Assembly: GCA_947452965.1 (NCBI GenBank)
Contig: CANGEW010000007.1
Span: forward strand, 1-64,000
Direction of reading: 5' to 3'
Length of the DNA: 64,000 bases
Source: Chitinophagaceae bacterium
GTDB taxonomy: Bacteria > Bacteroidota > Bacteroidia > Chitinophagales > Chitinophagaceae
Made by a program: the position numbers and the translations under genes. Shown here one piece after another: positions 1 through 64,000 of this stretch. Positions within the stretch are counted from its first letter, which is position 1, and each line of letters begins with the position of its first letter. The notes beneath the pieces were generated by a model, which saw only the letters and a list, made by a program, of their open reading frames with translations, searched no databases and was not told where the DNA came from.

Positions 1-2
1 GT

Positions 3-614
3 AACGTATCTGCGCATACTACTCATTTGGTGGGTTCTGCTTTGAGCGATCCTTATTTGAGTTTTGCTGCGGGAATGAATGGCTTGGCGGGTCCTTTGCA
101 TGGATTAGCAAATCAAGAAGTTATTAAGTGGATTTTTGAAATGAGAGAAGCATTGGGTACGGAATCTCCAAGTAAAGAACAAATTGAAGAATACGTAAAG
201 AAAACGCTGAGTGAAGGGAAAGTAGTGCCAGGGTATGGTCATGCGGTTTTACGTAAAACGGATCCTCGCTTCACAGCACAAATGGAGTTTGGAAAAAAAC
301 ATATGGCAAATGATCCATTAGTGCAAACGGTTTGGAATATCTATGATGCGGTTCCTCCAATTTTATCCTCAATGGGAAAAATAAAAAATCCATGGCCTAA
401 TGTAGATGCGCATAGCGGAGCTTTATTGGTTCATTATGGAATGGTGGAATATGAGTTCTATACGGTTTTATTCGGTGTTTCAAGAGCATTAGGTGTATTG
501 GCCAGTCTTTGTTGGGATAGAGCGTTAGGGTTTGCTTTAGAAAGACCCAAATCAGTTACCACCGAATTGGTGAAAGAATGGTTGGACGGAAAAGGAGAAG
601 TGTGGGGAGAGTAA
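3..614 (+). CDS. gltA: Citrate synthase, C-terminal part (5' truncated by window edge)
   Basis: This enzyme condenses acetyl-CoA and oxaloacetate to citrate at entry to the TCA cycle. Only the C-terminal ~200 residues are in the window; the frame is open to base 3, so the TTG start in the ORF track (27) is artificial. All three catalytic residues of the family are visible: His in [10 protein letters not shown], His in [11 protein letters not shown] and Asp in NVDAHSG. The wording ([32 protein letters not shown]) is that of the mitochondrial-type enzyme rather than the E. coli GltA type. A strong hairpin terminator follows the stop by about 20 bases. Identity is secure; the symbol follows general usage for citrate synthase. 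Confidence 0.95.
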
Positions 615-633
615 TTCTTTAAAACATATATAA

Positions 634-664
634 TAACAAAACGCCGGATTTCCGGCGTTTTGTT
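634..664 (+). terminator. Rho-independent terminator after citrate synthase
   Basis: The hairpin arms ACGCCGGA and TCCGGCGT are flanked by an A-run upstream and TTTTGTT downstream. The symmetry would allow termination in both directions, but only the upstream plus-strand gene needs it. Confidence 0.85.
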
Positions 665-742
665 ATTAATCAATTGATTGAACAAAATATACGAGATGCT
701 TTTGGATAACAAAGTTCATTTCAATATTTTCGCATTTCTTTT

Positions 743-817
<75 letters not shown>

Positions 818-831
818 AGTATAATACTTGC

Positions 832-857
832 AAAACCCTTATTCAGTAAGGGTTTTT
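832..857 (+). terminator. Terminator after tRNA-Ala
   Basis: The hairpin AACCCTTA/TAAGGGTT is followed by six T residues. A weaker version (AACCCT/AGGGTT) follows the tRNA remnant at 6064-6084, so the copied segment seems to have included this terminator. Confidence 0.8.
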
Positions 858-909
858 TATTTTACAGGAAATTATCAGATACTCAGATGTAGCCCTATAA
901 CTCTCAATT

Positions 910-931
910 TGGGTATCAAATGGGTATCAAA
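910..931 (+). repeat. Tandem 11-bp repeat TGGGTATCAAA x2
   Basis: Two perfect head-to-tail copies of TGGGTATCAAA lie 94 bp past the tRNA-Ala 3' end. Short direct repeats with a spacing of about one helical turn next to an attachment site resemble integrase arm-binding sites. That reading is inference; the repeat itself is visible. Confidence 0.6.
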
Positions 932-954
932 AATTCTACAGGTGTTTTTTAGAA

Positions 955-1084
955 ATAGCGCCGCTCTCCCGACCGGTGTTTCGTAAATCCCAAATGACTA
1001 GATTCTTTACAATGTTTGTAAATCAAGACTAAGTCCTGAAGCTCTTCATACACCACGGTACCCTTCGTAAGACCGGCGCGATAT
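955..1084. repeat. 130-bp direct repeat, copy 1
   Basis: A 130-bp segment from ATAGCGCCGCTC to GACCGGCGCGATAT recurs in the same orientation at 2508-2637 with only about three substitutions. It looks more GC-rich than its surroundings. It ends 2 bp short of the stop codon of the minus-strand gene 1087-2403, so the gene is tightly bracketed. The repeat ends are weakly inverted (GCGCCG...CGGCGC), and TTCGTAA occurs twice inside. I do not recognise the family. Confidence 0.85.
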
Positions 1085-1086
1085 AA

Positions 1087-2403
1087 TTAGTAACAATAGA
1101 ATGAATAATGACTTTGATACCAATCAGCAAATGAGGGACTTAGTACATCTGTATATGTAATAGTTACTCTACCTCCAAAGTCCCATGGATTTCCAGTCCA
1201 CCTAATATTATATCTATCGTATGTGCGATTATTCGCGTATCCTGTTCCATCTTGGTTGAGAAAAATTGCATCCCCATTTATGCTAGGAGTATACATTGCA
1301 GTAAGATTATAGCCAGTACCTGAAATTTCGTAAGATCCTCCATAAGTAAATGTATGTACACAACCATTCCATGCTATGTTAAATGCATAATCATTCATGT
1401 TGACAGAAGAAATACTATTTACATCATCAGAAGGGTTTGGTAAGTCGGAATATCCAGATGGCATTTGGTCAACTTCAGCAGCGTTGGCACTTGAATATAA
1501 CGAGTTTGATATATTGTTCAGAGGTTGAAGAATCATATCTAATGCAGAACCATGTATTGCAGGTAATATTATGCCACCGGCCACACCAGTTAACAATACC
1601 CATGGTACCCAAGCAGGGGCTGTTCCAATTGCAGTAGTTACACAAACAAAATAGGCAACTGCACTCGTTGCTCCAATTAGATTTCCAATATTTGTTAAAT
1701 TAGGAGCTCTTGCATTCATCATTCTACTAAGTGAAGTATCTGTATGGGTATTCAAAGTAATAATGTCACGCAAGGTCAAGGCTTGCGTATTGGGTTCAAC
1801 TTGAAAAACACGTAAAAAAATCAAGGAGTCATCATAGCTTACTTTTACAATAGTTGAGTCATAATTGTTATTAATCTTGCGATAGAAGGTATTAATTCTG
1901 CCTGAATTATCAAGAGTGAAATTATAGGTAGTATCAAGATGTGCTTTATCATAAAATACAACTGCATTAATTTTGGAAATGTGTGAGCTATCATCAAGGT
2001 TTCCATAATAGTTAAAAACGAAACCAGCATTCTTCCAATCGAAAATCGCTACTAAGTTATCTGTTGAGTTTGCTGGGTGCCTTATGATAAACAACTTGGA
2101 TGCAGTATCAAGCAATGGAGAGCTTGCCAAACCACCCAGCATATTAGCCCAGCGAGTGCCGTTATAGAATTGAGGTTGTCCACTGCTGTCGCAATCAGTA
2201 CAAAATATCATTAAACCGGCAACTGGATTTATGATGACATCCCTTTGTGCCGCAGTCAAGCGGGGAGGCAAAAAACCTTTGTTAATTGATGATACATCCA
2301 GTTGTGCGCAAGGGTTAGGGTTGTTAGTGCCTATTCCTACGTTTTGTGATATTGCAAACGAGACAGGTACTATCAATAGTAAGCACAGAAATAATTTTTT
2401 CAT
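1087..2403 (-). CDS. Exported protein with VGIGTN/GFLPPR N-terminal module
   Basis: I do not recognise a function. From the ATG at 2403 (23rd residue of the listed ORF, chosen because MKKLFLCLLLIVPVSF is a normal signal peptide) the protein has 438 residues. After signal cleavage it has the Bacteroidota module QNVGIGTN...LDVSS...GFLPPR...QRD, common at the start of secreted or surface proteins and also present in the FISUMP protein at 30148. A hydrophobic central stretch (about residues 235-285) could be one or two membrane segments. The C-terminus is rich in Gly, Tyr and Asn and looks beta-like. No T9SS sorting domain is evident. The gene is bracketed by 130-bp direct repeats and probably moved as a unit. 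Confidence 0.75.
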   Translation of the reverse strand: MKKLFLCLLLIVPVSFAISQNVGIGTNNPNPCAQLDVSSINKGFLPPRLTAAQRDVIINPVAGLMIFCTDCDSSGQPQFYNGTRWANMLGGLASSPLLDTASKLFIIRHPANSTDNLVAIFDWKNAGFVFNYYGNLDDSSHISKINAVVFYDKAHLDTTYNFTLDNSGRINTFYRKINNNYDSTIVKVSYDDSLIFLRVFQVEPNTQALTLRDIITLNTHTDTSLSRMMNARAPNLTNIGNLIGATSAVAYFVCVTTAIGTAPAWVPWVLLTGVAGGIILPAIHGSALDMILQPLNNISNSLYSSANAAEVDQMPSGYSDLPNPSDDVNSISSVNMNDYAFNIAWNGCVHTFTYGGSYEISGTGYNLTAMYTPSINGDAIFLNQDGTGYANNRTYDRYNIRWTGNPWDFGGRVTITYTDVLSPSFADWYQSHYSFYCY

Positions 2404-2507
2404 CAACAAGTTATTTGAATCAAAAATATATAAATAAACGGGTTTGTAAAAATTTACATAAATGAACAATAACAGGTTAATTAAAAAATCTAAAAGGCAA
2501 AATGCGG

Positions 2508-2637
2508 ATAGCGCCGCTCTCCCGACCGGTGTTTCGTAAATCCCAAATGACTAGATTCTTTACAATGTTTGTACATCAAGACTAAGTCCTGAAGCTCTTT
2601 ATACACCCCGGTACCCTTCGTAAGACCGGCGCGATAT
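2508..2637. repeat. 130-bp direct repeat, copy 2
   Basis: This is the second copy of the 955-1084 repeat, same orientation and same length, about 97 % identical by eye. It begins 104 bp upstream of the ATG of the bracketed gene, so the repeated unit (one repeat plus gene) is about 1.55 kb. Confidence 0.85.
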
Positions 2638-2917
2638 GGTTGATATAAAAGGTTTTTTTTATTATATTTGATATCTAAATAAATTATTTAACTCGTAAAG
2701 ACATCATAGAATAATAACATCATAAAAAATATTTACAACTTAATCGTTGCTTCTTTAGCTGAAAAAGTCAAAAACAAAAGGTACAAAGAGCAGAGATGAA
2801 AGTTCACAAAAAACGTGGGCTTTACTCTATTTGGTATTAACGAGCTTTGACTAACTTCAGCAACTGACAGATGTTGTTAGTCCACTAGTCGTTTAATTAA
2901 CGCTTAAAACTATTAAA
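2638..2917. other. Intergenic region with imperfect hairpin
   Basis: There is no gene here. At 2849-2882 GACTAA pairs with TTAGTC and an inner CAAC pairs with GTTG. The hairpin sits about 35 bp upstream of the first gene of the plus-strand cluster and could be a leader structure or a recombination scar. I tested it against the integron attC core (RYYYAAC...GTTRRRY) and it does not fit fully. Confidence 0.4.
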
Positions 2918-3373
2918 ATGGGGAGAAGAATTAAATATACAACCACCCATTTTCAGCGCCCAACAAGAATAGACCAACAAACATACTTGCTGTTAAAAAG
3001 TACTTTACTTAACAATCCTGACTTTAATATTGATAAAAGTCCAGGTAGTTTTAAAGAAAATTATAAGAAAGAGTTTAAATTTTTAAAGTATTCTTTTGTT
3101 TATTTTGTATTCTTTATAATTATCCTCACTAACTTCTACGATGGTGGGCATGACAAAACAATAGATCCATTTAGAACCTTTATCACAATACCAGCAATAA
3201 TTGCAGGATTAGGTTCATTTATGATAGGTATTGATCTTTTCTTGAGTGGGCCTTCTTATGCCAATTACTTGAAAGATAAAAGAAATTATTTCGAGTCAAT
3301 GAAGTTATCAATTATTCAAAGTAGTGATTACGCAGATTTTTGTAGCTCGTTTTATTACTCATACGAAAGATAA
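2918..3373 (+). CDS. Small membrane protein of unknown function
   Basis: I do not recognise this 151-residue protein. The first ~55 residues are polar and basic, followed by two hydrophobic segments (about residues 59-74 and 88-112), then a charged tail. This fits an inner-membrane protein with two passes. It stops 2 bp before the start of the J-domain gene and has the same orientation, so the two are probably co-transcribed and may work together. It is the first gene of the plus-strand accessory run. Confidence 0.65.
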
Positions 3374-3375
3374 AA

Positions 3376-3906
3376 ATGAAAAATTACTATCAAATTCTTG
3401 GTGTGCCAAAATACAGCACAGAAGTCGAAATTAAACAAGTGTATAGAAAACTTGCTATGCAGTGGCATCCCGATAAAAATAAATCAGCTAATGCACAACA
3501 AATTTTTATTGAAATTCATGAAGCTTACGAAATATTATCTAATCCCAATAAACGTAGTTTATATGATGAATTACTAAATTCTCAAAGTGTATCAGCATCT
3601 CAAATTGTAATAAACAAAAAGGAAAAAGATACTCAATATGATGACTTTGTCTATAAAGCAAGGTCACAAGCAGAAAATGCATCAAAAATGAATTTTGACA
3701 ATTTTGCTGAATTATTTTTTATTGGTGTAGGGAAAGCAAAATACTTTTTTTTGATTTTCGTGATTGTCATTTGTGGAGCAGTTGCTGTATTTGCGGGATT
3801 TCAAGAGATTTTTATAGAAGGTTCGATGAAAGGGTTATTTACTATTTTATTTGGAATTCTAATATTAAAAGGTGCACATAAATTATCAAAAAAGAACGAA
3901 AACTAA
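3376..3906 (+). CDS. Membrane-anchored J-domain protein (DnaJ-like)
   Basis: Residues 1-66 form a complete J domain: the YYQILGV start, helix II with YRKLAMQW, the essential HPD at 31-33, and the ending [18 protein letters not shown] domains stimulate the ATPase of Hsp70/DnaK. There is no Gly/Phe-rich, zinc-finger or C-terminal substrate domain as in DnaJ. Instead, two hydrophobic segments (about residues 122-168) place the protein in the membrane, with the J domain probably cytoplasmic. It is therefore a specialised co-chaperone, probably recruiting DnaK to a partner encoded nearby; the gene starts 2 bp after the small membrane protein. Confidence 0.85.
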
Positions 3907-3943
3907 ATCTAGAGCAAAGATTGTAATTTAATATTTCAAAATT

Positions 3944-4525
3944 ATGAGAACCCTTTTATTTTTAAACTTATTCTTTTTGGTGGCTTGCTCTAACAAAACA
4001 CCTTTAGATAATCCAATTTACAAAACTGCTATAAAATTCAGTGAAGAAAAAACATGGTTGTACGACCCCAATTATTACAAAATAGCATACCCAAATGGTG
4101 ACGTACCAACAGGTGGTGCTTGCACTGATGTAATTATTCGCGTACTACGTGAAAATGGTATGGACTTACAAGAACTCATTCATGAAGACATGTTGGCTCA
4201 CTTTGATGAATACCCACACAAATGGGGACTTACCTCGCCTGATGCTAATATTGACCATCGAAGAGTGCCTAACATCATGAAATACTTTGAAAGAATGGGA
4301 TATAGTTATTCATTCAGTGGTAACATTGAAAATGATTTAAAGTATAGATACTATCAACCAGGTGATATTGTGTGTTGGGAGTTAAGTCCAGGAGTAACTC
4401 ACATTGGTATTGTGTTAAATATTAACGGTGATATCTACCATAATATGGGACCACAAGCAATGATAAGCAAAGACTTTTTATTTAACTATAAAATCATTGG
4501 ACACTACAGGATTAGCGATATTTAA
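3944..4525 (+). CDS. DUF1287-family lipoprotein (NlpC/P60-like fold)
   Basis: MRTLLFLNLFFLVACS is a lipoprotein signal with lipidated Cys15. The mature part matches DUF1287 along its length: YPNGDVP, ACTDVIIR with the probable nucleophile Cys60, KWGL..PD, NIDHRRVPN, the PGDIVCWEL turn and THIGIV with the probable catalytic His153. Established knowledge places DUF1287 near the papain-like NlpC/P60 amidases, so peptidoglycan or another amide bond in the periplasm is a plausible target; the substrate is not shown here. It is third in the run after the J-domain gene (37-bp gap) and precedes three small genes. Confidence 0.85.
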   Translation: MRTLLFLNLFFLVACSNKTPLDNPIYKTAIKFSEEKTWLYDPNYYKIAYPNGDVPTGGACTDVIIRVLRENGMDLQELIHEDMLAHFDEYPHKWGLTSPDANIDHRRVPNIMKYFERMGYSYSFSGNIENDLKYRYYQPGDIVCWELSPGVTHIGIVLNINGDIYHNMGPQAMISKDFLFNYKIIGHYRISDI

Positions 4526-4566
4526 TAAGTATTATCGCTAGCGTTTATATCAATAATCTAAAAAAT

Positions 4567-4836
4567 ATGAGCAGCAGAATTGATAGAATAAAATGGCGTA
4601 AAGAAAACTTTTATTCTGGAACTAATAGCCCAATGGATATTGGAGATGCTATTGGTAGTACTTATTCTCTAGGATTAAGACTCACTTATGATGAGGTGTT
4701 AGATTTTATCATGAAACCAACTTTTGAGGAAGAAGAATTTTTAGAAAAAAGAAATTTGACGTTTGGTGAAAAACGTCAATTCATAGAGATTATTAACAAA
4801 TACATTGATTACTCAACACCACCTAATATTATATAA
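4567..4836 (+). CDS. Small hypothetical protein
   Basis: I do not recognise this 89-residue protein. It has no signal peptide or membrane segment, is highly charged, and is predicted cytosolic. Its stop overlaps the start of the next gene by one base (TAATG), so the two are translationally coupled. Small acidic/basic proteins placed after a possible cell-wall enzyme are sometimes immunity proteins; here that is only a guess. Confidence 0.6.
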   Translation: MSSRIDRIKWRKENFYSGTNSPMDIGDAIGSTYSLGLRLTYDEVLDFIMKPTFEEEEFLEKRNLTFGEKRQFIEIINKYIDYSTPPNII

Positions 4837-5231
4837 TGATAATTACAAAGAAATTTTACAAAGAAGATGGTATGTGGTATATCGACTTGCCAGATTTTTT
4901 AGAGGCAGGCTTGGGTACAAAAGCAAATTTATTAATGGTAGCAGGTGCTGATACTTTTCTTGACTTGCTATCTAACAACACGCATAAAGTTTCATTGGTA
5001 TTTAGCACCACTGATTTTCCATACTCTTTATGCAAGCTTAATAAGCTACATCTGGGTATGGATAAAGAATATTTAGATAAAATAGGTCATGCACCAGTTG
5101 ATTATGGTGCTTATTATGATGTGGTTGAGATGAATAAAGAACCATTTCAACATAAGCTATGGTTATGTCCTGTAACTGAATATGTATTTGGTGGCAACTA
5201 TCCAGATGAGATTTATGTAAAAGTTTTGTAG
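4836..5231 (+). CDS. DUF6717-like small protein, paralogue of 5280-5873
   Basis: This is a 131-residue soluble protein. It shares a start pattern (GMWYIDLPDFL here, GRQWYTDIPGYL in the next gene) and an end pattern (LWLCPVTEYVFGG..PDEIYVK versus IWLCEALKDLFNG..PDLLYMR) with its neighbour, so the two are diverged duplicates. The pattern matches what I recall of DUF6717, whose function is unknown. It is coupled to the upstream 89-residue gene by a one-base overlap. Confidence 0.65.
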   Translation: MIITKKFYKEDGMWYIDLPDFLEAGLGTKANLLMVAGADTFLDLLSNNTHKVSLVFSTTDFPYSLCKLNKLHLGMDKEYLDKIGHAPVDYGAYYDVVEMNKEPFQHKLWLCPVTEYVFGGNYPDEIYVKVL

Positions 5232-5279
5232 ATAATTGATTTTCTATAAAACAATTCAGTCATAATAAACTAATTAAAA

Positions 5280-5873
5280 ATGGTATTAAGATATTTTATA
5301 AAAAATGGAAGACAATGGTATACAGATATTCCAGGATATTTGGATCGACATCCAGGAAGGGATGCTGATTTGTATGTTGATGATTACTACTCTCATAAGC
5401 TATTTGACTTCGTTATACGTAGAGATAGCAAGCAATCCATGGTTAGATTAGAAACCACAGAGTTTAATGGTTATCATCTAAAGCTTGAAAAGTATGGAAC
5501 AGGTGAATTTGATAGACCACTCAATCAGAGTGAATATCAATTTAGAGGCGTTTGCTACAAAATAACAAGTTCAGCTTCTGATTTTAGTGGTAGTAGTCAC
5601 TCAGAATTATCTGGATTTGATAAGATTTGGCTTTGTGAAGCCCTAAAAGATTTGTTCAATGGGCAACATCCTGATCTGCTTTACATGCGAAATTTATGTA
5701 ATGGTGATGAAAACACATTAAACCCTACTGATAGAGAGAAGTTTTTAGAATTCCTAAGCACTAATACTTCGGCTGATAAAAAAAACAATCCAGGTTGTAG
5801 CACAAAAAGCATTATTATTATGGTAGTAGCTGCAGTTGTAATTGCTTTATTAAAAAGCTGTTTGTTTGGTTAA
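5280..5873 (+). CDS. DUF6717-like protein with C-terminal membrane anchor
   Basis: This is a 197-residue paralogue of the preceding gene: residues 1-140 carry the same WY-D-P-L start and WLC...F-G--PD--Y ending. It differs by a longer Ser-rich middle and a C-terminal hydrophobic helix (about residues 174-194) preceded by a charged linker, which makes it a tail-anchored membrane protein. The soluble and the anchored version may therefore act at different places. The role is unknown. It is the last gene of the plus-strand accessory run; the next 650 bp hold only a tRNA remnant. Confidence 0.65.
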   Translation: MVLRYFIKNGRQWYTDIPGYLDRHPGRDADLYVDDYYSHKLFDFVIRRDSKQSMVRLETTEFNGYHLKLEKYGTGEFDRPLNQSEYQFRGVCYKITSSASDFSGSSHSELSGFDKIWLCEALKDLFNGQHPDLLYMRNLCNGDENTLNPTDREKFLEFLSTNTSADKKNNPGCSTKSIIIMVVAAVVIALLKSCLFG

Positions 5874-6534
5874 TGATTTATATCTCAGATATGTAGAAAG
5901 GGGAGATTAATAAATTGATTATGTATTTTTATAATGTAAGCTCTTGTAAAATGTAATTTGAACAAAGGTTAATCTCATTGTAAACACCAGGAACATCTGG
6001 TAAAATCACTTTGCAAGGCATTCAAGAGGTCACCGGTTCGTCTCCGGTGCTCTACATGTTGTGAACCCTTGCTTAGAGAGGGTTTTATTGTTTTAGTCGA
6101 GTTTTTTTACATTTATTATAAATAGCTCTTTAGTTTCAATCGGTCACAAACACCAAAATTGAATAAGTCTATTCCAATATTTTGATTATAATTATTGCGA
6201 TATAACAAGCATAGAAGCGCTTCAATAAACTCTTTTACCCTTTGGAACAATTGCGCAAGAGCAGGTGTTTTTTGTTACTTTGAATTTACATTTTATAATA
6301 TCCTTTTTCTTTTATATGAAAGTGGATATTTTACTATATTTGTTTTGGATGTTTTTTCTAAAAATTATTCGATGGATAGGAATTTTTGTTTAAGAGATAA
6401 CTAAATCATTGCTTTTAACTGGAAACAAAACAGAGCATAAGTTCATTTAATTAATACTATACTTCGGATAGCATTAATCTGCTTTAATTTGATAAATGTT
6501 CTTAGCCTAAGTGTATTTGTAAACATTTTTAATT
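5874..6534. other. Gene-poor 660-bp stretch containing the tRNA-Ala remnant
   Basis: No convincing gene is present. The 69-residue ORF at 6195-6404 has an unlikely composition (many Phe, Tyr, Cys, Asn) and no family resemblance. Apart from the tRNA remnant and its weak terminator (6064-6084), I see only AT-rich sequence and a short GAAGCGCTTC palindrome. Confidence 0.6.
6011..6056 (+). pseudogene. Decayed 3' half of tRNA-Ala (candidate attachment-site copy)
   Basis: 40 of 46 bases match tRNA-Ala positions 771-816, from the anticodon stem to the discriminator, including an unbroken AAGAGGTCACCGGTTCG. Mutations break the anticodon stem and acceptor, so it cannot be a working tRNA; the 5' half is missing or unrecognisable. 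A weak copy of the downstream terminator follows. A duplicated tRNA 3' end is what a tyrosine-recombinase element leaves at its far end, so this marks the probable right border of a ~5.2 kb island. Confidence 0.8.
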
Positions 6535-8040
6535 ATGAAAAAAAAATATTGGATTAACTACTGGTTGTTATTTTTATTTACTTTTTTATGCAGTATTACT
6601 TTTGCTCAAAATAAGCCACAATTAGATAAAATAGATAAAGCAGTAGTTGTGGTTTTGATTTATGATTATTATGGCAATTATATTGGGCATGGTAGTGGTT
6701 TCATAATTGACCCTAAAGGTATTGTTGTTACAAACTATCATGTTGTTAAAGATGCATATTCTTTGAAAGTTAGAATAAATAACAATGGTTTTATGAAAGA
6801 CTATGAGGTTGAAAATATTATAAGTGGGGATGAATCTATTGATTTAGCTAAAATTTCAATAAAAAATACAAATTCAGTCAAATTTCCATATTTAAAATTA
6901 TCCAGCATTTCACCCAAAAAAGGAGATGCTTGTTGGACAATTGGAACGCCAGCTGAAATTGAATATATGAATACGGTTTCCGAAGGTATTATTTCAAATA
7001 TATATTATAAAGGTATAGCTTTATGGTCAGGTCGAATGCTTCAACTTACTGCACCTTTTACTCATGGTAGCAGCGGCGGTGCACTTGTCAATGAAAAAGG
7101 TGAAGTCATAGGTGTTACAAGTGGATTAGATCCAGGCTCTGACGGAGCAAGAGCTAACATCAATTGGGCAATCAGCTCTTATGAACTAAATAATCTTAAA
7201 TTAATTAATAAAAAATCAATTACTAGACCAGAGCAAATACCTTGCCAATTAGCATTTTATACAAATGACCCTTACACAGGAAATGTATTTTTATACGTTG
7301 ATAGGGTATTTATTGGAAGCTTTACAAAATATTACCCCAATAATTTCAAGCCATCTTGTGGTGATGATGGTACAATTACAAAGTATTTATATAGGGGTAC
7401 TCACACATATCAAGTTTATTTTGCAGCTCAAGACAAATGGTATTCCGGAACAATAACACTTGATCCGGGTGAATGTCAGATTTTTAGAGTTGGAGGGGGG
7501 TACAACTCTAATTCAAATTCATATCCTAATCAACATGATACGAATTCGGATTTTTTTGATTTTGATTTTACAGGTAAAAAAATATTAGACAGGGGAAGCT
7601 ACTCTTGGGTTGTTTCAACTGGGCTATCATTTTTAGATGCAGGAGGTGGTATGCCCTTTCCGTTGTTCGTTGAAAAATATTTTAACAACAACAAATATTC
7701 ATTACGTGGGAACATACAATTTCTAAATGACAAAAATGATGAAAATAATATTTCAAAATCATATTTTGGGATTGGGTTAGATTTAAAGAGAATTTACTAT
7801 AGACCTTACAGATGGAATTATTTTATTGCAGGAACGGCCAATTACAGAACATTTTCGGTAAGTAATCAGTCAGATTTCAAGCAAAAATATAATTATACCT
7901 ATATCGGGGGCCGATTTGGCGGGGATTGTTATGTTAGTAAAAGGTTTTATCTTACTGTAGATATAGGATTAGGATATCAAACTTTAGTTGGAGAAGTTAA
8001 CTCAGACATGAATATTTTATTTGGATATAGATTCAAATAG
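6535..8040 (+). CDS. Exported trypsin-like serine protease with beta-rich C-terminal domain
   Basis: Residues 1-25 are a signal peptide (cut after TFA). Residues ~35-220 form an S1-type protease domain with the triad His69 (TNYHVV), Asp103 (SIDLAKI) and Ser180 (GSSGGALV), as in HtrA-like proteases, but no PDZ domain follows. Residues ~225-320 hold a small beta domain. Residues ~350-501 alternate polar and aromatic residues and end in Phe-Lys; they resemble a small outer-membrane barrel or surface domain. It probably acts in the periplasm or at the outer membrane. It lies just outside the tRNA remnant, so may be a separate acquisition. Confidence 0.85.
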   Translation: MKKKYWINYWLLFLFTFLCSITFAQNKPQLDKIDKAVVVVLIYDYYGNYIGHGSGFIIDPKGIVVTNYHVVKDAYSLKVRINNNGFMKDYEVENIISGDESIDLAKISIKNTNSVKFPYLKLSSISPKKGDACWTIGTPAEIEYMNTVSEGIISNIYYKGIALWSGRMLQLTAPFTHGSSGGALVNEKGEVIGVTSGLDPGSDGARANINWAISSYELNNLKLINKKSITRPEQIPCQLAFYTNDPYTGNVFLYVDRVFIGSFTKYYPNNFKPSCGDDGTITKYLYRGTHTYQVYFAAQDKWYSGTITLDPGECQIFRVGGGYNSNSNSYPNQHDTNSDFFDFDFTGKKILDRGSYSWVVSTGLSFLDAGGGMPFPLFVEKYFNNNKYSLRGNIQFLNDKNDENNISKSYFGIGLDLKRIYYRPYRWNYFIAGTANYRTFSVSNQSDFKQKYNYTYIGGRFGGDCYVSKRFYLTVDIGLGYQTLVGEVNSDMNILFGYRFK

Positions 8041-8240
8041 CTAACTATTTTGGGTTTTGTTTTTTACGTAATCTCCTTGTAGTATCATTATTTGAATAGT
8101 TTTCATCTATCCCGAGGTCTTTTATAATGACTAAAGCAATGAAATCAAGCTAACAAGTTCGCTTTAGAAATCTAATAATTCATACAACCTCTAAAGGCGA
8201 CTTTTTTTCGTTAGTAGATAATGTTTCATTATTTTTGAAT

Positions 8241-8819
8241 ATGGCCATTCTAAAATTCAGAATCTATTGGGAAGAAGATGACAGTATCTACAGAGATATC
8301 GTTATTCAACACAAACAAACTTTCCACGATCTACACTTAGCTATTTTAAAAAGCTACGAGTTTGACAACAAACATGCAGCCACTTTTTATAAAAGTAACG
8401 ACAACTGGCAGGAAGGTCGTTCCATCAGTTTAGAGAAATACAGTCAGGTTCAATACAAAGTAGAGCCTTTAATAATGAGCGAAGTTGCTATTGGAACCCA
8501 AATTGCCGATCCCAATCAAAAGTTTATTTACGATTATGATTTTGTAAAAAACTGGCGATTTATGGTGGAATTGATTCATGTTGATAAAGTAGAAGATGCT
8601 ACGGTTGATTACCCAAAATGTATCAGAAAAGAGGGACTAGGCCCCTCACAGTATGGAACACAAGGCATTATTGACAGCAGGCTTGCCGAAATGGAAGAAA
8701 AATATGATTTGCATTCTGATCCATTGGGCGAAGGTTTTGGGGAAGAAGGGGAGGACGATGATGCTTTCGGTTCTTCTGAAGAGGAACCCGGCAGCGACGA
8801 TACTACCGAAGATTTTTAA
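8241..8819 (+). CDS. pRiA4b ORF-3-like (plasmid pRiA4b) domain protein
   Basis: The start is set at ATG 8241 (MAILKFRIYW) rather than the TTG of the ORF track. The first ~150 residues have the features of the pRiA4b ORF-3-like family: KFRIYWE at the start, IQHKQTFHDLHLAILKSYEFDN and a C-terminal CIRKEGLGPSQYG. The last ~40 residues are strongly acidic (EEGEDDDAF...EEEPGSDD). The family is of unknown function and occurs widely on chromosomes and plasmids. The protein is cytosolic. It is followed by miaA after 43 bp and may share its transcript. Confidence 0.75.
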   Translation: MAILKFRIYWEEDDSIYRDIVIQHKQTFHDLHLAILKSYEFDNKHAATFYKSNDNWQEGRSISLEKYSQVQYKVEPLIMSEVAIGTQIADPNQKFIYDYDFVKNWRFMVELIHVDKVEDATVDYPKCIRKEGLGPSQYGTQGIIDSRLAEMEEKYDLHSDPLGEGFGEEGEDDDAFGSSEEEPGSDDTTEDF

Positions 8820-8862
8820 CTGTTTTATATGAACGAGTTCTTCACAAACTCAATCATTCATC

Positions 8863-9774
8863 ATGAAAAAAACTTGCCTTGTAATTTGCGGTCCTACTGC
8901 TGTAGGAAAAACATCCGTTGCTATTCAATTGGCAACATTTCTTTCTACACAAATTATTTCTGCGGATAGTCGCCAATGTTACCAGGAGCTCAATATCGGT
9001 GTGGCCAAACCAACTCCGGATGAATTGACACAAATACCTCATCATTTTATAAATACACATTCCATTCAAGAATCATTTTCGGCAGCTGATTTTGAAAAGT
9101 ACGCATTGAATGCTGTTCAGTCTGTTTTTGCAAACAATGATATTGCCATTATGGTCGGCGGTACCGGTTTGTACATCAAAGCCTTTTGTGAAGGGTTAGA
9201 TGAAATTCCTTCTATTGATCCGGCTCTTAGAGAAGATATCACTCTTCAATATCAGCAAAATGGAATTGAATGGTTACAAAATGAATTGAAAGAGAAAGAC
9301 TCTCTTTATTTTGCTAACGGAGAAATGCAAAACCCTCAAAGAATGATGAGGGCATTAGAAGTGTTGATCACTTCAGGTAAATCAATCATCTCTTTTCAAA
9401 CCAACCCCAAAAAAGCCAGAGATTTTGATATTATTAAAATTGGTTTGGAGCTCCCGCGACAAGAATTGTATGAAAGAATTAACCAAAGAGTTGATCAAAT
9501 GGTTCAAGAAGGTCTGGTAGCTGAAGTGGCTGAATTATTGCCATATCAATCACTGAATGCGCTTCAAACTGTGGGGTATAAGGAGCTTTTTGAGTATTTT
9601 CATCAAAGAAGTTCTTTGGATAAAGCCATTGATTTGATAAAGCAAAACACCCGACATTACGCAAAAAGACAAATGACCTGGTTTAAACGAGATGAGCAGG
9701 TTCATTGGTTTTCTCCAGAAATAGAGCCTATTGTTCAATTTATTCAACAAAGAATCAAATTGAGTACACAATAA
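8863..9774 (+). CDS. miaA: tRNA dimethylallyltransferase MiaA
   Basis: It transfers a dimethylallyl group to A37 of tRNAs reading UNN codons. The P-loop GPTAVGKT is at residues 10-17, followed by the conserved SADSRQ with Asp35, VGGTGLYIKA in the middle, and the C-terminal RHYAKRQMTWFKRD segment. Length (303 residues) is normal. proS begins 44 bp downstream on the same strand. Confidence 0.97.
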   Translation: MKKTCLVICGPTAVGKTSVAIQLATFLSTQIISADSRQCYQELNIGVAKPTPDELTQIPHHFINTHSIQESFSAADFEKYALNAVQSVFANNDIAIMVGGTGLYIKAFCEGLDEIPSIDPALREDITLQYQQNGIEWLQNELKEKDSLYFANGEMQNPQRMMRALEVLITSGKSIISFQTNPKKARDFDIIKIGLELPRQELYERINQRVDQMVQEGLVAEVAELLPYQSLNALQTVGYKELFEYFHQRSSLDKAIDLIKQNTRHYAKRQMTWFKRDEQVHWFSPEIEPIVQFIQQRIKLSTQ

Positions 9775-9818
9775 AGACATATTTTTGCAGCTGTTCAGAT
9801 AAGCAATAAAAAATTTCT

Positions 9819-11297
9819 ATGAGTAAAGAACTGACATCAAGAGAAACCGATTATTCTCAATGGTATAATGACTTGGTGATAAAAGGGGAACTGGCAGATT
9901 ATTCAGCCGTAAGAGGCTGTATGGTAATTAAACCTTACGGTTATGCGCTGTGGGAAAACATGCGCGATCAATTGGATAAAATGTTTAAAGCTACCGGTCA
10001 CGTAAATGCTTACTTCCCTTTATTCGTGCCTAAAAGTTTGTTTGAGGCCGAAGAAAAAAATGCAGAAGGATTTGCAAAAGAATGTGCCGTGGTAACTCAT
10101 TACCGTTTGAAAAATGATCCTAACAATAAAGGTAAGCTGATCGTAGATCCAGAAGCTAAACTCGAAGAAGAGTTGGTGATTCGTCCCACCAGTGAAGCTA
10201 TTATTTGGAATACTTACAAAGGATGGATTCAGTCATACAGAGATTTGCCCATTCTGGTAAATCAATGGGCCAATGTGGTAAGATGGGAAATGCGTACCAG
10301 ATTGTTTTTGCGTACCGCTGAATTTTTATGGCAAGAAGGTCATACGGCCCATGCTACCAAAGAAGAAGCGATTGAAGAGACCACAAAAATGCTGGATGTA
10401 TATGCAGATTTTGTTGAAAAATATATGGCTGTGCCTGTAATCAAAGGAGTTAAAACGGCCAATGAAAGATTTGCAGGTGCCGAAGATACTTATTGCATTG
10501 AAGCCCTGATGCAAGATGGAAAAGCCTTACAGGCAGGAACCTCTCATTTCTTAGGACAAAATTTTGCAAAAGCCTTTGATGTACAGTTTTTAAATAAAGA
10601 GAATAAACAAGAATATGTTTGGGCAACCAGTTGGGGCGTTTCTACGCGTTTAATTGGTGCATTAATCATGGCGCATAGTGATGATCAGGGATTGATTATG
10701 CCTCCAAGAATCGCTCCGTTACAAGTAGTGATTGTGCCTATTTATAAAGGCCCCGAAAGCAAGCCGGTGATTGATGAAAAAGTAGCAGTGTTAATGAAAG
10801 AATTGAAGCAACTAGGCGTATCCGTTAAGTATGATGACAGCGACAATGCTCGTCCGGGATGGAAGTTTGCTGAATATGAATTAAAAGGCGTTCCTGTTAG
10901 AGTGGCATTAGGTATGAGAGATATCGAAAATAATGTGGTAGAGTTGGCAAGAAGAGACACCAAAGAAAAAAAATCTGTATCCATGGATGGTCTTGCTGTA
11001 TACATTCAGCAACTGCTTGAAGAAATACAGGAAAACATATTTAATCGGGCACTATCGTTCAGAAATGAAAATATTCGGGAAGCGAATTCCTGGGATGAGT
11101 TCATAGAGATTCTGGATACCAAAGCAGGGTTTGTATCGGCTCATTGGGATGGAACCCCCGAAACAGAAGAAAAAATAAAAGAGCAAACCAAAGCTACTAT
11201 CAGATGTATTCCTTTGGATAACAAACAAGAAGCGGGTGTTTGTATTTTAACCGGTAATCCAAGCACGCAAAGGGTGCTTTTTGCTAGGGCCTATTAA
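9819..11297 (+). CDS. proS: Prolyl-tRNA synthetase, archaeal/eukaryal type
   Basis: It charges tRNA-Pro in the cytosol. The 492 residues carry the class II motifs: motif 2 [25 protein letters not shown], the proline-site TSEA, and the motif 3 region [21 protein letters not shown]. There is no editing insertion between motifs 2 and 3 and the protein ends in an aromatic tail (FARAY). Both features mark the archaeal/eukaryal-type ProRS that many Bacteroidota use instead of the E. coli type. It lies between miaA and truB on the same strand. Confidence 0.96.
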
Positions 11298-11320
11298 TTC
11301 AAAATATTAAATCAACCATT

Positions 11321-12100
11321 TTGCATAGAAAAGGCACCTATTTGAAGCGATTCATCAATGAGCATGGAGCGGAAAATATTCATCATGCAGCAGGCAAGAG
11401 GATTATCATTTCCAATGAGGCTAAGGCGCAATATGAAGAGGGAGCCATGATTGTTATTGATAAGCCGGTTCATTGGACTTCCTTTGATGTAGTTAAAAAA
11501 ATAAGAACTGTTCTTAAGATAAAAAAAGTGGGTCATGCCGGCACTTTAGATCCTTTGGCTACAGGAGTTTTGATTATATGCACCGGAAAGTTTACAAAAA
11601 AAATCAATGAGTTTATGGCACAGGAAAAAGAGTACACAGGTACTTTTACTTTGGGTGCCGTAACACCTACCTATGATTTAGAAAGTACGCCAGAGCAGCA
11701 ACAGGATATTTCACATATACAACCGGAAGCTATATACGAAACAGTTAAAAAGTTCATTGGAGAAATTGACCAATTTCCCCCAATTTATTCTGCTTTAAAA
11801 AAAGAAGGAACTCCATTATATGAATTAGCCAGAAGGGGAGAAGAGCTTGTCCTTCAATCAAGAAAAGTCTTTATCGGTGCTTTTGAAATCACGTCCGTTG
11901 AAATGCCATTAGTTCATTTTAGAATTTCCTGTTCAACTGGAACTTATATACGAAGTATTGCGCATGATTTCGGAAAGGTATTAGGTTGTGGTGCATACCT
12001 TAGTAGTCTTTGTCGTTCTAAAATTGGTTCGGTTTCGCTAGAAGATGCTGATACGATTGATGCTTGGCTTGATAAGGTGTCAATCTCTACTGAGCAATAA
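11321..12100 (+). CDS. truB: tRNA pseudouridine(55) synthase TruB
   Basis: It makes pseudouridine 55 in the T loop of tRNAs. The catalytic block VGHAGTLDPLATG is present (Asp77 counted from the listed start), followed by YTGTFTLGAVTPTYDLES, FPPIYSALKKEG and STGTYIRSIAHDFG. The start is uncertain: the listed TTG at 11321 gives 42 residues before MIVIDKP, and the only in-frame ATG (11447) removes the conserved 'YEEG' before it. A TTG start at 11321 or 11342 is likely. The 3' end meets tamL convergently with only 3 bp between. Confidence 0.95.
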   Translation: MHRKGTYLKRFINEHGAENIHHAAGKRIIISNEAKAQYEEGAMIVIDKPVHWTSFDVVKKIRTVLKIKKVGHAGTLDPLATGVLIICTGKFTKKINEFMAQEKEYTGTFTLGAVTPTYDLESTPEQQQDISHIQPEAIYETVKKFIGEIDQFPPIYSALKKEGTPLYELARRGEELVLQSRKVFIGAFEITSVEMPLVHFRISCSTGTYIRSIAHDFGKVLGCGAYLSSLCRSKIGSVSLEDADTIDAWLDKVSISTEQ

Positions 12101-12103
12101 TTG

Positions 12104-14515
12104 CTAAAACGGATAGCCTATTCCAATACTGAAGTTGAAATTTTCATAGCGCCATTTGGTGTATTCGTCATCAGTACCTCTGGCAAACATTTTATTTAGG
12201 CAATCGCTGAAACTGATGTCCGGAGCTTTCCAACCATCATTTTGGTAAAATAATTCTGGACGCTTGAATCGAAATCCAAAATCAAATCTAACCACAAAAT
12301 AATTGAAATCCAGTCTAAGTCCGGTTCCTGCAGAAACGCCCAATTGGCTGTAAAAATTTTTCAACGTAAACTGGGAGCTGTCGGCACTGCCATCAAATTT
12401 AGTGTTGTTCATGTTCCAGATATTACCAATATCTAGAAATACGGCGCCTCTTAGGGTAAGTGTGTTGGGTATGATTTTCAGAATATCATATCTATACTCT
12501 CCATTCAACTCAAATTGAATATCTCCCGTACGATCATTAAATACATTTCCATTTGAATTATAAGGGATTAAGGATTTTCCTCCGGGTCCAATGCCTCTAA
12601 CCGACCAGCCTCTCATAGAGTTACTGCCTCCAGCAAAATATTGTTTAAAGAAAGGAAGTGTTTTATTGCTGTCAGATCCTAATAAGGGTATGCCGATACC
12701 AGCAAAACCTCTAAATGACAAGCTTGTTTTATGATATTTGATATTATATTTTAATTCTGCATCCGTTTTAATGAATCGTCTCTTATACTTATTGATTATA
12801 GGTAATAGCCCCCAAGTTAATCCTGATTCCTCTGCATTGATTCTCAAAGCGAGTTCTCTTGTTTCGGCATTTCTTACAGGGAAGGAAGTAAAATTTTTAT
12901 AAAAACTAATTCCCATACCATTAACAAAAGCGGTGTTGAATGAGAATTTTAGAAATGGATTTTGTTCTACAATTGTTTGAAAGCTATCACTTTGATTGTA
13001 TAGATTACTAAATCCAAATTTAATAAATGACCAAGACCAATCCCATCCTTTTACATTTTTTCCGTTCCATCCAAAACCAGCATTGCTAGTTAATAAATTA
13101 AATAAGTTTAATCTTGTAATATAATTAGCACCTAAGTTAATAAAGGTTTGACCTCTTCTGTCATCTTTCGTTTTGTCAAATAAATATGGAATATTTGATA
13201 AAATTAGTTTGGGAAAGATGGTGGTATTTTCATAACTAATTTCATTTGAATTGATGAAATTATCAGAACCGGTGGAATTATTATTCAATTCAATACCTGC
13301 TCTAAAATTATGCGTCATTCTGATTCCTTCTTTAAATAGATTCCTATTTGAAATCGAAATATTTTCAGAAATTCCAAACAGATTTCCTGCCAGAACGCTG
13401 CTATTATTATTTGCAGCAGAATAACTGACCTCTAAAGAATTTTCGAATCCATATTTTTTAGAAGGCGGCAATTTGATGAAAATATTTACCATACTATCCT
13501 GCTCTGGGTCATCTTCCATTTGAATATTGATGTTTTGCCAAACTCCAATTTTGTTGAGTTTATAAATGGATTCATTAAAATCAGATTGTTTGTATATATT
13601 GCCCGTCCTGAAACTAATCAGTTTTTCAAAAATGTCGTGATGAAGGATTGGTTTTTTTTCAAAAAATCTGAAATACTTGTTTTCTGAAGTTTTGATTGGA
13701 GCTGATTCGGTGTCCTTACTAGAATAATTAGGCCAAATATTAATATTATGAATTGTATATTGTTTTAGTCTACTACTGTCTTTAGGTATAACAAGTTCAA
13801 TTGATAATTTTATTTTGGGAGAGTCTATTTTTTGTTGAGCATTGGCTAGTTTTTTCAGTTGTTCAAATGGGTCGTCTGTTATCGAACTTAACGCCTCGAT
13901 TGTTGTATCACCCAATACTTTTATTTCTGCAGGGGTTATTTTGTAAAAACCATTGTTTTTAAAGCTGTCTACCACGCGATTGATATCTGCCAGAACGGCT
14001 ATTTTGCTTATTGGAGTATTTTTTTTGAAATAACTTTCTTTTTTAAAGTTGTTGTTGTAATCGGATAATTTGTTGTAGTTAAATTGATAATTTACAGAGT
14101 CTATTAAGGTAGGGTTGCCACAGATAGCATGGTAATAAACGATAATTTTTTTGCCAATAGTATCAGTCTTGAAATCAACTTTACTATTATAAAAGCCTAA
14201 ATGAAAAAGCGTAAATTTTATATTTTGTGCAGATAGTCTTGTAAAGCTGCTGTCGTAAATTTGGGGATTATTGATAAATTTAAAAAACAATACATTTTGA
14301 CTGATAACTACTTTAGAATTATCCTCTAATTGATCATACAAACGTTGAGTGAGGTTATATCTTTCGGTTTTAGAAAACGCTCCTCCAGTGACTGTAATGT
14401 TGTTTTTGTACAAGTAAAATTTATCTTTAGGTGCTTTTTTAACAAAGGGTTTGCCGCATGATGCTAAGATTAGCAGCATGATTATAATACCAATAAAAGA
14501 AAATAATTTTGTCAA
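12104..14515 (-). CDS. tamL: TamL: lipidated BamA/TamA-family outer-membrane assembly protein
   Basis: A TTG start gives MTKLFSFIGIIIMLLILASC, a lipoprotein signal with Cys20; the next in-frame Met would leave no proper signal. The 803-residue protein has an N-terminal POTRA-like half and a C-terminal Omp85 surface-antigen barrel (GGSNSMRGWSVRGIGPGG, final beta strand ending in Phe). Omp85 proteins are not normally lipidated; the lipidated form is TamL, the Bacteroidota counterpart of TamA that partners TamB (here at 46177). It is divergent from an RNA methyltransferase gene only 29 bp away. Confidence 0.88.
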   Translation of the reverse strand: MTKLFSFIGIIIMLLILASCGKPFVKKAPKDKFYLYKNNITVTGGAFSKTERYNLTQRLYDQLEDNSKVVISQNVLFFKFINNPQIYDSSFTRLSAQNIKFTLFHLGFYNSKVDFKTDTIGKKIIVYYHAICGNPTLIDSVNYQFNYNKLSDYNNNFKKESYFKKNTPISKIAVLADINRVVDSFKNNGFYKITPAEIKVLGDTTIEALSSITDDPFEQLKKLANAQQKIDSPKIKLSIELVIPKDSSRLKQYTIHNINIWPNYSSKDTESAPIKTSENKYFRFFEKKPILHHDIFEKLISFRTGNIYKQSDFNESIYKLNKIGVWQNINIQMEDDPEQDSMVNIFIKLPPSKKYGFENSLEVSYSAANNNSSVLAGNLFGISENISISNRNLFKEGIRMTHNFRAGIELNNNSTGSDNFINSNEISYENTTIFPKLILSNIPYLFDKTKDDRRGQTFINLGANYITRLNLFNLLTSNAGFGWNGKNVKGWDWSWSFIKFGFSNLYNQSDSFQTIVEQNPFLKFSFNTAFVNGMGISFYKNFTSFPVRNAETRELALRINAEESGLTWGLLPIINKYKRRFIKTDAELKYNIKYHKTSLSFRGFAGIGIPLLGSDSNKTLPFFKQYFAGGSNSMRGWSVRGIGPGGKSLIPYNSNGNVFNDRTGDIQFELNGEYRYDILKIIPNTLTLRGAVFLDIGNIWNMNNTKFDGSADSSQFTLKNFYSQLGVSAGTGLRLDFNYFVVRFDFGFRFKRPELFYQNDGWKAPDISFSDCLNKMFARGTDDEYTKWRYENFNFSIGIGYPF

Positions 14516-14544
14516 ACGCTGAAATTTTATAAACCTTACATTCT

Positions 14545-15291
14545 ATGTTAACTAAATCGAGTATCAAATATATTCAAAGTTTGCAGCACAAAAAATTTAG
14601 AGATGAATTAGGTGAATTTATAGCGGAGGGTCCTAAAATTGTAAATGAGTTACTTGAACAACAGATTTTTGAATGTAAATGTATTTATGCTGTTAAAGAG
14701 TGGATTGCTGAATATTCATATTTATTACAAAACAGGACTGAAATCATAGAGGAAATAGAATTCTTTGAGCTGGAAAAAATCGCTAATTATTCCACCCCCA
14801 ACCAAGTGATTGGCTTGTTTAAAAAAAAGAAGCCAATTGTCACTTTTGATTGGAGCACTAGCTGCACGGTATTACTGGAAGATATTCAAGATCCAGGAAA
14901 CTTAGGAACAATAATTCGCTCTGCTGATTGGTTTGGTATTAAGAACATTGTTTGTTCTAAAAATACAGTAGATATTTATAACCCTAAAGTTGTACAAAGT
15001 ACTATGGCTAGCTTGGGTAGAATTAATGTAATATATGAAAATTTGAAAGAATGGCTTTCTGACAAAAAAGAAATAGTGCCAGTTTATGCAGCGGTATTGG
15101 ATGGAGAACCTTTACATGAAATCAAAACTGTAAAAGCATCTGTCTTGATGATAGGAAATGAGGGTAATGGACTTTCTGATGAGTTAATTCAAATGAGTTC
15201 TGTGAAAATTACCATACCAAAAATTGGTTTAGCCGAGTCTTTAAATGCCGCCGTAGCTACCGCTATCATTTTATACGAATTACAAAAATAA
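14545..15291 (+). CDS. TrmH/SpoU-family RNA 2'-O-ribose methyltransferase
   Basis: It transfers a methyl group from SAM to a ribose 2'-OH of rRNA or tRNA. The N-terminal ~95 residues are the RNA-binding substrate domain. The C-terminal SPOUT domain shows the three signature motifs: DIQDPGNLGTIIRSADWFG, MIGNEGNGLSDEL and IPKIGLAESLNAAVA, which form the trefoil-knot SAM site. The exact target nucleotide cannot be read from the sequence. It is 29 bp from the divergent tamL. Confidence 0.9.
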   Translation: MLTKSSIKYIQSLQHKKFRDELGEFIAEGPKIVNELLEQQIFECKCIYAVKEWIAEYSYLLQNRTEIIEEIEFFELEKIANYSTPNQVIGLFKKKKPIVTFDWSTSCTVLLEDIQDPGNLGTIIRSADWFGIKNIVCSKNTVDIYNPKVVQSTMASLGRINVIYENLKEWLSDKKEIVPVYAAVLDGEPLHEIKTVKASVLMIGNEGNGLSDELIQMSSVKITIPKIGLAESLNAAVATAIILYELQK

Positions 15292-15300
15292 TGAGGGTTG

Positions 15301-16530
15301 CTATTTGAAACGAATCGCTCTAACTGGATTGATTTTTTTTATAATCCAAGTAGGAATGATTAAAGTAATCATACAAATAACAAAAGTGATGCAATCTACT
15401 AATACCACTTGCCACCATATTACTTCTACGCTGGCTTTGGAAATAAAATAAGCCTGTTCGTCTAATGTAATAAAACCTGTTTTTTCTTGTATCCAACAAA
15501 TTAAAAGCCCTGTGATTGTGCCTATACAAATGCCATATATTGCAATTAAGGATGTATGATACAGGAATATTTTTTGAATCATCCAGTTGCTCGCTCCCAA
15601 TGCTTTTAAAGTTCCGGTCATTCTGGTTCTTTCCAAAACAAGAATTATTAAACAGGTAATTAAATTAACAGCGGCAATAATCATCATAATGACAATCAAC
15701 ATGTTTTTTATCTGACCTTGCAGATTAAGCCAATCAAAAATATTAGGATAAATTTCTGTAATACTTCTACTGTACCATCCTTGTGGTAATTCTGAATAGA
15801 TAATTTGATTGAGCGTATCAGTTTGTTGATAGTCCTTTAAGAAAATCTCATACCCTCCAATTTGATTGGAATCCCAATTGTTTAATCTCTTGATTAGATT
15901 CATATCGCAGATAGCGAAATTTTTATCGTAATCTTCGATGCCTGTTTTAAATAGTCCTTTTATAATAACCTTTCTTGCCGTTCTACTTCCATCAGATCTT
16001 AAAAAATAAACTATCAAACTGTCATTCACTTTGATGTTTAATTGATTTGCTGTGTAAACACTAATATCAATTTCTTTACTGTAGCCGCTATCTTTGAATT
16101 GCAACCAAGATCCTTCTTTTAAAAAAGATTGCATTCTACTAAATTGAAATGATTGATCTACGCCTTTTAGTAATACACTTTCTATTCCAGTTTGAAATTT
16201 TAATATGGCAGATTTTGTAGCAAAGCATTCAACTGAGGTTACTTGAGGTAGATGCTGAAGGTATTTTTGAATACTGTCATTTTTTGTGATGGGATATTCC
16301 TCGGCTATACTGACTTTGTTATCTAAATTCTGCAATACCCTTATGTGTCCCCAAAAGCTAAACACTTTATGACTGATTACTTGCTGAAATCCATTTACAA
16401 AACTTAATGCAACAATCATGATGGCTACACTTAATGTAGTAGCACCTACGGCTAATCGTATAATGAATCGAGAAAAGGTTTGTTTATTTTTTTGAGCAAT
16501 TCTCTTTGCTATGAATAAGGATGTATTCAA
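15301..16530 (-). CDS. FtsX/LolC-E-type ABC transporter permease
   Basis: This is a 409-residue inner-membrane protein with four predicted helices: one at residues ~25-48, then a large periplasmic domain (~50-270), then three helices at ~275-300, ~325-345 and ~370-395. The order and the GTLKALGAS loop (coupling helix to the ATPase) are those of the MacB/LolE permease family that extracts lipoproteins or moves other envelope substrates. The start is TTG. No ATPase gene is adjacent, so its partner is encoded elsewhere. Confidence 0.87.
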
Positions 16531-16577
16531 TCAAGTATTTTTTATTATCTTTCAAAAGTAAATAATATTATGCTTAC

Positions 16578-17870
16578 ATGAACCTGGGTAAAATTTTTCT
16601 CATTTGTTTAGTTATTATACTTGTTTGTGGTCTATCTGCTTCAGATGCGCAAAATGTACAGAGAGTATATCAGCCGAATATTCAAACAGTTCAATTGTAT
16701 GAATATGGTAACCAACAAGGATTACCCATATATACTTTAAACAGCGATAATAAAATGTTCTTGTCTTTCGATGATATGGATGGTAATTATAAAAACTACT
16801 ATTACTCTTTTGTATTGTGTGATTATAATTGGCAACCGGCCAATTTGAGTGAATTTGATTATATAAAAGGGTTTATACAAAATAGAATTACTACCTATCG
16901 ATATTCAAATATTGCTTATACAAAATATACTCATTATCAGGTGAGTTTACCCGAATCTAATTCAATGCCAACAAAATCAGGTAATTACTTATTGAAGGTT
17001 TTCTTAGATGGGGATACATCTAAACTGGTTTTCACAAAACAATTTTTAGTGCTAGAACAAAGGACCATTATTAATGCATTAGTCGTTCAGCCATTATCTT
17101 CTATGCTGTATAATACACATCAAAAATTACGTTTTAATGCGAATGTTAAAGAATTAAATGCATTTAGTCCTGCACAGGAGATCAAAACGGTTATTTTGCA
17201 AAACAATCGCTGGGATAATGCCAAGAGAGATATAGTTCCTGGTTTTGTTAGGGGGAACATATTAGAATTTAATAATGAAAATACTGCCGTTTTTCCCGGA
17301 GGGAGAGAATGGCGGTGGCTTGATCTTAGGAGTTTTAGAATGGAAAATGATCCCATTGATAAGATTGTTTATAATCAAAACGAAAGCAACATTTATTTAA
17401 AAACAGATGTGGATAGGCACAATCAACGATATGCCTATTATACCGATTATAATGGATCGTATAATATCGATACTTATGAAAGTATTAACCCTTTTTGGCA
17501 ATCTGATTATACTACCGTTCATTTTTCGCTGGAGCCCACCGAAAATTTGTTTTTAAAGGGGGTGGAAGTGTATCTAGCGGGTCAGTTTACCAATTTTGAA
17601 TTAAATGAAAAGTGGAAAATGAATTTCAATCCCAACTCAGGAAAATTCGAAACCAGTGCCTTTTTAAAACAGGGCTATTATAATTATACATACATCATTG
17701 TGGATAGAAATGACGAAAATAACAATACTGATTTGGAGGGCGATCATTGGGAAACAGAAAACACCTATACTATCCTGATGTATTATAAATCATTTTCCGA
17801 TAGAAATGACCGTCTAATTGGAGCTTGTAAAATCAATTCAAGAACAGATAAACCAGGTTATAGCTTTTAA
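16578..17870 (+). CDS. DUF5103 / type 9 secretion system plug-family protein
   Basis: A signal peptide (residues 1-24, ending SASDA) is followed by a 400-residue beta-rich secreted domain. The sequence NVQRVYQPNIQTVQLY, the YYYSFVLCDYNWQPANLSEFDYIKGF region and the C-terminal GYYNYTYIIVDR are typical of DUF5103, renamed for the T9SS 'plug' protein that blocks the periplasmic side of the SprA channel. No other T9SS gene is in the window. Function is taken from the family and not shown by context. Confidence 0.82.
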   Translation: MNLGKIFLICLVIILVCGLSASDAQNVQRVYQPNIQTVQLYEYGNQQGLPIYTLNSDNKMFLSFDDMDGNYKNYYYSFVLCDYNWQPANLSEFDYIKGFIQNRITTYRYSNIAYTKYTHYQVSLPESNSMPTKSGNYLLKVFLDGDTSKLVFTKQFLVLEQRTIINALVVQPLSSMLYNTHQKLRFNANVKELNAFSPAQEIKTVILQNNRWDNAKRDIVPGFVRGNILEFNNENTAVFPGGREWRWLDLRSFRMENDPIDKIVYNQNESNIYLKTDVDRHNQRYAYYTDYNGSYNIDTYESINPFWQSDYTTVHFSLEPTENLFLKGVEVYLAGQFTNFELNEKWKMNFNPNSGKFETSAFLKQGYYNYTYIIVDRNDENNNTDLEGDHWETENTYTILMYYKSFSDRNDRLIGACKINSRTDKPGYSF

Positions 17871-17890
17871 TAAGTTCATGATGCTAAATA

Positions 17891-17923
17891 TTGTTTTTCT
17901 CTGCTTGATATTTCCTATATTTG
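17891..17923 (+). promoter_or_regulatory. Bacteroidota-type promoter of the SRP RNA
   Basis: A perfect TAnnTTTG -7 element (TATATTTG, 17916-17923) lies 5 bp before the first base of the SRP RNA, with a TTG -33 element at 17891-17893. The geometry fits the known primary-sigma promoters of Bacteroidota. Confidence 0.75.
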
Positions 17924-17927
17924 CAAT

Positions 17928-18021
17928 GGCAAGTCTTATACGACCAGCTCCTGTTGAACTCCCCCAGGATCGGAAGATAGCAAGGGTAGATGGTTGAGCG
18001 GTGCGATGTAAGTAACTTGCC
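17928..18021 (+). ncRNA. ffs: Signal recognition particle RNA, small bacterial type (4.5S)
   Basis: A ~94-nt RNA begins GGCAAGT and ends ACTTGCC, which pair as the terminal stem. The apex carries the universally conserved Ffh-binding core: the asymmetric-loop sequence CAGGATCGGAAGATAGCAAGGG with a GGAA tetraloop. Six T residues follow directly as terminator. It pairs with Ffh to target membrane and secreted proteins. The 72-residue ORF over it (17990-18208) is spurious. Confidence 0.93.
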
Positions 18022-18191
18022 TTTTTTATTTTCGTTCCCTCCTAATATTAATTTTTATACATCAAGTAAAAACTTCAAAAATCAGAAGTATCTTAGCATT
18101 AGTTTATCACACATCAATACTTTCATCGTCTTTGTTTTTATATTGAATAAAGTTAGATGGAGCAAATCAAAACTATTAAAAGTAATATCAA

Positions 18192-18845
18192 ATGAAATTT
18201 TTTATTGACACTGCTAATCTTTCACAAATTAAAGAAGCTCATGAGTTAGGAATTTTAGATGGGGTAACCACCAATCCATCCCTTATGGCAAAAGAAGGAA
18301 TTAAAGGAGAGGCTGCTGTAATGCAACATTATAAAACTATTTGCGAAATGGTAGATGGGGATATCAGTGCGGAAGTGATTTCAACAGATTTTGATGGCAT
18401 GATAGCGGAAGGGAAAAAGCTGGTAGCGATTCATAAAAATATTGTTGTGAAAGTTCCCATGATTAAAGATGGTATCAAAGCGATTAAGTGGTTTACTGAA
18501 AACAATATAAGAACCAACTGTACGTTGGTTTTCTCAGCAGGGCAAGCGATTTTGGCTGCTAAGGCAGGTGCTACCTATGTTTCTCCTTTTATTGGCAGAG
18601 TGGATGATAGCGGTTGGGATGGTATGGATTTGATTCATCAACTTCGTCAAATTTTCAGTTTGCAAGGCTATACAACACAAATATTGGCTGCTTCTATTCG
18701 TAATCCTAATCACATTATCAAATGTGCAGAGGCAGGAGCGGATGTATGCACTTGCCCTTTAGATTCAATACTTGGCTTATTAAAGCATCCGCTTACAGAT
18801 TTAGGATTGGCAAAGTTTTTAGAAGATGCTAAAAAATTCGCATAG
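18192..18845 (+). CDS. tal: Transaldolase, TalC/FSA-type small subfamily
   Basis: A 217-residue TIM-barrel aldolase. MKFFIDTANLSQIKE, GVTTNPSLMAKEG, the Schiff-base lysine Lys87 in VVKVPM, and NCTLVFSAGQA are all present. The length is that of the short transaldolase group, which includes both true transaldolases of the pentose-phosphate pathway and fructose-6-phosphate aldolases. The bacterial genes of this type in core genomes are usually transaldolases, so I prefer that. It is cytosolic and probably monocistronic after the SRP RNA. Confidence 0.88.
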   Translation: MKFFIDTANLSQIKEAHELGILDGVTTNPSLMAKEGIKGEAAVMQHYKTICEMVDGDISAEVISTDFDGMIAEGKKLVAIHKNIVVKVPMIKDGIKAIKWFTENNIRTNCTLVFSAGQAILAAKAGATYVSPFIGRVDDSGWDGMDLIHQLRQIFSLQGYTTQILAASIRNPNHIIKCAEAGADVCTCPLDSILGLLKHPLTDLGLAKFLEDAKKFA

Positions 18846-18940
18846 GGGAAGATTGAAACTTGTACTTTAATTGTCAGCTTTGTGAAGTAGGTTAAAATGC
18901 AAGTAATTAACCGGAAGTCATAATCAACAAAAAACCAAAA

Positions 18941-19576
18941 ATGAATATCAAAGTCTGTGGGATGTTGACGATTCCAACTTTACTCCAACTTGAAAAGTTA
19001 GGCGTTGATTATATCGGTTTATCATTTATTCCTGACTCACATCAATACATTAGAAGTCATCTTACCTCGCAACAAATGCAAGATGCGGATCTTGATATAA
19101 AAAAAGTTGGCATATTTTGTAATGCTACAATGGACGAAATAGAAGCTGCCATTGAGGAATATGAATTGGACTTAGTTCAATGTATAGGAGAGGAATCTGT
19201 TGATTTTTGTAAATCAATTGCTGATCAAATTGAACTGATTAAATCGTTTGATGTTCAAAAATATGCTGTTAGTGAGCTTGCCAAGCAGATTGTAAAGTAT
19301 GATGAGGCATGTGATTATTATTGCTTTGATTATTATGAACAAGATGCACAGGAAGTTTCATTTGATTGGAAAAATATAGCATCCATCAAAGTTGAAAAGC
19401 CATTTTTTATTGGCAGCAAACTACTCACGTCATCCCATCTAAATAAAGTCCATGCCTTTAAACACCCCGATTTTCTGGGAGTAGATATTCAATGTGAACT
19501 TTCAAATAAATCAACAGTGGAAGATACTGCACAGGTTTTTTCTATAGTGAGATCACTGCAACAAGTTAATAATTGA
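18941..19576 (+). CDS. Divergent phosphoribosylanthranilate isomerase-like protein (TrpF-like)
   Basis: The N-terminus MNIKVCGM with the catalytic Cys6, then DYIGLSF, KKVGIFCN and DLVQCIGEE follow TrpF (PRA isomerase, third step of tryptophan synthesis). However, the family's F.P.SPR becomes FIPDSHQY, VQLHG becomes VQCIG, and the glycine-rich phosphate-binding segments in the C-terminal half (GGTG-type and SGGL) are replaced (IGSKLL). The length (211) is normal. No other trp gene is in the window. It may have weak or altered activity; the TIM-barrel TrpF origin is likely, the reaction uncertain. Confidence 0.72.
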   Translation: MNIKVCGMLTIPTLLQLEKLGVDYIGLSFIPDSHQYIRSHLTSQQMQDADLDIKKVGIFCNATMDEIEAAIEEYELDLVQCIGEESVDFCKSIADQIELIKSFDVQKYAVSELAKQIVKYDEACDYYCFDYYEQDAQEVSFDWKNIASIKVEKPFFIGSKLLTSSHLNKVHAFKHPDFLGVDIQCELSNKSTVEDTAQVFSIVRSLQQVNN

Positions 19577-19669
19577 CCATTTCATACTTTTTCCTCAAAT
19601 TTGTTGTTGCAAATAGGTTTACTTAAAGAAAGATACTAATTTGCGTTTATTCTGTTTAAATCAATTAAG

Positions 19670-20425
19670 ATGAAAAAAATAATTTCTGTTGTGATGTTTT
19701 TGCCTCTATTTTCTTTGGCACAATCTCCAAGTAAGCAAGGTAATAATCCATCAAAGCCTCAAAGAGTGCCTTTAAACAACGCTATTGATAGTTTTAGTTA
19801 TGCATTGGGTATTAATATTTCTAATAGTTTGATTCAACAAGGAGTAACCGTTCTAAATATCGGAGCGATGAGTCAGGCATTTTTAGATATTATGACAAAT
19901 AAGGATAAGCAGTTTTCTCCAGAGGTTGCCAATGCAATTATCCAACAGAGATTTCAAGAAATTCAAAAGAAAAATGCAGAAGAATCAGCAGGGGATGAAG
20001 GTGGAGTAGCAATAGGAAAGACTATTCCAGATTTTGAGCAGACTGATGTAGATGGCAAAATGATTAATATACAATCATATAGGGGTAAATATGTATTAGT
20101 TGATTTTTGGGCTAGCTGGTGTGGACCCTGCAGAGGAGAAAATCCAAATGTGGTAAATGCATACAATCGCTTTAAAGATAAAAACTTTACTGTATTAGGC
20201 GTTTCATTAGATAAGTCAAAAGAACCCTGGATTCAGGCAATTAATAAAGATGGACTTGTTTGGAAGCATGTAAGTGATCTTCAAGGCTGGAGTAACTCAG
20301 TCGCTCAGAAATTTGGTATCACTAGTATTCCACAAAATTATTTGATAGATCCTAATGGGATTGTGATTGGTAAAAATCTTCGTGGCGCGGCTTTAGAAGC
20401 TAAATTAGAGAGTATCTTAAAATAA
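19670..20425 (+). CDS. Exported FKBP_N-thioredoxin (TlpA-like) fusion protein
   Basis: A signal peptide (MKKIISVVMFLPLFSLA) leads to two parts. Residues ~37-105 (DSFSYALGINISNSL...VANAIIQQRFQEIQKK) match the N-terminal dimerisation domain of FKBP-type prolyl isomerases. Residues ~113-251 are a TlpA/AhpC-TSA-type thioredoxin domain with CGPC at 151-154 and the cis-proline segment TSIPQNYLID. The isomerase catalytic domain is absent. It is a periplasmic thiol-disulfide protein that is probably a dimer through the FKBP_N part. Client proteins are unknown. Confidence 0.87.
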   Translation: MKKIISVVMFLPLFSLAQSPSKQGNNPSKPQRVPLNNAIDSFSYALGINISNSLIQQGVTVLNIGAMSQAFLDIMTNKDKQFSPEVANAIIQQRFQEIQKKNAEESAGDEGGVAIGKTIPDFEQTDVDGKMINIQSYRGKYVLVDFWASWCGPCRGENPNVVNAYNRFKDKNFTVLGVSLDKSKEPWIQAINKDGLVWKHVSDLQGWSNSVAQKFGITSIPQNYLIDPNGIVIGKNLRGAALEAKLESILK

Positions 20426-20450
20426 GCCAATAGTTAAAGTCTAGTCTGAT

Positions 20451-21176
20451 TCAATAAGTCTTCAATTGTCTTTTATACAATTGTACGGTGTTCTCCATTC
20501 CGTAATAAATGGCGTCGCAAATTAACGCGTGTCCTATAGAGACTTCTAATAATCCAGGGATTTTTTTAGCAAAGTAGGAGAGGTTATGCAAGTCTAAATC
20601 ATGTCCTGCATTTATGCCTAATCCTAGTTCATTGGCTTTTACTGCAGAGTGAATGAAAGGGATAATGCCCATTTCTTTATTTTGTTGTTGATAAGCAACA
20701 GCATATGACTCTGTATATAATTCTATTCTGTCAGCACCGGTTTCTTTAGCCCCAATAATCATTTCTTCGATAGGGTTAACAAATATGGAGACACGAATAT
20801 TGGCTTTTTTAAAAATTTCAATTGTTTCCAGTAAATAATTTTTATGTTGAATCGTATCCCAGCCATGATTGCTTGTCAATTGTCCCTGCGCATCAGGCAC
20901 TAAAGTTACTTGGGTAGGTTGCGTGGATAGGACAAGGTCAATAAATTTTTGTTCTCTTGGATTTCCTTCGATATTAAATTCGGTCGTAATGATTTTTTTT
21001 AAAGCAAATACATCTTCATATCTGATATGCCTTTCATCCGGTCTAGGATGAATGGTAATGCCATCTGCTCCATATGCTTCAATGTCCTTGGTTAATTGAA
21101 TGATATCAGGATTGTTGCCTCCTCTTGCATTTCTAAGTGTGGCAATTTTGTTGATGTTGACAGATAGCTTAATCAT
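20451..21176 (-). CDS. pdxJ: Pyridoxine 5'-phosphate synthase PdxJ
   Basis: It closes the pyridine ring from 1-deoxyxylulose 5-phosphate and aminoacetone phosphate, the last ring-forming step of vitamin B6 synthesis. The start is placed at ATG 21176 (MIKLSVNINKIATLRNARGG), 24 codons inside the listed ORF. HPRPDERHI, EGNP, QVTLVPDA, VSIFVNP, RIELYTE and GINAGHDLDLHNL are conserved blocks. Length after trimming is 241 residues, as in the family. A 41-residue lipoprotein gene ends 7 bp upstream in another frame. Confidence 0.96.
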   Translation of the reverse strand: MIKLSVNINKIATLRNARGGNNPDIIQLTKDIEAYGADGITIHPRPDERHIRYEDVFALKKIITTEFNIEGNPREQKFIDLVLSTQPTQVTLVPDAQGQLTSNHGWDTIQHKNYLLETIEIFKKANIRVSIFVNPIEEMIIGAKETGADRIELYTESYAVAYQQQNKEMGIIPFIHSAVKANELGLGINAGHDLDLHNLSYFAKKIPGLLEVSIGHALICDAIYYGMENTVQLYKRQLKTY

Positions 21177-21183
21177 AATTTGC

Positions 21184-21309
21184 TTATCTGACTCTAGTAA
21201 TGTTACTGCTTCTTCCACCCGGACCATACCCATTATGATTGCAAGCAATCATACCCATTGCAAAAAATAAGATTGCGATTGTAATAATTTTTTTTGTTTT
21301 GTTTTCCAT
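21184..21309 (-). CDS. Very small lipoprotein (41 aa), below the ORF-track cutoff
   Basis: ATG 21309 begins MENKTKKIITIAILFFAMGMIAC, a basic start, hydrophobic core and lipobox with Cys23. Only 18 residues follow, Gly/Asn/Arg-rich, before TAA at 21184-21186. The gap to the pdxJ ATG is 7 bp, so the two are probably co-transcribed. No function is recognised. The ORF is short, but the complete lipoprotein signal makes chance unlikely. Confidence 0.6.
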   Translation of the reverse strand: MENKTKKIITIAILFFAMGMIACNHNGYGPGGRSSNITRVR

Positions 21310-21362
21310 TTTTTATTTTAAAATTACTGAAATAAATTGATTATTGTTATACTCATCTAGTT

Positions 21363-22088
21363 TCAATTAGAGATCAAATCTCGGATAACTACTGATGCGG
21401 CAACCGCTCCAAACGTAGCTGGCAAATAGGAAATAGTTCCATAAGCTGATTTTTTATAGTTTTTCCCGTCTGTTAGCATTAAGCTTTCTTTGATGGGTGG
21501 TTCCGGAGAAAATACTGCTTTAATTCCTTTGTAAATCTGATGTTTTTTTAAATTCTTTCTTACTTGTTGTGCAAAAGGGCATAGGTAGGTTTTAGATATA
21601 TCTACAACTTTTAATTTTGTGGGATCTAATTTTGCGCCAGCACCCATGCTACTAACTATAGGAATATTTTTTGAATAGGCTGTTTTTAAAAAAGTGATTT
21701 TAGGGGTAATGCTATCAATAGCATCTACGATGTAGTCTATTTTTTCTTTAAATAAATGTTCTACCATGTCAGGGTTGATAAATTCCTTGATTACTGTTAG
21801 TTGCAACTCAGGATTGATTGCTAATAATCGCTCAGCCATTATATCAGCTTTTGACAGTCCGTGATTAGTAGACAGTGCCGGTAGTTGTCTGTTTCGATTC
21901 GTTGGATCTACTACATCGCCATCAATGATGGTCATTTTACCGATACCGCCTCTGCCAATAAATTCTGCGGCGAATGAGCCGACACCACCCATGCCTACGA
22001 CCATCACATGCTTTTTGGAAAGCGCTTGAACAGTAGCTTCTCCAATCAGTAAACTAGTTCTTCCAAGCCATGAAAAATCTTGCATCAT
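21363..22088 (-). CDS. tcdA: tRNA threonylcarbamoyladenosine dehydratase (TcdA/CsdL), ThiF/E1-like
   Basis: It is an ATP-dependent E1-like enzyme that cyclises t6A37 to ct6A37 in tRNAs. Residues 32-38 are the nucleotide-binding GMGGVGS, followed by DGDVVDPTNRNRQ (ATP and metal site) and DAIDSITPK, then VSSMGAGAKLDPT. The length (241) and the PLPATFG-like C-terminal SYLPATFGAVAA segment separate it from MoeB and ThiF. Its start overlaps the end of the TatD gene by 4 bp (ATGA), so the two form one operon. Confidence 0.9.
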   Translation of the reverse strand: MMQDFSWLGRTSLLIGEATVQALSKKHVMVVGMGGVGSFAAEFIGRGGIGKMTIIDGDVVDPTNRNRQLPALSTNHGLSKADIMAERLLAINPELQLTVIKEFINPDMVEHLFKEKIDYIVDAIDSITPKITFLKTAYSKNIPIVSSMGAGAKLDPTKLKVVDISKTYLCPFAQQVRKNLKKHQIYKGIKAVFSPEPPIKESLMLTDGKNYKKSAYGTISYLPATFGAVAASVVIRDLISN

Positions 22089-22780
22089 AGTATAGCTGCA
22101 TTAAAAATTTTGCGATAATTTTTATGTATTTGCAAATGTAGTTGTTCTATTGAAATGTTTTTTACAGTACAAGCCTGTTGATATATTTCTTCAATGTTTT
22201 TATTGCTATCATCAGTTTCTAAAAAAATATGTTCTATGGGTAATTTTGAAAATACTTTTTGAGTATTAGGATGAAACAATGAATGGCCAAAAGATAAAAA
22301 ATAACCCTCTTTTATAAGTTGTTGCGCAATGGCTTCGTTGTTATTGAATCCATGAAATATCACCGGTACATTTAATGGATGTTCTTTTAGAATTGAGATG
22401 ATTTCTCGATGAGCTCTCACACAATGAATGATAAGCGGTTTGGCGGTTTCATTTGCGAGATGCACGTGTTGTATAAAAATCTTTTGTTGTAATGCAAAAG
22501 GGGTTTCGCATATTCTATCCAATCCGCATTCTCCGATAGCAATCACTTCATCTTTTTGTGCAGCCCAACTTAAAGTTTCTAATTCTTTATCGATGCTTTC
22601 TTTCTTAATATACCACGGATGTACTCCGATTGAATAATGAAATAAAGTATTGAGTTTATCAAATTCGTTGTGAATATTTTCAATGCACCACTCGTTAGTG
22701 GTAGCTGGTCGATGTGAATGTATATTAATGAACAAGCTTCTTTTTAATTTAAATGTAGTAATAAAATGAATTGTATACAT
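22085..22780 (-). CDS. TatD-family metal-dependent hydrolase (DNase)
   Basis: An amidohydrolase-fold protein: the metal ligands HSH (His21, His23), the GVHPWY block, GECGLDR, the FIQHVHLANE/PLIIHCVRAH segment with His, and LETDDS with the final Asp. TatD enzymes are Mg-dependent 3'-5' exonucleases or deoxyribonucleases. It is slightly short (231 residues). The first ~15 residues look atypical; the true start could be just before FINIHSHR, but no good ATG exists there. It overlaps tcdA by 4 bp. Confidence 0.88.
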   Translation of the reverse strand: MYTIHFITTFKLKRSLFINIHSHRPATTNEWCIENIHNEFDKLNTLFHYSIGVHPWYIKKESIDKELETLSWAAQKDEVIAIGECGLDRICETPFALQQKIFIQHVHLANETAKPLIIHCVRAHREIISILKEHPLNVPVIFHGFNNNEAIAQQLIKEGYFLSFGHSLFHPNTQKVFSKLPIEHIFLETDDSNKNIEEIYQQACTVKNISIEQLHLQIHKNYRKIFNAAIL

Positions 22781-22809
22781 AAAAACAACGCCTCTTTTTG
22801 GGAGGCGCT
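22781..22809 (-). terminator. Terminator of ahcY (minus strand)
   Basis: On the minus strand the arms GCGCCTCCC and GAGGCGT are separated by a short A-rich loop and followed by TGTTTTTA. It lies 35 bp past the ahcY stop and directly before the TatD start. Confidence 0.8.
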
Positions 22810-22844
22810 GTATGCTTACTATTTACTAAATATAAGGTTATGTA

Positions 22845-24170
22845 CTAGTATCGATACATCTCAGCTTTATAAGGCCCTTCTTTAGGAATGCCTAAATAAG
22901 CAGATTGTTCGTTGGTAAGAACGTCTAATTCAACACCAATTTTAGCTAAGTGTAAACGAGCTACTTTCTCATCTAAATGTTTTGGTAAAACGTATACTTT
23001 GTTTTCGTATTTGTCAGGGTTAGTCCAAAGTTCAATTTGAGCCAATGTTTGGTTGGTGAAAGAGTTACTCATTACAAATGATGGGTGACCGGTTGCACAA
23101 CCTAAATTTACTAAACGTCCTTCTGCCAAAACGATAATGTCTTTCCCTTCGATAGTGTACAAATCAACCTGAGGCTTGATGGTATTTTTTGTGTTACCAT
23201 AATTGCCGTTTAACCATGCCATGTCAATTTCGATATCGAAGTGACCGATATTACAAACGATTGCTTTATCTTTCATTGATCTGAAATGTTGTTCAGTAAT
23301 CAAATCACGGCAACCACTAGCTGTAACAACGATATCAGCTTCTTTTACTGCATCTGCCATTTTCTTTACTTCAAATCCGTCCATCGCTGCTTGTAATGCA
23401 CAGATAGGATCGATTTCGGTAACGATTACACGAGCGCCTGCACCACGTAAACTCATCGCAGAACCTTTGCCCACATCTCCGTAACCACCTACAACGGCTA
23501 CTTTACCTGCCATCATCACATCAGTAGCACGACGAATCGCATCTACCAAAGATTCTTGACAACCGTATTTGTTATCGAATTTAGATTTAGTAACAGAATC
23601 ATTTACATTGATAGCAGGAATAGGAAGTGTACCGTTAGCCATACGCTCGTATAAACGATGCACGCCTGTGGTAGTTTCTTCACTTAGTCCTTTAATATGA
23701 GGGATTAGCTCTGGGTATTTATCAAAAACGATGTTGGTTAAATCACCGCCATCATCCAAAATCATATTCAAAGGCTTGTCAGCACTTCCAAAGAATAATG
23801 TTTGTTCAATACACCAATCAGCTTCTTCAATCGTTTGTCCTTTCCAAGCATACACGCCAATGCCAGCAGCAGCAATAGCAGCAGCGGCTTGATCTTGCGT
23901 AGAGAAAATATTACAACTGCTCCATTTTACTTCAGCACCCAATGCAACAAGGGTTTCGATTAAAACAGCCGTTTGAATGGTCATGTGTAAACAACCGGCA
24001 ATTCTTGCGCCTTTTAATGGCTGACTAGCACCATATTCTTTACGGATACTCATTAAGCCCGGCATTTCTGCTTCGGCTAATCTGATTTCTTTACGGCCCC
24101 ATTCTGCGAGGCTCATGTCTTTTACCTTGTGTTTTAAGGAAAAATCGATAGACTGTAATGTTGTTGACAT
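22845..24170 (-). CDS. ahcY: Adenosylhomocysteinase (S-adenosylhomocysteine hydrolase)
   Basis: It splits S-adenosylhomocysteine to adenosine and homocysteine with bound NAD, relieving product inhibition of methyltransferases. The 441-residue protein shows [49 protein letters not shown], the NAD-binding [21 protein letters not shown] and the C-terminal YRY end. It is divergently oriented from an Lrp-type regulator gene across 113 bp, which may control it. Confidence 0.97.
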
Positions 24171-24186
24171 ATAATTGATTTAGGAT

Positions 24187-24265
24187 GTAAATATACAATC
24201 AATAGTACAGTATTCTAAATTAATTGTAAAAAATAGTATAAAAGTATATTTAAGGCTATATTTAC
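24187..24265. promoter_or_regulatory. Divergent promoter region between ahcY and the Lrp-type gene
   Basis: TATATTTAC, a near match to TAnnTTTG, occurs on the minus strand (24195-24187, for ahcY) and on the plus strand (24257-24265, for the regulator). The symmetry suggests back-to-back promoters. The AT-rich DNA between them would suit an Lrp-family regulator, but no clear operator repeat is visible. Confidence 0.4.
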
Positions 24266-24283
24266 AGAATAAAATAGTATTAA

Positions 24284-24787
24284 ATGAATAAAAAAATAGA
24301 ACAAAAAGAACAAACGGCTGTTGCTTTGCCCGCTTTGGATAAAACAGATATGATCATTTTGAGATTATTACAGGAAAATGCCAGAGCTACGGTTAAAGAA
24401 ATTGCTGAAAAGGTTCATCTTAGCACAACACCTGTACATGAAAGAATTAAACGCTTGGAACAAACCGGTGTGATAAAACAATACGCAACGCTTGTTGATC
24501 ATACTAAAGTTAAAAAAGGACTGATGGTTATTTGTTACGTGTCTTTAAAAGAACATAGTAAAAATGCCGGAATGAAATTTATTAAATCCATTAATGCACT
24601 ACATGAAGTGATTGAGTGTTATAATATTAGTGGTGAGTTTGATTTCATGTTGAAAGTGGTAGAAGAAAATATGGATAGCTATTATGACTTTCATGTAAAT
24701 AGATTAAGTCAAATTGAAAATATGGGAAATGTGCAAAGTGTGTTTGTGATGGGAGTAATAAAACAAACGCATCAGTTGATTTGGTAA
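24284..24787 (+). CDS. Lrp/AsnC-family transcriptional regulator
   Basis: Residues 17-75 are the winged helix: LDKTDMIILRLLQENARATVKEIAEKVHLSTTPVHERIKRLEQTGVI with the Lrp-type recognition helix. Residues ~80-165 are the RAM/AsnC effector-binding domain (VECYNISGEFDFMLKV...). Members bind amino acids and control amino-acid metabolism. The 18-residue N-terminal extension is ordinary. The effector is unknown; placement opposite ahcY hints at methionine-cycle control or simple autoregulation. Confidence 0.92.
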   Translation: MNKKIEQKEQTAVALPALDKTDMIILRLLQENARATVKEIAEKVHLSTTPVHERIKRLEQTGVIKQYATLVDHTKVKKGLMVICYVSLKEHSKNAGMKFIKSINALHEVIECYNISGEFDFMLKVVEENMDSYYDFHVNRLSQIENMGNVQSVFVMGVIKQTHQLIW

Positions 24788-24788
24788 A

Positions 24789-25277
24789 TTATAATGTTAT
24801 TTCCATTACATAATCGTTCATGTAGTAGTCATTGCCAATATCAATATCTTCTTCTGCAACGATTTTGAATCCTAGTTTTTTGTAAAATTCAATGGCAGGG
24901 TTGTGTCTGTTTACATTGAGTTGTAAAGTAATTGGTTCGCTTGTTTTTATTTTACTGAAAATAAAAGTAAGTAACGATTTTCCAATTCCTTTTTCTTGCT
25001 GTGAAGTCTTTATATACAGCTTATGTAATTTGTATTGATTAGGAGATGAACACGAATAAGAAGCAAATCCTGCAGGTGATTCATTTAAATATCCAATAAT
25101 AAAATAGTGATGTAATTCATTTAATTGTTTTGTTAATGAAGGCAGGCAATAAAAATTATCAAGCATATAAGCTAACTGCTCTTTACTCAAAATTTTACTA
25201 TATGCTTCTGGCCATATTTCATGTGCTAATGCCTTGATGATTGGAAGATCAGTTTCATTGGCATATTTAATTGTCAT
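24789..25277 (-). CDS. GNAT-family N-acetyltransferase
   Basis: A 162-residue acetyl-CoA-dependent transferase. Motif A is LHKLYIKTSQQEKGIGKSLL (pyrophosphate-binding QxxGIG), followed by LNVNRHNPAIEFYKKLGFK (motif B). The opening IKYANETDLPIIKALAHEIWPEAYSKILS is of the RimI-like small-molecule acetyltransferase subgroup. The substrate is unknown. It is 12 bp downstream of valS on the same strand and probably co-transcribed. Confidence 0.88.
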   Translation of the reverse strand: MTIKYANETDLPIIKALAHEIWPEAYSKILSKEQLAYMLDNFYCLPSLTKQLNELHHYFIIGYLNESPAGFASYSCSSPNQYKLHKLYIKTSQQEKGIGKSLLTFIFSKIKTSEPITLQLNVNRHNPAIEFYKKLGFKIVAEEDIDIGNDYYMNDYVMEITL

Positions 25278-25289
25278 ACAACCAAAATA

Positions 25290-27899
25290 TTATAATGTTG
25301 CAAGGCTTTCTTTAATGATATTAATTTTAGCTTCGGCGTCTGCTTTTTTCTTTTGTTCCAATGCTAATACTTCTGGTTTCGCATTTTGAACAAACTTTTC
25401 ATTGCCTAGTTTCTTTTCTACAGAAACCAAGAATCCTTTTAAGTGTTCCAACTCTTTTTCCAAATCGGCTTTTTGACTGGTTATATCGATTGGTTGCTCT
25501 GTAACAATATAAAAAGTGTCCTTGTCTATAACGGTTGTAAAGGATCCGCCCACATTGCTGTTGGTATACTCTATACTACTTGTATTTACTTGTTTTGATA
25601 AGATGGTTTCAATAGATTCAAACACTTCTTTATTGGAAGTTTGGATATAGAGCTTAATGGTTTCTTTAGGTTTTACCTGTTGCTTATTTCGAATGTCACG
25701 TAAGCCGCTGATTACATTTTTAAGCAAGCTCCCTTTTTGCAAAATAATTTCATTTAAAACTGTTGCTGGCTGATGAATTTTTATACAAAGATCATCCGTT
25801 CTTTCTTGTAGCTGATGATAAATTTCTTCTGTAACAAAAGGCATGAATGGATGCAATAATTGCATTAATTCTGTAAAGAATCCAATCGTTTTATCATACA
25901 CGCTACTTTCAATAGGTTGTTCAAATCCTGGCTTTATCCATTCTAAATACCAGCTGCAAAAATCATCCCAAATTAAAGAGTAGATAGTTTTCAGCGCTTC
26001 GCTTAGTCGGAACTGTTGCATCATGGTTTCAACATCGTTGCTTACTTCTGCTAATCTGTTGCTGAACCATTCAATCGCAAAATGGTTATCATTAGAAGTG
26101 TTGCCCAATTTCCGGCCTTCCCACATTTTAATCAACTTCAACGCATTCCATATTTTATTGTTGAAGTTTCTGCCTTGTTCTAAAGCAGCTTCGTCAAATA
26201 AGATATCATTTCCTGCAGGAGAGGCAATCATGATTCCAAAACGAGTAGCGTCTGCACCATATTGATCAATCAATCCTAATAGATCGGGGGAGTTACCCAG
26301 ACTTTTACTCATTTTTCTACCCAATTTATCACGTACGGTTCCGGTGAAATACACTTCTTTAAATGGTATTTCATTTTTAAACTCAAACCCTGCCATAATC
26401 ATACGTGCTACCCAAAAGAAAATAATATCTGGTCCGGTTACTAAAGTATTAGTAGGGTAGTAGTAGTTAACATCTGCATTATTAGGGTTGCTCAATCCTT
26501 TAAAAACTTCAAAAGGCCATAGCCAACTGCTAAACCAGGTATCCAAGCAATCTTCGTCCTGATGTAGTTGGAGAGGTGCCATGCCAAATTGTTTTGTATA
26601 TTTTTCTTTGGCTTCTGTTTCATTTGCAGCTACCACAAATTGCCCCTTTTCATCGTACCAGGCAGGTATGCGATGCCCCCACCAAAGTTGGCGACTAATG
26701 CACCAGTCTTTGATATTTTCCATCCAGTGACGATATACATTTTTGAATTTAGTTGGATAGAATTTGATTTCTTCATCCATAACGGTTTTCAATGCAGGTG
26801 TGGCAATATCTTTCATGCTGAGCCACCACTGTAGACTTAACCTAGGTTCTACTACAACATCAGTTCTCTCGCTATATCCAACTTCGCTCGTATATTCTTC
26901 TGTTTTTAAAAGGAATCCTTTTTCTTCTAACTCTACAGCAATTTTTTTACGTACTTCAAATCGATCTAAGCCTACATATATTTGCGCTGCTTCGCTGAGG
27001 GTGCCGTTATCATTGAAGATATCAATGATTTCAAGTTGATGTTTTTGCCCTAGCGAATAGTCGTTTACGTCATGTGCTGGCGTTACTTTAAGTGCACCGG
27101 TTCCAAAATCCATTGCCACATAATCGTCTGCAATAATTGGGATACGTCTGTTGATTAATGGAACAAATGCAAATTTCCCCTGAAGGTGCTTGTAGCGGTC
27201 ATCATTGGGGTGAACACAAATGGCGCTGTCACCCATAATAGTTTCGGGCCTAACGGTTGCAATCACAATATGCTCATCTAATCCTTCTATAGCATATTTG
27301 AGGTGATATAATTTTTGATTAGTTTCTTTACGAATTACTTCTTCATCGCTCAGGGCAGTAAGGGCTTTTACATCCCAGTTAATCATTCTTTTACCTCTGT
27401 AAATCACTCCTTTTTCATATAATTCAACAAACACTTTAATAACGGACTCGTAATAATCGGGATCCATAGTGAAGTTCGTTCTATCCCAATCCAAGCTACA
27501 ACCCAATTTTTTTAATTGTTGTAAAATGATGCCTCCGTATTTTTCTTTCCATTCCCAAGCATACGACAAAAACTCCTCTCTGCTTAAAGATGATTTGGTG
27601 ATACCTCTTTCTCTGAGCATAGCCACCACTTTGGCTTCGGTTGCAATAGAAGCGTGGTCTGTCCCTGGCACCCAGCAAGCATTGAGTCCTTTCATTCGGG
27701 CGCGTCGGATTAAAATATCCTGAATGGTATTGTTGAGGCAATGTCCCATGTGCAATACACCGGTAACATTAGGTGGAGGCATTACGATGGTGTAAGCCTC
27801 TCTGTGATCGGGAGTACTTTTGAAGTACTGTTTATCAAGCCAATGGCTATACCATTTGTGGTCTACGGATTGGGGTTCGAAATTTTTTGACAGTTCCAT
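25290..27899 (-). CDS. valS: Valyl-tRNA synthetase
   Basis: It charges tRNA-Val. The 869 residues have the class I signatures HMGH (PPPNVTGVLHMGHCLNNT) and KMSKS (GRKMSKSLGNSPD), the CP1 editing domain between them (GTGALKVTPAHDVNDY), the WCISRQLWWGHRIPAW block and the C-terminal coiled-coil arm that defines ValRS (ADLEKELEHLKG...). A tRNA-Val gene lies 522 bp upstream on the opposite strand. No T-box leader is visible. Confidence 0.97.
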   Translation of the reverse strand: MELSKNFEPQSVDHKWYSHWLDKQYFKSTPDHREAYTIVMPPPNVTGVLHMGHCLNNTIQDILIRRARMKGLNACWVPGTDHASIATEAKVVAMLRERGITKSSLSREEFLSYAWEWKEKYGGIILQQLKKLGCSLDWDRTNFTMDPDYYESVIKVFVELYEKGVIYRGKRMINWDVKALTALSDEEVIRKETNQKLYHLKYAIEGLDEHIVIATVRPETIMGDSAICVHPNDDRYKHLQGKFAFVPLINRRIPIIADDYVAMDFGTGALKVTPAHDVNDYSLGQKHQLEIIDIFNDNGTLSEAAQIYVGLDRFEVRKKIAVELEEKGFLLKTEEYTSEVGYSERTDVVVEPRLSLQWWLSMKDIATPALKTVMDEEIKFYPTKFKNVYRHWMENIKDWCISRQLWWGHRIPAWYDEKGQFVVAANETEAKEKYTKQFGMAPLQLHQDEDCLDTWFSSWLWPFEVFKGLSNPNNADVNYYYPTNTLVTGPDIIFFWVARMIMAGFEFKNEIPFKEVYFTGTVRDKLGRKMSKSLGNSPDLLGLIDQYGADATRFGIMIASPAGNDILFDEAALEQGRNFNNKIWNALKLIKMWEGRKLGNTSNDNHFAIEWFSNRLAEVSNDVETMMQQFRLSEALKTIYSLIWDDFCSWYLEWIKPGFEQPIESSVYDKTIGFFTELMQLLHPFMPFVTEEIYHQLQERTDDLCIKIHQPATVLNEIILQKGSLLKNVISGLRDIRNKQQVKPKETIKLYIQTSNKEVFESIETILSKQVNTSSIEYTNSNVGGSFTTVIDKDTFYIVTEQPIDITSQKADLEKELEHLKGFLVSVEKKLGNEKFVQNAKPEVLALEQKKKADAEAKINIIKESLATL

Positions 27900-27993
27900 T
27901 TATAGCGATTTTGAAAGGCTACGAAGGTACAAAAAACCAAGTTGATAATAGTTCTAGTGGTATTGAAAAAACGAATAAAGTAGTGGGTGACGT

Positions 27994-28296
27994 TTAGGCT
28001 AACATTTCAATAGTTGCATTGATATTTCTATCATTTATGGCTTCACATTGAGGCTTTAGTTTTTCAAAAGAGTCTTTTTTTACGGCATATTGCCCCTTGT
28101 GATGGATGAACAAAGCGCATTGTTCTGCCTGCTCTAGTGTATGTCCGCAAATTTCGATGAGAGTAGTAATGACCCAATCAAAAGTATTTACATCGTCGTT
28201 CCATACGATTAAATTGTAGGGTGTTTCTGTTTCAGAAAGCACGGCTACATCAGTATCTTCAGCAATAAGGGGGTTATTGGCGTTGTTGAAATGCAT
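27994..28296 (-). CDS. clpS: ATP-dependent Clp protease adaptor ClpS
   Basis: The adaptor delivers N-degron substrates to ClpAP/ClpCP. The start is ATG 28296 (MHFNNANN); the listed 28308 is a TTG. A flexible N-terminal tail is followed by the core: PYNLIVWNDDVNTFDWVI with the substrate-pocket Asn-Asp-Asp, LEQAEQCALFIHHKGQYAVKK with the conserved His pair, and a final helix. The length of 100 residues is normal. It lies 94 bp upstream of valS on the same strand. Confidence 0.93.
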   Translation of the reverse strand: MHFNNANNPLIAEDTDVAVLSETETPYNLIVWNDDVNTFDWVITTLIEICGHTLEQAEQCALFIHHKGQYAVKKDSFEKLKPQCEAINDRNINATIEMLA

Positions 28297-28374
28297 AATC
28301 GTATACAAAAATATCGGTTTTGGTTGTATGGATTGACTGTAGGTAGATTTTTTTAAGATAAATTCTATATTTTT

Positions 28375-28404
28375 TTTGTAGAAAAAAAAATACCCTTATC
28401 TTTG
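28375..28404 (+). promoter_or_regulatory. Promoter of tRNA-Val
   Basis: TATCTTTG (TAnnTTTG, 28397-28404) is preceded by TTTG at 28375-28378 with 18 bp between. This matches the Bacteroidota -33/-7 pattern and lies 16 bp before the mature tRNA. Confidence 0.75.
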
Positions 28405-28420
28405 CCGTCCTTAATCGGAA

Positions 28421-28495
28421 GGGAGCTTAGCTCAGTTGGTTTAGAGCATCTGCCTTACAAGCAGAGGGTCACAGGTTCGACTCCTGTAGCTCCCA
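28421..28495 (+). tRNA. tRNA-Val(TAC)
   Basis: A 75-nt cloverleaf with acceptor GGGAGCT/AGCTCCC, D arm GCTC/GAGC, anticodon stem TCTGC/GCAGA with loop CTTACAA (anticodon TAC), and T arm ACAGG-TTCGACT-CCTGT. The discriminator is A, and CCA is encoded at 28496-28498, unlike tRNA-Ala in this window. A terminator follows at once. Confidence 0.97.
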
Positions 28496-28506
28496 CCAAA
28501 ACAGAC

Positions 28507-28537
28507 AAGGGTTTCAAGAAATTGGAACCCTTTTTTA
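28507..28537 (+). terminator. Terminator after tRNA-Val
   Basis: AAGGGTTTC pairs with GGAACCCTT (one mismatch near the loop), followed by TTTTTTATTT. The first REP unit starts just after it. Confidence 0.8.
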
Positions 28538-28540
28538 TTT

Positions 28541-28914
28541 CCACTATTGGTACTCTTATTCCTATGTTCGTCTTATGACCAACATAGATTTCCTTTCTTC
28601 GCCCTATGTTTTTGGTGACAACATTAATAACGCCTCGAAATAGTCCTGACTTGTAGAGACTGTTGCTTAAGACCAAATCTTCTTATTCTTTTTATTTCCT
28701 CAATTGGTCTTATGACCAATTGATATTATTTTCTTCGCCCTATGTTGTTGGTGATGACACCAACAACGGCTCAGAAGCTAAGTTTTAATTTGAGAGTATT
28801 GCTATACAGATTAAAGCTTCTTGTTCTTATTTATTTCCTCTGATGGTCTTATGACCAACAGAGGGTGTCTTTCTTCGCCTTATTTTATTGGTGAAAACAC
28901 CAACAACGGCTCAG
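28541..28914. repeat. REP units 1-3, upstream of the RAYT gene
   Basis: There are three copies of a ~75-bp twin-hairpin unit. Each has hairpin A (stem ..GGTC/GACC.. with 4-nt loop TTAT), a linker ending TTTCTTCGCC, hairpin B (TTGGTG/CACCAA) and the tail GGCTCAG or a variant. Hairpin A lies at about 28562-28587, 28701-28722 and 28840-28861. Unit 1 is the most decayed. Unit 2 changed both arms of hairpin A (CAATTGGTC/GACCAATTG), which preserves the pairing. The copies are spaced about 140 bp apart by related AT-rich DNA. Confidence 0.88.
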
Positions 28915-28963
28915 AAAATACCATTTAAGTAGGGCTAATTTACTTTTCAAGAGCTTGATTTCT

Positions 28964-29503
28964 ATGATTTCTTTTGCAAAAAAAATGGAAAACTATCCAA
29001 TACATTGGCCCCAATTTTATACTGCTACAATTCTAGAATGGAAGCCATTATTAATTTCAAATACAAATAAGTGGATTATTATTGATAGTCTTCGATATTT
29101 GACACAATCAAAAATTGTAAAAGTATATGCATTAGTAATTATGAGTAACCACATTCATTTGATTTGGCAACCTATGTCTTCATATACTCCTAAAAAAGTT
29201 CAACATGTTTTTTTAAAATATACTGCACAACAAATGAAGTTTGGATTGATAGCTTCGGATAGTCCTTTTTTGAAAGAATATAGAGTGAATTCCAAGGACA
29301 GAGAATATCAGTTTTGGAAAAGAAATTCATTATCGATTGAAATATTTACACAAAAGGTATTCATTCAAAAGCTAAATTATATCCACCAAAATCCGGTAAA
29401 AGCAAAGATGGTTAAACATTCGATTGATTACTATTTTTCTTCAGCCAATTTTTATGAGAATGGTATTGATCCGTTTGGTATACTTACGGATTATTTTCTT
29501 TAA
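28964..29503 (+). CDS. REP-associated tyrosine transposase (RAYT), Y1/HUH family
   Basis: A single-stranded-DNA transposase related to IS200/IS605 TnpA that acts on REP hairpins. The metal-binding HUH motif is HIH (residues 66-68 in the listed ORF, context VIMSNHIHLIW). The catalytic Tyr142 sits in LNYIHQNPVKA, the typical RAYT wording. The start is put at ATG 28964 because 28955 is a TTG. The gene looks intact and complete at ~180 residues. It is surrounded by seven REP units, the usual layout of a REPtron, and its 3' end is duplicated just downstream. Confidence 0.9.
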   Translation: MISFAKKMENYPIHWPQFYTATILEWKPLLISNTNKWIIIDSLRYLTQSKIVKVYALVIMSNHIHLIWQPMSSYTPKKVQHVFLKYTAQQMKFGLIASDSPFLKEYRVNSKDREYQFWKRNSLSIEIFTQKVFIQKLNYIHQNPVKAKMVKHSIDYYFSSANFYENGIDPFGILTDYFL

Positions 29504-29516
29504 ATTTTCTTTCCTT

Positions 29517-30146
29517 TCCTCTGTTGGTGCTCTTATTCCCCTGTTGGTCTTCTGACCAACAGTGATTGTTTTCTTCGCCTTATGTTGTTGGTAAATACAC
29601 CAACAACGGCTCAGAAAAGCAAAGATGGTTAAACATTCGATTGATTACTGTTTTTCTTCAGCCAATTTTTATGAGAATGGTATTGATCCGTTTGGTATAC
29701 TTACGCATTATTTTCTTTAAATTTTCTTTCTGAAGTTCGTGGTTGGTCTTATGTCCATCAGAGATTTCTTTTCTTCGCCTTATGTTGTTGGTGAGAATAC
29801 AAACAACGGCTCAGAGGCTAAATCTTATCCTGTGAGTATTGCCATACAGATTTAATATTCTTGTTATTCTTTATTTTCTTTCCTCTGTTGGTGCTCTTAT
29901 TCCCCTGTTGGTCTTCTGACCAACAGGGATTGTTTTCTTCGCCCTATGTTGTTGGTGAGAATACCAACAACGGCTCAGAGGCTAAATTTTATCCTGTGAG
30001 TATTGCCATACAGATTTAATATTCTTGTTATTCTTTATTTTCTTTCCTTTCCTCTGTTGGTGCTCTTATTCCCCTGTTGGTCTTTTGACCAACAGGGATT
30101 GTTTTCTTCGCCTTATGTTGTTGGTGAATACACCAACAACGGCTCA
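29517..30146. repeat. REP units 4-7, downstream of the RAYT gene
   Basis: There are four copies of the twin-hairpin unit. Hairpin A (CTGTTGGTC/GACCAACAG, loop TTCT or TTTT) is at 29541-29562, 29905-29926 and 30074-30095; in unit 5 (about 29741) it is damaged. Hairpin B (GTTGTTGGTG/CACCAACAAC, loop AATA) is at 29584-29607 (arms with one mismatch), ~29784-29807, 29948-29971 (centre GAGAAT) and 30117-30140. Each is followed by GGCTCA(G). Units 5-6 and 6-7 are joined by nearly identical ~90-bp spacers, so this part grew by tandem duplication. The last unit ends 1 bp from the stop of the next gene. Confidence 0.9.
29615..29731 (+). pseudogene. Duplicated 3' end of the RAYT gene
   Basis: These 117 bp repeat the RAYT 3' end at 29396-29512 with about two substitutions, from AAAAGCAAAGATGG through the stop and beyond. 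No start or catalytic region is included, so it is a non-coding fragment. Near identity shows that the duplication is recent. Confidence 0.85.
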
Positions 30147-30147
30147 A

Positions 30148-31053
30148 TTAATCTTTTAATAATCGAACTGAAAAACCATTTCCTTTCAGTCTAGTGTTTT
30201 TTGAAATATTTGTGGTAGAATTATGAATCACTCTAGGCCATGCGTATGATTGATCAACAGGTGTTGAAGTCCAGAATTCACCATATTCTCCAATAACAGT
30301 AAATAAGAGTGTATTGATGTTTCTAAAGCCGCCTGGCAGAGCTGTAAATTGACTTGAATTTGTCGCTCCAATATTTGGAGCTATCCAATATCTTGTACCG
30401 GTATCTTTTAATTTTCCGCCCATTAATGTACTTTGAATGCATTCGTAACATGTAGTGTCAGCAGAATTATCCAAGCACTTTATCATTGAATTCCAATCTG
30501 AATTTGAAGACACATGCCATCCTAATGGAGCCAATCCTCTTGGGTCATTTACTGCATACCAATTATATAATCTGCCATATACCGAACCATAAGTAGCACT
30601 ATCATTATTATACCAGCACCAAGCACCAGTGGTTAGGTTTGCCCATTGAGTGGAGTCTGTTACCTGAGGTATAATATCTCCATTACGATATCTTGATACA
30701 TCTAGGTTTTTTGCAGTCCAAGTTTGATTACAGATTTTTACAGTTGGATAACTATGCCCATCAATGTCAGTTAATAATGTTGTGTCAATAGTTCCACAAA
30801 ATACATTCTGCCATTTTCCTAGTACAAACATTTGTAAACAATTTGAACTTGTGTTAAAAATTTGCAAGCCCGCCGCTGGGTTATTAATAGAATCTCTTTG
30901 AATTGATGTCATTCTGGGAGGTAAAAAACCACTATTGTTGGAAGATACTTCCAACTTTGCAGATGGGTGAGGGGTGTTGGTTCCTATTCCCACATTTTGC
31001 GAAAAGGAGTGAAATGAGCAAAACAATAAAACGACAATGGAGAGGTGTTTCAT
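30148..31053 (-). CDS. Exported FISUMP-domain protein
   Basis: A signal peptide (MKHLSIVVLLFCSFHSFS) and the VGIGTN...LEVSS...GFLPPR...QRD module (residues 19-70) are followed, from about residue 92, by a FISUMP domain (Fibrobacter succinogenes major paralogous domain): DIDGHSYPTVKICNQTWTAKNLDV, GRLYNWYAV, GWHVSSNSDWN, FTALPGGFRN, FWTSTP and a final SVRLLKD. Such proteins are secreted or surface-exposed; the molecular role is unknown. The start module is shared with the protein at 1087-2403. The gene sits between a REP array and a decayed RAYT copy. Confidence 0.88.
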   Translation of the reverse strand: MKHLSIVVLLFCSFHSFSQNVGIGTNTPHPSAKLEVSSNNSGFLPPRMTSIQRDSINNPAAGLQIFNTSSNCLQMFVLGKWQNVFCGTIDTTLLTDIDGHSYPTVKICNQTWTAKNLDVSRYRNGDIIPQVTDSTQWANLTTGAWCWYNNDSATYGSVYGRLYNWYAVNDPRGLAPLGWHVSSNSDWNSMIKCLDNSADTTCYECIQSTLMGGKLKDTGTRYWIAPNIGATNSSQFTALPGGFRNINTLLFTVIGEYGEFWTSTPVDQSYAWPRVIHNSTTNISKNTRLKGNGFSVRLLKD

Positions 31054-31542
31054 TTATGAAAGTTTATTTTTTTCTTATATAAATAGAGTATATCAAATAT
31101 AAATAAAAATATAGTTAATCTTTTAAAAGCTTTGAATGAAAATACTAGCCAAATTCGAATCATTTACTTTTCAAGAATCTTAATTCTTTGGTTTGTTTTG
31201 CAAAAAATGGGAAAAGATCTAACGAATTGGAGCCAATTAATATATTATAAGCTATTTAGATTAGAAGCCATAATCGTTATTAAGTGCAATTGAATATATA
31301 ATCTTTGATATCTTTCGATGCATAAAAATGACATGATGGAAGATTAATATCATTTCACGCTGTAAAAGCTAGGGAGGATTTGATTTTTTGTAATTACCTT
31401 TACGAAGTGAAAAGAAAATTATTTATTAATGACCTTAATTATTCAATCACAACTATGTTACAGATTGGACAATAAATATGCCGAAGAGAATATCTTAGCA
31501 TGAGTTTTAAAAAATAAAAACTTACTGACAAAAAATAATTTC
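31054..31542. other. 489-bp intergenic stretch holding a decayed RAYT
   Basis: There is no intact gene. The middle (31163-31322) is a degraded RAYT 5' part, annotated separately. The rest is AT-rich and shows neither hairpins of the REP type nor a clear promoter for the FkbM gene downstream. Confidence 0.6.
31163..31322 (+). pseudogene. Decayed 5' part of a second RAYT gene
   Basis: The stretch aligns with 28940-29100 over the RAYT leader and first ~40 codons: TTTACTTTTCAAGA, TTGCAAAAAATGG, GAAGCCAT and CTTTCGAT recur in order with many substitutions and small indels that break the frame. The catalytic part is gone. It shows an older insertion, so the FISUMP gene lies between two RAYT traces. 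Confidence 0.75.
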
Positions 31543-32220
31543 ATGATGAATTTGTTCAAATCTAAAGAGTTAAAAAAATTTGAGAAAATGTCATTTGAAT
31601 CTTACTCACAAGATGGAGAAGATATGATCATAAGATCTTTTTATGAAACAAATCCCGATTACAAGGGGTTTTATATTGATATCGGAGCATATCATCCTTT
31701 TAGATTTTCAAATACGATGTTTTTTTATAAGTCAGGCTGGAGAGGAATCAACATTGAACCTTCACCCAACGCAATAGAATTATTTCACAAATACAGGCCT
31801 GAGGATATTAATTTAAATATGGGCATTTCAGATGAAACAAGCAATTTGACTTTTTATTGTTTTAACGAGCCCGCCTTAAATAGTTTTTCTAAACAATTGT
31901 CTTATGAGAGAAATAACAAAAATGGCTACTTTATAAATAATGAAATCTCGGTAGATGTCTTTCCTTTGAGTGATGTTTTAAATAAATATTTAGGTCAAAA
32001 TCAAGCTATAGATTTTATAAATATTGATGTGGAAGGGCTAGACATAAATGTACTAAGATCAAACGATTGGAATAAATATAGCCCAAAATATCTACTTGTT
32101 GAATCCATTTCTGATAATATTGAAAATATTTTACAGGAAGAAATATATAAGTTTTTGAAAGAGAAGAACTATCAATTAATTTCAAAAACACTAAGAACGC
32201 TTATTTTTAAGAAACAATAA
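31543..32220 (+). CDS. FkbM-family SAM-dependent methyltransferase
   Basis: A 225-residue protein with the FkbM pattern: SYSQDGEDMIIRSFY near the start, the SAM-binding FYIDIGAYHPFRFSNT (motif I region), INIEPSPNAIELF, and the later INIDVEGLDINVLRSNDW. These enzymes O-methylate sugars or secondary metabolites and often act on surface polysaccharides or glycans. No glycosyltransferases lie beside it, and with the REP/RAYT DNA on its left it looks like an accessory gene. The acceptor is unknown. Confidence 0.87.
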   Translation: MMNLFKSKELKKFEKMSFESYSQDGEDMIIRSFYETNPDYKGFYIDIGAYHPFRFSNTMFFYKSGWRGINIEPSPNAIELFHKYRPEDINLNMGISDETSNLTFYCFNEPALNSFSKQLSYERNNKNGYFINNEISVDVFPLSDVLNKYLGQNQAIDFINIDVEGLDINVLRSNDWNKYSPKYLLVESISDNIENILQEEIYKFLKEKNYQLISKTLRTLIFKKQ

Positions 32221-32303
32221 AAATATCTTTTTCGTTAATCTTATTATTATAAGTTTCTCTATTTTTCTTTCTATTTGCACTCTTCATTTTTCGTGCTTCA
32301 TTG

Positions 32304-32340
32304 TTTACTTGCCACTGTTGATCTTATGACTAACAGGATT
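32304..32340. repeat. Degenerate REP unit
   Basis: CCACTGTTGATCTTATGACTAACAG keeps the outline of hairpin A (CTGTTGGTC/GACCAACAG) with a substitution in each arm. The second hairpin is gone. It is the right-hand outlier of the REP family in this window. Confidence 0.6.
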
Positions 32341-32412
32341 GACTTTTTACTGACACGCATCATTTTTTCTAATTGCTCCTTTACATAACTTACCATTATT
32401 AATAATGTTATC

Positions 32413-32862
32413 ATGAGCTTTCAACATCAGTTAACTATTTTTCACCATAATTTTTGCTCTAAATGGTTGGTTATTTTTAGAGTGGCTTTGGGCTTGTCAT
32501 TATTTGTAAAAGGAATTCAATTTGTTCAGAATAATGCTATTATTTCAGAAGTTTTTCACGAATCCATTTTGTTGCAAAAATACTATTGGCTACAAACCCT
32601 TATCCCTTGGTTTCATATGTTGGGCGGTGTTTTCATAATTTTAGGTCTTTGGACAAGATGGGGCGTGGTTATTCAAATTCCTATTCTAATAGGGGCCATC
32701 CTCTTTACTCATTCAAAAACAGGAGTGTATGCCGGACAAACCAATTGGTTATTTTCGGTTATTGTTTTATTTTTTCTATTTCTGTTTTTGTTAGAAGGAG
32801 GTGGCCCCATGTCTTGGGATAACCGCATAAAAAAAGCAAAAAGAAAAGAGAGAACTACATAA
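32413..32862 (+). CDS. DoxX-family membrane protein
   Basis: A 149-residue protein with four hydrophobic segments (about residues 19-37, 56-75, 81-97 and 113-133). The opening FRVALGLSLFVKGIQFV and central MLGGVFIILGLWTRWGV follow the DoxX/DoxD family (thiosulfate:quinone oxidoreductase subunit-like). Most DoxX proteins are unassigned inner-membrane proteins, so the redox role is not claimed. prfB starts 43 bp downstream. Confidence 0.8.
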   Translation: MSFQHQLTIFHHNFCSKWLVIFRVALGLSLFVKGIQFVQNNAIISEVFHESILLQKYYWLQTLIPWFHMLGGVFIILGLWTRWGVVIQIPILIGAILFTHSKTGVYAGQTNWLFSVIVLFFLFLFLLEGGGPMSWDNRIKKAKRKERTT

Positions 32863-32905
32863 CATATATTAAGGGGCTGTTTTTTATTTCCCTTATATTT
32901 GCAAT

Positions 32906-33998
32906 ATGACAATTGAGCAATTAAAAGTTATGAGAGACCGTGTGTTGGTTTTGAGGAGGTTTCTTTGACGTCGCTAACAGAGAAGCGAAAATCAACAACG
33001 ATAAACAACTTACATTAAGTCCTGGTTTTTGGGACGATAATTCCCGCGCTACTGCCATTCTAAAAGAAATTAAGGTAAATGAATACTGGGTAAAAATGTT
33101 TCATGACGTGGCTACATTTGTAGAGGATTTTGCTGTGTTATTTGATTTTTGGAAAGAAGGCGAAACTTCCGAAGAGGAAGTGAAAGAAGCTTTCAATCAG
33201 GCAAATTCTGCAATAGAAGAAGCTGAGTTTAAGAGCACACTCAATGATCCAACAGATGCCTTGCCTGCAGTTATGCAAATTAATAGTGGTGCTGGAGGAA
33301 CTGAGAGTCAGGATTGGGCAGAAATGCTGGCACGCATGTATCGTATGTACGGCGAAAAGCAAGGGTGGTCTGTATCCGAACTGGATTGGCAATGGGGTGA
33401 TGGTGCTGGTATTAAAACATGTACTTTTCAATTTGATGGTCCGTTTGCATATGGCTTTTTAAAAGCAGAGAGTGGAGTTCACCGCTTGGTAAGAATTTCA
33501 CCATTTGACAGTAATGCCAGAAGGCATACCTCTTTTGCAAGCATCTACGTATATCCGTTAATCGACGATAGTATTGAAATAGAGGTAAACCCAGCTGATG
33601 TAGAATGGGCCTTTTTTAGAAGTGGAGGTAGTGGTGGACAAAACGTAAATAAAGTAGAAACAGCCGTACGACTAACGCATAAGCCTAGTGGTATTATTAT
33701 TGAATGTCAACAGGCCAGAACACAGGGCGAAAACAGAGAGAAGGCAATGTCGATGTTGAAGAGTAGATTGTATGAGGAAGAAATGCGTAAAAGACAAGAA
33801 GCTATTGATTCTAAAAATGCTACAAAAAAGAAAATAGAGTGGGGGTCACAAATAAGATCTTATGTATTTCATCCATACAAAATGATTAAGGATCACAGAA
33901 CAGATTATGAAGTTGGAAATGTGGGGCCGGTAATGGATGGAGAAATTGATGGATTCATCAAAGCCTATTTGATGAGTGAAAAAGAAAGTGAATCTTAA
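32906..33998 (+). CDS. prfB: Peptide chain release factor 2 with programmed +1 frameshift
   Basis: RF2 ends translation at UAA and UGA. The ORF track shows only the second part (33096-33998). The real gene starts at ATG 32906 (MTIEQL), reads 20 codons to CTT-TGA at 32963-32968 and must slip +1 (skipping T32966) to continue ...[11 protein letters not shown]. An internal Shine-Dalgarno AGGAGG (32954-32959) lies 3 nt before the CTT. This is the classic RF2 autoregulatory frameshift: low RF2 favours slipping. The product of 363 residues has the stop-recognition SPF and the catalytic [20 protein letters not shown] lies only 4 bp before the ATG. Confidence 0.96.
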
Positions 33999-34678
33999 TG
34001 ATGATAAGATCGTTCACCAAATAATAAACTACCTATTCTTACCATATTGCTACCGCATGCTATTGCTAAAGGATAATCGCCGCTCATACCCATACTTAGT
34101 ACTCTAAAAGAATCATTTTTTATTTGTTCATTAATACTTGTATGTAATTGTTTTAAGAAATTGAATTCAGATTGTATGGTTTCTTTATTATCCGTAAAAC
34201 TGGCCATACCCATTAATCCAACTATATTAACAAAATCAAGTGTGATAGTTTTTTCAATAAAATATTTTTGAATAATTTGAAATAATTCATCTTCATTTAA
34301 ACCAAACTTCGTCTCTTCTTTGGCGATATGAATTTGTAGTAAGCAGTTGATTCTTTTGTTGAGTTTTTTCCCTTGTTTATTGATTTCCAATAATAGTTTT
34401 TCGCTATCTACTCCATGTATAAGATAAACAAAAGGAGCAATGTATTTTACTTTATTGGTTTGAAGATGACCAATAAAATGCCAACGGATATCTGTAGGAA
34501 GTTGAATTTGTTTGTCTGCTAATTCCTGCACATAGTTCTCACCAAAATCTCTCACCCCAATATTATAGGCCTGTTGAATGTCTTCCACAGGTTTAGTTTT
34601 GGATACGGCTACTAAAGCCGTGTTGGTGGCAGCTAATTCTTGTGAAATGTTATTATAGGCCTCAATTAAAAAAGACAT
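33995..34678 (-). CDS. YggS/PROSC-family PLP-binding homeostasis protein
   Basis: A 227-residue TIM-barrel of alanine-racemase-like fold that binds pyridoxal phosphate and buffers PLP. The PLP lysine is Lys27 in [43 protein letters not shown] and [13 protein letters not shown] are all conserved. The stop overlaps the convergent prfB end by 4 bp. With pdxJ in the same window it forms the only other B6-related gene here, but the two are not adjacent. Confidence 0.93.
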
Positions 34679-34700
34679 GAATCAAAGATACGACCAATAA

Positions 34701-35855
34701 TTACTTTAGAATAGATCTACTGATTACAATTCTTTGAACCTCGCTAGTGCCTTCATAAATCTGAGTGATTTTTGCATCTCGCATGAGACGCTCTACATGG
34801 TATTCTTTTACGAAACCGTAGCCTCCGTGTATTTGAACGGCTTCAGTGGCAGTCCACATAGCAGTTTCACTACTGAATACTTTAGCGATAGAGCTGCTTA
34901 AGGTATAGTCAATGTGATTGTCTTTTTCCCAGGCGGCTTTCAAGCAGAGTAATCTTGCCGATTCAATTTTGGTAGCCATATCGGCTAGTTTAAATTGAAT
35001 AATTTGATGGTTCATGATTTCGGTTCCAAAGGCTTTTCTTTGTTTGCTGTAGGCTAAGGATAATTCGTATGCTCCACTTGCAATTCCTAGTGCTTGTGCT
35101 GCGATGCCGATTCTGCCACCTGCTAAAGTTCTCATAGCAAATTTGAACCCAAAACCATCTTCGCCGATTCTATTTTCTTTTGGAACTTTTACATCATTAA
35201 ATAAAATGCTATGTGTATCGCTTCCGCGAATTCCAAGTTTATTTTCTTTGGCACCCACTATAACTCCGGGCCAGTTTTTTTCAACGATAAAAGCATTAAT
35301 ACCTTTGGCTCCTTTTGAGGGGTCGGTTTGTGCAATGACTAAATAGACACTGGCACTATTTCCATTAGTAATCCAATTTTTCGTTCCGTTTAATAGGTAG
35401 TAATCACCTTTGTCTTCGGCAGTTGTTTTTTGAGAAGTGGCGTCGCTTCCTGCTTCGGGTTCACTTAATAAAAAAGCGCCAATGTATAGTTCATTATCTT
35501 TTTTACCCTGTGCGAGAGGGGTTAAGTATTTTTGTTTTTGTTCTTCATTTCCGTATTCTTGTAATCCATAACAAACCAAACTATTGTTTACACTCATACA
35601 AACACTTACGCTTGCATCCACTTTACTGATTTCTTCCATTGCCAATACATAGCTAATTGTATCCATGCCACTGCCGCCATATTCTGGCTTTACCATCATG
35701 CCCATAAAGCCTAAGTCGGCTAATTTTTCAATTTGTTCTTTGGGGAATTTTTGATGTTCATCTCTTTCTATGACTCCAGGGAGGCATTCGTTTTGAGCAA
35801 AATCTCTGGCGGCTTGTTGAATCATCAAATGTTCTTCAGAAAGCTGGAAATTCAT
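34701..35855 (-). CDS. Acyl-CoA dehydrogenase (short/medium-chain type)
   Basis: It oxidises acyl-CoA to enoyl-CoA with FAD and passes electrons to ETF (etfAB at 40659-42394). The start is set at ATG 35855 (MNFQLSEEHLMIQQAARDFA), 7 codons into the listed ORF. FAD- and substrate-binding blocks AFLLSEPEAGSD and NGTKNWITNG, and the Arg-rich RKAFG..., are present. The catalytic glutamate is in QIYEGTSEVQR near the end. The length (384) is that of butyryl-CoA/short-chain dehydrogenases; the exact chain length cannot be read. Confidence 0.93.
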   Translation of the reverse strand: MNFQLSEEHLMIQQAARDFAQNECLPGVIERDEHQKFPKEQIEKLADLGFMGMMVKPEYGGSGMDTISYVLAMEEISKVDASVSVCMSVNNSLVCYGLQEYGNEEQKQKYLTPLAQGKKDNELYIGAFLLSEPEAGSDATSQKTTAEDKGDYYLLNGTKNWITNGNSASVYLVIAQTDPSKGAKGINAFIVEKNWPGVIVGAKENKLGIRGSDTHSILFNDVKVPKENRIGEDGFGFKFAMRTLAGGRIGIAAQALGIASGAYELSLAYSKQRKAFGTEIMNHQIIQFKLADMATKIESARLLCLKAAWEKDNHIDYTLSSSIAKVFSSETAMWTATEAVQIHGGYGFVKEYHVERLMRDAKITQIYEGTSEVQRIVISRSILK

Positions 35856-36013
35856 ATGTGTTTTTATTTCACACAAAAATAAGGCTTAGTAAACAAGAAT
35901 AATCTGATAAAATGGTCGATTTTAGAGATTGTTTTTTATCTTGTATATATGTTTACAAATCAAAGTATTCATTGAATATTTGATTGATTTTTTAATCTTT
36001 TCAATTAATAATT

Positions 36014-37000
36014 TTGAATACAGCTGCTCAAAATTTTAAAATTCAAAAATATGTTGCAATCGTTTCGATTGTTCTCTTTTTGGTTAAATTGGCTGCATGG
36101 TATCAAACCCATTCTGTTGCAATTCTTACGGATGCTTTAGAAAGTATTGTAAATATCATTGCCAGTGTAATTGGGTTGTACAGTTTGCATGTGTCTGCTA
36201 AGCCTAAGGATACGGATCATCCATATGGACATGGAAAAATTGAATTCATATCTGCCGCATTGGAAGGTATTTTAATTGGAATCGCTGGGTTTCTCATCAT
36301 ACAAGAGGCAATCATTAATTTATATCACCCACATACTATTCATCAATTAAATATTGGAATTATTTTAATTGTATCAACTGCTGTAATCAATTATGTGTTG
36401 GGGGTAACTTGTATCAAAGTAGGAAATTCTAACAATTCGTTGGCATTGATTTCGAGTGGTAATCATTTAAAAGCCGATACCTATACTACTTCAGGGATAA
36501 TTTTGGGCTTAGTTCTTTTGTATTTTACAAATATCATTTGGATTGATAGTGTAGTGGCTATTTTATTTGCGTTTATTATATTGTACACTGGCTATAAAAT
36601 AATAAAGTCCTCAATAGCTGGAATGATGGATGAAGCTGATGAAGCCTTATTGCAAAAAATGGTAGTATTGTTAAATCAGCATCGAACGTCTAATTGGATT
36701 GATTTACATAATTTACGAATTATCAAATACGGCGCTACGATTCATCTTGATTGTCATTTGACGGTTCCTTGGTATTTCAACGTTCATGAAGCTCATAAAG
36801 AAATTGACCACTTGTCTAATTTAATTAGAAATAATTTTGGTCAATCTGTAGAATTATTCGTTCATACCGATGGGTGTTTAGATTTTTCTTGTGCGATTTG
36901 TAATGTAGAAAGTTGCTCTGTTAGAAAAAACGATTTTGTCAAGAAAGTTGTTTGGACGATGGACAACATTTCTTTGGACAGAAAACATCAATTACACTAA
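36014..37000 (+). CDS. Cation diffusion facilitator family transporter
   Basis: A Zn/Fe/Mn-type metal-proton antiporter of 328 residues. It starts at TTG 36014 (MNTAAQNFKIQKYVAIVS), the normal N-terminus of this family; no ATG fits. Six membrane segments lie in residues ~13-210. The metal-site residues appear in TDALESIVN (TM2) and HLKADTYTTSG (TM5), plus the HPYGHGKIEF loop. The cytosolic C-terminal domain has the HLDCHLTVPW segment. A Cys-rich end (CLDFSCAICNVESC) may add a metal site. Confidence 0.92.
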   Translation: MNTAAQNFKIQKYVAIVSIVLFLVKLAAWYQTHSVAILTDALESIVNIIASVIGLYSLHVSAKPKDTDHPYGHGKIEFISAALEGILIGIAGFLIIQEAIINLYHPHTIHQLNIGIILIVSTAVINYVLGVTCIKVGNSNNSLALISSGNHLKADTYTTSGIILGLVLLYFTNIIWIDSVVAILFAFIILYTGYKIIKSSIAGMMDEADEALLQKMVVLLNQHRTSNWIDLHNLRIIKYGATIHLDCHLTVPWYFNVHEAHKEIDHLSNLIRNNFGQSVELFVHTDGCLDFSCAICNVESCSVRKNDFVKKVVWTMDNISLDRKHQLH

Positions 37001-37003
37001 TTT

Positions 37004-37711
37004 TTAATGTTCAAATAGTCTGGCAACACCAAAGGCAGCTGCTGCAGCGGCAGCACCGATTAACATTACCCTAATGGCGCCAAGCCATGGATTGATGCCC
37101 GTAATTTTACTTTTAAAATATCCAAACACAAATAGACAAACCAGTGTAGCTACGATTGAATATTCTAATGCTTGCAATGAGTTGTCAATGAAAAAATAAG
37201 GGCTCAATGGTATGATGCCTCCTGCAATATATGAAAGTCCGATGTTTAACGCGCTGTTAGTGGCTCTTTTTGGATCGGGTTTTTCTAATCCTAATTCATA
37301 TTTCATCATAAAATCTACCCATCTGTCTTTATCTTGAGAAATTTCATCCGTTGCTTTGTTTTGTATTTCTTCACTCAAGCCAATATTTGCAAAAAATTCT
37401 TTCGTTTCAGCAATTTCTCTGTCTCGCAAATTTTCAACTTCGTGGTATTCTCTTTTTACCTCACTGTTGTAGTGATCTTGTTCCGTTTTTCCCGCTAGAT
37501 AACCTCCTAATCCCATAGCAATACTGCCTGCAGCAATTTCTGCAATTCCTGCAATCACAATGATATGACTACTCGCAACCGCTCCACTTAGTCCTGCCGC
37601 CAGTGCAAATGGTACGGTGAGTCCGTCGCTCATACCAATCACAACGTCGCGTAATAAGTCTGAACTTTTTAAATGCTCTTCTGTATGATCATGATGTAAA
37701 TGAGTATCCAT
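37004..37711 (-). CDS. VIT1/CCC1-family (vacuolar iron transporter-like) membrane protein
   Basis: A 235-residue protein with the family start HLKSSDLLRDVVIGMSDGLTVPFALAAGLSGA and five membrane segments. Between segments 2 and 3 is the charged cytosolic helix pair with Glu-rich metal-binding stretches (EHDHY-type EQDHYNSEVKREYHEVENLRDREIAE). The family exports Fe2+ or Mn2+. Only 3 bp separate it from rocD upstream on the same strand, so the two are co-transcribed. It converges with the cation facilitator at 36014, so two metal transporters lie side by side. Confidence 0.9.
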   Translation of the reverse strand: MDTHLHHDHTEEHLKSSDLLRDVVIGMSDGLTVPFALAAGLSGAVASSHIIVIAGIAEIAAGSIAMGLGGYLAGKTEQDHYNSEVKREYHEVENLRDREIAETKEFFANIGLSEEIQNKATDEISQDKDRWVDFMMKYELGLEKPDPKRATNSALNIGLSYIAGGIIPLSPYFFIDNSLQALEYSIVATLVCLFVFGYFKSKITGINPWLGAIRVMLIGAAAAAAAFGVARLFEH

Positions 37712-37714
37712 ATT

Positions 37715-38953
37715 CTATGAATTTAAAATTGATAAACTTTTTTTTATGATTTCGATGGCTTCTAAAATTTCATTTTCGGTGATGATTAGGGGTGGAGCAA
37801 ATCTGATTTTATCACCATGAGTGGGCTTGGCTAGTAGTCCATTTTCTTTCAATGCTAAACAAAAGTCCCAGGATGCATCGGGATTTGAGTGTTTGATAAC
37901 GATAGCATTTAATAATCCTTTTCCTCTGATAATATCAATATGTTGAGAATTGATTTTTTGTAATTCATCTCTAAAAAGCTGTCCCATTTTTTCGGCGTTT
38001 TCGGCCATTTTTTCAGACTTCAAGACTTCAAGTGCAGCCATAGCTACCTTACAAGCTAAAGGATTTCCTCCATAAGTACTTCCATGTTCTCCAGGTTTAA
38101 TGGTAAGCATGATTTCATCATTGCACAACACCGCACTAATGGGTAAAGTGCCTCCACTTAAAGCTTTACCTAAAATTAAAATATCAGGTTTTACATTTTC
38201 ATGGTCACATGCCAGCATTTTCCCAGTTCTGGCTAAGCCTGTTTGAATTTCATCCGCAATCATCAATACATTGTATTTTGTACAAAGCTTTCGGACATTT
38301 GCGATATAACCTTCATCTGGCACTACTACACCTGCCTCACCTTGAATAGGTTCAAACATAAAGGCAGCAACCTGTTTGTTTTGGAATACGGTTTCTAATG
38401 CTTCTATATTGTTGTAAGGTACTAATTCAAATCCAGGCATATAGGGACCAAAATTTTTATAACTGCTTGGATCCGTAGAGGAAGATATGGCAGCCATGGT
38501 TCTACCCCAAAAATTTCCTTCTGCAAAAACGATAATGGCTTTATTTTCTTCAATTCCTTTTACAGTGTAGCCCCATCTTCTGGCAAGTTTAATGGCAGTT
38601 TCGCCACCTTCAACTCCGGTATTCATGGGTAATACTTTATCGTAACCAAAGTATTGTGTAATATATTGTTCATATTCTCCCAATAGATTGTTATAAAAGG
38701 CTCTGGAGGTCAACGTTAATATGCTTGCTTGTGATTGTAGGGCTTCTATAATAGTAGGGTGACAATGCCCTTGGTTTACGGCCGAGTAGCCACTTAAAAA
38801 GTCGAAATATTTTTTATCATCAACATCCCAAACATGAACTCCTTTAGCTTTTTTTAATACTACCGGTAAAGGGTGATAGTTGTGAGCGCCATATTTTTCT
38901 TCTAAGTCAAGATAATGCTGAGTTGCTGCGGATACTATTAGTTTAGAATGCAT
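37715..38953 (-). CDS. rocD: Ornithine-oxo-acid aminotransferase
   Basis: A PLP-dependent class III aminotransferase (412 residues) converting ornithine and 2-oxoglutarate to glutamate semialdehyde and glutamate. The start [38 protein letters not shown] is diagnostic of ornithine aminotransferase. [19 protein letters not shown] (PLP phosphate site), [13 protein letters not shown] (Asp binding the pyridine N) and [14 protein letters not shown] (Schiff-base Lys) follow. It overlaps no gene and ends 3 bp before the VIT-type gene. Confidence 0.95.
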
Positions 38954-39120
38954 AATGTTACTTTTTTATAAAACAATCTTTTTCAAAAACTGGATGACGT
39001 GGGGTCAATAGATCATACTTATTATGATAAAGAAAAGGGCGTTAATGATTGAGTAAATCAAGATTGCTTTTGAGAAAGTATACTATCGTAGTGAATGTTT
39101 TGATAGTCAAATATAGAAAC

Positions 39121-39939
39121 TTACACCCATTTGTGGAAATAGGATTTAGGAAAAGTGTTTGTAATTGAGATTTCATTTTCAAATATTCCGAAAACAGTAC
39201 TTCCAGTTCCACTCATAGAAGCATAGATAGCTCCATTTTCATATAACAGGTCTTTAATTTTTTTGATTTCAGGGTATGCTAAAAAAACGGGTGTTTCAAA
39301 GTCATTAAAAATATTTTTTTTCCATTCTGAAATGGGCTGCATGATAGATTGTTTCAAATGTTGACTTGTAAAAGAAGATAGTTGTTGAAAGGCCCAACCT
39401 GTATTAATATGAATATTGGGGTTTACGATGAATATCTTATAAGATGATAATGGAAGAGAAATAGGAGTTAATTTTTCTCCTTTACCACTTGCAAAACATG
39501 CTTGATTGTAAATAAAAAATGGACAATCGCTCCCAAGTTCCAGAGCATACAAGAGAAGTTGTTCTTTTTTTATTTGTAAATCAAATACTTGATCTAATAA
39601 TGTTAACATGTGGGCCCCATCTGATGAGCCGCCGCCTAATCCTGCTCCAATCGGTATTACTTTGTGTAAAAATAATTGAATGGGTCCTATTTGCGGATAA
39701 TCTTTTTTTAATAAATAATAAGCTTTATAACATAGGTTATTTGAAGGGTCTCCATCAACATTGATACCTGAAGTAGAAAATAATACAGGCTTTGTTTCAT
39801 TTTCTGTTGCATGAACAACTTCTAAACAATCTTTTATGTTAATGGGGTAAAAAACAGTTTCTAAATCATGGTATCCATCTGTTCTCTTATGAGTGATGTT
39901 AAGTCCAATGTTGATTTTCGCGTTTGGAAAAATTACCAT
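39121..39939 (-). CDS. ispE: 4-diphosphocytidyl-2-C-methyl-D-erythritol kinase
   Basis: It phosphorylates CDP-methylerythritol in the MEP isoprenoid pathway. It is a GHMP kinase: FPNAKINIGLNITHKRTDGYHDLETVFYPI at the start with substrate Lys and Asp, the ATP-binding PIGAGLGGGSSDGA, and the C-terminal MSGTGSTVFGIF. The length (272 residues) is normal. It lies 35 bp downstream of the DUF151 gene on the same strand. Confidence 0.95.
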   Translation of the reverse strand: MVIFPNAKINIGLNITHKRTDGYHDLETVFYPINIKDCLEVVHATENETKPVLFSTSGINVDGDPSNNLCYKAYYLLKKDYPQIGPIQLFLHKVIPIGAGLGGGSSDGAHMLTLLDQVFDLQIKKEQLLLYALELGSDCPFFIYNQACFASGKGEKLTPISLPLSSYKIFIVNPNIHINTGWAFQQLSSFTSQHLKQSIMQPISEWKKNIFNDFETPVFLAYPEIKKIKDLLYENGAIYASMSGTGSTVFGIFENEISITNTFPKSYFHKWV

Positions 39940-39974
39940 AGAATGGTGTTAAATGGAGTAGGAACTAAGAGGGA

Positions 39975-40571
39975 CTATTTATTGTTTCTTTTTTTAAGTT
40001 CGTCTCTTATGGCAATTGCTTTAATATAATCTTCATTTTCTAGTACATCATTAAGCAAAGACTGTAAATCATCTATACTCATATTAGTTAAGTCTTCTTT
40101 GCCACCTGTCTCACTGGTGATAGATTTTTGCACGCCCACTTCGACAGGTTTATGGATGTCGCCGTCTTTTGTCACGCCTACTTGTGCAAGAATATTTTCA
40201 TAAGTATAAATCGGACAACCAAATCTTACGGCTAAGGCTAGTGCATCGGATGTTCTTGAATCAATTTCTACGGTATCATTTGATGAACTACAAACTAATT
40301 TTGCAAAAAATACACCTTCTTGTAAATCATTGATAATGATTTCATGCAATTCCACATTAAAGGCTAGCATGAAATTTTTCATTAAGTCATGAGTTAATGG
40401 CCTACTTGGATTTATTCTTTCCAAAGCCACGGCAATAGCCTGTGCTTCAAATCCTCCAATTACAATGGGAAGTCTTCTTAGTCCGTTTATCTCACCCAGC
40501 ACAACTGCATAAGAATGTGTTTGAGTAATACTGTGAGAAAGGGCTACAATTTCGAGTTCAATTTTTTTCAT
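39975..40571 (-). CDS. DUF151 bifunctional-nuclease-like protein with UVR motif
   Basis: Residues 1-~130 are a DUF151 (BFN) domain: GEINGLRRLPIVIGGFEAQAIAVAL, SRPLTHDL, LVCSSSNDTVEIDSRTSDALALAVRFGCPIY. Plant and bacterial relatives were described as nucleases; activity is not shown by sequence alone. The last ~40 residues (SIDDLQSLLNDVLENEDYIKAIAIRDELKKR) form a UVR motif as in UvrB/UvrC, used for protein-protein contact. The domain pair is known in Bacteroidota. It is probably in an operon with ispE. Confidence 0.88.
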   Translation of the reverse strand: MKKIELEIVALSHSITQTHSYAVVLGEINGLRRLPIVIGGFEAQAIAVALERINPSRPLTHDLMKNFMLAFNVELHEIIINDLQEGVFFAKLVCSSSNDTVEIDSRTSDALALAVRFGCPIYTYENILAQVGVTKDGDIHKPVEVGVQKSITSETGGKEDLTNMSIDDLQSLLNDVLENEDYIKAIAIRDELKKRNNK

Positions 40572-40602
40572 TCGTAGAGGAAGAAGGTTTGTTCTTACAA
40601 AT

Positions 40603-40639
40603 ATAAAAAATAAGCCTTTCAGTTTTATCTAAAAGGCTT
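40603..40639 (-). terminator. Terminator of the etfBA operon
   Basis: On the minus strand AAGCCTTTT pairs with AAAGGCTT across an 11-nt loop and is followed by ATTTTTTAT. It begins 20 bp past the etfA stop. Confidence 0.8.
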
Positions 40640-40658
40640 GTTTTATTTGATATTTTCT

Positions 40659-41624
40659 CTATGATTGTGATTTGAGCTTTTTTACAGCTTCTATGATTTT
40701 GGGCATAACTTCAAAAGCGTCGCCTACAATTCCATAATCAGCAGCTTTAAAAAAGGGGGCTTCCGGATCTTTATTGATGACTACAATTGTTTTGCTTCTG
40801 TTTACGCCGGCTAAGTGCTGTATGGCACCAGATATTCCCACGGCTATATAAAGATTAGGGGCAATAGCTAATCCTGTTTGACCTACATGTTCGTGATGAG
40901 GCCTCCAATGTACGTCAGCGACTGGTCGGCTACAGGCCGTTGCAGCCCCTAATAATTCTGCCAAATCAGTCACAAGTCCCCAGTTTTCGGGTCCTTTTAA
41001 TCCTCTTCCGCCACTCACTACGATGTCAGCTTCGCCTAGCGGTATATCGCCCGTTACTTTATTCACAGCCAATACTTCAACTTTTGAAGAGGTGGAAGAT
41101 ACTTGTAAGGACGAAACTGTAGCTGTGTTATTTGTTTTATTTATTGAAAATGAATTTGGGTTTACAGAAATGATTTTCTTATTTGTATTGATGCCGATGT
41201 TGGCAAAAGCTTTACCACTAAAAACACTTTTTTTAACAATAAAACCATTTGTTAGATTCGGTAAGGCAACAGCGCCAGAAACTAATCCTGCTTCCAATTG
41301 AACGCTCAATCTGGGTCCAATAGCCTTTCCGGTTGTGTTATTTGAAAATATCACCACTTCCGCCCCAATAGAATTACAAGCATTGAATATCACATTACTA
41401 TATACTTGTGCATCAAAGTGCTGAAGGTTATTGTCTGTGATATGATGAACTTTGGAAATGCCATAATTCCCTAATTGTGATAAATCTTCTTTACATTCTC
41501 CTATAACAATGGCTTGGGCATCGGTACCCATTATTTTGGCAGTTTCTGCCCCATAACAAGCCGCTTCAAATGATGATTTTTTTAATAGCCCTTCCGACTG
41601 GTCAATAAAAACTAATATGCTCAT
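40659..41624 (-). CDS. etfA: Electron transfer flavoprotein alpha subunit
   Basis: With EtfB it takes electrons from acyl-CoA dehydrogenases and passes them to the membrane ETF oxidoreductase. The C-terminal FAD domain is complete: GGRGLKGPENWGLV, LGAATACSRPVADVHWRPHHEHVGQTG, LYIAVGISGAIQHLAG, and INKDPEAPFFKAADYGIVGD. The 321 residues are normal. It follows etfB by 26 bp and shares its promoter. Confidence 0.96.
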   Translation of the reverse strand: MSILVFIDQSEGLLKKSSFEAACYGAETAKIMGTDAQAIVIGECKEDLSQLGNYGISKVHHITDNNLQHFDAQVYSNVIFNACNSIGAEVVIFSNNTTGKAIGPRLSVQLEAGLVSGAVALPNLTNGFIVKKSVFSGKAFANIGINTNKKIISVNPNSFSINKTNNTATVSSLQVSSTSSKVEVLAVNKVTGDIPLGEADIVVSGGRGLKGPENWGLVTDLAELLGAATACSRPVADVHWRPHHEHVGQTGLAIAPNLYIAVGISGAIQHLAGVNRSKTIVVINKDPEAPFFKAADYGIVGDAFEVMPKIIEAVKKLKSQS

Positions 41625-41650
41625 AGTATTTGGCTTTAAAAGAAAAATTG

Positions 41651-42394
41651 TTAAATAACTTTTGCTTCATCGTGTAATAATCTTACCAGTTCTTCTGGAG
41701 TATCTGCCGATACTAATTTCACACCTGCTTTTGCTGGTGGCATTTCGAATGATACAACAGAAGTGTAATTTGAAATGGAAGCAGCTTCTATGACTTGCAA
41801 AGGTTTTGTTCGTGCCCCCATGATGCCTTTCATATTGGGGATTCTTTGTTCAGCCATTCCTTTTTGACAACTTACAACAAGGGGGAATGCTACTTTATTA
41901 ATTTCCTCTCCACCATCAATTTCTCTTGATATCACAGCTTTTTCTCCGTCAACATCAAACTTTGTGGCATGGGATACAAATGGTAAATCAAGCAAGGCAG
42001 ATAGCATGGCACCGATGGAACTGCCATTAAAGTCAATGGTTTCTTTTCCGGTGAAAATTAAATCATATTGTTTTTCTTTTGCAAGATTAGCAATTTGAGA
42101 GGCGACATAAAAGCTGTCACTTCCATCAGCATTGATTCTGAATGCCTCATCACCGCCTAATGCCAGCGCCTTTCTGATGATAGGTTCACTATCTGCGAGT
42201 CCAACGTTTACAAGATGAATACTAATAGCTGGATTTGCTTCTTTTAGTTCAATCGCTCTAACTAAAGCATACCATTCATCATAAGGATTGATAATCCATT
42301 GAACACCATCTGAGGCAAATTTCGTATTGTTATCTGCGAAAGCTATTTTTGCAGTAGTGTCGGGTGTTTTACTGATACAAACCAATATTTTCAT
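41651..42394 (-). CDS. etfB: Electron transfer flavoprotein beta subunit
   Basis: The 247-residue partner of EtfA, which binds AMP. It starts MKILVCISKTPDTTAKIAF and shows INPYDEWYALVRAIELKE, RKALALGGDEAFRI, IFTGKETIDFNGSSIGAMLSALLDLPFV and LPLVVSCQKGMAEQRIPN-like wording. It is the first gene of the etfBA operon; a TATATTTG promoter element lies about 65 bp before the start. Confidence 0.96.
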   Translation of the reverse strand: MKILVCISKTPDTTAKIAFADNNTKFASDGVQWIINPYDEWYALVRAIELKEANPAISIHLVNVGLADSEPIIRKALALGGDEAFRINADGSDSFYVASQIANLAKEKQYDLIFTGKETIDFNGSSIGAMLSALLDLPFVSHATKFDVDGEKAVISREIDGGEEINKVAFPLVVSCQKGMAEQRIPNMKGIMGARTKPLQVIEAASISNYTSVVSFEMPPAKAGVKLVSADTPEELVRLLHDEAKVI

Positions 42395-42458
42395 AAACAG
42401 AAATTTGTTGGTGGATAAAACATTATTTTTATTAATTCTAACGCTTGAATTAAGGACA

Positions 42459-42494
42459 CAAATATAATTGCATTAGGGGGTTAAAAAAAACAAA
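42459..42494 (-). promoter_or_regulatory. Promoter of etfBA (minus strand)
   Basis: On the minus strand TTTG (42494-42491) is followed after 24 bp by TATATTTG (42466-42459), an exact TAnnTTTG. The spacing is slightly long. The predicted leader before etfB is about 60 nt. Confidence 0.5.
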
Positions 42495-42497
42495 GTA

Positions 42498-42809
42498 ATG
42501 GAGAGAATTGAAAAAATTATTGAGATGATTCAAAATAATGGGGCTGACAGCTTTTTACAGCATGCGTTGGCTTTAGAATATATCAAAATAAGTAAAGATG
42601 ATGAGGCGTTACATCAGTTTACTGAGTTATTAACTCGAGAGCCTGATTATATCGGCTCCTATTATCACTTAGGTAAGTTGCATGAGCGCAATGGTAGAAT
42701 TACAGAGGCTATTGCTGTGTATGAAAATGGGATGATTATTGCTAAAAAATTAAACGACAATCATAGTTTTAGTGAATTGAGGGGCGCTTATGAAGAGCTC
42801 GCTTTATGA
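42498..42809 (+). CDS. Small TPR-containing protein
   Basis: A 103-residue cytosolic protein made almost wholly of tetratricopeptide-like helices; the clearest repeat is YIGSYYHLGKLHERNGRITEAIAVYENGMIIA (W/L-G-Y-A-F-A-P pattern). No enzyme motif is present. TPRs mediate protein contact; the partner is unknown. It is divergent from etfB and is followed by tilS after 32 bp, so it may be co-transcribed with tilS. Confidence 0.75.
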   Translation: MERIEKIIEMIQNNGADSFLQHALALEYIKISKDDEALHQFTELLTREPDYIGSYYHLGKLHERNGRITEAIAVYENGMIIAKKLNDNHSFSELRGAYEELAL

Positions 42810-42841
42810 AAAAGGTTTGAGTGTGACTTTAAATTATTTGC

Positions 42842-44197
42842 ATGAGTTTATTAATTGAATTTCAAGAATATATTGCCAAAGAACATCTTTTTGAAAAAAA
42901 TGACCGATTGTTGATTGCCGTGAGTGGGGGTATGGATTCTATCGCTTTATGTGAGCTCTGTTATCAAAGTAATTATAAGTTCGCAATCGCTCATTGTAAT
43001 TTTAAATTAAGGGGACAAGATAGTGAGGATGATGAAGCCTTTGTAAAAAATATCGCTGCAAAATATAGTGTTCATATTTATACAAATCAATTTGATACAA
43101 GTAGCTATGCAAATAACCAGGATGTAAATATTCAATCTGCCGCTAGGATGCTTAGATATGAATGGTTCAATGAAATACTTCAAACGGAAAAAGATCAGCC
43201 ATTTTCTTGTATTCTCACAGCACACCATGCCGATGATCAGGCAGAAACAGTTATGATGAATTTTTTTAAGGGAACAGGTATCAGAGGATTATTGGGCATG
43301 TCGCCTAAAGATTCAGGAATTGGAGGAAAAATTTCGAGACCCATGTTATTTGCAAAAAAACAAACCATTCATTCTTTTGCAATCGAACATGCACTTACGT
43401 GGAGAGAGGATGTATCAAATGAAAGTAGTAAATATTCAAGAAATTTTATCAGAAACGAAGTGATTCCTTTGCTTCAAAATAAATATCCTCAGGTAACAGA
43501 TAATCTGCTTAATAATGTGGCAAGATTTTCTAATGTATATAGTATTTATGAAAATTCCATTCTTGTTAGTAAGAAAAAGCTACTATTGCAAAAAGGTACA
43601 GATTATCATATTTCTGTATTAAAATTATTGCAGTATAAAGAATTAAATACAATCATTTTTGAACTCTTATATCCTTTTGGTTTTTCAGCAAATCAGATTC
43701 CTGAAATCGTGAAATTATTAAAAGCAGAAACAGGTAAGTATATCTCTTCAGAATCATATCGAATTATAAAAAACAGGCATTGGCTTATTCTAACACAACT
43801 TCAGAATCTTCATTCAGATTTTATTCTTATCGAACAGGGGCAAGCTTCTGTTTCTTTTCACAATCTTAATCTTAGCATTCAAAATCATACGGCACCTTTT
43901 AAGATTGATAAAGACAATCACTCAGCATGTATTGATTCGAGTCTGCTTCAATTCCCATTAATTTTAAGAAAATGGAAAACAGGAGATTATTTTTATCCAT
44001 TTGGCATGAACAAAAAAAAGAAACTGAGTCGATTTTTTATTGATCAGAAATTTTCATTATTGGAAAAAGAGCACACTTGGATAGTAGAGTCCAATAAAAA
44101 AATTGTTTGGATTGTAGGCCATCGTTTAGACAATCGTTTTCGGATCACAGATCAAACAAAAAAATCCCTTCTTTTAAAGGTGTCATCTTCCAAATAA
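42842..44197 (+). CDS. tilS: tRNA(Ile)-lysidine synthetase
   Basis: It attaches lysine to C34 of tRNA-Ile(CAU), changing its reading from AUG to AUA, which makes it essential in most bacteria. The ATP-pyrophosphatase P-loop is SGGMDS at 28-33, followed by AHCNFKLRGQDSEDDE and the TAHHADDQAET block. The middle part has the RNFIRNEVIPLL segment, and the C-terminal domain ends with the KPRWKTGDYF-like LRKWKTGDYFYPFGM and the IVGHRLDNRFRIT end. The 451-residue length is normal for Bacteroidota. The 3' end overlaps the convergent rhomboid gene by 15 bp. Confidence 0.95.
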   Translation: MSLLIEFQEYIAKEHLFEKNDRLLIAVSGGMDSIALCELCYQSNYKFAIAHCNFKLRGQDSEDDEAFVKNIAAKYSVHIYTNQFDTSSYANNQDVNIQSAARMLRYEWFNEILQTEKDQPFSCILTAHHADDQAETVMMNFFKGTGIRGLLGMSPKDSGIGGKISRPMLFAKKQTIHSFAIEHALTWREDVSNESSKYSRNFIRNEVIPLLQNKYPQVTDNLLNNVARFSNVYSIYENSILVSKKKLLLQKGTDYHISVLKLLQYKELNTIIFELLYPFGFSANQIPEIVKLLKAETGKYISSESYRIIKNRHWLILTQLQNLHSDFILIEQGQASVSFHNLNLSIQNHTAPFKIDKDNHSACIDSSLLQFPLILRKWKTGDYFYPFGMNKKKKLSRFFIDQKFSLLEKEHTWIVESNKKIVWIVGHRLDNRFRITDQTKKSLLLKVSSSK

Positions 44198-44830
44198 GCT
44201 AGGGTGTTTACATTCGTTGATGATCAATTCAAATAATGCAGGTTTTTTGATGGCGATTAATAAAGTCGTGAAGGATAATCCAAATAATGCACCCCATAAG
44301 TGTGCATCATGATTAATATTATCTTTGTTTTGTTTCCCCATATAAATACAGTACCAAATAAACAAGATGGCATATAGTGTTGCAGATATTCTGATAGCTC
44401 CAAAAAGATAAATACTATCCCAGGGACTAAACAATATGGTTGCAAAAACTATTGCAGACACAGCCCCAGAGGCACCTAAAGATCGATAATGAATATTGTC
44501 TTTGTATTTTAAATATGTTGGAATATCTGATAATACCAAAGCGCCAGTATATAACATTGCAAATGCAATTGGGCCGCCTAATTCTAAATTTGACAAAATC
44601 CACTCAATGTTTCTGCCAAAGAAATACAATGTAAACATGTTGAAGAAAAGATGAGGGATGTCTGCATGTAAAAATCCTGATGTTATGAAGCGGTGGTATT
44701 CGTGATTTCGTTTTACATAATAGGGCCACATGATGGTTTTGTTAATTATGTTTGGATTAGAAAAACCGATAAATGAAAAAATAACGTTAACGGTAATTAA
44801 CATCATTGTAAACGGGGCAGTGTACATCAT
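44183..44830 (-). CDS. Rhomboid-family intramembrane serine protease
   Basis: A 215-residue integral protein with about six membrane segments. The catalytic dyad is complete: Ser121 in GASGAVSA and His177 in HDAHLWGA. HLFFNM (His60, Asn64) supplies the oxyanion-side residues. Rhomboids cut substrates inside the membrane; the target is unknown. The C-terminus overlaps the tilS end by 15 bp on the opposite strand. Confidence 0.92.
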   Translation of the reverse strand: MMYTAPFTMMLITVNVIFSFIGFSNPNIINKTIMWPYYVKRNHEYHRFITSGFLHADIPHLFFNMFTLYFFGRNIEWILSNLELGGPIAFAMLYTGALVLSDIPTYLKYKDNIHYRSLGASGAVSAIVFATILFSPWDSIYLFGAIRISATLYAILFIWYCIYMGKQNKDNINHDAHLWGALFGLSFTTLLIAIKKPALFELIINECKHPSLFGR

Positions 44831-44945
44831 TACGAAGGGATTGTTACTGATACCAAAAGTAATTTTTAAAACTGACTTTTTATTTTTTCGATGTTATTAA
44901 ATTACCGGTTCCACATAAAATCTTAGTAACTTTGACTTTTAAATT

Positions 44946-46160
44946 ATGTTTATGTTGAATTCCATTGAGTCTGCAATAGATGATATTAGAGAAGGGAAAT
45001 TAGTAATTGTAGTAGACGATGAAGATCGTGAAAATGAAGGTGATTTTGTAGCGGCTTCCGAAAAAATTACCCCTGAGATTATTAATTTCATGACTATTCA
45101 TGGAAGAGGATTGATTTGTGCTTCCTTAACAGAGGAAAGATGTATGGAATTGAATTTACAACCTATGGTAGTAGATAATACCTCTTTTCATGAAACAGCT
45201 TTTATGGTAAGTGTTGATTTGTTAGGCCATGGTTGTACAAGTGGTATATCTGCATCAGACAGGTCAAAAACTATTCAAGCGCTAATTAATCCCAATACAC
45301 TTCCTCAAGATTTAGGGAGACCGGGTCATGTTTTCCCACTTCGTGCAAAAAGAGGTGGGGTGTTAAGAAGGGCGGGTCACACCGAAGCTACCATTGATCT
45401 TGCGAAGCTTGCAGGATTACAACCTTCAGGTGTATTAGTTGAAATCATGAATCAAGATGGAACTATGGCAAGATTGCCTGAATTATTAAATATTGCAAAA
45501 CAGTTTGATGTAAAAATTATTTCAATTAAAGATTTGATAGCCTATCGTTTACAAAAAGAAACGTTGATTAAAGAAGAAGTGAGGGTGAATATGCCTACAA
45601 GCTATGGAAATTTTGAACTCATTGCATATACACAACTTAATACAGGCGAAACCCATCTGGCTTTAAAAAAGGGTAATTGGGAAAAAGACGAACCTATATT
45701 GGTTAGAGTTCATAGTAGTTGTGTGACAGGTGATATCTTGGGGTCGCTTCGTTGTGATTGTGGAGATCAACTTCATAATGCTCTAAGAATGATAGAATCT
45801 GCAGGAAAGGGATTGGTTTTGTATATGAATCAGGAGGGTAGAGGGATAGGACTAATTAATAAATTAAAAGCATATCAATTGCAAGAACAAGGATACGACA
45901 CAGTAGAAGCTAACATAAAATTAGGCTTCGGGATGGATGAAAGAGATTATGGAATTGGTGCACAAATACTTCGCGGTTTGGGAATTTCAAAAATGAAATT
46001 GATTACCAATAACCCCATAAAAAGAGCAGGTATTCAAGGATATGGTTTAGAAGTAATAGAGACTGTGCCAATTGAAATAAAGCCAAACGATTATAACAAG
46101 AATTATTTGGTTACTAAAAGGGATAAGTTAGGACATACGATTTTGACTACAAAAAAATAG
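44946..46160 (+). CDS. ribBA: Bifunctional riboflavin biosynthesis protein RibBA
   Basis: Residues 1-~205 are 3,4-dihydroxy-2-butanone-4-phosphate synthase: [14 protein letters not shown] (Mg and substrate acids), [41 protein letters not shown]. Residues ~206-404 are GTP cyclohydrolase II with the zinc cysteines of [38 protein letters not shown] and [10 protein letters not shown]. One protein thus makes both riboflavin precursors. TAACTTTG (44927-44934), a -7-like element, lies very close to the start. No FMN riboswitch is seen in the short leader. Confidence 0.97.
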
Positions 46161-46176
46161 GAGTAGAGTGTAATCC

Positions 46177-49100
46177 TTAATTCTTATTAGCTTTAAAAAT
46201 ATCAGAGAACTTATCAAGGTCTTTTCTGAATGTTAATTGAATTCCTGATCTGTTTCTTTTTGTTAAACTTAAATCAATACTGCTTTTATTAAATCCAACA
46301 ACCCTTAAGGTCCCGTCTTTATTAATCATCCATTCTATCGTAATGTCGGGCGATAATAAACCTTTTTTATCAAATTGCTGCGTATAGGTTGGATCGTTAT
46401 AATCTAGATTACCTCCTAAAAGCACTTCCAATCTTTTATTTAATGATAGTTTTAATCCTGCCCTAATATTAGCTTGTAATTCTGAAGCATTTTTTTGTAC
46501 ATCAATAGTTGGGTTGATGTCTACATATGTTGACACAATGCCCTTAGTGGCTTTTTCTAATTCTTTATTAAAGAAATTTGTTAGCAACCCGCTCATTATT
46601 CCGCCAACTGTATTGGTTAGTAAATTGGTGGCATTTCCTTGTGAAAGAAAATTTTGATTACCAACGATAAAAGTATTAAACAATAATAAACTAGCTACTT
46701 GTTTATTCATTTCATTATCATCATTTTTAAAATCTGATAATTTTTTAACAACAATATCATCTCTTTTTGCATCACTTTTTTCTGTTAATTCTAAATCAAA
46801 TTTAACGAGGGGCTTTTGTAATACACCTGTTAAATGAGCAAGGATTCGTATGTCCTCTTTTTGACGATGTGTAATGTTAGGTGACAAGCTACTGATGTCA
46901 ACATTTTTAGCAAAATATTCTGTATTAATATCCATGTTTGCTAAAAGGGGATCTCCATTCCATGATATTTGCCCACTCTTAAGAGAGAAAGGTTTTTGAA
47001 AGAAGGTCTGGAAATTAAAATTGTATTCTCCTTTTGTAATATTGTAGTTTCCTCTTATAGTGAGTGGGTTAATCGTTCCTACGCTGATGTTAATCATTCC
47101 ATTTCCTTGCCCTTTTATAACGTCACCGGTTTGTTCATCTAATATTACATCTACCTTGCAGGAAGGATTTGCTTTGATGCTTAAATTAATCAGAAAATTA
47201 TTTGTACCAGTCGATAAATTATTTTGTTGAGCAGAACCTAGCTGAGTAAATTGAATATAATCAATTGCATTGCTTTCTCTTGCATTTGAAGTTGATAAAT
47301 AAATATGACTACTATCTAATAAACTGGGCTCTCCTTCAATATTCATTTGAATGTTGTTAATCGGTCCATTTACGTCCATTGTTGCTTTGCCTACAACATT
47401 ACCATAGAATTGAGGGTTGTCTTTTTTTTGAGTATTTAATAGGGTTAATTTAGAAGTTTCTAATTTTACATGGTTTAAACTAAATTCATCAAAAAAATGA
47501 TGATGAATAGAACCCTTTAACGCCCCAGAGTTATTTGCTATGTCTTTTATTTCTAGATAATCTAAATTGATTTCATCTTCATAGAAATGAAGTAGTTGCT
47601 CGTTGAGTGTGTATTTGCATTTGGTATAACCAATCGTAAATGCTGCATTCTTTATTTGTACATCTCCTGTAATAAATGGGTGGTTTTTGTTACCGTAAAC
47701 TTTCAAATTAGAACTAGCTTCTCCATTTATATCATCAAAAATTACGCCTAAGTATGGTTTTAGAATCGATAAATGTATTGTTTTAGCTTGTAGTGCTGCA
47801 TCAATTTGTCGATCGCTGGAGTCTTTATAATTATATTTTCCGTTTATTGTAAATTGGTTACTATCCAATGTGTTGGTTGTAAAATCAACATTGCCTGATT
47901 CTGTATTTGCAGAAATTTTTATTGTAGTGTTGCCAATTTTTTCATTTTCAACTTCAAGCTTTTCCACATTACCATTAAAATCTATTTGTGGATTATCAAG
48001 AGGGTTTACAATATTCACTTTCCCAGTTAGCTTGCCTTTTATCGGATTTTTTTTCAATAGAATAGGAGAGAAATCTTCTAACTCAATATTTTTAATAGCA
48101 GCGACTAATTGCTGGTTATTTGAAACATCATCCAATTCAGTAGAGATCGACAACGATTGGTCTCCTTGAACAAAGTTCATTTTATGTACATTTATAAAAT
48201 GATCTTTAATGCTAATTTCTCCATTGTTTTCAATAATCCATTTTTTTTCATTAACGATAAAGGAAGATGTATTAAAGTGAAGTTTAAAGCCATTGGAAAG
48301 CGTTGTTAGATTTGCATCTAGCTGTGCATCGTTGAATGCATTGGTCGCACTGGTTTTTATTTTTATTCCGGTATTGTCATTTTTTGTGCTTAAAAAAATT
48401 GAAGTTTGAGGAAAGTCAAAACTATCATTTAAGTTGATGTTATCTACAACGACTTTAGTAAGCAATGAGTCTGAATTACCTATGCTTGACAAATCAATAC
48501 TTTTTAGTTTTAAGTGGTTATATCCAAAAGCAGGAATATCGGCTTGCAAACCTAGATCGTTCTTTTCTAAATTAATGTGGCCTTTTATAATAGCATCATT
48601 TCCTCCTGAAATTTTTGAATTGAATAATTGTAAGTATTCTTCAATATTTCTTGATCTGATTTCAAAAGAGAAATTTTGTTTACTCAGTTCATATGTGGGC
48701 TTACTGATGTATTTTGGATAATAATTATTTAGAAAATAACTAAAGGCATCGGGTAGTTCTAGTATTTTGAATGAGCCTTCTAGTTTTGCATTTAGTTCAT
48801 TAGTGTTAAGAGTGAGTTGTTTCTTGCCCTCAAAAGATGATGAGTTAAAAACTAAAGAATCGAAAGACATTTTTTTATTGTCTCTCTGAAGTGAGGCATT
48901 ATAAATTTTTGCTTCTCCAACGAAATTGTCAATGTTGCTCCCTGTAAAGTTTAGTTTGAATAGTCCAGAAGTAGAAATGTTTTGAGGAAGAATTTGCAGT
49001 TTTTTCAAATTAGCATATTCGATTTCTGCATTGAGTTGCAGAGTGATTTCTTTATCATGCAAAGAAATGATTCCATCTGCATTATTAATTTTTAAATTCG

Positions 49101-50757
49101 GATCATTTACATCCAAGTGGCCGTTGAATTGATTATGACTAAAATTCCCGTTGATGCTGATGTCTTGATAATTATATTTATTGTATTCTAGTTGTTCAAT
49201 TTTTCCTGAAAAGTTCGCGTTGAGATTTGTGAGATCAAATCCATGGCCTTTTATAGATCCGCTGAAAGAGATGTCTTTCATTCCATTGTTATCAAGAATT
49301 TTGCCAAGTTTAAAATGATTACAAGATATATATCCTTCATAGGATGGGATTTGTTTTGAAGGGATCGATAATCTTATTTTGGTATCTACATTGCCTAAAT
49401 CGGTTGTGAAAGATCCTTCTGTGTTAAAATCAGAGAGTGTGCCATTATGCCTGCCCTTGAAGGAAATCTTTCCTAATTGTATCAATTGAGGTTGATTCAA
49501 GGTTGGAAATAAATCAGCAAGTTCATCGATGCTTGTTTGTGAACCTTTGGTCTGCCAGTCAATAAATAATTTGTCAACATTAGTTGTGTTTTTTAAATCC
49601 AGCGTTCCATTGATGGCACTTGTGTTTGTTTTTACATTTAAATTATCAATATGTAAATCTTCAATCATCCCGCTTCCATTCCCTGAAATAGTAAAGGTTT
49701 TGTGCCAGTTTTTTAATTCGGGAGCAAAAATGGCTATATCGTCAGAATGAATGGTGCTACCGATAAAGGTTCCTTTTAATTGAATGCTGTCTGTAAATTC
49801 ACTCATATCATCTACAAATGAATCATAATTCATAGAGTAATAATTTCCAAGATGACTTTTGTTAGTATAAACATCTAGGTCATTAAATTCCATTTTTTTT
49901 GAAGTAACCACAAGATTGCTTTCTAGTTTTTTTACATGAAGCCCAGAAATTTCTTTTGTTGAAAGTAGGATATGCGCAGTAAGGGTATCTCCAGTTAATG
50001 ATGCATTGGTTATATCAGCATGAATAGATCCAAAGTATAAATGTTGGCCATCAAATTGATCATTATATCTAGTTCTTGATGTTTGCAAATCGTTTTGATA
50101 AACTCCATCAATTATGTGAAGCTCTTTTGTATAAACTGACCAAGATTCATTTTTTGAAGTGATAGATGAATCTGTTTTAGTGATATTGACAATTGGAGTT
50201 GTTGAAGGCAAGTCCCTGAGTCCGGTATAATCATTATACCAAAAATAAGGTTTTAAGATTGTGATGTTTTTGATATTGACTTTTTTATTGTCATAATGAA
50301 TGCCCTCTATTTGCATATTCAATTTCTCAAATGAAGAAACCATATCTGTACCTACCCAATAATCCATTTGTTTTAAACGGATGTTTTTGAATTCTATATT
50401 TTGGGCATCTATTTGTAAGTCGGATTTTTTTGTGTTTCTTTTGCCAGTATCAAAATAGTCTATCAAAAATTGATAATTCCATTTTGGTGATTTTCGGTAA
50501 GTATTTACATAGATGTTTTCTAGCTCAATGTTCTTAAACAATATAATTTTTTTAAAAAAAAACCAATCATTCATTTCTATAAATGCGTTACCGGCAAAAA
50601 GAAGTGTGTCTTTGTTTTGATCTTCGATTAATAAATTAGAAAGATGAACCTTATTGAAAAAGGAAATAGATAATCGATCTATTGAAATTCTTGTGTGTAG
50701 TTTTTCTGAAAAAGAAATGGCTGCTTTTTTGGCGAGCCAGGTTTGAACCACTTCCAT
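46177..50757 (-). CDS. tamB: TamB-family translocation/assembly module protein (AsmA-like, DUF490)
   Basis: A very large periplasmic beta-groove protein (1526 residues as listed) with the TamB C-terminal domain (DUF490): ILAHLTGVLQKPLVKFDLE..., VKKLSDFKNDDNEMNKQVASLLLFNTF, and the final beta region KRLEVLLGGNLDYN. It spans the periplasm and works with TamL (12104) in outer-membrane assembly or lipid transport. The frame stays open upstream to 50847 and encodes the expected N-terminal membrane anchor (KLVNISSRFILALIILVITLYG), but it contains no ATG, GTG or TTG; CTG at 50838 is the best candidate. The listed ATG would remove the anchor. Confidence 0.9.
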   Translation of the reverse strand: MEVVQTWLAKKAAISFSEKLHTRISIDRLSISFFNKVHLSNLLIEDQNKDTLLFAGNAFIEMNDWFFFKKIILFKNIELENIYVNTYRKSPKWNYQFLIDYFDTGKRNTKKSDLQIDAQNIEFKNIRLKQMDYWVGTDMVSSFEKLNMQIEGIHYDNKKVNIKNITILKPYFWYNDYTGLRDLPSTTPIVNITKTDSSITSKNESWSVYTKELHIIDGVYQNDLQTSRTRYNDQFDGQHLYFGSIHADITNASLTGDTLTAHILLSTKEISGLHVKKLESNLVVTSKKMEFNDLDVYTNKSHLGNYYSMNYDSFVDDMSEFTDSIQLKGTFIGSTIHSDDIAIFAPELKNWHKTFTISGNGSGMIEDLHIDNLNVKTNTSAINGTLDLKNTTNVDKLFIDWQTKGSQTSIDELADLFPTLNQPQLIQLGKISFKGRHNGTLSDFNTEGSFTTDLGNVDTKIRLSIPSKQIPSYEGYISCNHFKLGKILDNNGMKDISFSGSIKGHGFDLTNLNANFSGKIEQLEYNKYNYQDISINGNFSHNQFNGHLDVNDPNLKINNADGIISLHDKEITLQLNAEIEYANLKKLQILPQNISTSGLFKLNFTGSNIDNFVGEAKIYNASLQRDNKKMSFDSLVFNSSSFEGKKQLTLNTNELNAKLEGSFKILELPDAFSYFLNNYYPKYISKPTYELSKQNFSFEIRSRNIEEYLQLFNSKISGGNDAIIKGHINLEKNDLGLQADIPAFGYNHLKLKSIDLSSIGNSDSLLTKVVVDNINLNDSFDFPQTSIFLSTKNDNTGIKIKTSATNAFNDAQLDANLTTLSNGFKLHFNTSSFIVNEKKWIIENNGEISIKDHFINVHKMNFVQGDQSLSISTELDDVSNNQQLVAAIKNIELEDFSPILLKKNPIKGKLTGKVNIVNPLDNPQIDFNGNVEKLEVENEKIGNTTIKISANTESGNVDFTTNTLDSNQFTINGKYNYKDSSDRQIDAALQAKTIHLSILKPYLGVIFDDINGEASSNLKVYGNKNHPFITGDVQIKNAAFTIGYTKCKYTLNEQLLHFYEDEINLDYLEIKDIANNSGALKGSIHHHFFDEFSLNHVKLETSKLTLLNTQKKDNPQFYGNVVGKATMDVNGPINNIQMNIEGEPSLLDSSHIYLSTSNARESNAIDYIQFTQLGSAQQNNLSTGTNNFLINLSIKANPSCKVDVILDEQTGDVIKGQGNGMINISVGTINPLTIRGNYNITKGEYNFNFQTFFQKPFSLKSGQISWNGDPLLANMDINTEYFAKNVDISSLSPNITHRQKEDIRILAHLTGVLQKPLVKFDLELTEKSDAKRDDIVVKKLSDFKNDDNEMNKQVASLLLFNTFIVGNQNFLSQGNATNLLTNTVGGIMSGLLTNFFNKELEKATKGIVSTYVDINPTIDVQKNASELQANIRAGLKLSLNKRLEVLLGGNLDYNDPTYTQQFDKKGLLSPDITIEWMINKDGTLRVVGFNKSSIDLSLTKRNRSGIQLTFRKDLDKFSDIFKANKN

Positions 50758-51040
50758 TCGTAAAACACCATAGAGAGTTATGACTAAAATGATTAGTGCC
50801 AGAATGAAACGGGATGATATGTTGACTAGCTTTCTCAGGTTGAGGTATTATGTGTAAAATTAACCAATAGTTCTCTACGTACAAAGTCAAAATTTGATTA
50901 ATTTATATTGCATCTAGTTGATTTTATTGCATTGATAATCAAAGCGGTATTAGTTTTTTTACATTTTTCATCCTCTTTCGTTTTACTTGAGCATATTGTA
51001 TAAAGATTATTCGATAATTTCACTACTTAAAAATTATAAT

Positions 51041-53530
51041 ATGAGATTTCTTTCTGTCTGCTTTTTTATGCTTTTTTTATGTTGTGCAAATGCACAAAAA
51101 ATTGTTTCTCCAAGTCAATTTTTAGGCTATGAATTAGGTACTCGTTTTACATCACATGATAAAGTTGTTAATTATTTCAAATCTATTGCTTCGTCCGCAT
51201 CATCAAAAATGAAGCTTCAGTCTTATGGGTTTACTAACGAGAATAATGAGTTGCTAGTTGCTTTTGTCTCATCTGCTAGCAATATTCAACACCTAGAAGA
51301 AATTCAAAAAAATAATTTACGTTTAAGTGGATTACTAAATGATAAAATTGGGGATACTCATTTACCCACGGTGGTTTGGTTGAATTATAATGTTCATGGA
51401 AATGAAGCAAGTTCTACAGAAGTAGCTTTAAAACTTTTATATGAACTAGTTTCCGATAAAAATGATTCGCTAAATAAATGGCTTGAGCATGTAGTTGTAA
51501 TAATCGACCCCTGTGTGAATCCAGATGGAAGAGATCGATATGTTCATTGGTTTAATCAAGTAGTTGGAAAAAATCCTGTTGCAAATCCAATAGCGAGAGA
51601 ACATGATGAACCATGGCCCGGAGGCAGAACTAATCATTACAATTTTGATTTGAATAGAGACTGGGCATGGCAAACGCAAATTGAAACACAAAATAGAATG
51701 GTAGTATATAATCAATGGATGCCACAAATCCTATGCGACTTTCACGAACAATACCCAAACAATCCTTATTACTTCGCGCCTGCAGCAGAACCTTTTCATG
51801 AAGTAATTACTCCTTGGCAAAGAAGCTTTCAAACCATAATAGGAAAGAATCATGCAAAATATTTTGATGCTAATGGGTGGTTGTATTTCACCAAAGAAGT
51901 ATTTGATTTGTTTTATCCTTCTTACGGAGATACCTATCCTCTATATAATGGATCTATTGGTATGACCTATGAACAAGCCGGTCATTCAAGGGGAGGGCTG
52001 TCTATATCAATTCCAAATGACACCTTAACTCTTAAAGACAGAATTAATCATCATTATACAACTAGTATAAGCACAATAGAAACCGCTTCTAATAATTTTC
52101 TAAATATTAATGAGTCTTTTGCTCTTTATTTTAAAGATGCTCAAAAAAATGGCGTAGGCGGTTACAAAACTTTTTTAATAAAAAATAACAACATACATAA
52201 AATTGAATTTTTATTGCAGTTCTTTAAAAGGAATAATATTAAATATGGTTATGCAAAACAAGGACTTACAGTAAAAGGATTTAGTTATAATACTGGTGAA
52301 GAACTTACTTACAATACCTCAGCTGCTGATATTTTCGTTTCTACTTATCAAAATAAAGGAGCTTTGGTGAAAGTGCTTTTTGAGCCTCAATCCAAATTGT
52401 CAGATTCTGTAACATATGATATTACAGCTTGGTCTATTCCATATGCTTTTGGATTGGATGCTCTCGCATTAAATGAAAAATTAGAGCCTACTCAAGTCGA
52501 GTCAAATAAGTCTAATAATATTATACAGTCCAATCAGTATGCCTACTTAGTTGATTATAATTCATTTCATTCTGTGGTTTTTTTGTCTAAACTTTTAAAA
52601 AATGGAATTAAGGTTCGTTTTGCAGAAAAAGACTTCACCTTTAATAATAAAAAATTTTTTAAAGGCACTTTAATTGTATTAAAAAATGATAATTTCAATC
52701 ATGTAAATGACTTTATTCAATTTGCAAAAGACATGAACATGGAGGTGACTTCTGTATCATCTGGAATGATGGATCAGGGAGTTGATTTTGGATCTGATAA
52801 AATTCACTTATTAAAAAAACCTTCAGTTGCTTTGGTAACAGGCGAAAGTGCAAACGCGAATGCGGCTGGTGAAATATGGCATTTGTTTGAACAACAACTA
52901 GATTATCCCATCATCTTAATGAATGCAAGCCAATTGTCAAATGCTTCTTTAAAAGATTTAGATGTTATCATTATTCCAGATGGGGATTATCCTTTTCTTG
53001 GAGATAAAGAAAGTAATCTTAAAAATTGGGTTCGTCAAGGAGGTAAATTGATTGCTATTGAAAATGCTGTTTCTCAAATGGCTTTTGGTGATTGGGGAAT
53101 ACGAACTAAAAAAGATGAAGAGTTGGATAAAAAAGAACCTTCTTATAGCGATATCAAACGATATGAAGAAAGAGAAAGACAGTCGGTCGCGTCTAATATA
53201 CCTGGAGCTATCTATAAATTAAATTTAGATGATAGTCATCCTCTAGCTTTTGGTTATCCCAATTATTATTTTACCTTAAAACTGAATAGTAATGTATTTG
53301 AATTCATGAAAGAAGGTTGGAATGTAGGTGTAATCAAGCAGGAAAATCAAGTAGCAGGTTTTGTAGGAAACAAAATTAAATCTAAAATTAAAGATGGTAC
53401 CCTCATAGCAGCACAAGATTATGGAAATGGGAGTATTGTTTATTTTGCTGATAATCCTATTTTTAGAAGTTTTTGGGAAAATGGTAAAATGTTATTGGGT
53501 AATGCTATATTCCTTGTCGGTCAACAATAA
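51041..53530 (+). CDS. Exported M14-family zinc carboxypeptidase
   Basis: The start is ATG 51041, giving the signal peptide MRFLSVCFFMLFLCCANA. The M14 peptidase domain (to about residue 370) shows the zinc ligands HGNE (NYNVHGNEAS) and His in CDFHEQYPNN, substrate-binding NPDGRDRYVHW and NFDLNRDWAW, and the catalytic Glu region GMTYEQAGHSRGG. The last ~230 residues form an alpha/beta domain (DVIIIPDGDYPFLGDKESNLKNWV..GGKLIAIE) that resembles a ThuA/class I amidotransferase fold. It acts in the periplasm or outside. The next gene, 32 bp downstream, also ends in such a domain. Confidence 0.88.
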   Translation: MRFLSVCFFMLFLCCANAQKIVSPSQFLGYELGTRFTSHDKVVNYFKSIASSASSKMKLQSYGFTNENNELLVAFVSSASNIQHLEEIQKNNLRLSGLLNDKIGDTHLPTVVWLNYNVHGNEASSTEVALKLLYELVSDKNDSLNKWLEHVVVIIDPCVNPDGRDRYVHWFNQVVGKNPVANPIAREHDEPWPGGRTNHYNFDLNRDWAWQTQIETQNRMVVYNQWMPQILCDFHEQYPNNPYYFAPAAEPFHEVITPWQRSFQTIIGKNHAKYFDANGWLYFTKEVFDLFYPSYGDTYPLYNGSIGMTYEQAGHSRGGLSISIPNDTLTLKDRINHHYTTSISTIETASNNFLNINESFALYFKDAQKNGVGGYKTFLIKNNNIHKIEFLLQFFKRNNIKYGYAKQGLTVKGFSYNTGEELTYNTSAADIFVSTYQNKGALVKVLFEPQSKLSDSVTYDITAWSIPYAFGLDALALNEKLEPTQVESNKSNNIIQSNQYAYLVDYNSFHSVVFLSKLLKNGIKVRFAEKDFTFNNKKFFKGTLIVLKNDNFNHVNDFIQFAKDMNMEVTSVSSGMMDQGVDFGSDKIHLLKKPSVALVTGESANANAAGEIWHLFEQQLDYPIILMNASQLSNASLKDLDVIIIPDGDYPFLGDKESNLKNWVRQGGKLIAIENAVSQMAFGDWGIRTKKDEELDKKEPSYSDIKRYEERERQSVASNIPGAIYKLNLDDSHPLAFGYPNYYFTLKLNSNVFEFMKEGWNVGVIKQENQVAGFVGNKIKSKIKDGTLIAAQDYGNGSIVYFADNPIFRSFWENGKMLLGNAIFLVGQQ

Positions 53531-53562
53531 TATTTCTCTTTATTTTATTTCTATTTAAAGTA

Positions 53563-56019
53563 ATGCCATTGAAAAAGTTTTTTTTTATATGCTTGTTGTT
53601 TTGTTTCTATAATGTGACATCTTTCGCACAAGCGCCTCAATCGTATAGCTCCTCTGAAATTTTATTGCAACTTAAAAAATTAAAAGTATTAGGGTCGGTA
53701 TTATATATTGCTGCTCATCCAGATGATGAAAACACCACTTTATTAACCTATTTAACAAAAGAAAAATTATTTAGAACAGGTTATTTAAGTTTAACAAGGG
53801 GAGATGGCGGACAAAATCTAATTGGTGATGAACAAGGTGTGGATTTGGGATTAATAAGAAGTCAAGAATTATTAGCCGCTAGAAAACAGGATGGAGCAGA
53901 GCAGTTTTTTTCCAGTGCTTTTGATTTTGGGTATACTAAAAATCCTGAGGAAGCGCTAACAATATGGGGACATGATAAAATATTGTCTGATGTAGTATGG
54001 GTAATTCGAAATTTTAAGCCAGACGTAATTATTTGTAGATTTCCTACAACTGGAGAAGGTGGACATGGACAACATACGGCTTCGGCTTTATTAGCTGAAG
54101 AAGCTTTTGAAGCGGCAGCCGACTCATCTCAATTTCCCGATCAACTAAAAAAAATAAATTATTATGGAGAAAAAGTATCAACGTGGAAGGCTAGTCGCTT
54201 ACTTTGGAATACGTTTAATTTTGGGGGTGTTAATACACAAAAAGAGGATCAATTTAAGTTAAATGATGGTGGATATAATACATTGCTAGGTAAGAGTTAT
54301 GGTGAAATTGCAGCATTGAGTAGAAGTCAGCATAAAAGTCAAGGTTTTGGTGTGGCTGCTCAAAGAGGTAATTCAACAGAATATTTTGCAACGATAAAAG
54401 GTATTCGACCTGTATATGATATAATGGATAGTATAAATACCACTTGGAGTAGAATAGGAAATTCATCCATGGAGGAAAAAGTGGAGTCAATAATAAATCA
54501 TTTCAATCCATCACATCCAGAAAACAGCGTGATAGAGTTGTGTCAACTCTATCAATTACTTAATTCAGAGTATGCTCCTTCTTACTGGAGATACCAAAAA
54601 TTAGTTGAAATAAAAAATCTCATTCAACATTGTAGTGCTTGGTTTTCAGAAGCAGTATCTACTTCAAAATTTATTACACCTGATGATAGTGTTCACATTG
54701 CGTATTTTTTCAATAATCGAACAGGATTGTCTTTAGATAAGGTAATCATTCGTTCTTATGATCATACTCAAGTTCAATTTGATAGTATTCCTTGTAATAA
54801 GATGATGGTTCTAAAAAAAGACTTTATTTTAAATGATACATTTTTGAATACGCAACCTTATTGGTTACAAAATGAAAAATCATCTGGTACATATAACGTA
54901 AAGGAGCCGAATCTACTTAATGGGAGTTGTGGTTTATTATTGAATGAATTAGAAGTTTCATTATATGGAGTTGTAATAAATTATCCTATTCAAATTATAT
55001 GGAAACAAGTGGATCCAATAAAAGGAGAATTATATCAACCTGTTTCGGTGGTTCCAGCTTTGTCCGTTTCACCTGTACAATCCGTATTGATTTCCAATCA
55101 TTCAAATCTAATACAAGGTGAGGTTGCAATAAAGGCATTTAAAGATGTCTTAATACAATTTATTCAAGTAAATGGTAAAAAAATAGTAGATACCAATCTT
55201 TTGATGAGAAAGCAAAATGTGATTTATAAAAGTATTCCTCTGCAGGAAGGAGTTAATGAAATTAAAGTTTTCGCAAACAATCAACTATATGCTTCAGCAG
55301 TAAAAGAGATTCATTATGATCACATCCCGGATATTATTTATCAGAAAAAGGCAATTATTCAATCTAAGACAATCGATTGTAACATTGCGGGTAAAAATAT
55401 TGGATATATAAAAGGAGCGGGTGATAAAGTGCCAGATATGCTTCAGCAAATGGGGTATCATGTTCAATACTTAGAAAAAAAAGATATCGTTCTATCAAAT
55501 ATTTTAAAGTTTGATGCGATTGTGACTGGTGTTAGAGCCTATAACACTAACGAATGGTTATCCGAAGTGTATGAAGTATTAATGAGATACATTCAAAAAG
55601 GAGGTGTGATGTTAGTTCAATATAATACTAATAATCAAATAGGTCCCATTAAGGCAAAAATGAGTCCTTTTGATTTTGAGATCACAAAAAATAGAATTAC
55701 GGATGAAAATGCGACTGTTCAAATATTGAATCCATCAAACGATATCTATCATTATCCCAATCACATCCAGGCACAAGATTTTAAGGATTGGATTCAAGAA
55801 AGAAGCATTTATCACGCTAAAACTTCCGATCCACATTTTGAAAAGTGCTTCTTAATGAATGATCCTCAAGAAAAGGGCGACGACGGTAGTTTGATAATTG
55901 CCAAATATGGAAAAGGTAGGTTTATTTATACCGGACTTTCCTTTTTCAGACAACTACCCGCAGGTGTTCCGGGGGCAATGAGACTTTTCGCAAATCTTCT
56001 GGCAAAAAAGTCGAATTAG
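53563..56019 (+). CDS. Exported PIG-L-family deacetylase with C-terminal amidotransferase-like domain
   Basis: A signal peptide (to TSFA) is followed by a PIG-L/LmbE deacetylase domain (residues ~40-290): the zinc motif HPDDE at 52-56, RGDGGQNLIG and the later zinc histidine in GHGQHTASALL. The enzymes remove N-acetyl groups from sugars or glycolipids. A ~300-residue beta-rich middle and a C-terminal alpha/beta domain (FDAIVTGVRAYNTNEWL...YIQKGGVMLVQYN...) follow. At 818 residues it is far larger than single-domain PIG-L. It is 32 bp from the M14 gene, so the two are probably co-expressed and may process the same extracellular glycopeptide. Confidence 0.88.
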   Translation: MPLKKFFFICLLFCFYNVTSFAQAPQSYSSSEILLQLKKLKVLGSVLYIAAHPDDENTTLLTYLTKEKLFRTGYLSLTRGDGGQNLIGDEQGVDLGLIRSQELLAARKQDGAEQFFSSAFDFGYTKNPEEALTIWGHDKILSDVVWVIRNFKPDVIICRFPTTGEGGHGQHTASALLAEEAFEAAADSSQFPDQLKKINYYGEKVSTWKASRLLWNTFNFGGVNTQKEDQFKLNDGGYNTLLGKSYGEIAALSRSQHKSQGFGVAAQRGNSTEYFATIKGIRPVYDIMDSINTTWSRIGNSSMEEKVESIINHFNPSHPENSVIELCQLYQLLNSEYAPSYWRYQKLVEIKNLIQHCSAWFSEAVSTSKFITPDDSVHIAYFFNNRTGLSLDKVIIRSYDHTQVQFDSIPCNKMMVLKKDFILNDTFLNTQPYWLQNEKSSGTYNVKEPNLLNGSCGLLLNELEVSLYGVVINYPIQIIWKQVDPIKGELYQPVSVVPALSVSPVQSVLISNHSNLIQGEVAIKAFKDVLIQFIQVNGKKIVDTNLLMRKQNVIYKSIPLQEGVNEIKVFANNQLYASAVKEIHYDHIPDIIYQKKAIIQSKTIDCNIAGKNIGYIKGAGDKVPDMLQQMGYHVQYLEKKDIVLSNILKFDAIVTGVRAYNTNEWLSEVYEVLMRYIQKGGVMLVQYNTNNQIGPIKAKMSPFDFEITKNRITDENATVQILNPSNDIYHYPNHIQAQDFKDWIQERSIYHAKTSDPHFEKCFLMNDPQEKGDDGSLIIAKYGKGRFIYTGLSFFRQLPAGVPGAMRLFANLLAKKSN

Positions 56020-56025
56020 AAATTT

Positions 56026-56982
56026 TTATTCAGAGATTTCTATCTGATATGAAATAATAGGTCTATCGTTGTGGATTACAGTAAAACTTATCTCGTCTTC
56101 TTTTTTAAAGGTGTAACTAAAAGTGATTACTCCATTTTCCTCATCAAAATTAATTCTTTCAGGTTTGGATTGTTTAGATCCTGATTTATAGATAATGTAA
56201 AGAGCATCTAATGGTTTGTAATCATATTTAAAAGAGAATGAAACAGGTGCATTGATTTTAGCATGAATAAGCCCTTTGCTTGGCATATTATTATTCATAT
56301 TAATGGCATAGGCTTCTGATCCAATAATTGGGAGACTGTAAAAGTCTTTTAAATTTTTTGGTCCGTTGCCAAACAACCAAGCACTGTTTTTTGGGAAATG
56401 GTCTTGATAAAAGAGCGATATTGCCGGGAAGAAATAATTACCGTTAAATGATTTAATAAAGATAGTTTGTTTGTTATCTAGGTAACCCGATGCTTTAACA
56501 ACATCTACAAAGTACCATTGTTCATTGCTATTTCCGAGTTGAATCATATTCCAGTAATGATTGGGCTCTTCGGAAGGATTGTTGATATCTTCACATTTGA
56601 TTTGAGTATATCCATTAATAACCATGCACCGAATATTAGACTGACTGCACATTTCCTGAAATAAGGAAGCAAAACCTTTTGACGTAGCAGCTCTTTTTTT
56701 TAATATTTCCATTGGATCAATATCAAGATCAGGATTTCTTTTCTGAGATTTTACATCAAAGTCAATGTTAAGTGCAATCCAGGTAAAAATAGCTCTTGCT
56801 TTCATTTCTTTTGTAGAGAAAGAAGTAGTTAATTTTTGAGATATATCAGCGATTGACATTGAATCTAGTTTGCCCAGATTTGTAACCAGCACATCAACGT
56901 TTTCATATTTAGCATTGTTTTGTGCAGGTAACAAATAATAAAAGAAGCAAAAGATGTTTAGTAAAAAAAATGATTTTATCAT
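56026..56982 (-). CDS. Transglutaminase-fold exported protein lacking the catalytic cysteine
   Basis: Signal peptide (to LPA) and a transglutaminase-like core at residues ~60-200. ARAIFTWIALNIDFD, the GFASLFQEMCSQSNIRCMVINGY block, NHYWNMIQL (His142) and WYFVDVV (Asp160) follow the family, but the position of the catalytic Cys (in VCxGYA) is Ser101 (TSKGFA). The C-terminal ~100 residues are beta-like (YDYKPLDALYIIY, ITFSYTFKKEDEISF). It is probably an inactive, binding-only member, or uses Ser. It converges with the PIG-L gene, 6 bp apart. Confidence 0.82.
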   Translation of the reverse strand: MIKSFFLLNIFCFFYYLLPAQNNAKYENVDVLVTNLGKLDSMSIADISQKLTTSFSTKEMKARAIFTWIALNIDFDVKSQKRNPDLDIDPMEILKKRAATSKGFASLFQEMCSQSNIRCMVINGYTQIKCEDINNPSEEPNHYWNMIQLGNSNEQWYFVDVVKASGYLDNKQTIFIKSFNGNYFFPAISLFYQDHFPKNSAWLFGNGPKNLKDFYSLPIIGSEAYAINMNNNMPSKGLIHAKINAPVSFSFKYDYKPLDALYIIYKSGSKQSKPERINFDEENGVITFSYTFKKEDEISFTVIHNDRPIISYQIEISE

Positions 56983-57059
56983 AAAGTAGTATTAAATAAA
57001 AAAGCATTCACATAAAAATATGAATGCTAGTTAGAATAAAAATACGAATTATGGAGATT

Positions 57060-58175
57060 TTAATTACCCTTAATCATAAAAACGTACTCCTGTATTTTTT
57101 TTATCTGTGTAACTCTATCAGTCTTTCGTAGAATTGGATTTGTTGTAATTTTTATGTTTTCAAAACTGGGTAATTTTTTAAGTGTATTTACAACTGAAAA
57201 AATATTGTAAGATTTTATAGCAAATACCACACCTTCGGAACTCTCTTCTTTACTTGATAGGACACCAACTAATTCTCCGTTCTTATTAATTACAGGTGAT
57301 CCGCTATTACCTTCATTGGCTAGTGTACTTAATTGGTAAAAGATTGAGTCCATTTGGTATCCATTCTTAGCACTTATATATCCTTCTCCGTATACAATTT
57401 CTTGTTTTGGAAAACCTAAAGTAAAAATGGGTTCTCCTAATTCACAGGTGGATTTTTTTATGCTAAAAGGGAGGGGGGCTAATTTTTTAAAATCTTGATC
57501 AATAATTTTAAGAATGGCAATATCATTTTGATTATCACTATAAATAGCTTCCGCAGCGAATTGCTCTCCTTTGTTATTTTCTACAACTAAATGATGGGTT
57601 GCCTCAGTTAGTACATGTGCGTTGGTAACAAGGTAGTTGTTATTCACATCAATCATAAAACCAGTAGCCCTGAAATTGCTTTCTAATTTTGATTTGGCAG
57701 GTGTTGTATTATCTGAGGTGTTGATTTGATTGACTTTCGTTTCTAATTTTTTATACTTTACATCCTGCTCTCTTATTTTTTCAACAAGAGGTCTTAGGTT
57801 ATTTACTTTTACATTAGTAAAGAACGAAAAAATGGAACTACTAAGAAAAGAAATAATGATGGCTATAGATGCAGCAACCGCAATGGTTCTTTTATATTGA
57901 TTCCAGAGGTAAATAATTTTGCTTTTAGGAGATAGGGGAGAGTTTTTGATGATGCCTTGTTGTTTTAATTTGTCAACCGTCTCTCTTATTGATTTTTTTA
58001 ATGCCTGTTGATTCCCAAACTGATCCAATTGGTCTAAAAAGTAAGTACATTCCACAAATAGTTGATCAATTTCAGGATTGTTTTGCCTAAGATTTTCAAA
58101 ATTAGCTTTCTCTTCTAAGTTCATTTCTCCTTGAAGATACTTTTCAATATCGGCGATTAATTGTGACTGGTCCAT
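57060..58175 (-). CDS. Membrane fusion: anti-sigma-like N-terminus + periplasmic trypsin-like protease
   Basis: Numbered as in the listed ORF (start 58202; ATG 58175 preferred because it follows the sigma-factor stop by 1 bp; ATG 58187 would overlap it by 11 bp). Residues ~10-100 are an acidic-basic helical cytosolic part (DIEKYLQGEMNLEEKANFENL) like zinc-free anti-sigma factors of Bacteroidota. Residues ~106-128 are one membrane helix, ~135-165 a coiled-coil linker. Residues ~172-345 are a trypsin/HtrA-like domain with His196 (TNAHVL), Asp227 (NDIAIL) and Ser300 (GNSGSPV), no PDZ. It probably holds the sigma factor and protects the envelope in one chain; the anti-sigma role is inference from position and shape. 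Confidence 0.83.
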   Translation of the reverse strand: MDQSQLIADIEKYLQGEMNLEEKANFENLRQNNPEIDQLFVECTYFLDQLDQFGNQQALKKSIRETVDKLKQQGIIKNSPLSPKSKIIYLWNQYKRTIAVAASIAIIISFLSSSIFSFFTNVKVNNLRPLVEKIREQDVKYKKLETKVNQINTSDNTTPAKSKLESNFRATGFMIDVNNNYLVTNAHVLTEATHHLVVENNKGEQFAAEAIYSDNQNDIAILKIIDQDFKKLAPLPFSIKKSTCELGEPIFTLGFPKQEIVYGEGYISAKNGYQMDSIFYQLSTLANEGNSGSPVINKNGELVGVLSSKEESSEGVVFAIKSYNIFSVVNTLKKLPSFENIKITTNPILRKTDRVTQIKKIQEYVFMIKGN

Positions 58176-58176
58176 A

Positions 58177-58743
58177 TTAATTTTCATGTTTATATTCCGC
58201 AAAGAATAATTTTTTTAACCTCATTAAGCATTTATATTTCTGGGTTTTAGCATTATCAGCATTCGTATATTTAAATTCTGCAGCAATCTCATTCATGTGC
58301 TTCTTTTGTATATAATAGGCTTCTAATAAGCTTTTACAGGGTTCCCCAATTTTCGACAATGCGTTTTCCATGATATGAAAGCGATCTTGCTGTTTTTCAT
58401 GTTTTGTCACATCCTCTTCAATAGCTACATATTCTTCAAAGTCGTCTGCTTGTAGACCAAATCGCTGAATTTGTTGTAATTTTTTTAGCCAAATTCTCTT
58501 ACAAACAGAGTAGAGGTAGGTTTTAATCAAGCAGTTAAGCTGAAATTCATTGTCTAGCGATTTTTGATACAATACAATCATAGCTTCCTGAAAAGTATCT
58601 GAGGCATCATCCATGGATCCCTTATTATTAATAATAAGGTTTTGTATCATGGGGAAGTGACTTTTATAAATAGTCTCTATAGATGCTTTATCTTGAATAG
58701 CTAAACCCTCCAATAATAGTTTATCCTGCTCGATAGTACTCAC
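58177..58743 (-). CDS. ECF-type RNA polymerase sigma factor
   Basis: A 188-residue sigma-70-family protein. Region 2 is in residues ~15-95 (FPMIQNLIINN...DDASDTFQEAMIVLYQK, LIKTYLYSVCKRIWLKKLQ), region 4 in residues ~125-185 (LSKIGEPCKSLLEAYYIQKKHMNEIAAEFKYTNADNAKTQKYKCLMRLKKLF), with a short acidic linker. The start is GTG 58743; no in-frame ATG precedes region 2. The stop is 1 bp from the preferred start of the membrane fusion protein, so they are one operon. An inverted repeat (58775-58810) lies upstream. Confidence 0.9.
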   Translation of the reverse strand: MSTIEQDKLLLEGLAIQDKASIETIYKSHFPMIQNLIINNKGSMDDASDTFQEAMIVLYQKSLDNEFQLNCLIKTYLYSVCKRIWLKKLQQIQRFGLQADDFEEYVAIEEDVTKHEKQQDRFHIMENALSKIGEPCKSLLEAYYIQKKHMNEIAAEFKYTNADNAKTQKYKCLMRLKKLFFAEYKHEN

Positions 58744-58774
58744 TTACATTGTATTTATACTGATTTATTTGATT

Positions 58775-58810
58775 GGTAACCCAAAAAAAATTTTATTTTT
58801 TAGGGTTACC
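58775..58810. promoter_or_regulatory. Inverted repeat GGTAACCC between divergent sigma operon and lipoprotein gene
   Basis: GGTAACCC (58775-58782) and GGGTTACC (58803-58810) are perfect 8-bp inverted arms 20 bp apart, with a pure A/T spacer. Each arm read outward from the other could be the -35 element of a promoter facing the gene beyond it: the sigma operon on the left and the lipoprotein on the right. GTAAC resembles the AAC-containing -35 boxes of ECF sigma factors. TATATTTG (58815-58822), a housekeeping -7 element, follows on the right. Confidence 0.55.
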
Positions 58811-58868
58811 TTTTTATATTTGCCGTATTAATTAGCAAATTATAATTTTAAACCAAAAAAAAATCAAA

Positions 58869-59060
58869 ATGAAAAAGTTTTTATCAATTGCTTTCATCGC
58901 TGCTTCATTAGTAGCTTGTAATGGTGGTTCTAAAGAAGAAGCTCCTGCTACAGATTCTACAGCGGTTGCTCCTGCTGCTGATTCAACTGTAAAAGTTGAT
59001 ACTGCTGCTGTTAAAGTTGATAGTGCTGCTGTAAAAGTAGACACTGCTGCTAAGAAGTAG
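58869..59060 (+). CDS. Small lipoprotein with heptad repeat
   Basis: MKKFLSIAFIAASLVAC is a lipoprotein signal with Cys17. The mature ~46 residues are Ala/Val/Asp/Lys/Thr-rich and contain tandem 7-residue repeats (VKVDTAA, VKVDSAA, VKVDTAA), so they form a low-complexity, possibly extended or coiled-coil tail. It is divergent from the ECF sigma operon across an inverted repeat and may be a target of that sigma factor. No function is recognised; small repeat-bearing lipoproteins of this shape are common in this phylum. Confidence 0.85.
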   Translation: MKKFLSIAFIAASLVACNGGSKEEAPATDSTAVAPAADSTVKVDTAAVKVDSAAVKVDTAAKK

Positions 59061-59071
59061 TTAACTCATAC

Positions 59072-59097
59072 GTAAACTGAACTTGCCGTCAGTTTAC
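59072..59097 (+). terminator. Terminator-like hairpin after the small lipoprotein
   Basis: GTAAACTGA pairs perfectly with TCAGTTTAC across an 8-nt loop, 11 bp past the stop, followed by AAAATTTTT. A second and stronger hairpin follows at 59127. Confidence 0.6.
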
Positions 59098-59126
59098 AAA
59101 ATTTTTAAATGGCAAGCAATCGTTAT

Positions 59127-59158
59127 AGTCATTCCGTTTCAACGGAGTGACTTTTTTT
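59127..59158 (+). terminator. Bidirectional-looking terminator between lipoprotein and YkgJ gene
   Basis: AGTCATTCCGTT pairs with AACGGAGTGACT (one G-T pair) and is followed by TTTTTTT. It fits termination of the lipoprotein transcript; 67 bp separate it from the convergent YkgJ gene stop. Confidence 0.8.
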
Positions 59159-59225
59159 ATGAATAACTTATTAAAAATTAGTGACTTATCTTTTTTGGGT
59201 GTCTTAAATTTGACAAATAAAATTA

Positions 59226-59729
59226 TTATTGAGCGTTGTAGTGGGAGATCATTTTTTCTACCAATTTGAATGTAGCCGGACAATAATCGATATTTTGTTT
59301 GTGCACGTGAGCATATAATTTCCAGTTTTTCTTGGAAAGATGAGGGAAAGTCGCACAATCAACTGGACGTATATGATAAATAGAACATTTATTATCTTTC
59401 AAATTTAAAAATTGACAAGGTTGTTTTTTATTTACTAAGTCTTTGTTTGAATCTTTTTTTAACCATTGTTTTCTGAACTCTTCTGGTGTTTGTCCAAAAT
59501 GAGCTGAAATTCTTTTAAGATCTTGCTTTGTGAAAGTAGGGGTCATCTTCTTGCAACAATTGGCACATGACAAGCAGTCCACTTCATTCCAAACTTCTTT
59601 TTCCATCTTTGGTAAAAGGGTTGTGATGCCCTTAGGTGGCTGTTTTTCGGATGTATTAATGAATTTTCTAAACGCTTTTCTATTTGTAGAAAGTTTACGC
59701 TTGAATGACCTAAGATTCACAGAAAGCAT
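59226..59729 (-). CDS. YkgJ-family cysteine cluster protein
   Basis: A 167-residue protein with the cysteine signature of the family (CLSCANCC near residue 54, then CQF, KCSIYHIRPVDCATFP and YCPATF), which binds zinc or iron-sulfur. GIYxxRPxxCxxFP-type wording is intact (SIYHIRPVDCATFP). The molecular role is unknown. It converges with the lipoprotein gene and is divergent from xerD across 92 bp. Confidence 0.88.
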   Translation of the reverse strand: MLSVNLRSFKRKLSTNRKAFRKFINTSEKQPPKGITTLLPKMEKEVWNEVDCLSCANCCKKMTPTFTKQDLKRISAHFGQTPEEFRKQWLKKDSNKDLVNKKQPCQFLNLKDNKCSIYHIRPVDCATFPHLSKKNWKLYAHVHKQNIDYCPATFKLVEKMISHYNAQ

Positions 59730-59821
59730 GATAAAATGTATGGGTTATTAAAATAGTTGTTACACGAAATTAATGTTTAATTAAATTGTATTATCATTGA
59801 TATTCAATCTTTTCAAAAATA

Positions 59822-60724
59822 ATGTGGGAACCCTATAAAAAAGGATACAAAGCCTGGTTGCAACTCGAAAAGTCATTGGCAGAAAACTCAGTGGAGGCTT
59901 ATCTGCATGATATTGAAAAATTTACTTCGTATTTAATCGAAAAGGGTATAAAAAAAAATCCAGATGAGATTATCTTGGAAGACATAGAGCAATTTTTAAA
60001 GTGGATACATGAATTAGGAATGACAGCAACTTCTCAAGCGAGAATTATTTCTGGCATGAAAAGTTTTTATAAATATTGCATCCTAGAGCAAATTACCATA
60101 ACAGATCCTACTTTCTTATTAGAATCGCCTAAATTAAAAAGACTATTACCTGATACACTCTCTTTTGAAGAAATAGAAAAAATTATTGAACAAATTGACC
60201 TTAGTTTGCCAGAAGGTGTTCGTAATAAAGCAATTTTTGAAACTATGTATAGTTGTGGATTGCGAGTAAGCGAAGTTGTGAATTTACAATTAAGTTCTAT
60301 GTATTTAGATGTAGGCTTTATTAAAGTGATTGGAAAGGGGAACAAACAACGATTAGTTCCCATTGGAACAGATTCCATAAAGCATATTACAATTTATAAA
60401 AATAGTATTCGAAATCACCTAGGTATTAAAGCCGGTTTTGAAGATATTCTCTTTTTAAATAGGCGAGGTAAATCATTATCAAGAGTAATGATTTTTTTAA
60501 TATTAAAAGATTTAGTAAAAAAAGCAGGCATTGTAAAAAATGTATCTCCACATACTTTTCGACATTCTTTCGCAACACATTTGGTGGAAGGGGGGGCTGA
60601 TTTAAGAGCGGTTCAGGAAATGTTAGGTCATGAGAGTATTACAACCACTGAAATATATACTCATCTTGATAGGGAGTATCTTCGCTCAACATTACATGAG
60701 TTTCATCCGGCATTTAAAAAGTAA
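59822..60724 (+). CDS. xerD: Tyrosine site-specific recombinase XerD
   Basis: It resolves chromosome dimers at dif with XerC. Residues 1-~95 are the SAM-like DNA-binding core (WLQLEKSLAENSVEAYLHDIEKF). The catalytic residues are all present: Arg148 (GLRVSE), Lys172 (GKGNKQRLVP), His244 and Arg247 (HTFRHSFATHL), His270 (LGHESI) and Tyr279 (IYTHLD). The length of 300 and the wording fit the housekeeping Xer rather than an element integrase, and no attachment-site repeats lie nearby. It converges with the glycosyltransferase gene 11 bp away. Confidence 0.92.
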   Translation: MWEPYKKGYKAWLQLEKSLAENSVEAYLHDIEKFTSYLIEKGIKKNPDEIILEDIEQFLKWIHELGMTATSQARIISGMKSFYKYCILEQITITDPTFLLESPKLKRLLPDTLSFEEIEKIIEQIDLSLPEGVRNKAIFETMYSCGLRVSEVVNLQLSSMYLDVGFIKVIGKGNKQRLVPIGTDSIKHITIYKNSIRNHLGIKAGFEDILFLNRRGKSLSRVMIFLILKDLVKKAGIVKNVSPHTFRHSFATHLVEGGADLRAVQEMLGHESITTTEIYTHLDREYLRSTLHEFHPAFKK

Positions 60725-60735
60725 ATGGTAAAATT

Positions 60736-61476
60736 CTATTGATTACGTATGTGTTTTTTGTAGTCTTTTGATAAGCTCATGTATTTCAGTTGTAAAACCC
60801 CTAATACGCCTTCTTTTATAATCCCCTTATTCATTTTGCTAGCACCTAATTTTCGGTCAATAAATGTGATTGGAACTTCTTTGATTTTGAATCCTAATTT
60901 CCATGCGCTGAATTTCATTTCTATTTGAAAAGCATAACCAATGAATTTTATATGACTAAAATTGATTGCCTCTAATACTTTTCTTGAATAACAAACAAAA
61001 CCAGCAGTTGGGTCCATAACAGGCATCCAGGTAATCATTCTAGTATATAAAGAAGCGCCTTTAGAAAGCATGATTCTGTCGGTAGGCCAGTTTTCTAGAG
61101 CACCTCCTGTAACATATCGAGACCCTACAGCAACATCGGCTCCTTCAACACAAGCTTGGTGTAATCTGATTAGATCTTTTGGATTGTGAGAAAAGTCAGC
61201 ATCCATTTCGAATATATAATGATACCCTTTTTCTAAACACCATTTAAAACCATGAATATATGCAGTGCCTAATCCAAGCTTTCCTTTCCGCTCTTCTAAA
61301 AATAATTGACCTGGGTAGAGAGGGAATAAAGATTTCACAATATTGGCTGTTTGATCAGGAGAGCCATCATCTATCACCAAAACATGAAAATGTTCATTAA
61401 GGTCAATAACAGCTTTAATAATAGCTGCAATGTTTTCCTTTTCATTATAAGTTGGTATGATAACGATTTTCCCCAA
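60736..61476 (-). CDS. Polyprenol-phosphate mannosyltransferase-like glycosyltransferase (DPM1-type, GT2)
   Basis: A GT2-family enzyme of 246 residues: IVIIPTYNEKENI at the start, VIDDGSPDQT, the DxD-type metal site MDADFSH (~residue 92), RKGKLGLGTAYIHGF and the later WPVMDPTAGFVCYSR and GYAFQIEMKFSAWKLGF. The family transfers mannose (or glucose) from GDP-sugar to a polyprenyl phosphate for glycosylation or lipid anchors. It has no C-terminal membrane helices. The start is TTG (61476). The donor sugar cannot be read with certainty. Confidence 0.9.
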   Translation of the reverse strand: MGKIVIIPTYNEKENIAAIIKAVIDLNEHFHVLVIDDGSPDQTANIVKSLFPLYPGQLFLEERKGKLGLGTAYIHGFKWCLEKGYHYIFEMDADFSHNPKDLIRLHQACVEGADVAVGSRYVTGGALENWPTDRIMLSKGASLYTRMITWMPVMDPTAGFVCYSRKVLEAINFSHIKFIGYAFQIEMKFSAWKLGFKIKEVPITFIDRKLGASKMNKGIIKEGVLGVLQLKYMSLSKDYKKHIRNQ

Positions 61477-61533
61477 ACAAAAATATTTACAACATTAAAA
61501 TTATGTTCAAATTTAATGTAATATGCGGAGTTC

Positions 61534-62301
61534 TTATTTTTTTAATAAAGATTTATTAAAAATTTCTGTAAGTTTCTTTTTTGTGTGAAGTGGAAAATCT
61601 CCTCTCATGATCCAATCATAGTATTGAGGCTCATTTTTGAGTGTTTCGATGATTGATTTCCCCTTGTATTTTCCGAAATTGAATACCTCTATGCCTTTTT
61701 CATCGTAAATAAACCTTCTGGCATAATCGATAACTTTTTCTTCTCCAATTACTGAAAGAATTGACTCTACAGTGTTTCCAAGTTGTTTATATTTTTCAAC
61801 TTGAGCTAAAAATACTTCAATGGTAGCTTCTATATCTACTTCAGCACTATGTGCGTTCATTAATTCTTTTTCACAATAAAACTTATAAGCAGCAGATAGC
61901 GTCCTTGGTTCCATTGTATAAAAAATATGCTGCACATCAATCATCTTTCTATTACTTAAATCAACATCAATTTCTGCACGTAAAAATTCTTCCATTAATA
62001 ATGGAATATCAAATCGGTTGCTATTGTAACCTCCTAATTCACAATTTTCTAAAAATTGCTTTATTTCGTTAGCAACCTGTTTAAAAGTAGGGGCATCTTT
62101 AACCATCTCATCCGTAATGCCATGTATCTCTGATGATTTAAGAGGAATAGGCATTTCTGGGTTTAGAATTTTTCTTTTAACAACCCTCGTATTATCAGGC
62201 ATTATTTTTATGATAGCAATTTCGATAATTCTATCGGAAGAAAGATTGAGGCCAGTAGTTTCAAGATCAATAAAGGCAACAGCACGATGTAATTGTAACA
62301 T
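61534..62301 (-). CDS. DnaQ-like 3'-5' exonuclease (DEDDh) with C-terminal DUF3820-type domain
   Basis: The DEDDh exonuclease domain occupies residues ~8-170: FIDLETTGLNLSSDRIIEIAIIKI (Asp, Glu), GYNSNRFDIPLLMEEF (Asp) and NAHSAEVDIEATIEVF (His, Asp). It is followed by VFNFGKYKGKSIIETLKNEPQYYDWIMRGDF, the short domain named DUF3820 and found behind many DnaQ-type nucleases. It is a cytosolic nuclease for repair or RNA turnover. The gene lies 57 bp upstream of the glycosyltransferase start on the same strand. Confidence 0.9.
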   Translation of the reverse strand: MLQLHRAVAFIDLETTGLNLSSDRIIEIAIIKIMPDNTRVVKRKILNPEMPIPLKSSEIHGITDEMVKDAPTFKQVANEIKQFLENCELGGYNSNRFDIPLLMEEFLRAEIDVDLSNRKMIDVQHIFYTMEPRTLSAAYKFYCEKELMNAHSAEVDIEATIEVFLAQVEKYKQLGNTVESILSVIGEEKVIDYARRFIYDEKGIEVFNFGKYKGKSIIETLKNEPQYYDWIMRGDFPLHTKKKLTEIFNKSLLKK

Positions 62302-62653
62302 TATTAAAATGTATTGAAATGATAAGATACTGCAATATAATTAAATGTTTTGAGTCGTACTTTCTAAAAAGTAAAAATTAACGATTGGGTTGGTTTGTCA
62401 AGACAAACTTAAAAACCATATTTAATTGATGGTTTAGTGCGTGTCGACAAGAATTTGGTGATTTTTTTTCATAAGGCTGGAATATCGAAATAAGTTCATG
62501 TTAAATAGTTTCTTCAAGATTTGTTATTTAAAATAATTCAAATACTTTTGTGTTGTCTATTTTTGATAAGTAAATCATATTGGTTATTCTTGGTTACTAT
62601 ATCGAATTCATTGAAAAGAGATTATTATATTCTATCAAATTGAATTAATACAC
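62302..62653. other. 352-bp intergenic stretch with two dyad symmetries
   Basis: There is no gene. GTTTGTC-AA-GACAAAC (62393-62408) is a perfect 7+7 palindrome that fits a dimeric-regulator site better than a hairpin. AAACCAT/ATGGTTT (62413-62435, 9-nt loop) follows. TATTTTTG (62558-62565) is a -7-like element about 85 bp before the small lipoprotein gene. Confidence 0.5.
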
Positions 62654-62767
62654 ATGAAAAAGATTATGTTCCTTGCTATTATATTAATGGCAGTTTTAGC
62701 AGCTTCAAGTTGTGAGTCTTCAAGAAAATCTGGTTGCCCCTCTCAAGAAGGGTTGCTTCATGGCTAA
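62654..62767 (+). CDS. Very small lipoprotein (37 aa), below the ORF-track cutoff
   Basis: MKKIMFLAIILMAVLAASSC is a full lipoprotein signal with Cys20; only 17 residues follow (ESSRKSGCPSQ...LLHG), including a second Cys. The stop is 9 bp before the start of the YtxJ-like gene on the same strand, so the two are probably co-transcribed. No function is recognised. The conserved-looking signal supports a real gene. Confidence 0.6.
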   Translation: MKKIMFLAIILMAVLAASSCESSRKSGCPSQEGLLHG

Positions 62768-62776
62768 ATCATTATT

Positions 62777-63109
62777 ATGAATTGGCATCAAATTGAAAAT
62801 AAAGAACAATTGGATATGTTGATTAAGAATTCTTATCAACAAGCCCAGTTGATTTTTAAGCATAGTACAAGATGTTCTATTAGTGTAATGGCAAAAGCTA
62901 GGCTAGACAAAGTTGAGAATATTTCTCATGTGACTTCACATTATTTGGACTTACTCAATTACAGAGAGCTTTCAAACCACATATCTTCTACTTTCAATAT
63001 TCATCATGAATCACCACAGGTTTTATTGATAAAATCTGGGGAGTGTATTTATGAAGAAAGCCACAATGCCATTACTGTTGATGGAATCAAAGAGCAAGTT
63101 ATCAGTTGA
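62777..63109 (+). CDS. ytxJ: YtxJ-like bacillithiol-system redox-active protein (DUF2847)
   Basis: A 110-residue protein of thioredoxin-like size. The opening WHQIENKEQLDMLIKNS and the block LIFKHSTRCSISVMAK contain the single family cysteine in TRCSIS; LDLLNYRELSNHIS, the cis-proline-like ESPQVLLIKSGECIYEESH and the end follow the YtxJ family. The family (monothiol bacilliredoxin-like) is linked to bacillithiol redox chemistry, which Bacteroidota possess. It follows the small lipoprotein gene after 9 bp. Confidence 0.88.
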   Translation: MNWHQIENKEQLDMLIKNSYQQAQLIFKHSTRCSISVMAKARLDKVENISHVTSHYLDLLNYRELSNHISSTFNIHHESPQVLLIKSGECIYEESHNAITVDGIKEQVIS

Positions 63110-63231
63110 CCTATGCTTTCAATGATGTTTTTCTCTACAAAGATTTTAACGAATCGTTATGACAATCCAGATTTCATTTCAATTATTTAATTCATTTTTG
63201 TGAAGTTATTTTTCAGCTAAATTGATGATGA

Positions 63232-64000
63232 ATGAAATCGATTTTTTCTTTTTATAAGTGTTTTTTTTGTGTCATAAGCATTTTGTGTTTTCGTGATTCA
63301 CTTGCTCAAAATCCCGATTCTATTCATGTTATATTTGATCGGTTACAGTATTCACAGCAAGATACAATCACTTTTGATGTTTCACTTGATCAATTTAGTA
63401 AAGTTGCAAAAACAGCCACCATTCAATTATGCATTGAAGAAATTTCTACTGGAAGAAAATGGAATTATAGATATCCTTTGATCAATGGTTTTTTTGAAGC
63501 TAAATTAAAAATTGACAGTACTTTGAAAGATGGAAAATATGCATTCAATTTCTTGCTTCAAAAGAAATTTTTTGGTTTAAATGGTAAGGTGAAAAATGCA
63601 TCCGAGAAGGACCAGAAAATCAATTACGTATTGCTTACAAAAGGTATGCAAACTATGATGGATCAGGTTTTTTTAAACGAGGACAAAACGTTTTCTTTAG
63701 GGAAATTGTTGTTTCAAGATACCGCTATTGTTTTTTTCTCCAGGCCTAAAAAGACATATAATCCTCTAGAAATACAGATTGAAACGCCTCTAGATTCTAT
63801 TGTACCGAATTCAGACACAGTAACTCAAATTCTTACTATCGGTATACCCACAAAACATGAGCTACAGAAAGATAGTGGGCGTGTTACGTATGTTTTTAAT
63901 GGAGAGGATTCTTTATATAAAAAAATATTACCGGCTGTAATTGTCAAATCGAAAACAAAGAAATTAATTGATGATTTTGAAAGAGACAATGTTACGGGTG
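63232..64000 (+). CDS. Exported protein of unknown function (3' truncated by window edge)
   Basis: It is not in the ORF track because the frame is open to the window end. ATG 63232 begins MKSIFSFYKCFFCVISILCFRDSLAQ, a signal peptide. At least 256 residues follow. The sequence DSIHVIFDRLQYSQQDTITFDVSL followed by KDGKYAFNFLLQKK resembles the MG2-like start of large Bacteroidota envelope proteins that precede a TonB-receptor plug, but this is weak. The internal ORF at 63293-63481 is a shadow in another frame. Confidence 0.75.
   Translation, partial: MKSIFSFYKCFFCVISILCFRDSLAQNPDSIHVIFDRLQYSQQDTITFDVSLDQFSKVAKTATIQLCIEEISTGRKWNYRYPLINGFFEAKLKIDSTLKDGKYAFNFLLQKKFFGLNGKVKNASEKDQKINYVLLTKGMQTMMDQVFLNEDKTFSLGKLLFQDTAIVFFSRPKKTYNPLEIQIETPLDSIVPNSDTVTQILTIGIPTKHELQKDSGRVTYVFNGEDSLYKKILPAVIVKSKTKKLIDDFERDNVTG

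Follow-up and report, generated by a model that had tools for sequence, protein, structure and literature searches.

A two-gene locus in the window, the 64,000-nucleotide stretch of Chitinophagaceae DNA analyzed here, has in our estimate roughly a one-in-two chance of being an autoregulated module made of an ECF sigma factor and a membrane anti-sigma factor that carries its own site-1-type protease. We hold a fuller version of this reading somewhat more tentatively. In it, the anti-sigma factor would serve as its own site-1 protease, using an HtrA-type Ser/His/Asp triad in cis or between copies in an oligomer, within a two-gene envelope circuit that is near-universal in Chitinophagaceae, occurs in related families, and has a small lipoprotein as its main output.

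The open reading frames of the sigma factor, the fusion protein, and the divergent lipoprotein lie where an earlier note on this sequence had placed them (Table 1). The fusion frame contains two in-frame ATG codons, at 58187 and 58175, of which the former overlaps the sigma stop codon. In an alignment of homologs, the full-length proteins begin at the position of ATG 58175. The gap to the sigma stop is therefore 1 bp, as the note had preferred, and the fusion is 371 aa long. Residues are numbered throughout according to the 375-aa version, counted from ATG 58187; the triad H191/D222/S295 in this numbering is H196/D227/S300 when counted from a TTG start.

Table 1. Features of the sigma/fusion locus (positions in the window; residues of the fusion counted from ATG 58187)
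Feature	Position	Strand	Details
ECF sigma factor gene	58177..58743	-	188 aa, GTG start, TAA stop at 58179-58177
Anti-sigma/protease fusion gene	57060..58175	-	conserved start ATG 58175
Putative zinc-less class-I anti-sigma domain, helices 1-3, residues 5-76 of 375	57960..58175	-	hhalign + AF2
Single membrane helix, residues 99-120, invariant Ala105-Ala106	57828..57893	-	AF2
Helical linker, probable coiled coil, residues 132-157	57717..57794	-	AF2
Periplasmic HtrA/DegS-type serine protease domain without PDZ, residues 172-325	57213..57674	-	Trypsin_2, Foldseek
Catalytic His191	57615..57617	-	H in 74/74
Catalytic Asp222	57522..57524	-	D in 74/74
Catalytic Ser295 in GNSG[SG]P	57303..57305	-	S in 74/74
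Conserved C-terminal tail, residues 340-375 (...DRVTQIKKIQEYVFMIKGN), where PDZ would be	57063..57170	-	
Predicted sigma-dependent promoter of sigma/fusion operon, GGGTTAC-N15-GTATAAA	58754..58782	-	
Predicted sigma-dependent promoter of lipoprotein gene, GGGTTAC-N15-GTATTAA	58803..58831	+	
Divergent small lipoprotein gene, 63 aa, PG1828-like	58869..59060	+	lipobox (LVAC); NCBIfam PG1828_fam_lipo below cut-off

The two genes are conserved as a pair. We collected 179 loci in which a sigma gene is followed by the fusion, with spacings that are most commonly -1, +1, -8, or +2 bp. Strong homologs of the fusion (E of 1e-28 or better; weaker hits score no better than ordinary HtrA paralogs) were present in about 285 of 299 genomes from the same family, all but 14, and the named relatives with a homolog include Chitinophagaceae, Ferruginibacter, and Pedobacter. 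When 393 Bacteroidota genomes were searched, the fusion turned up in Chitinophagaceae and in three more families belonging to its class, and most other groups yielded HtrA-level matches only. The N-termini found in this search are partly diverged, but the diverged loci that we inspected still contain the upstream sigma gene, the membrane helix, and the protease, and the sigma gene together with a full-length fusion was found in more than one family. Relatives differ in the genes that follow the fusion, and the conserved unit is therefore sigma plus fusion. This arrangement is much more than chance. The pairing of a sigma factor with a one-polypeptide anti-sigma/protease fusion, described by the earlier note from a single locus, thus recurs across genomes. 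Among the metagenome bins that carry a Chitinophagaceae-type locus, three (L034, L037, and L053; ~60% identity) are titled Streptomyces griseus or Chitinophaga pinensis, names that look wrong. At one further locus (L031), the sigma gene appears to be interrupted, its frame breaking after ~126 residues next to an intact fusion, possibly owing to a sequencing error.

The sigma product matched TIGR02937 (E = 2.9e-15; 56.3 bits, above the cut-off of 42.9). In a structural model of a relative's locus, described below, the sigma2 and sigma4 helices were predicted at high pLDDT, and a Foldseek search with that relative's sigma matched SigE/RseA (1or7) and AlgU/MucA. Judged by the family match and the relative's predicted fold, the product is an ECF sigma factor.

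The N-terminal part of the fusion looks like a zinc-less class-I anti-sigma domain. AlphaFold2 (AF2) placed helices at residues 7-18, 24-36, and 38-76, with a short fourth helix at 90-97. The ~75 N-terminal residues matched no Pfam model above cut-off, with zf-HC2 recurring below it (E = 0.02-0.1), and a sequence search against the PDB returned no significant match. We then compared profiles using hhalign, with residues 1-97 from 179 sequences on one side and eight zf-HC2 proteins of the same family on the other. This single comparison scored 86.3% (E = 4.8e-6), against 0.2% for the reversed profile and 0.11% for the sigma profile versus zf-HC2, and it paired "iERYl.GEM...Er..FE.LRk" of the fusion with "L.dYv.g.L...e...vE.HL" of zf-HC2. 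No Cys or His is kept at the columns of the HxxxCxxC zinc motif in the alignment of homologs. That motif is present in only about half of the class-I family and is not needed for membership, and class-I domains without zinc are common (PMC7406223). Given the profile match and the frequency of zinc-less members, we therefore file the N-terminus in this class, in which case it would be expected to bind sigma. The anti-sigma identity that had been surmised for this region is thus backed by the profile-profile match with its clean controls, while the single-sequence search against anti-sigma HMMs stayed below the Pfam cut-off.

The remainder of the fusion has the layout that the earlier note described, in which the helical part is followed by a membrane helix, a linker, and a trypsin-like domain, all of them recovered with AlphaFold2 and Trypsin_2. 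The AlphaFold2 model (19 sequences, mean pLDDT 71, with low confidence in the membrane and linker part) showed a beta-rich protease domain followed by a C-terminal helix plus a strand. The domain matched Trypsin_2 at E = 2.5e-23, with DegP/DegS as the closest NCBIfam models, and its nearest folds in Foldseek were DegP (8f0a, E = 3.5e-12), HtrA1, and DegS deltaPDZ (2qf0). A profile search found no PDZ domain in the fusion, in which only ~50 residues lie beyond the protease domain. The intact triad was borne out by comparison with 74 full-length homologs: His191, Asp222, Ser295, Gly293, and Gly296 are invariant, as are Ala105 and Ala106 of the membrane helix, and N294 of the GNSG motif is kept in 72. 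Homologs with a diverged N-terminus also retain the triad and GNSG. The invariance of the triad argues that catalysis by this domain matters. The linker is weakly conserved in sequence. The C-terminal tail is conserved (Q361 in 72/74, K373 in 70/74, and F or Y at position 370 in 73/74) and would be our leading candidate for a regulatory element. The same genome also encodes a 371-aa secreted Trypsin_2 paralog (L002; G000 contig C37, 1078-2193) that shares the protease and the C-terminal tail. This paralog is without the anti-sigma part and has no sigma neighbor in the surrounding stretch examined.

Contact between sigma and the fusion was approached in two ways. First, we modeled a relative (L043) in which the sigma stop codon lies directly and in frame before the fusion ATG, reading the stop as Gly so that AlphaFold2 received one linked chain. 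Because the pTM of this model was 0.43, the relative placement of sigma and fusion is not trusted. Second, covariation between sigma and the N-terminus across 179 pairs (Meff 122) rose above the level of random pairings. The top pairs, however, contained a disproportionate share of membrane-helix columns, and the signal could therefore stem from shared ancestry or alignment noise. Neither the AlphaFold model nor this confounded covariation yielded a confidently predicted contact between sigma and the N-terminus.

The regulatory output of the locus is suggested by a sharp promoter motif. The sequence GGGTTAC-N15/16-GTATWAA precedes the sigma gene at 173 of 178 loci, where shuffles of the same upstream sequences give an expectation of 0.0, and this predicted promoter of the sigma operon differs from the housekeeping one. 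Where the flanking sequence was long enough, nearly every locus has a second copy on the opposite strand pointing toward the lipoprotein gene, and of 79 such loci, 75 contain a small lipoprotein-like ORF divergent from sigma. The proposal that the divergent lipoprotein belongs with the pair gains from these shared and facing motifs. The lipoprotein in the window matched NCBIfam PG1828_fam_lipo at E = 9.5e-10, with 39.1 bits, below the cut-off of 50. Across the family, the motif was found in 57 of 61 genomes, mostly in one to four copies each, and a reversed control pattern was much rarer. It precedes sigma itself and one to three PG1828-like lipoproteins, and in some relatives it also precedes a 96-aa protein like the glycogen-binding domains AMPK1_CBM/CBM48 (just under cut-off) or a secreted protein of ~146 aa with a long leader. 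In the genome of the window, a slightly looser pattern gave four matches, two of them at this locus; the other two lie within or adjoin frames that run opposite or through, have no plausible target, and were dismissed as chance. From the position and specificity of the motif, we infer that it is recognized by this sigma factor, and the simplest reading of the sequences would be an autoregulated ECF sigma factor with a small envelope regulon.

Several features of the putative targets were observed along the way. The small lipoproteins of the 75 loci are rich in Ala, Thr, Asp, and Lys and end in Lys in 47 cases and in His in 11. In Braun lipoprotein, the C-terminal Lys is joined to peptidoglycan, and the terminal Lys seen here is reminiscent of it. 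In some genomes (L090, L074/L094, L133, and L136), the sigma operon is faced by GGGTTAC promoters or lipoprotein copies arranged in tandem, in twos or threes. The 96-aa protein looks cytosolic and follows the motif in several genera (L062, L076, L091, L093, L095, and L099). In five cases (L060, L088, L092, L102, and L103), the motif is separated from the ATG of a secreted protein of ~140-150 aa by 160-220 bp, which is unusually long, and these leaders may contain a regulatory RNA.

Taken as a mechanism, our preferred reading would begin with the cytosolic anti-sigma domain holding sigma, as its homology and operon position suggest. An envelope signal would activate or expose the DegS-like periplasmic protease domain, which would cut the linker that joins it to the membrane helix, most likely the linker of a neighboring copy within an oligomer. 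An RseP-type site-2 protease would then cut the Ala-rich membrane helix, and cytosolic proteolysis would free sigma to transcribe its own operon and the divergent lipoprotein gene from the shared motif. An M50 protease of the RseP type is encoded in the genome of the window. In Escherichia coli, RseA is cut first by DegS and then by RseP before it is degraded (PMC8103513). Self-cleavage would be a plausible step for the release of sigma.

Other explanations have to be weighed against this one. The fusion could be a true anti-sigma factor whose protease domain acts on other periplasmic proteins in quality control, or reports damage by a change of shape, with the site-1 cut left to a different protease, for example the HtrA encoded separately in the genome. 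We consider this somewhat unlikely. Degradation of misfolded proteins is a common activity of HtrA enzymes, the genome does encode a stand-alone HtrA-like protein (L003), and the poorly conserved linker of the fusion offers no recognizable cleavage site, all of which would suit such a role. However, full reading of sigma-linked loci showed the protease still attached to the anti-sigma part, and an activity with no bearing on release would leave its fusion to a regulator hard to account for. It is improbable that the protease-like domain works chiefly as a sensor that binds a ligand, in which a ligand-induced change frees sigma without catalysis: a pure binding module would not need the triad that is invariant in 74 of 74 homologs over several families, even though an ability to bind cellulose has been described for the S1C peptidase-like domain of RsgI9 (PMC12203970).

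Questions can also be raised about the N-terminal part, which might help sigma as a co-activator, like some FecR- or RskA-type proteins, or have another cytosolic job. RskA is reported to act as a dual activator-inhibitor (PMC7509140), and neither approach to the sigma contact gave a confident prediction. We nevertheless regard this as very improbable, as the class-I anti-sigma homology and the coupling directly after the sigma gene fit inhibition, although co-activation would also be consistent with both. Finally, there is next to no chance that an ordinary ECF sigma factor merely sits beside an unrelated membrane protease. The differing downstream operon genes indicate that neighborhoods shuffle, but 179 loci keep sigma and fusion side by side as other neighbors change, and this conservation of the pair refutes coincidence.

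The module that we propose resembles several known systems. With E. coli RseA/DegS/RseP and RpoE (sigma-E), it shares an ECF sigma factor, a single-pass anti-sigma factor, a periplasmic DegS-type domain, and a genome-encoded M50 site-2 protease. In contrast to that system, the anti-sigma factor and the candidate site-1 protease are here one polypeptide, and the PDZ domain with which DegS senses misfolded outer-membrane proteins is missing, its place being taken by the conserved C-terminal tail. Like the class-I anti-sigma factors RsiW, RskA, RslA, and ChrR, the fusion has a three-helix core with a fourth helix before the membrane and matches the zf-HC2 profile; unlike them, it is without the HxxxCxxC motif and has a protease ectodomain. 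FecR/FoxR-type anti-sigma factors are processed within their own periplasmic part, as may be the case here, but no TonB-dependent transducer is among the neighbors read, and the protease in the fusion is of the classical Ser/His/Asp kind.

The earlier note held that anti-sigma factor and protease are separate proteins in known systems. This was too strong, as RsgI9 of Clostridium thermocellum has an S1C protease-like ectodomain, and RsgI is self-cut via a different, autocleavage domain (PMC12203970). RsgI9 and the fusion both combine an anti-sigma domain, one membrane helix, and an outside S1C-type domain, and regulated intramembrane proteolysis with a first cut in the same protein, known from RsgI factors, is what we propose here. 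Since RsgI proteins self-cut and RsgI9 carries an S1C-like domain, the general idea of a one-protein anti-sigma factor with proteolysis is not new. The partners of RsgI are SigI factors, however, and not ECF sigma factors. Moreover, RsgI relies on a separate autocleavage domain for the cut, and cellulose binding is the role described for the S1C domain of RsgI9, whereas the fusion has an invariant triad, no other ectodomain between membrane helix and protease, and no Pfam or NCBIfam match to an RsgI N-terminal or autocleavage domain. An ECF anti-sigma factor with an HtrA-type ectodomain and an invariant triad was not found in the literature searched, the coverage of which is incomplete.

In a large survey, a class-I anti-sigma neighbor accompanied 6% of Bacteroidota ECF sigma factors, compared with 32% on average (PMC7406223). 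For one branch of the phylum, the gene pair offers a conserved candidate answer to how these sigma factors are controlled, and it gives a likely regulatory context to the widespread small PG1828-like lipoproteins. The motif is sharp, with few sites per genome, and could be put to direct use as a reporter. Should the release cut be the work of the protease, one protein would house the entire front end of regulated intramembrane proteolysis, and the step would be genetically simple to test.
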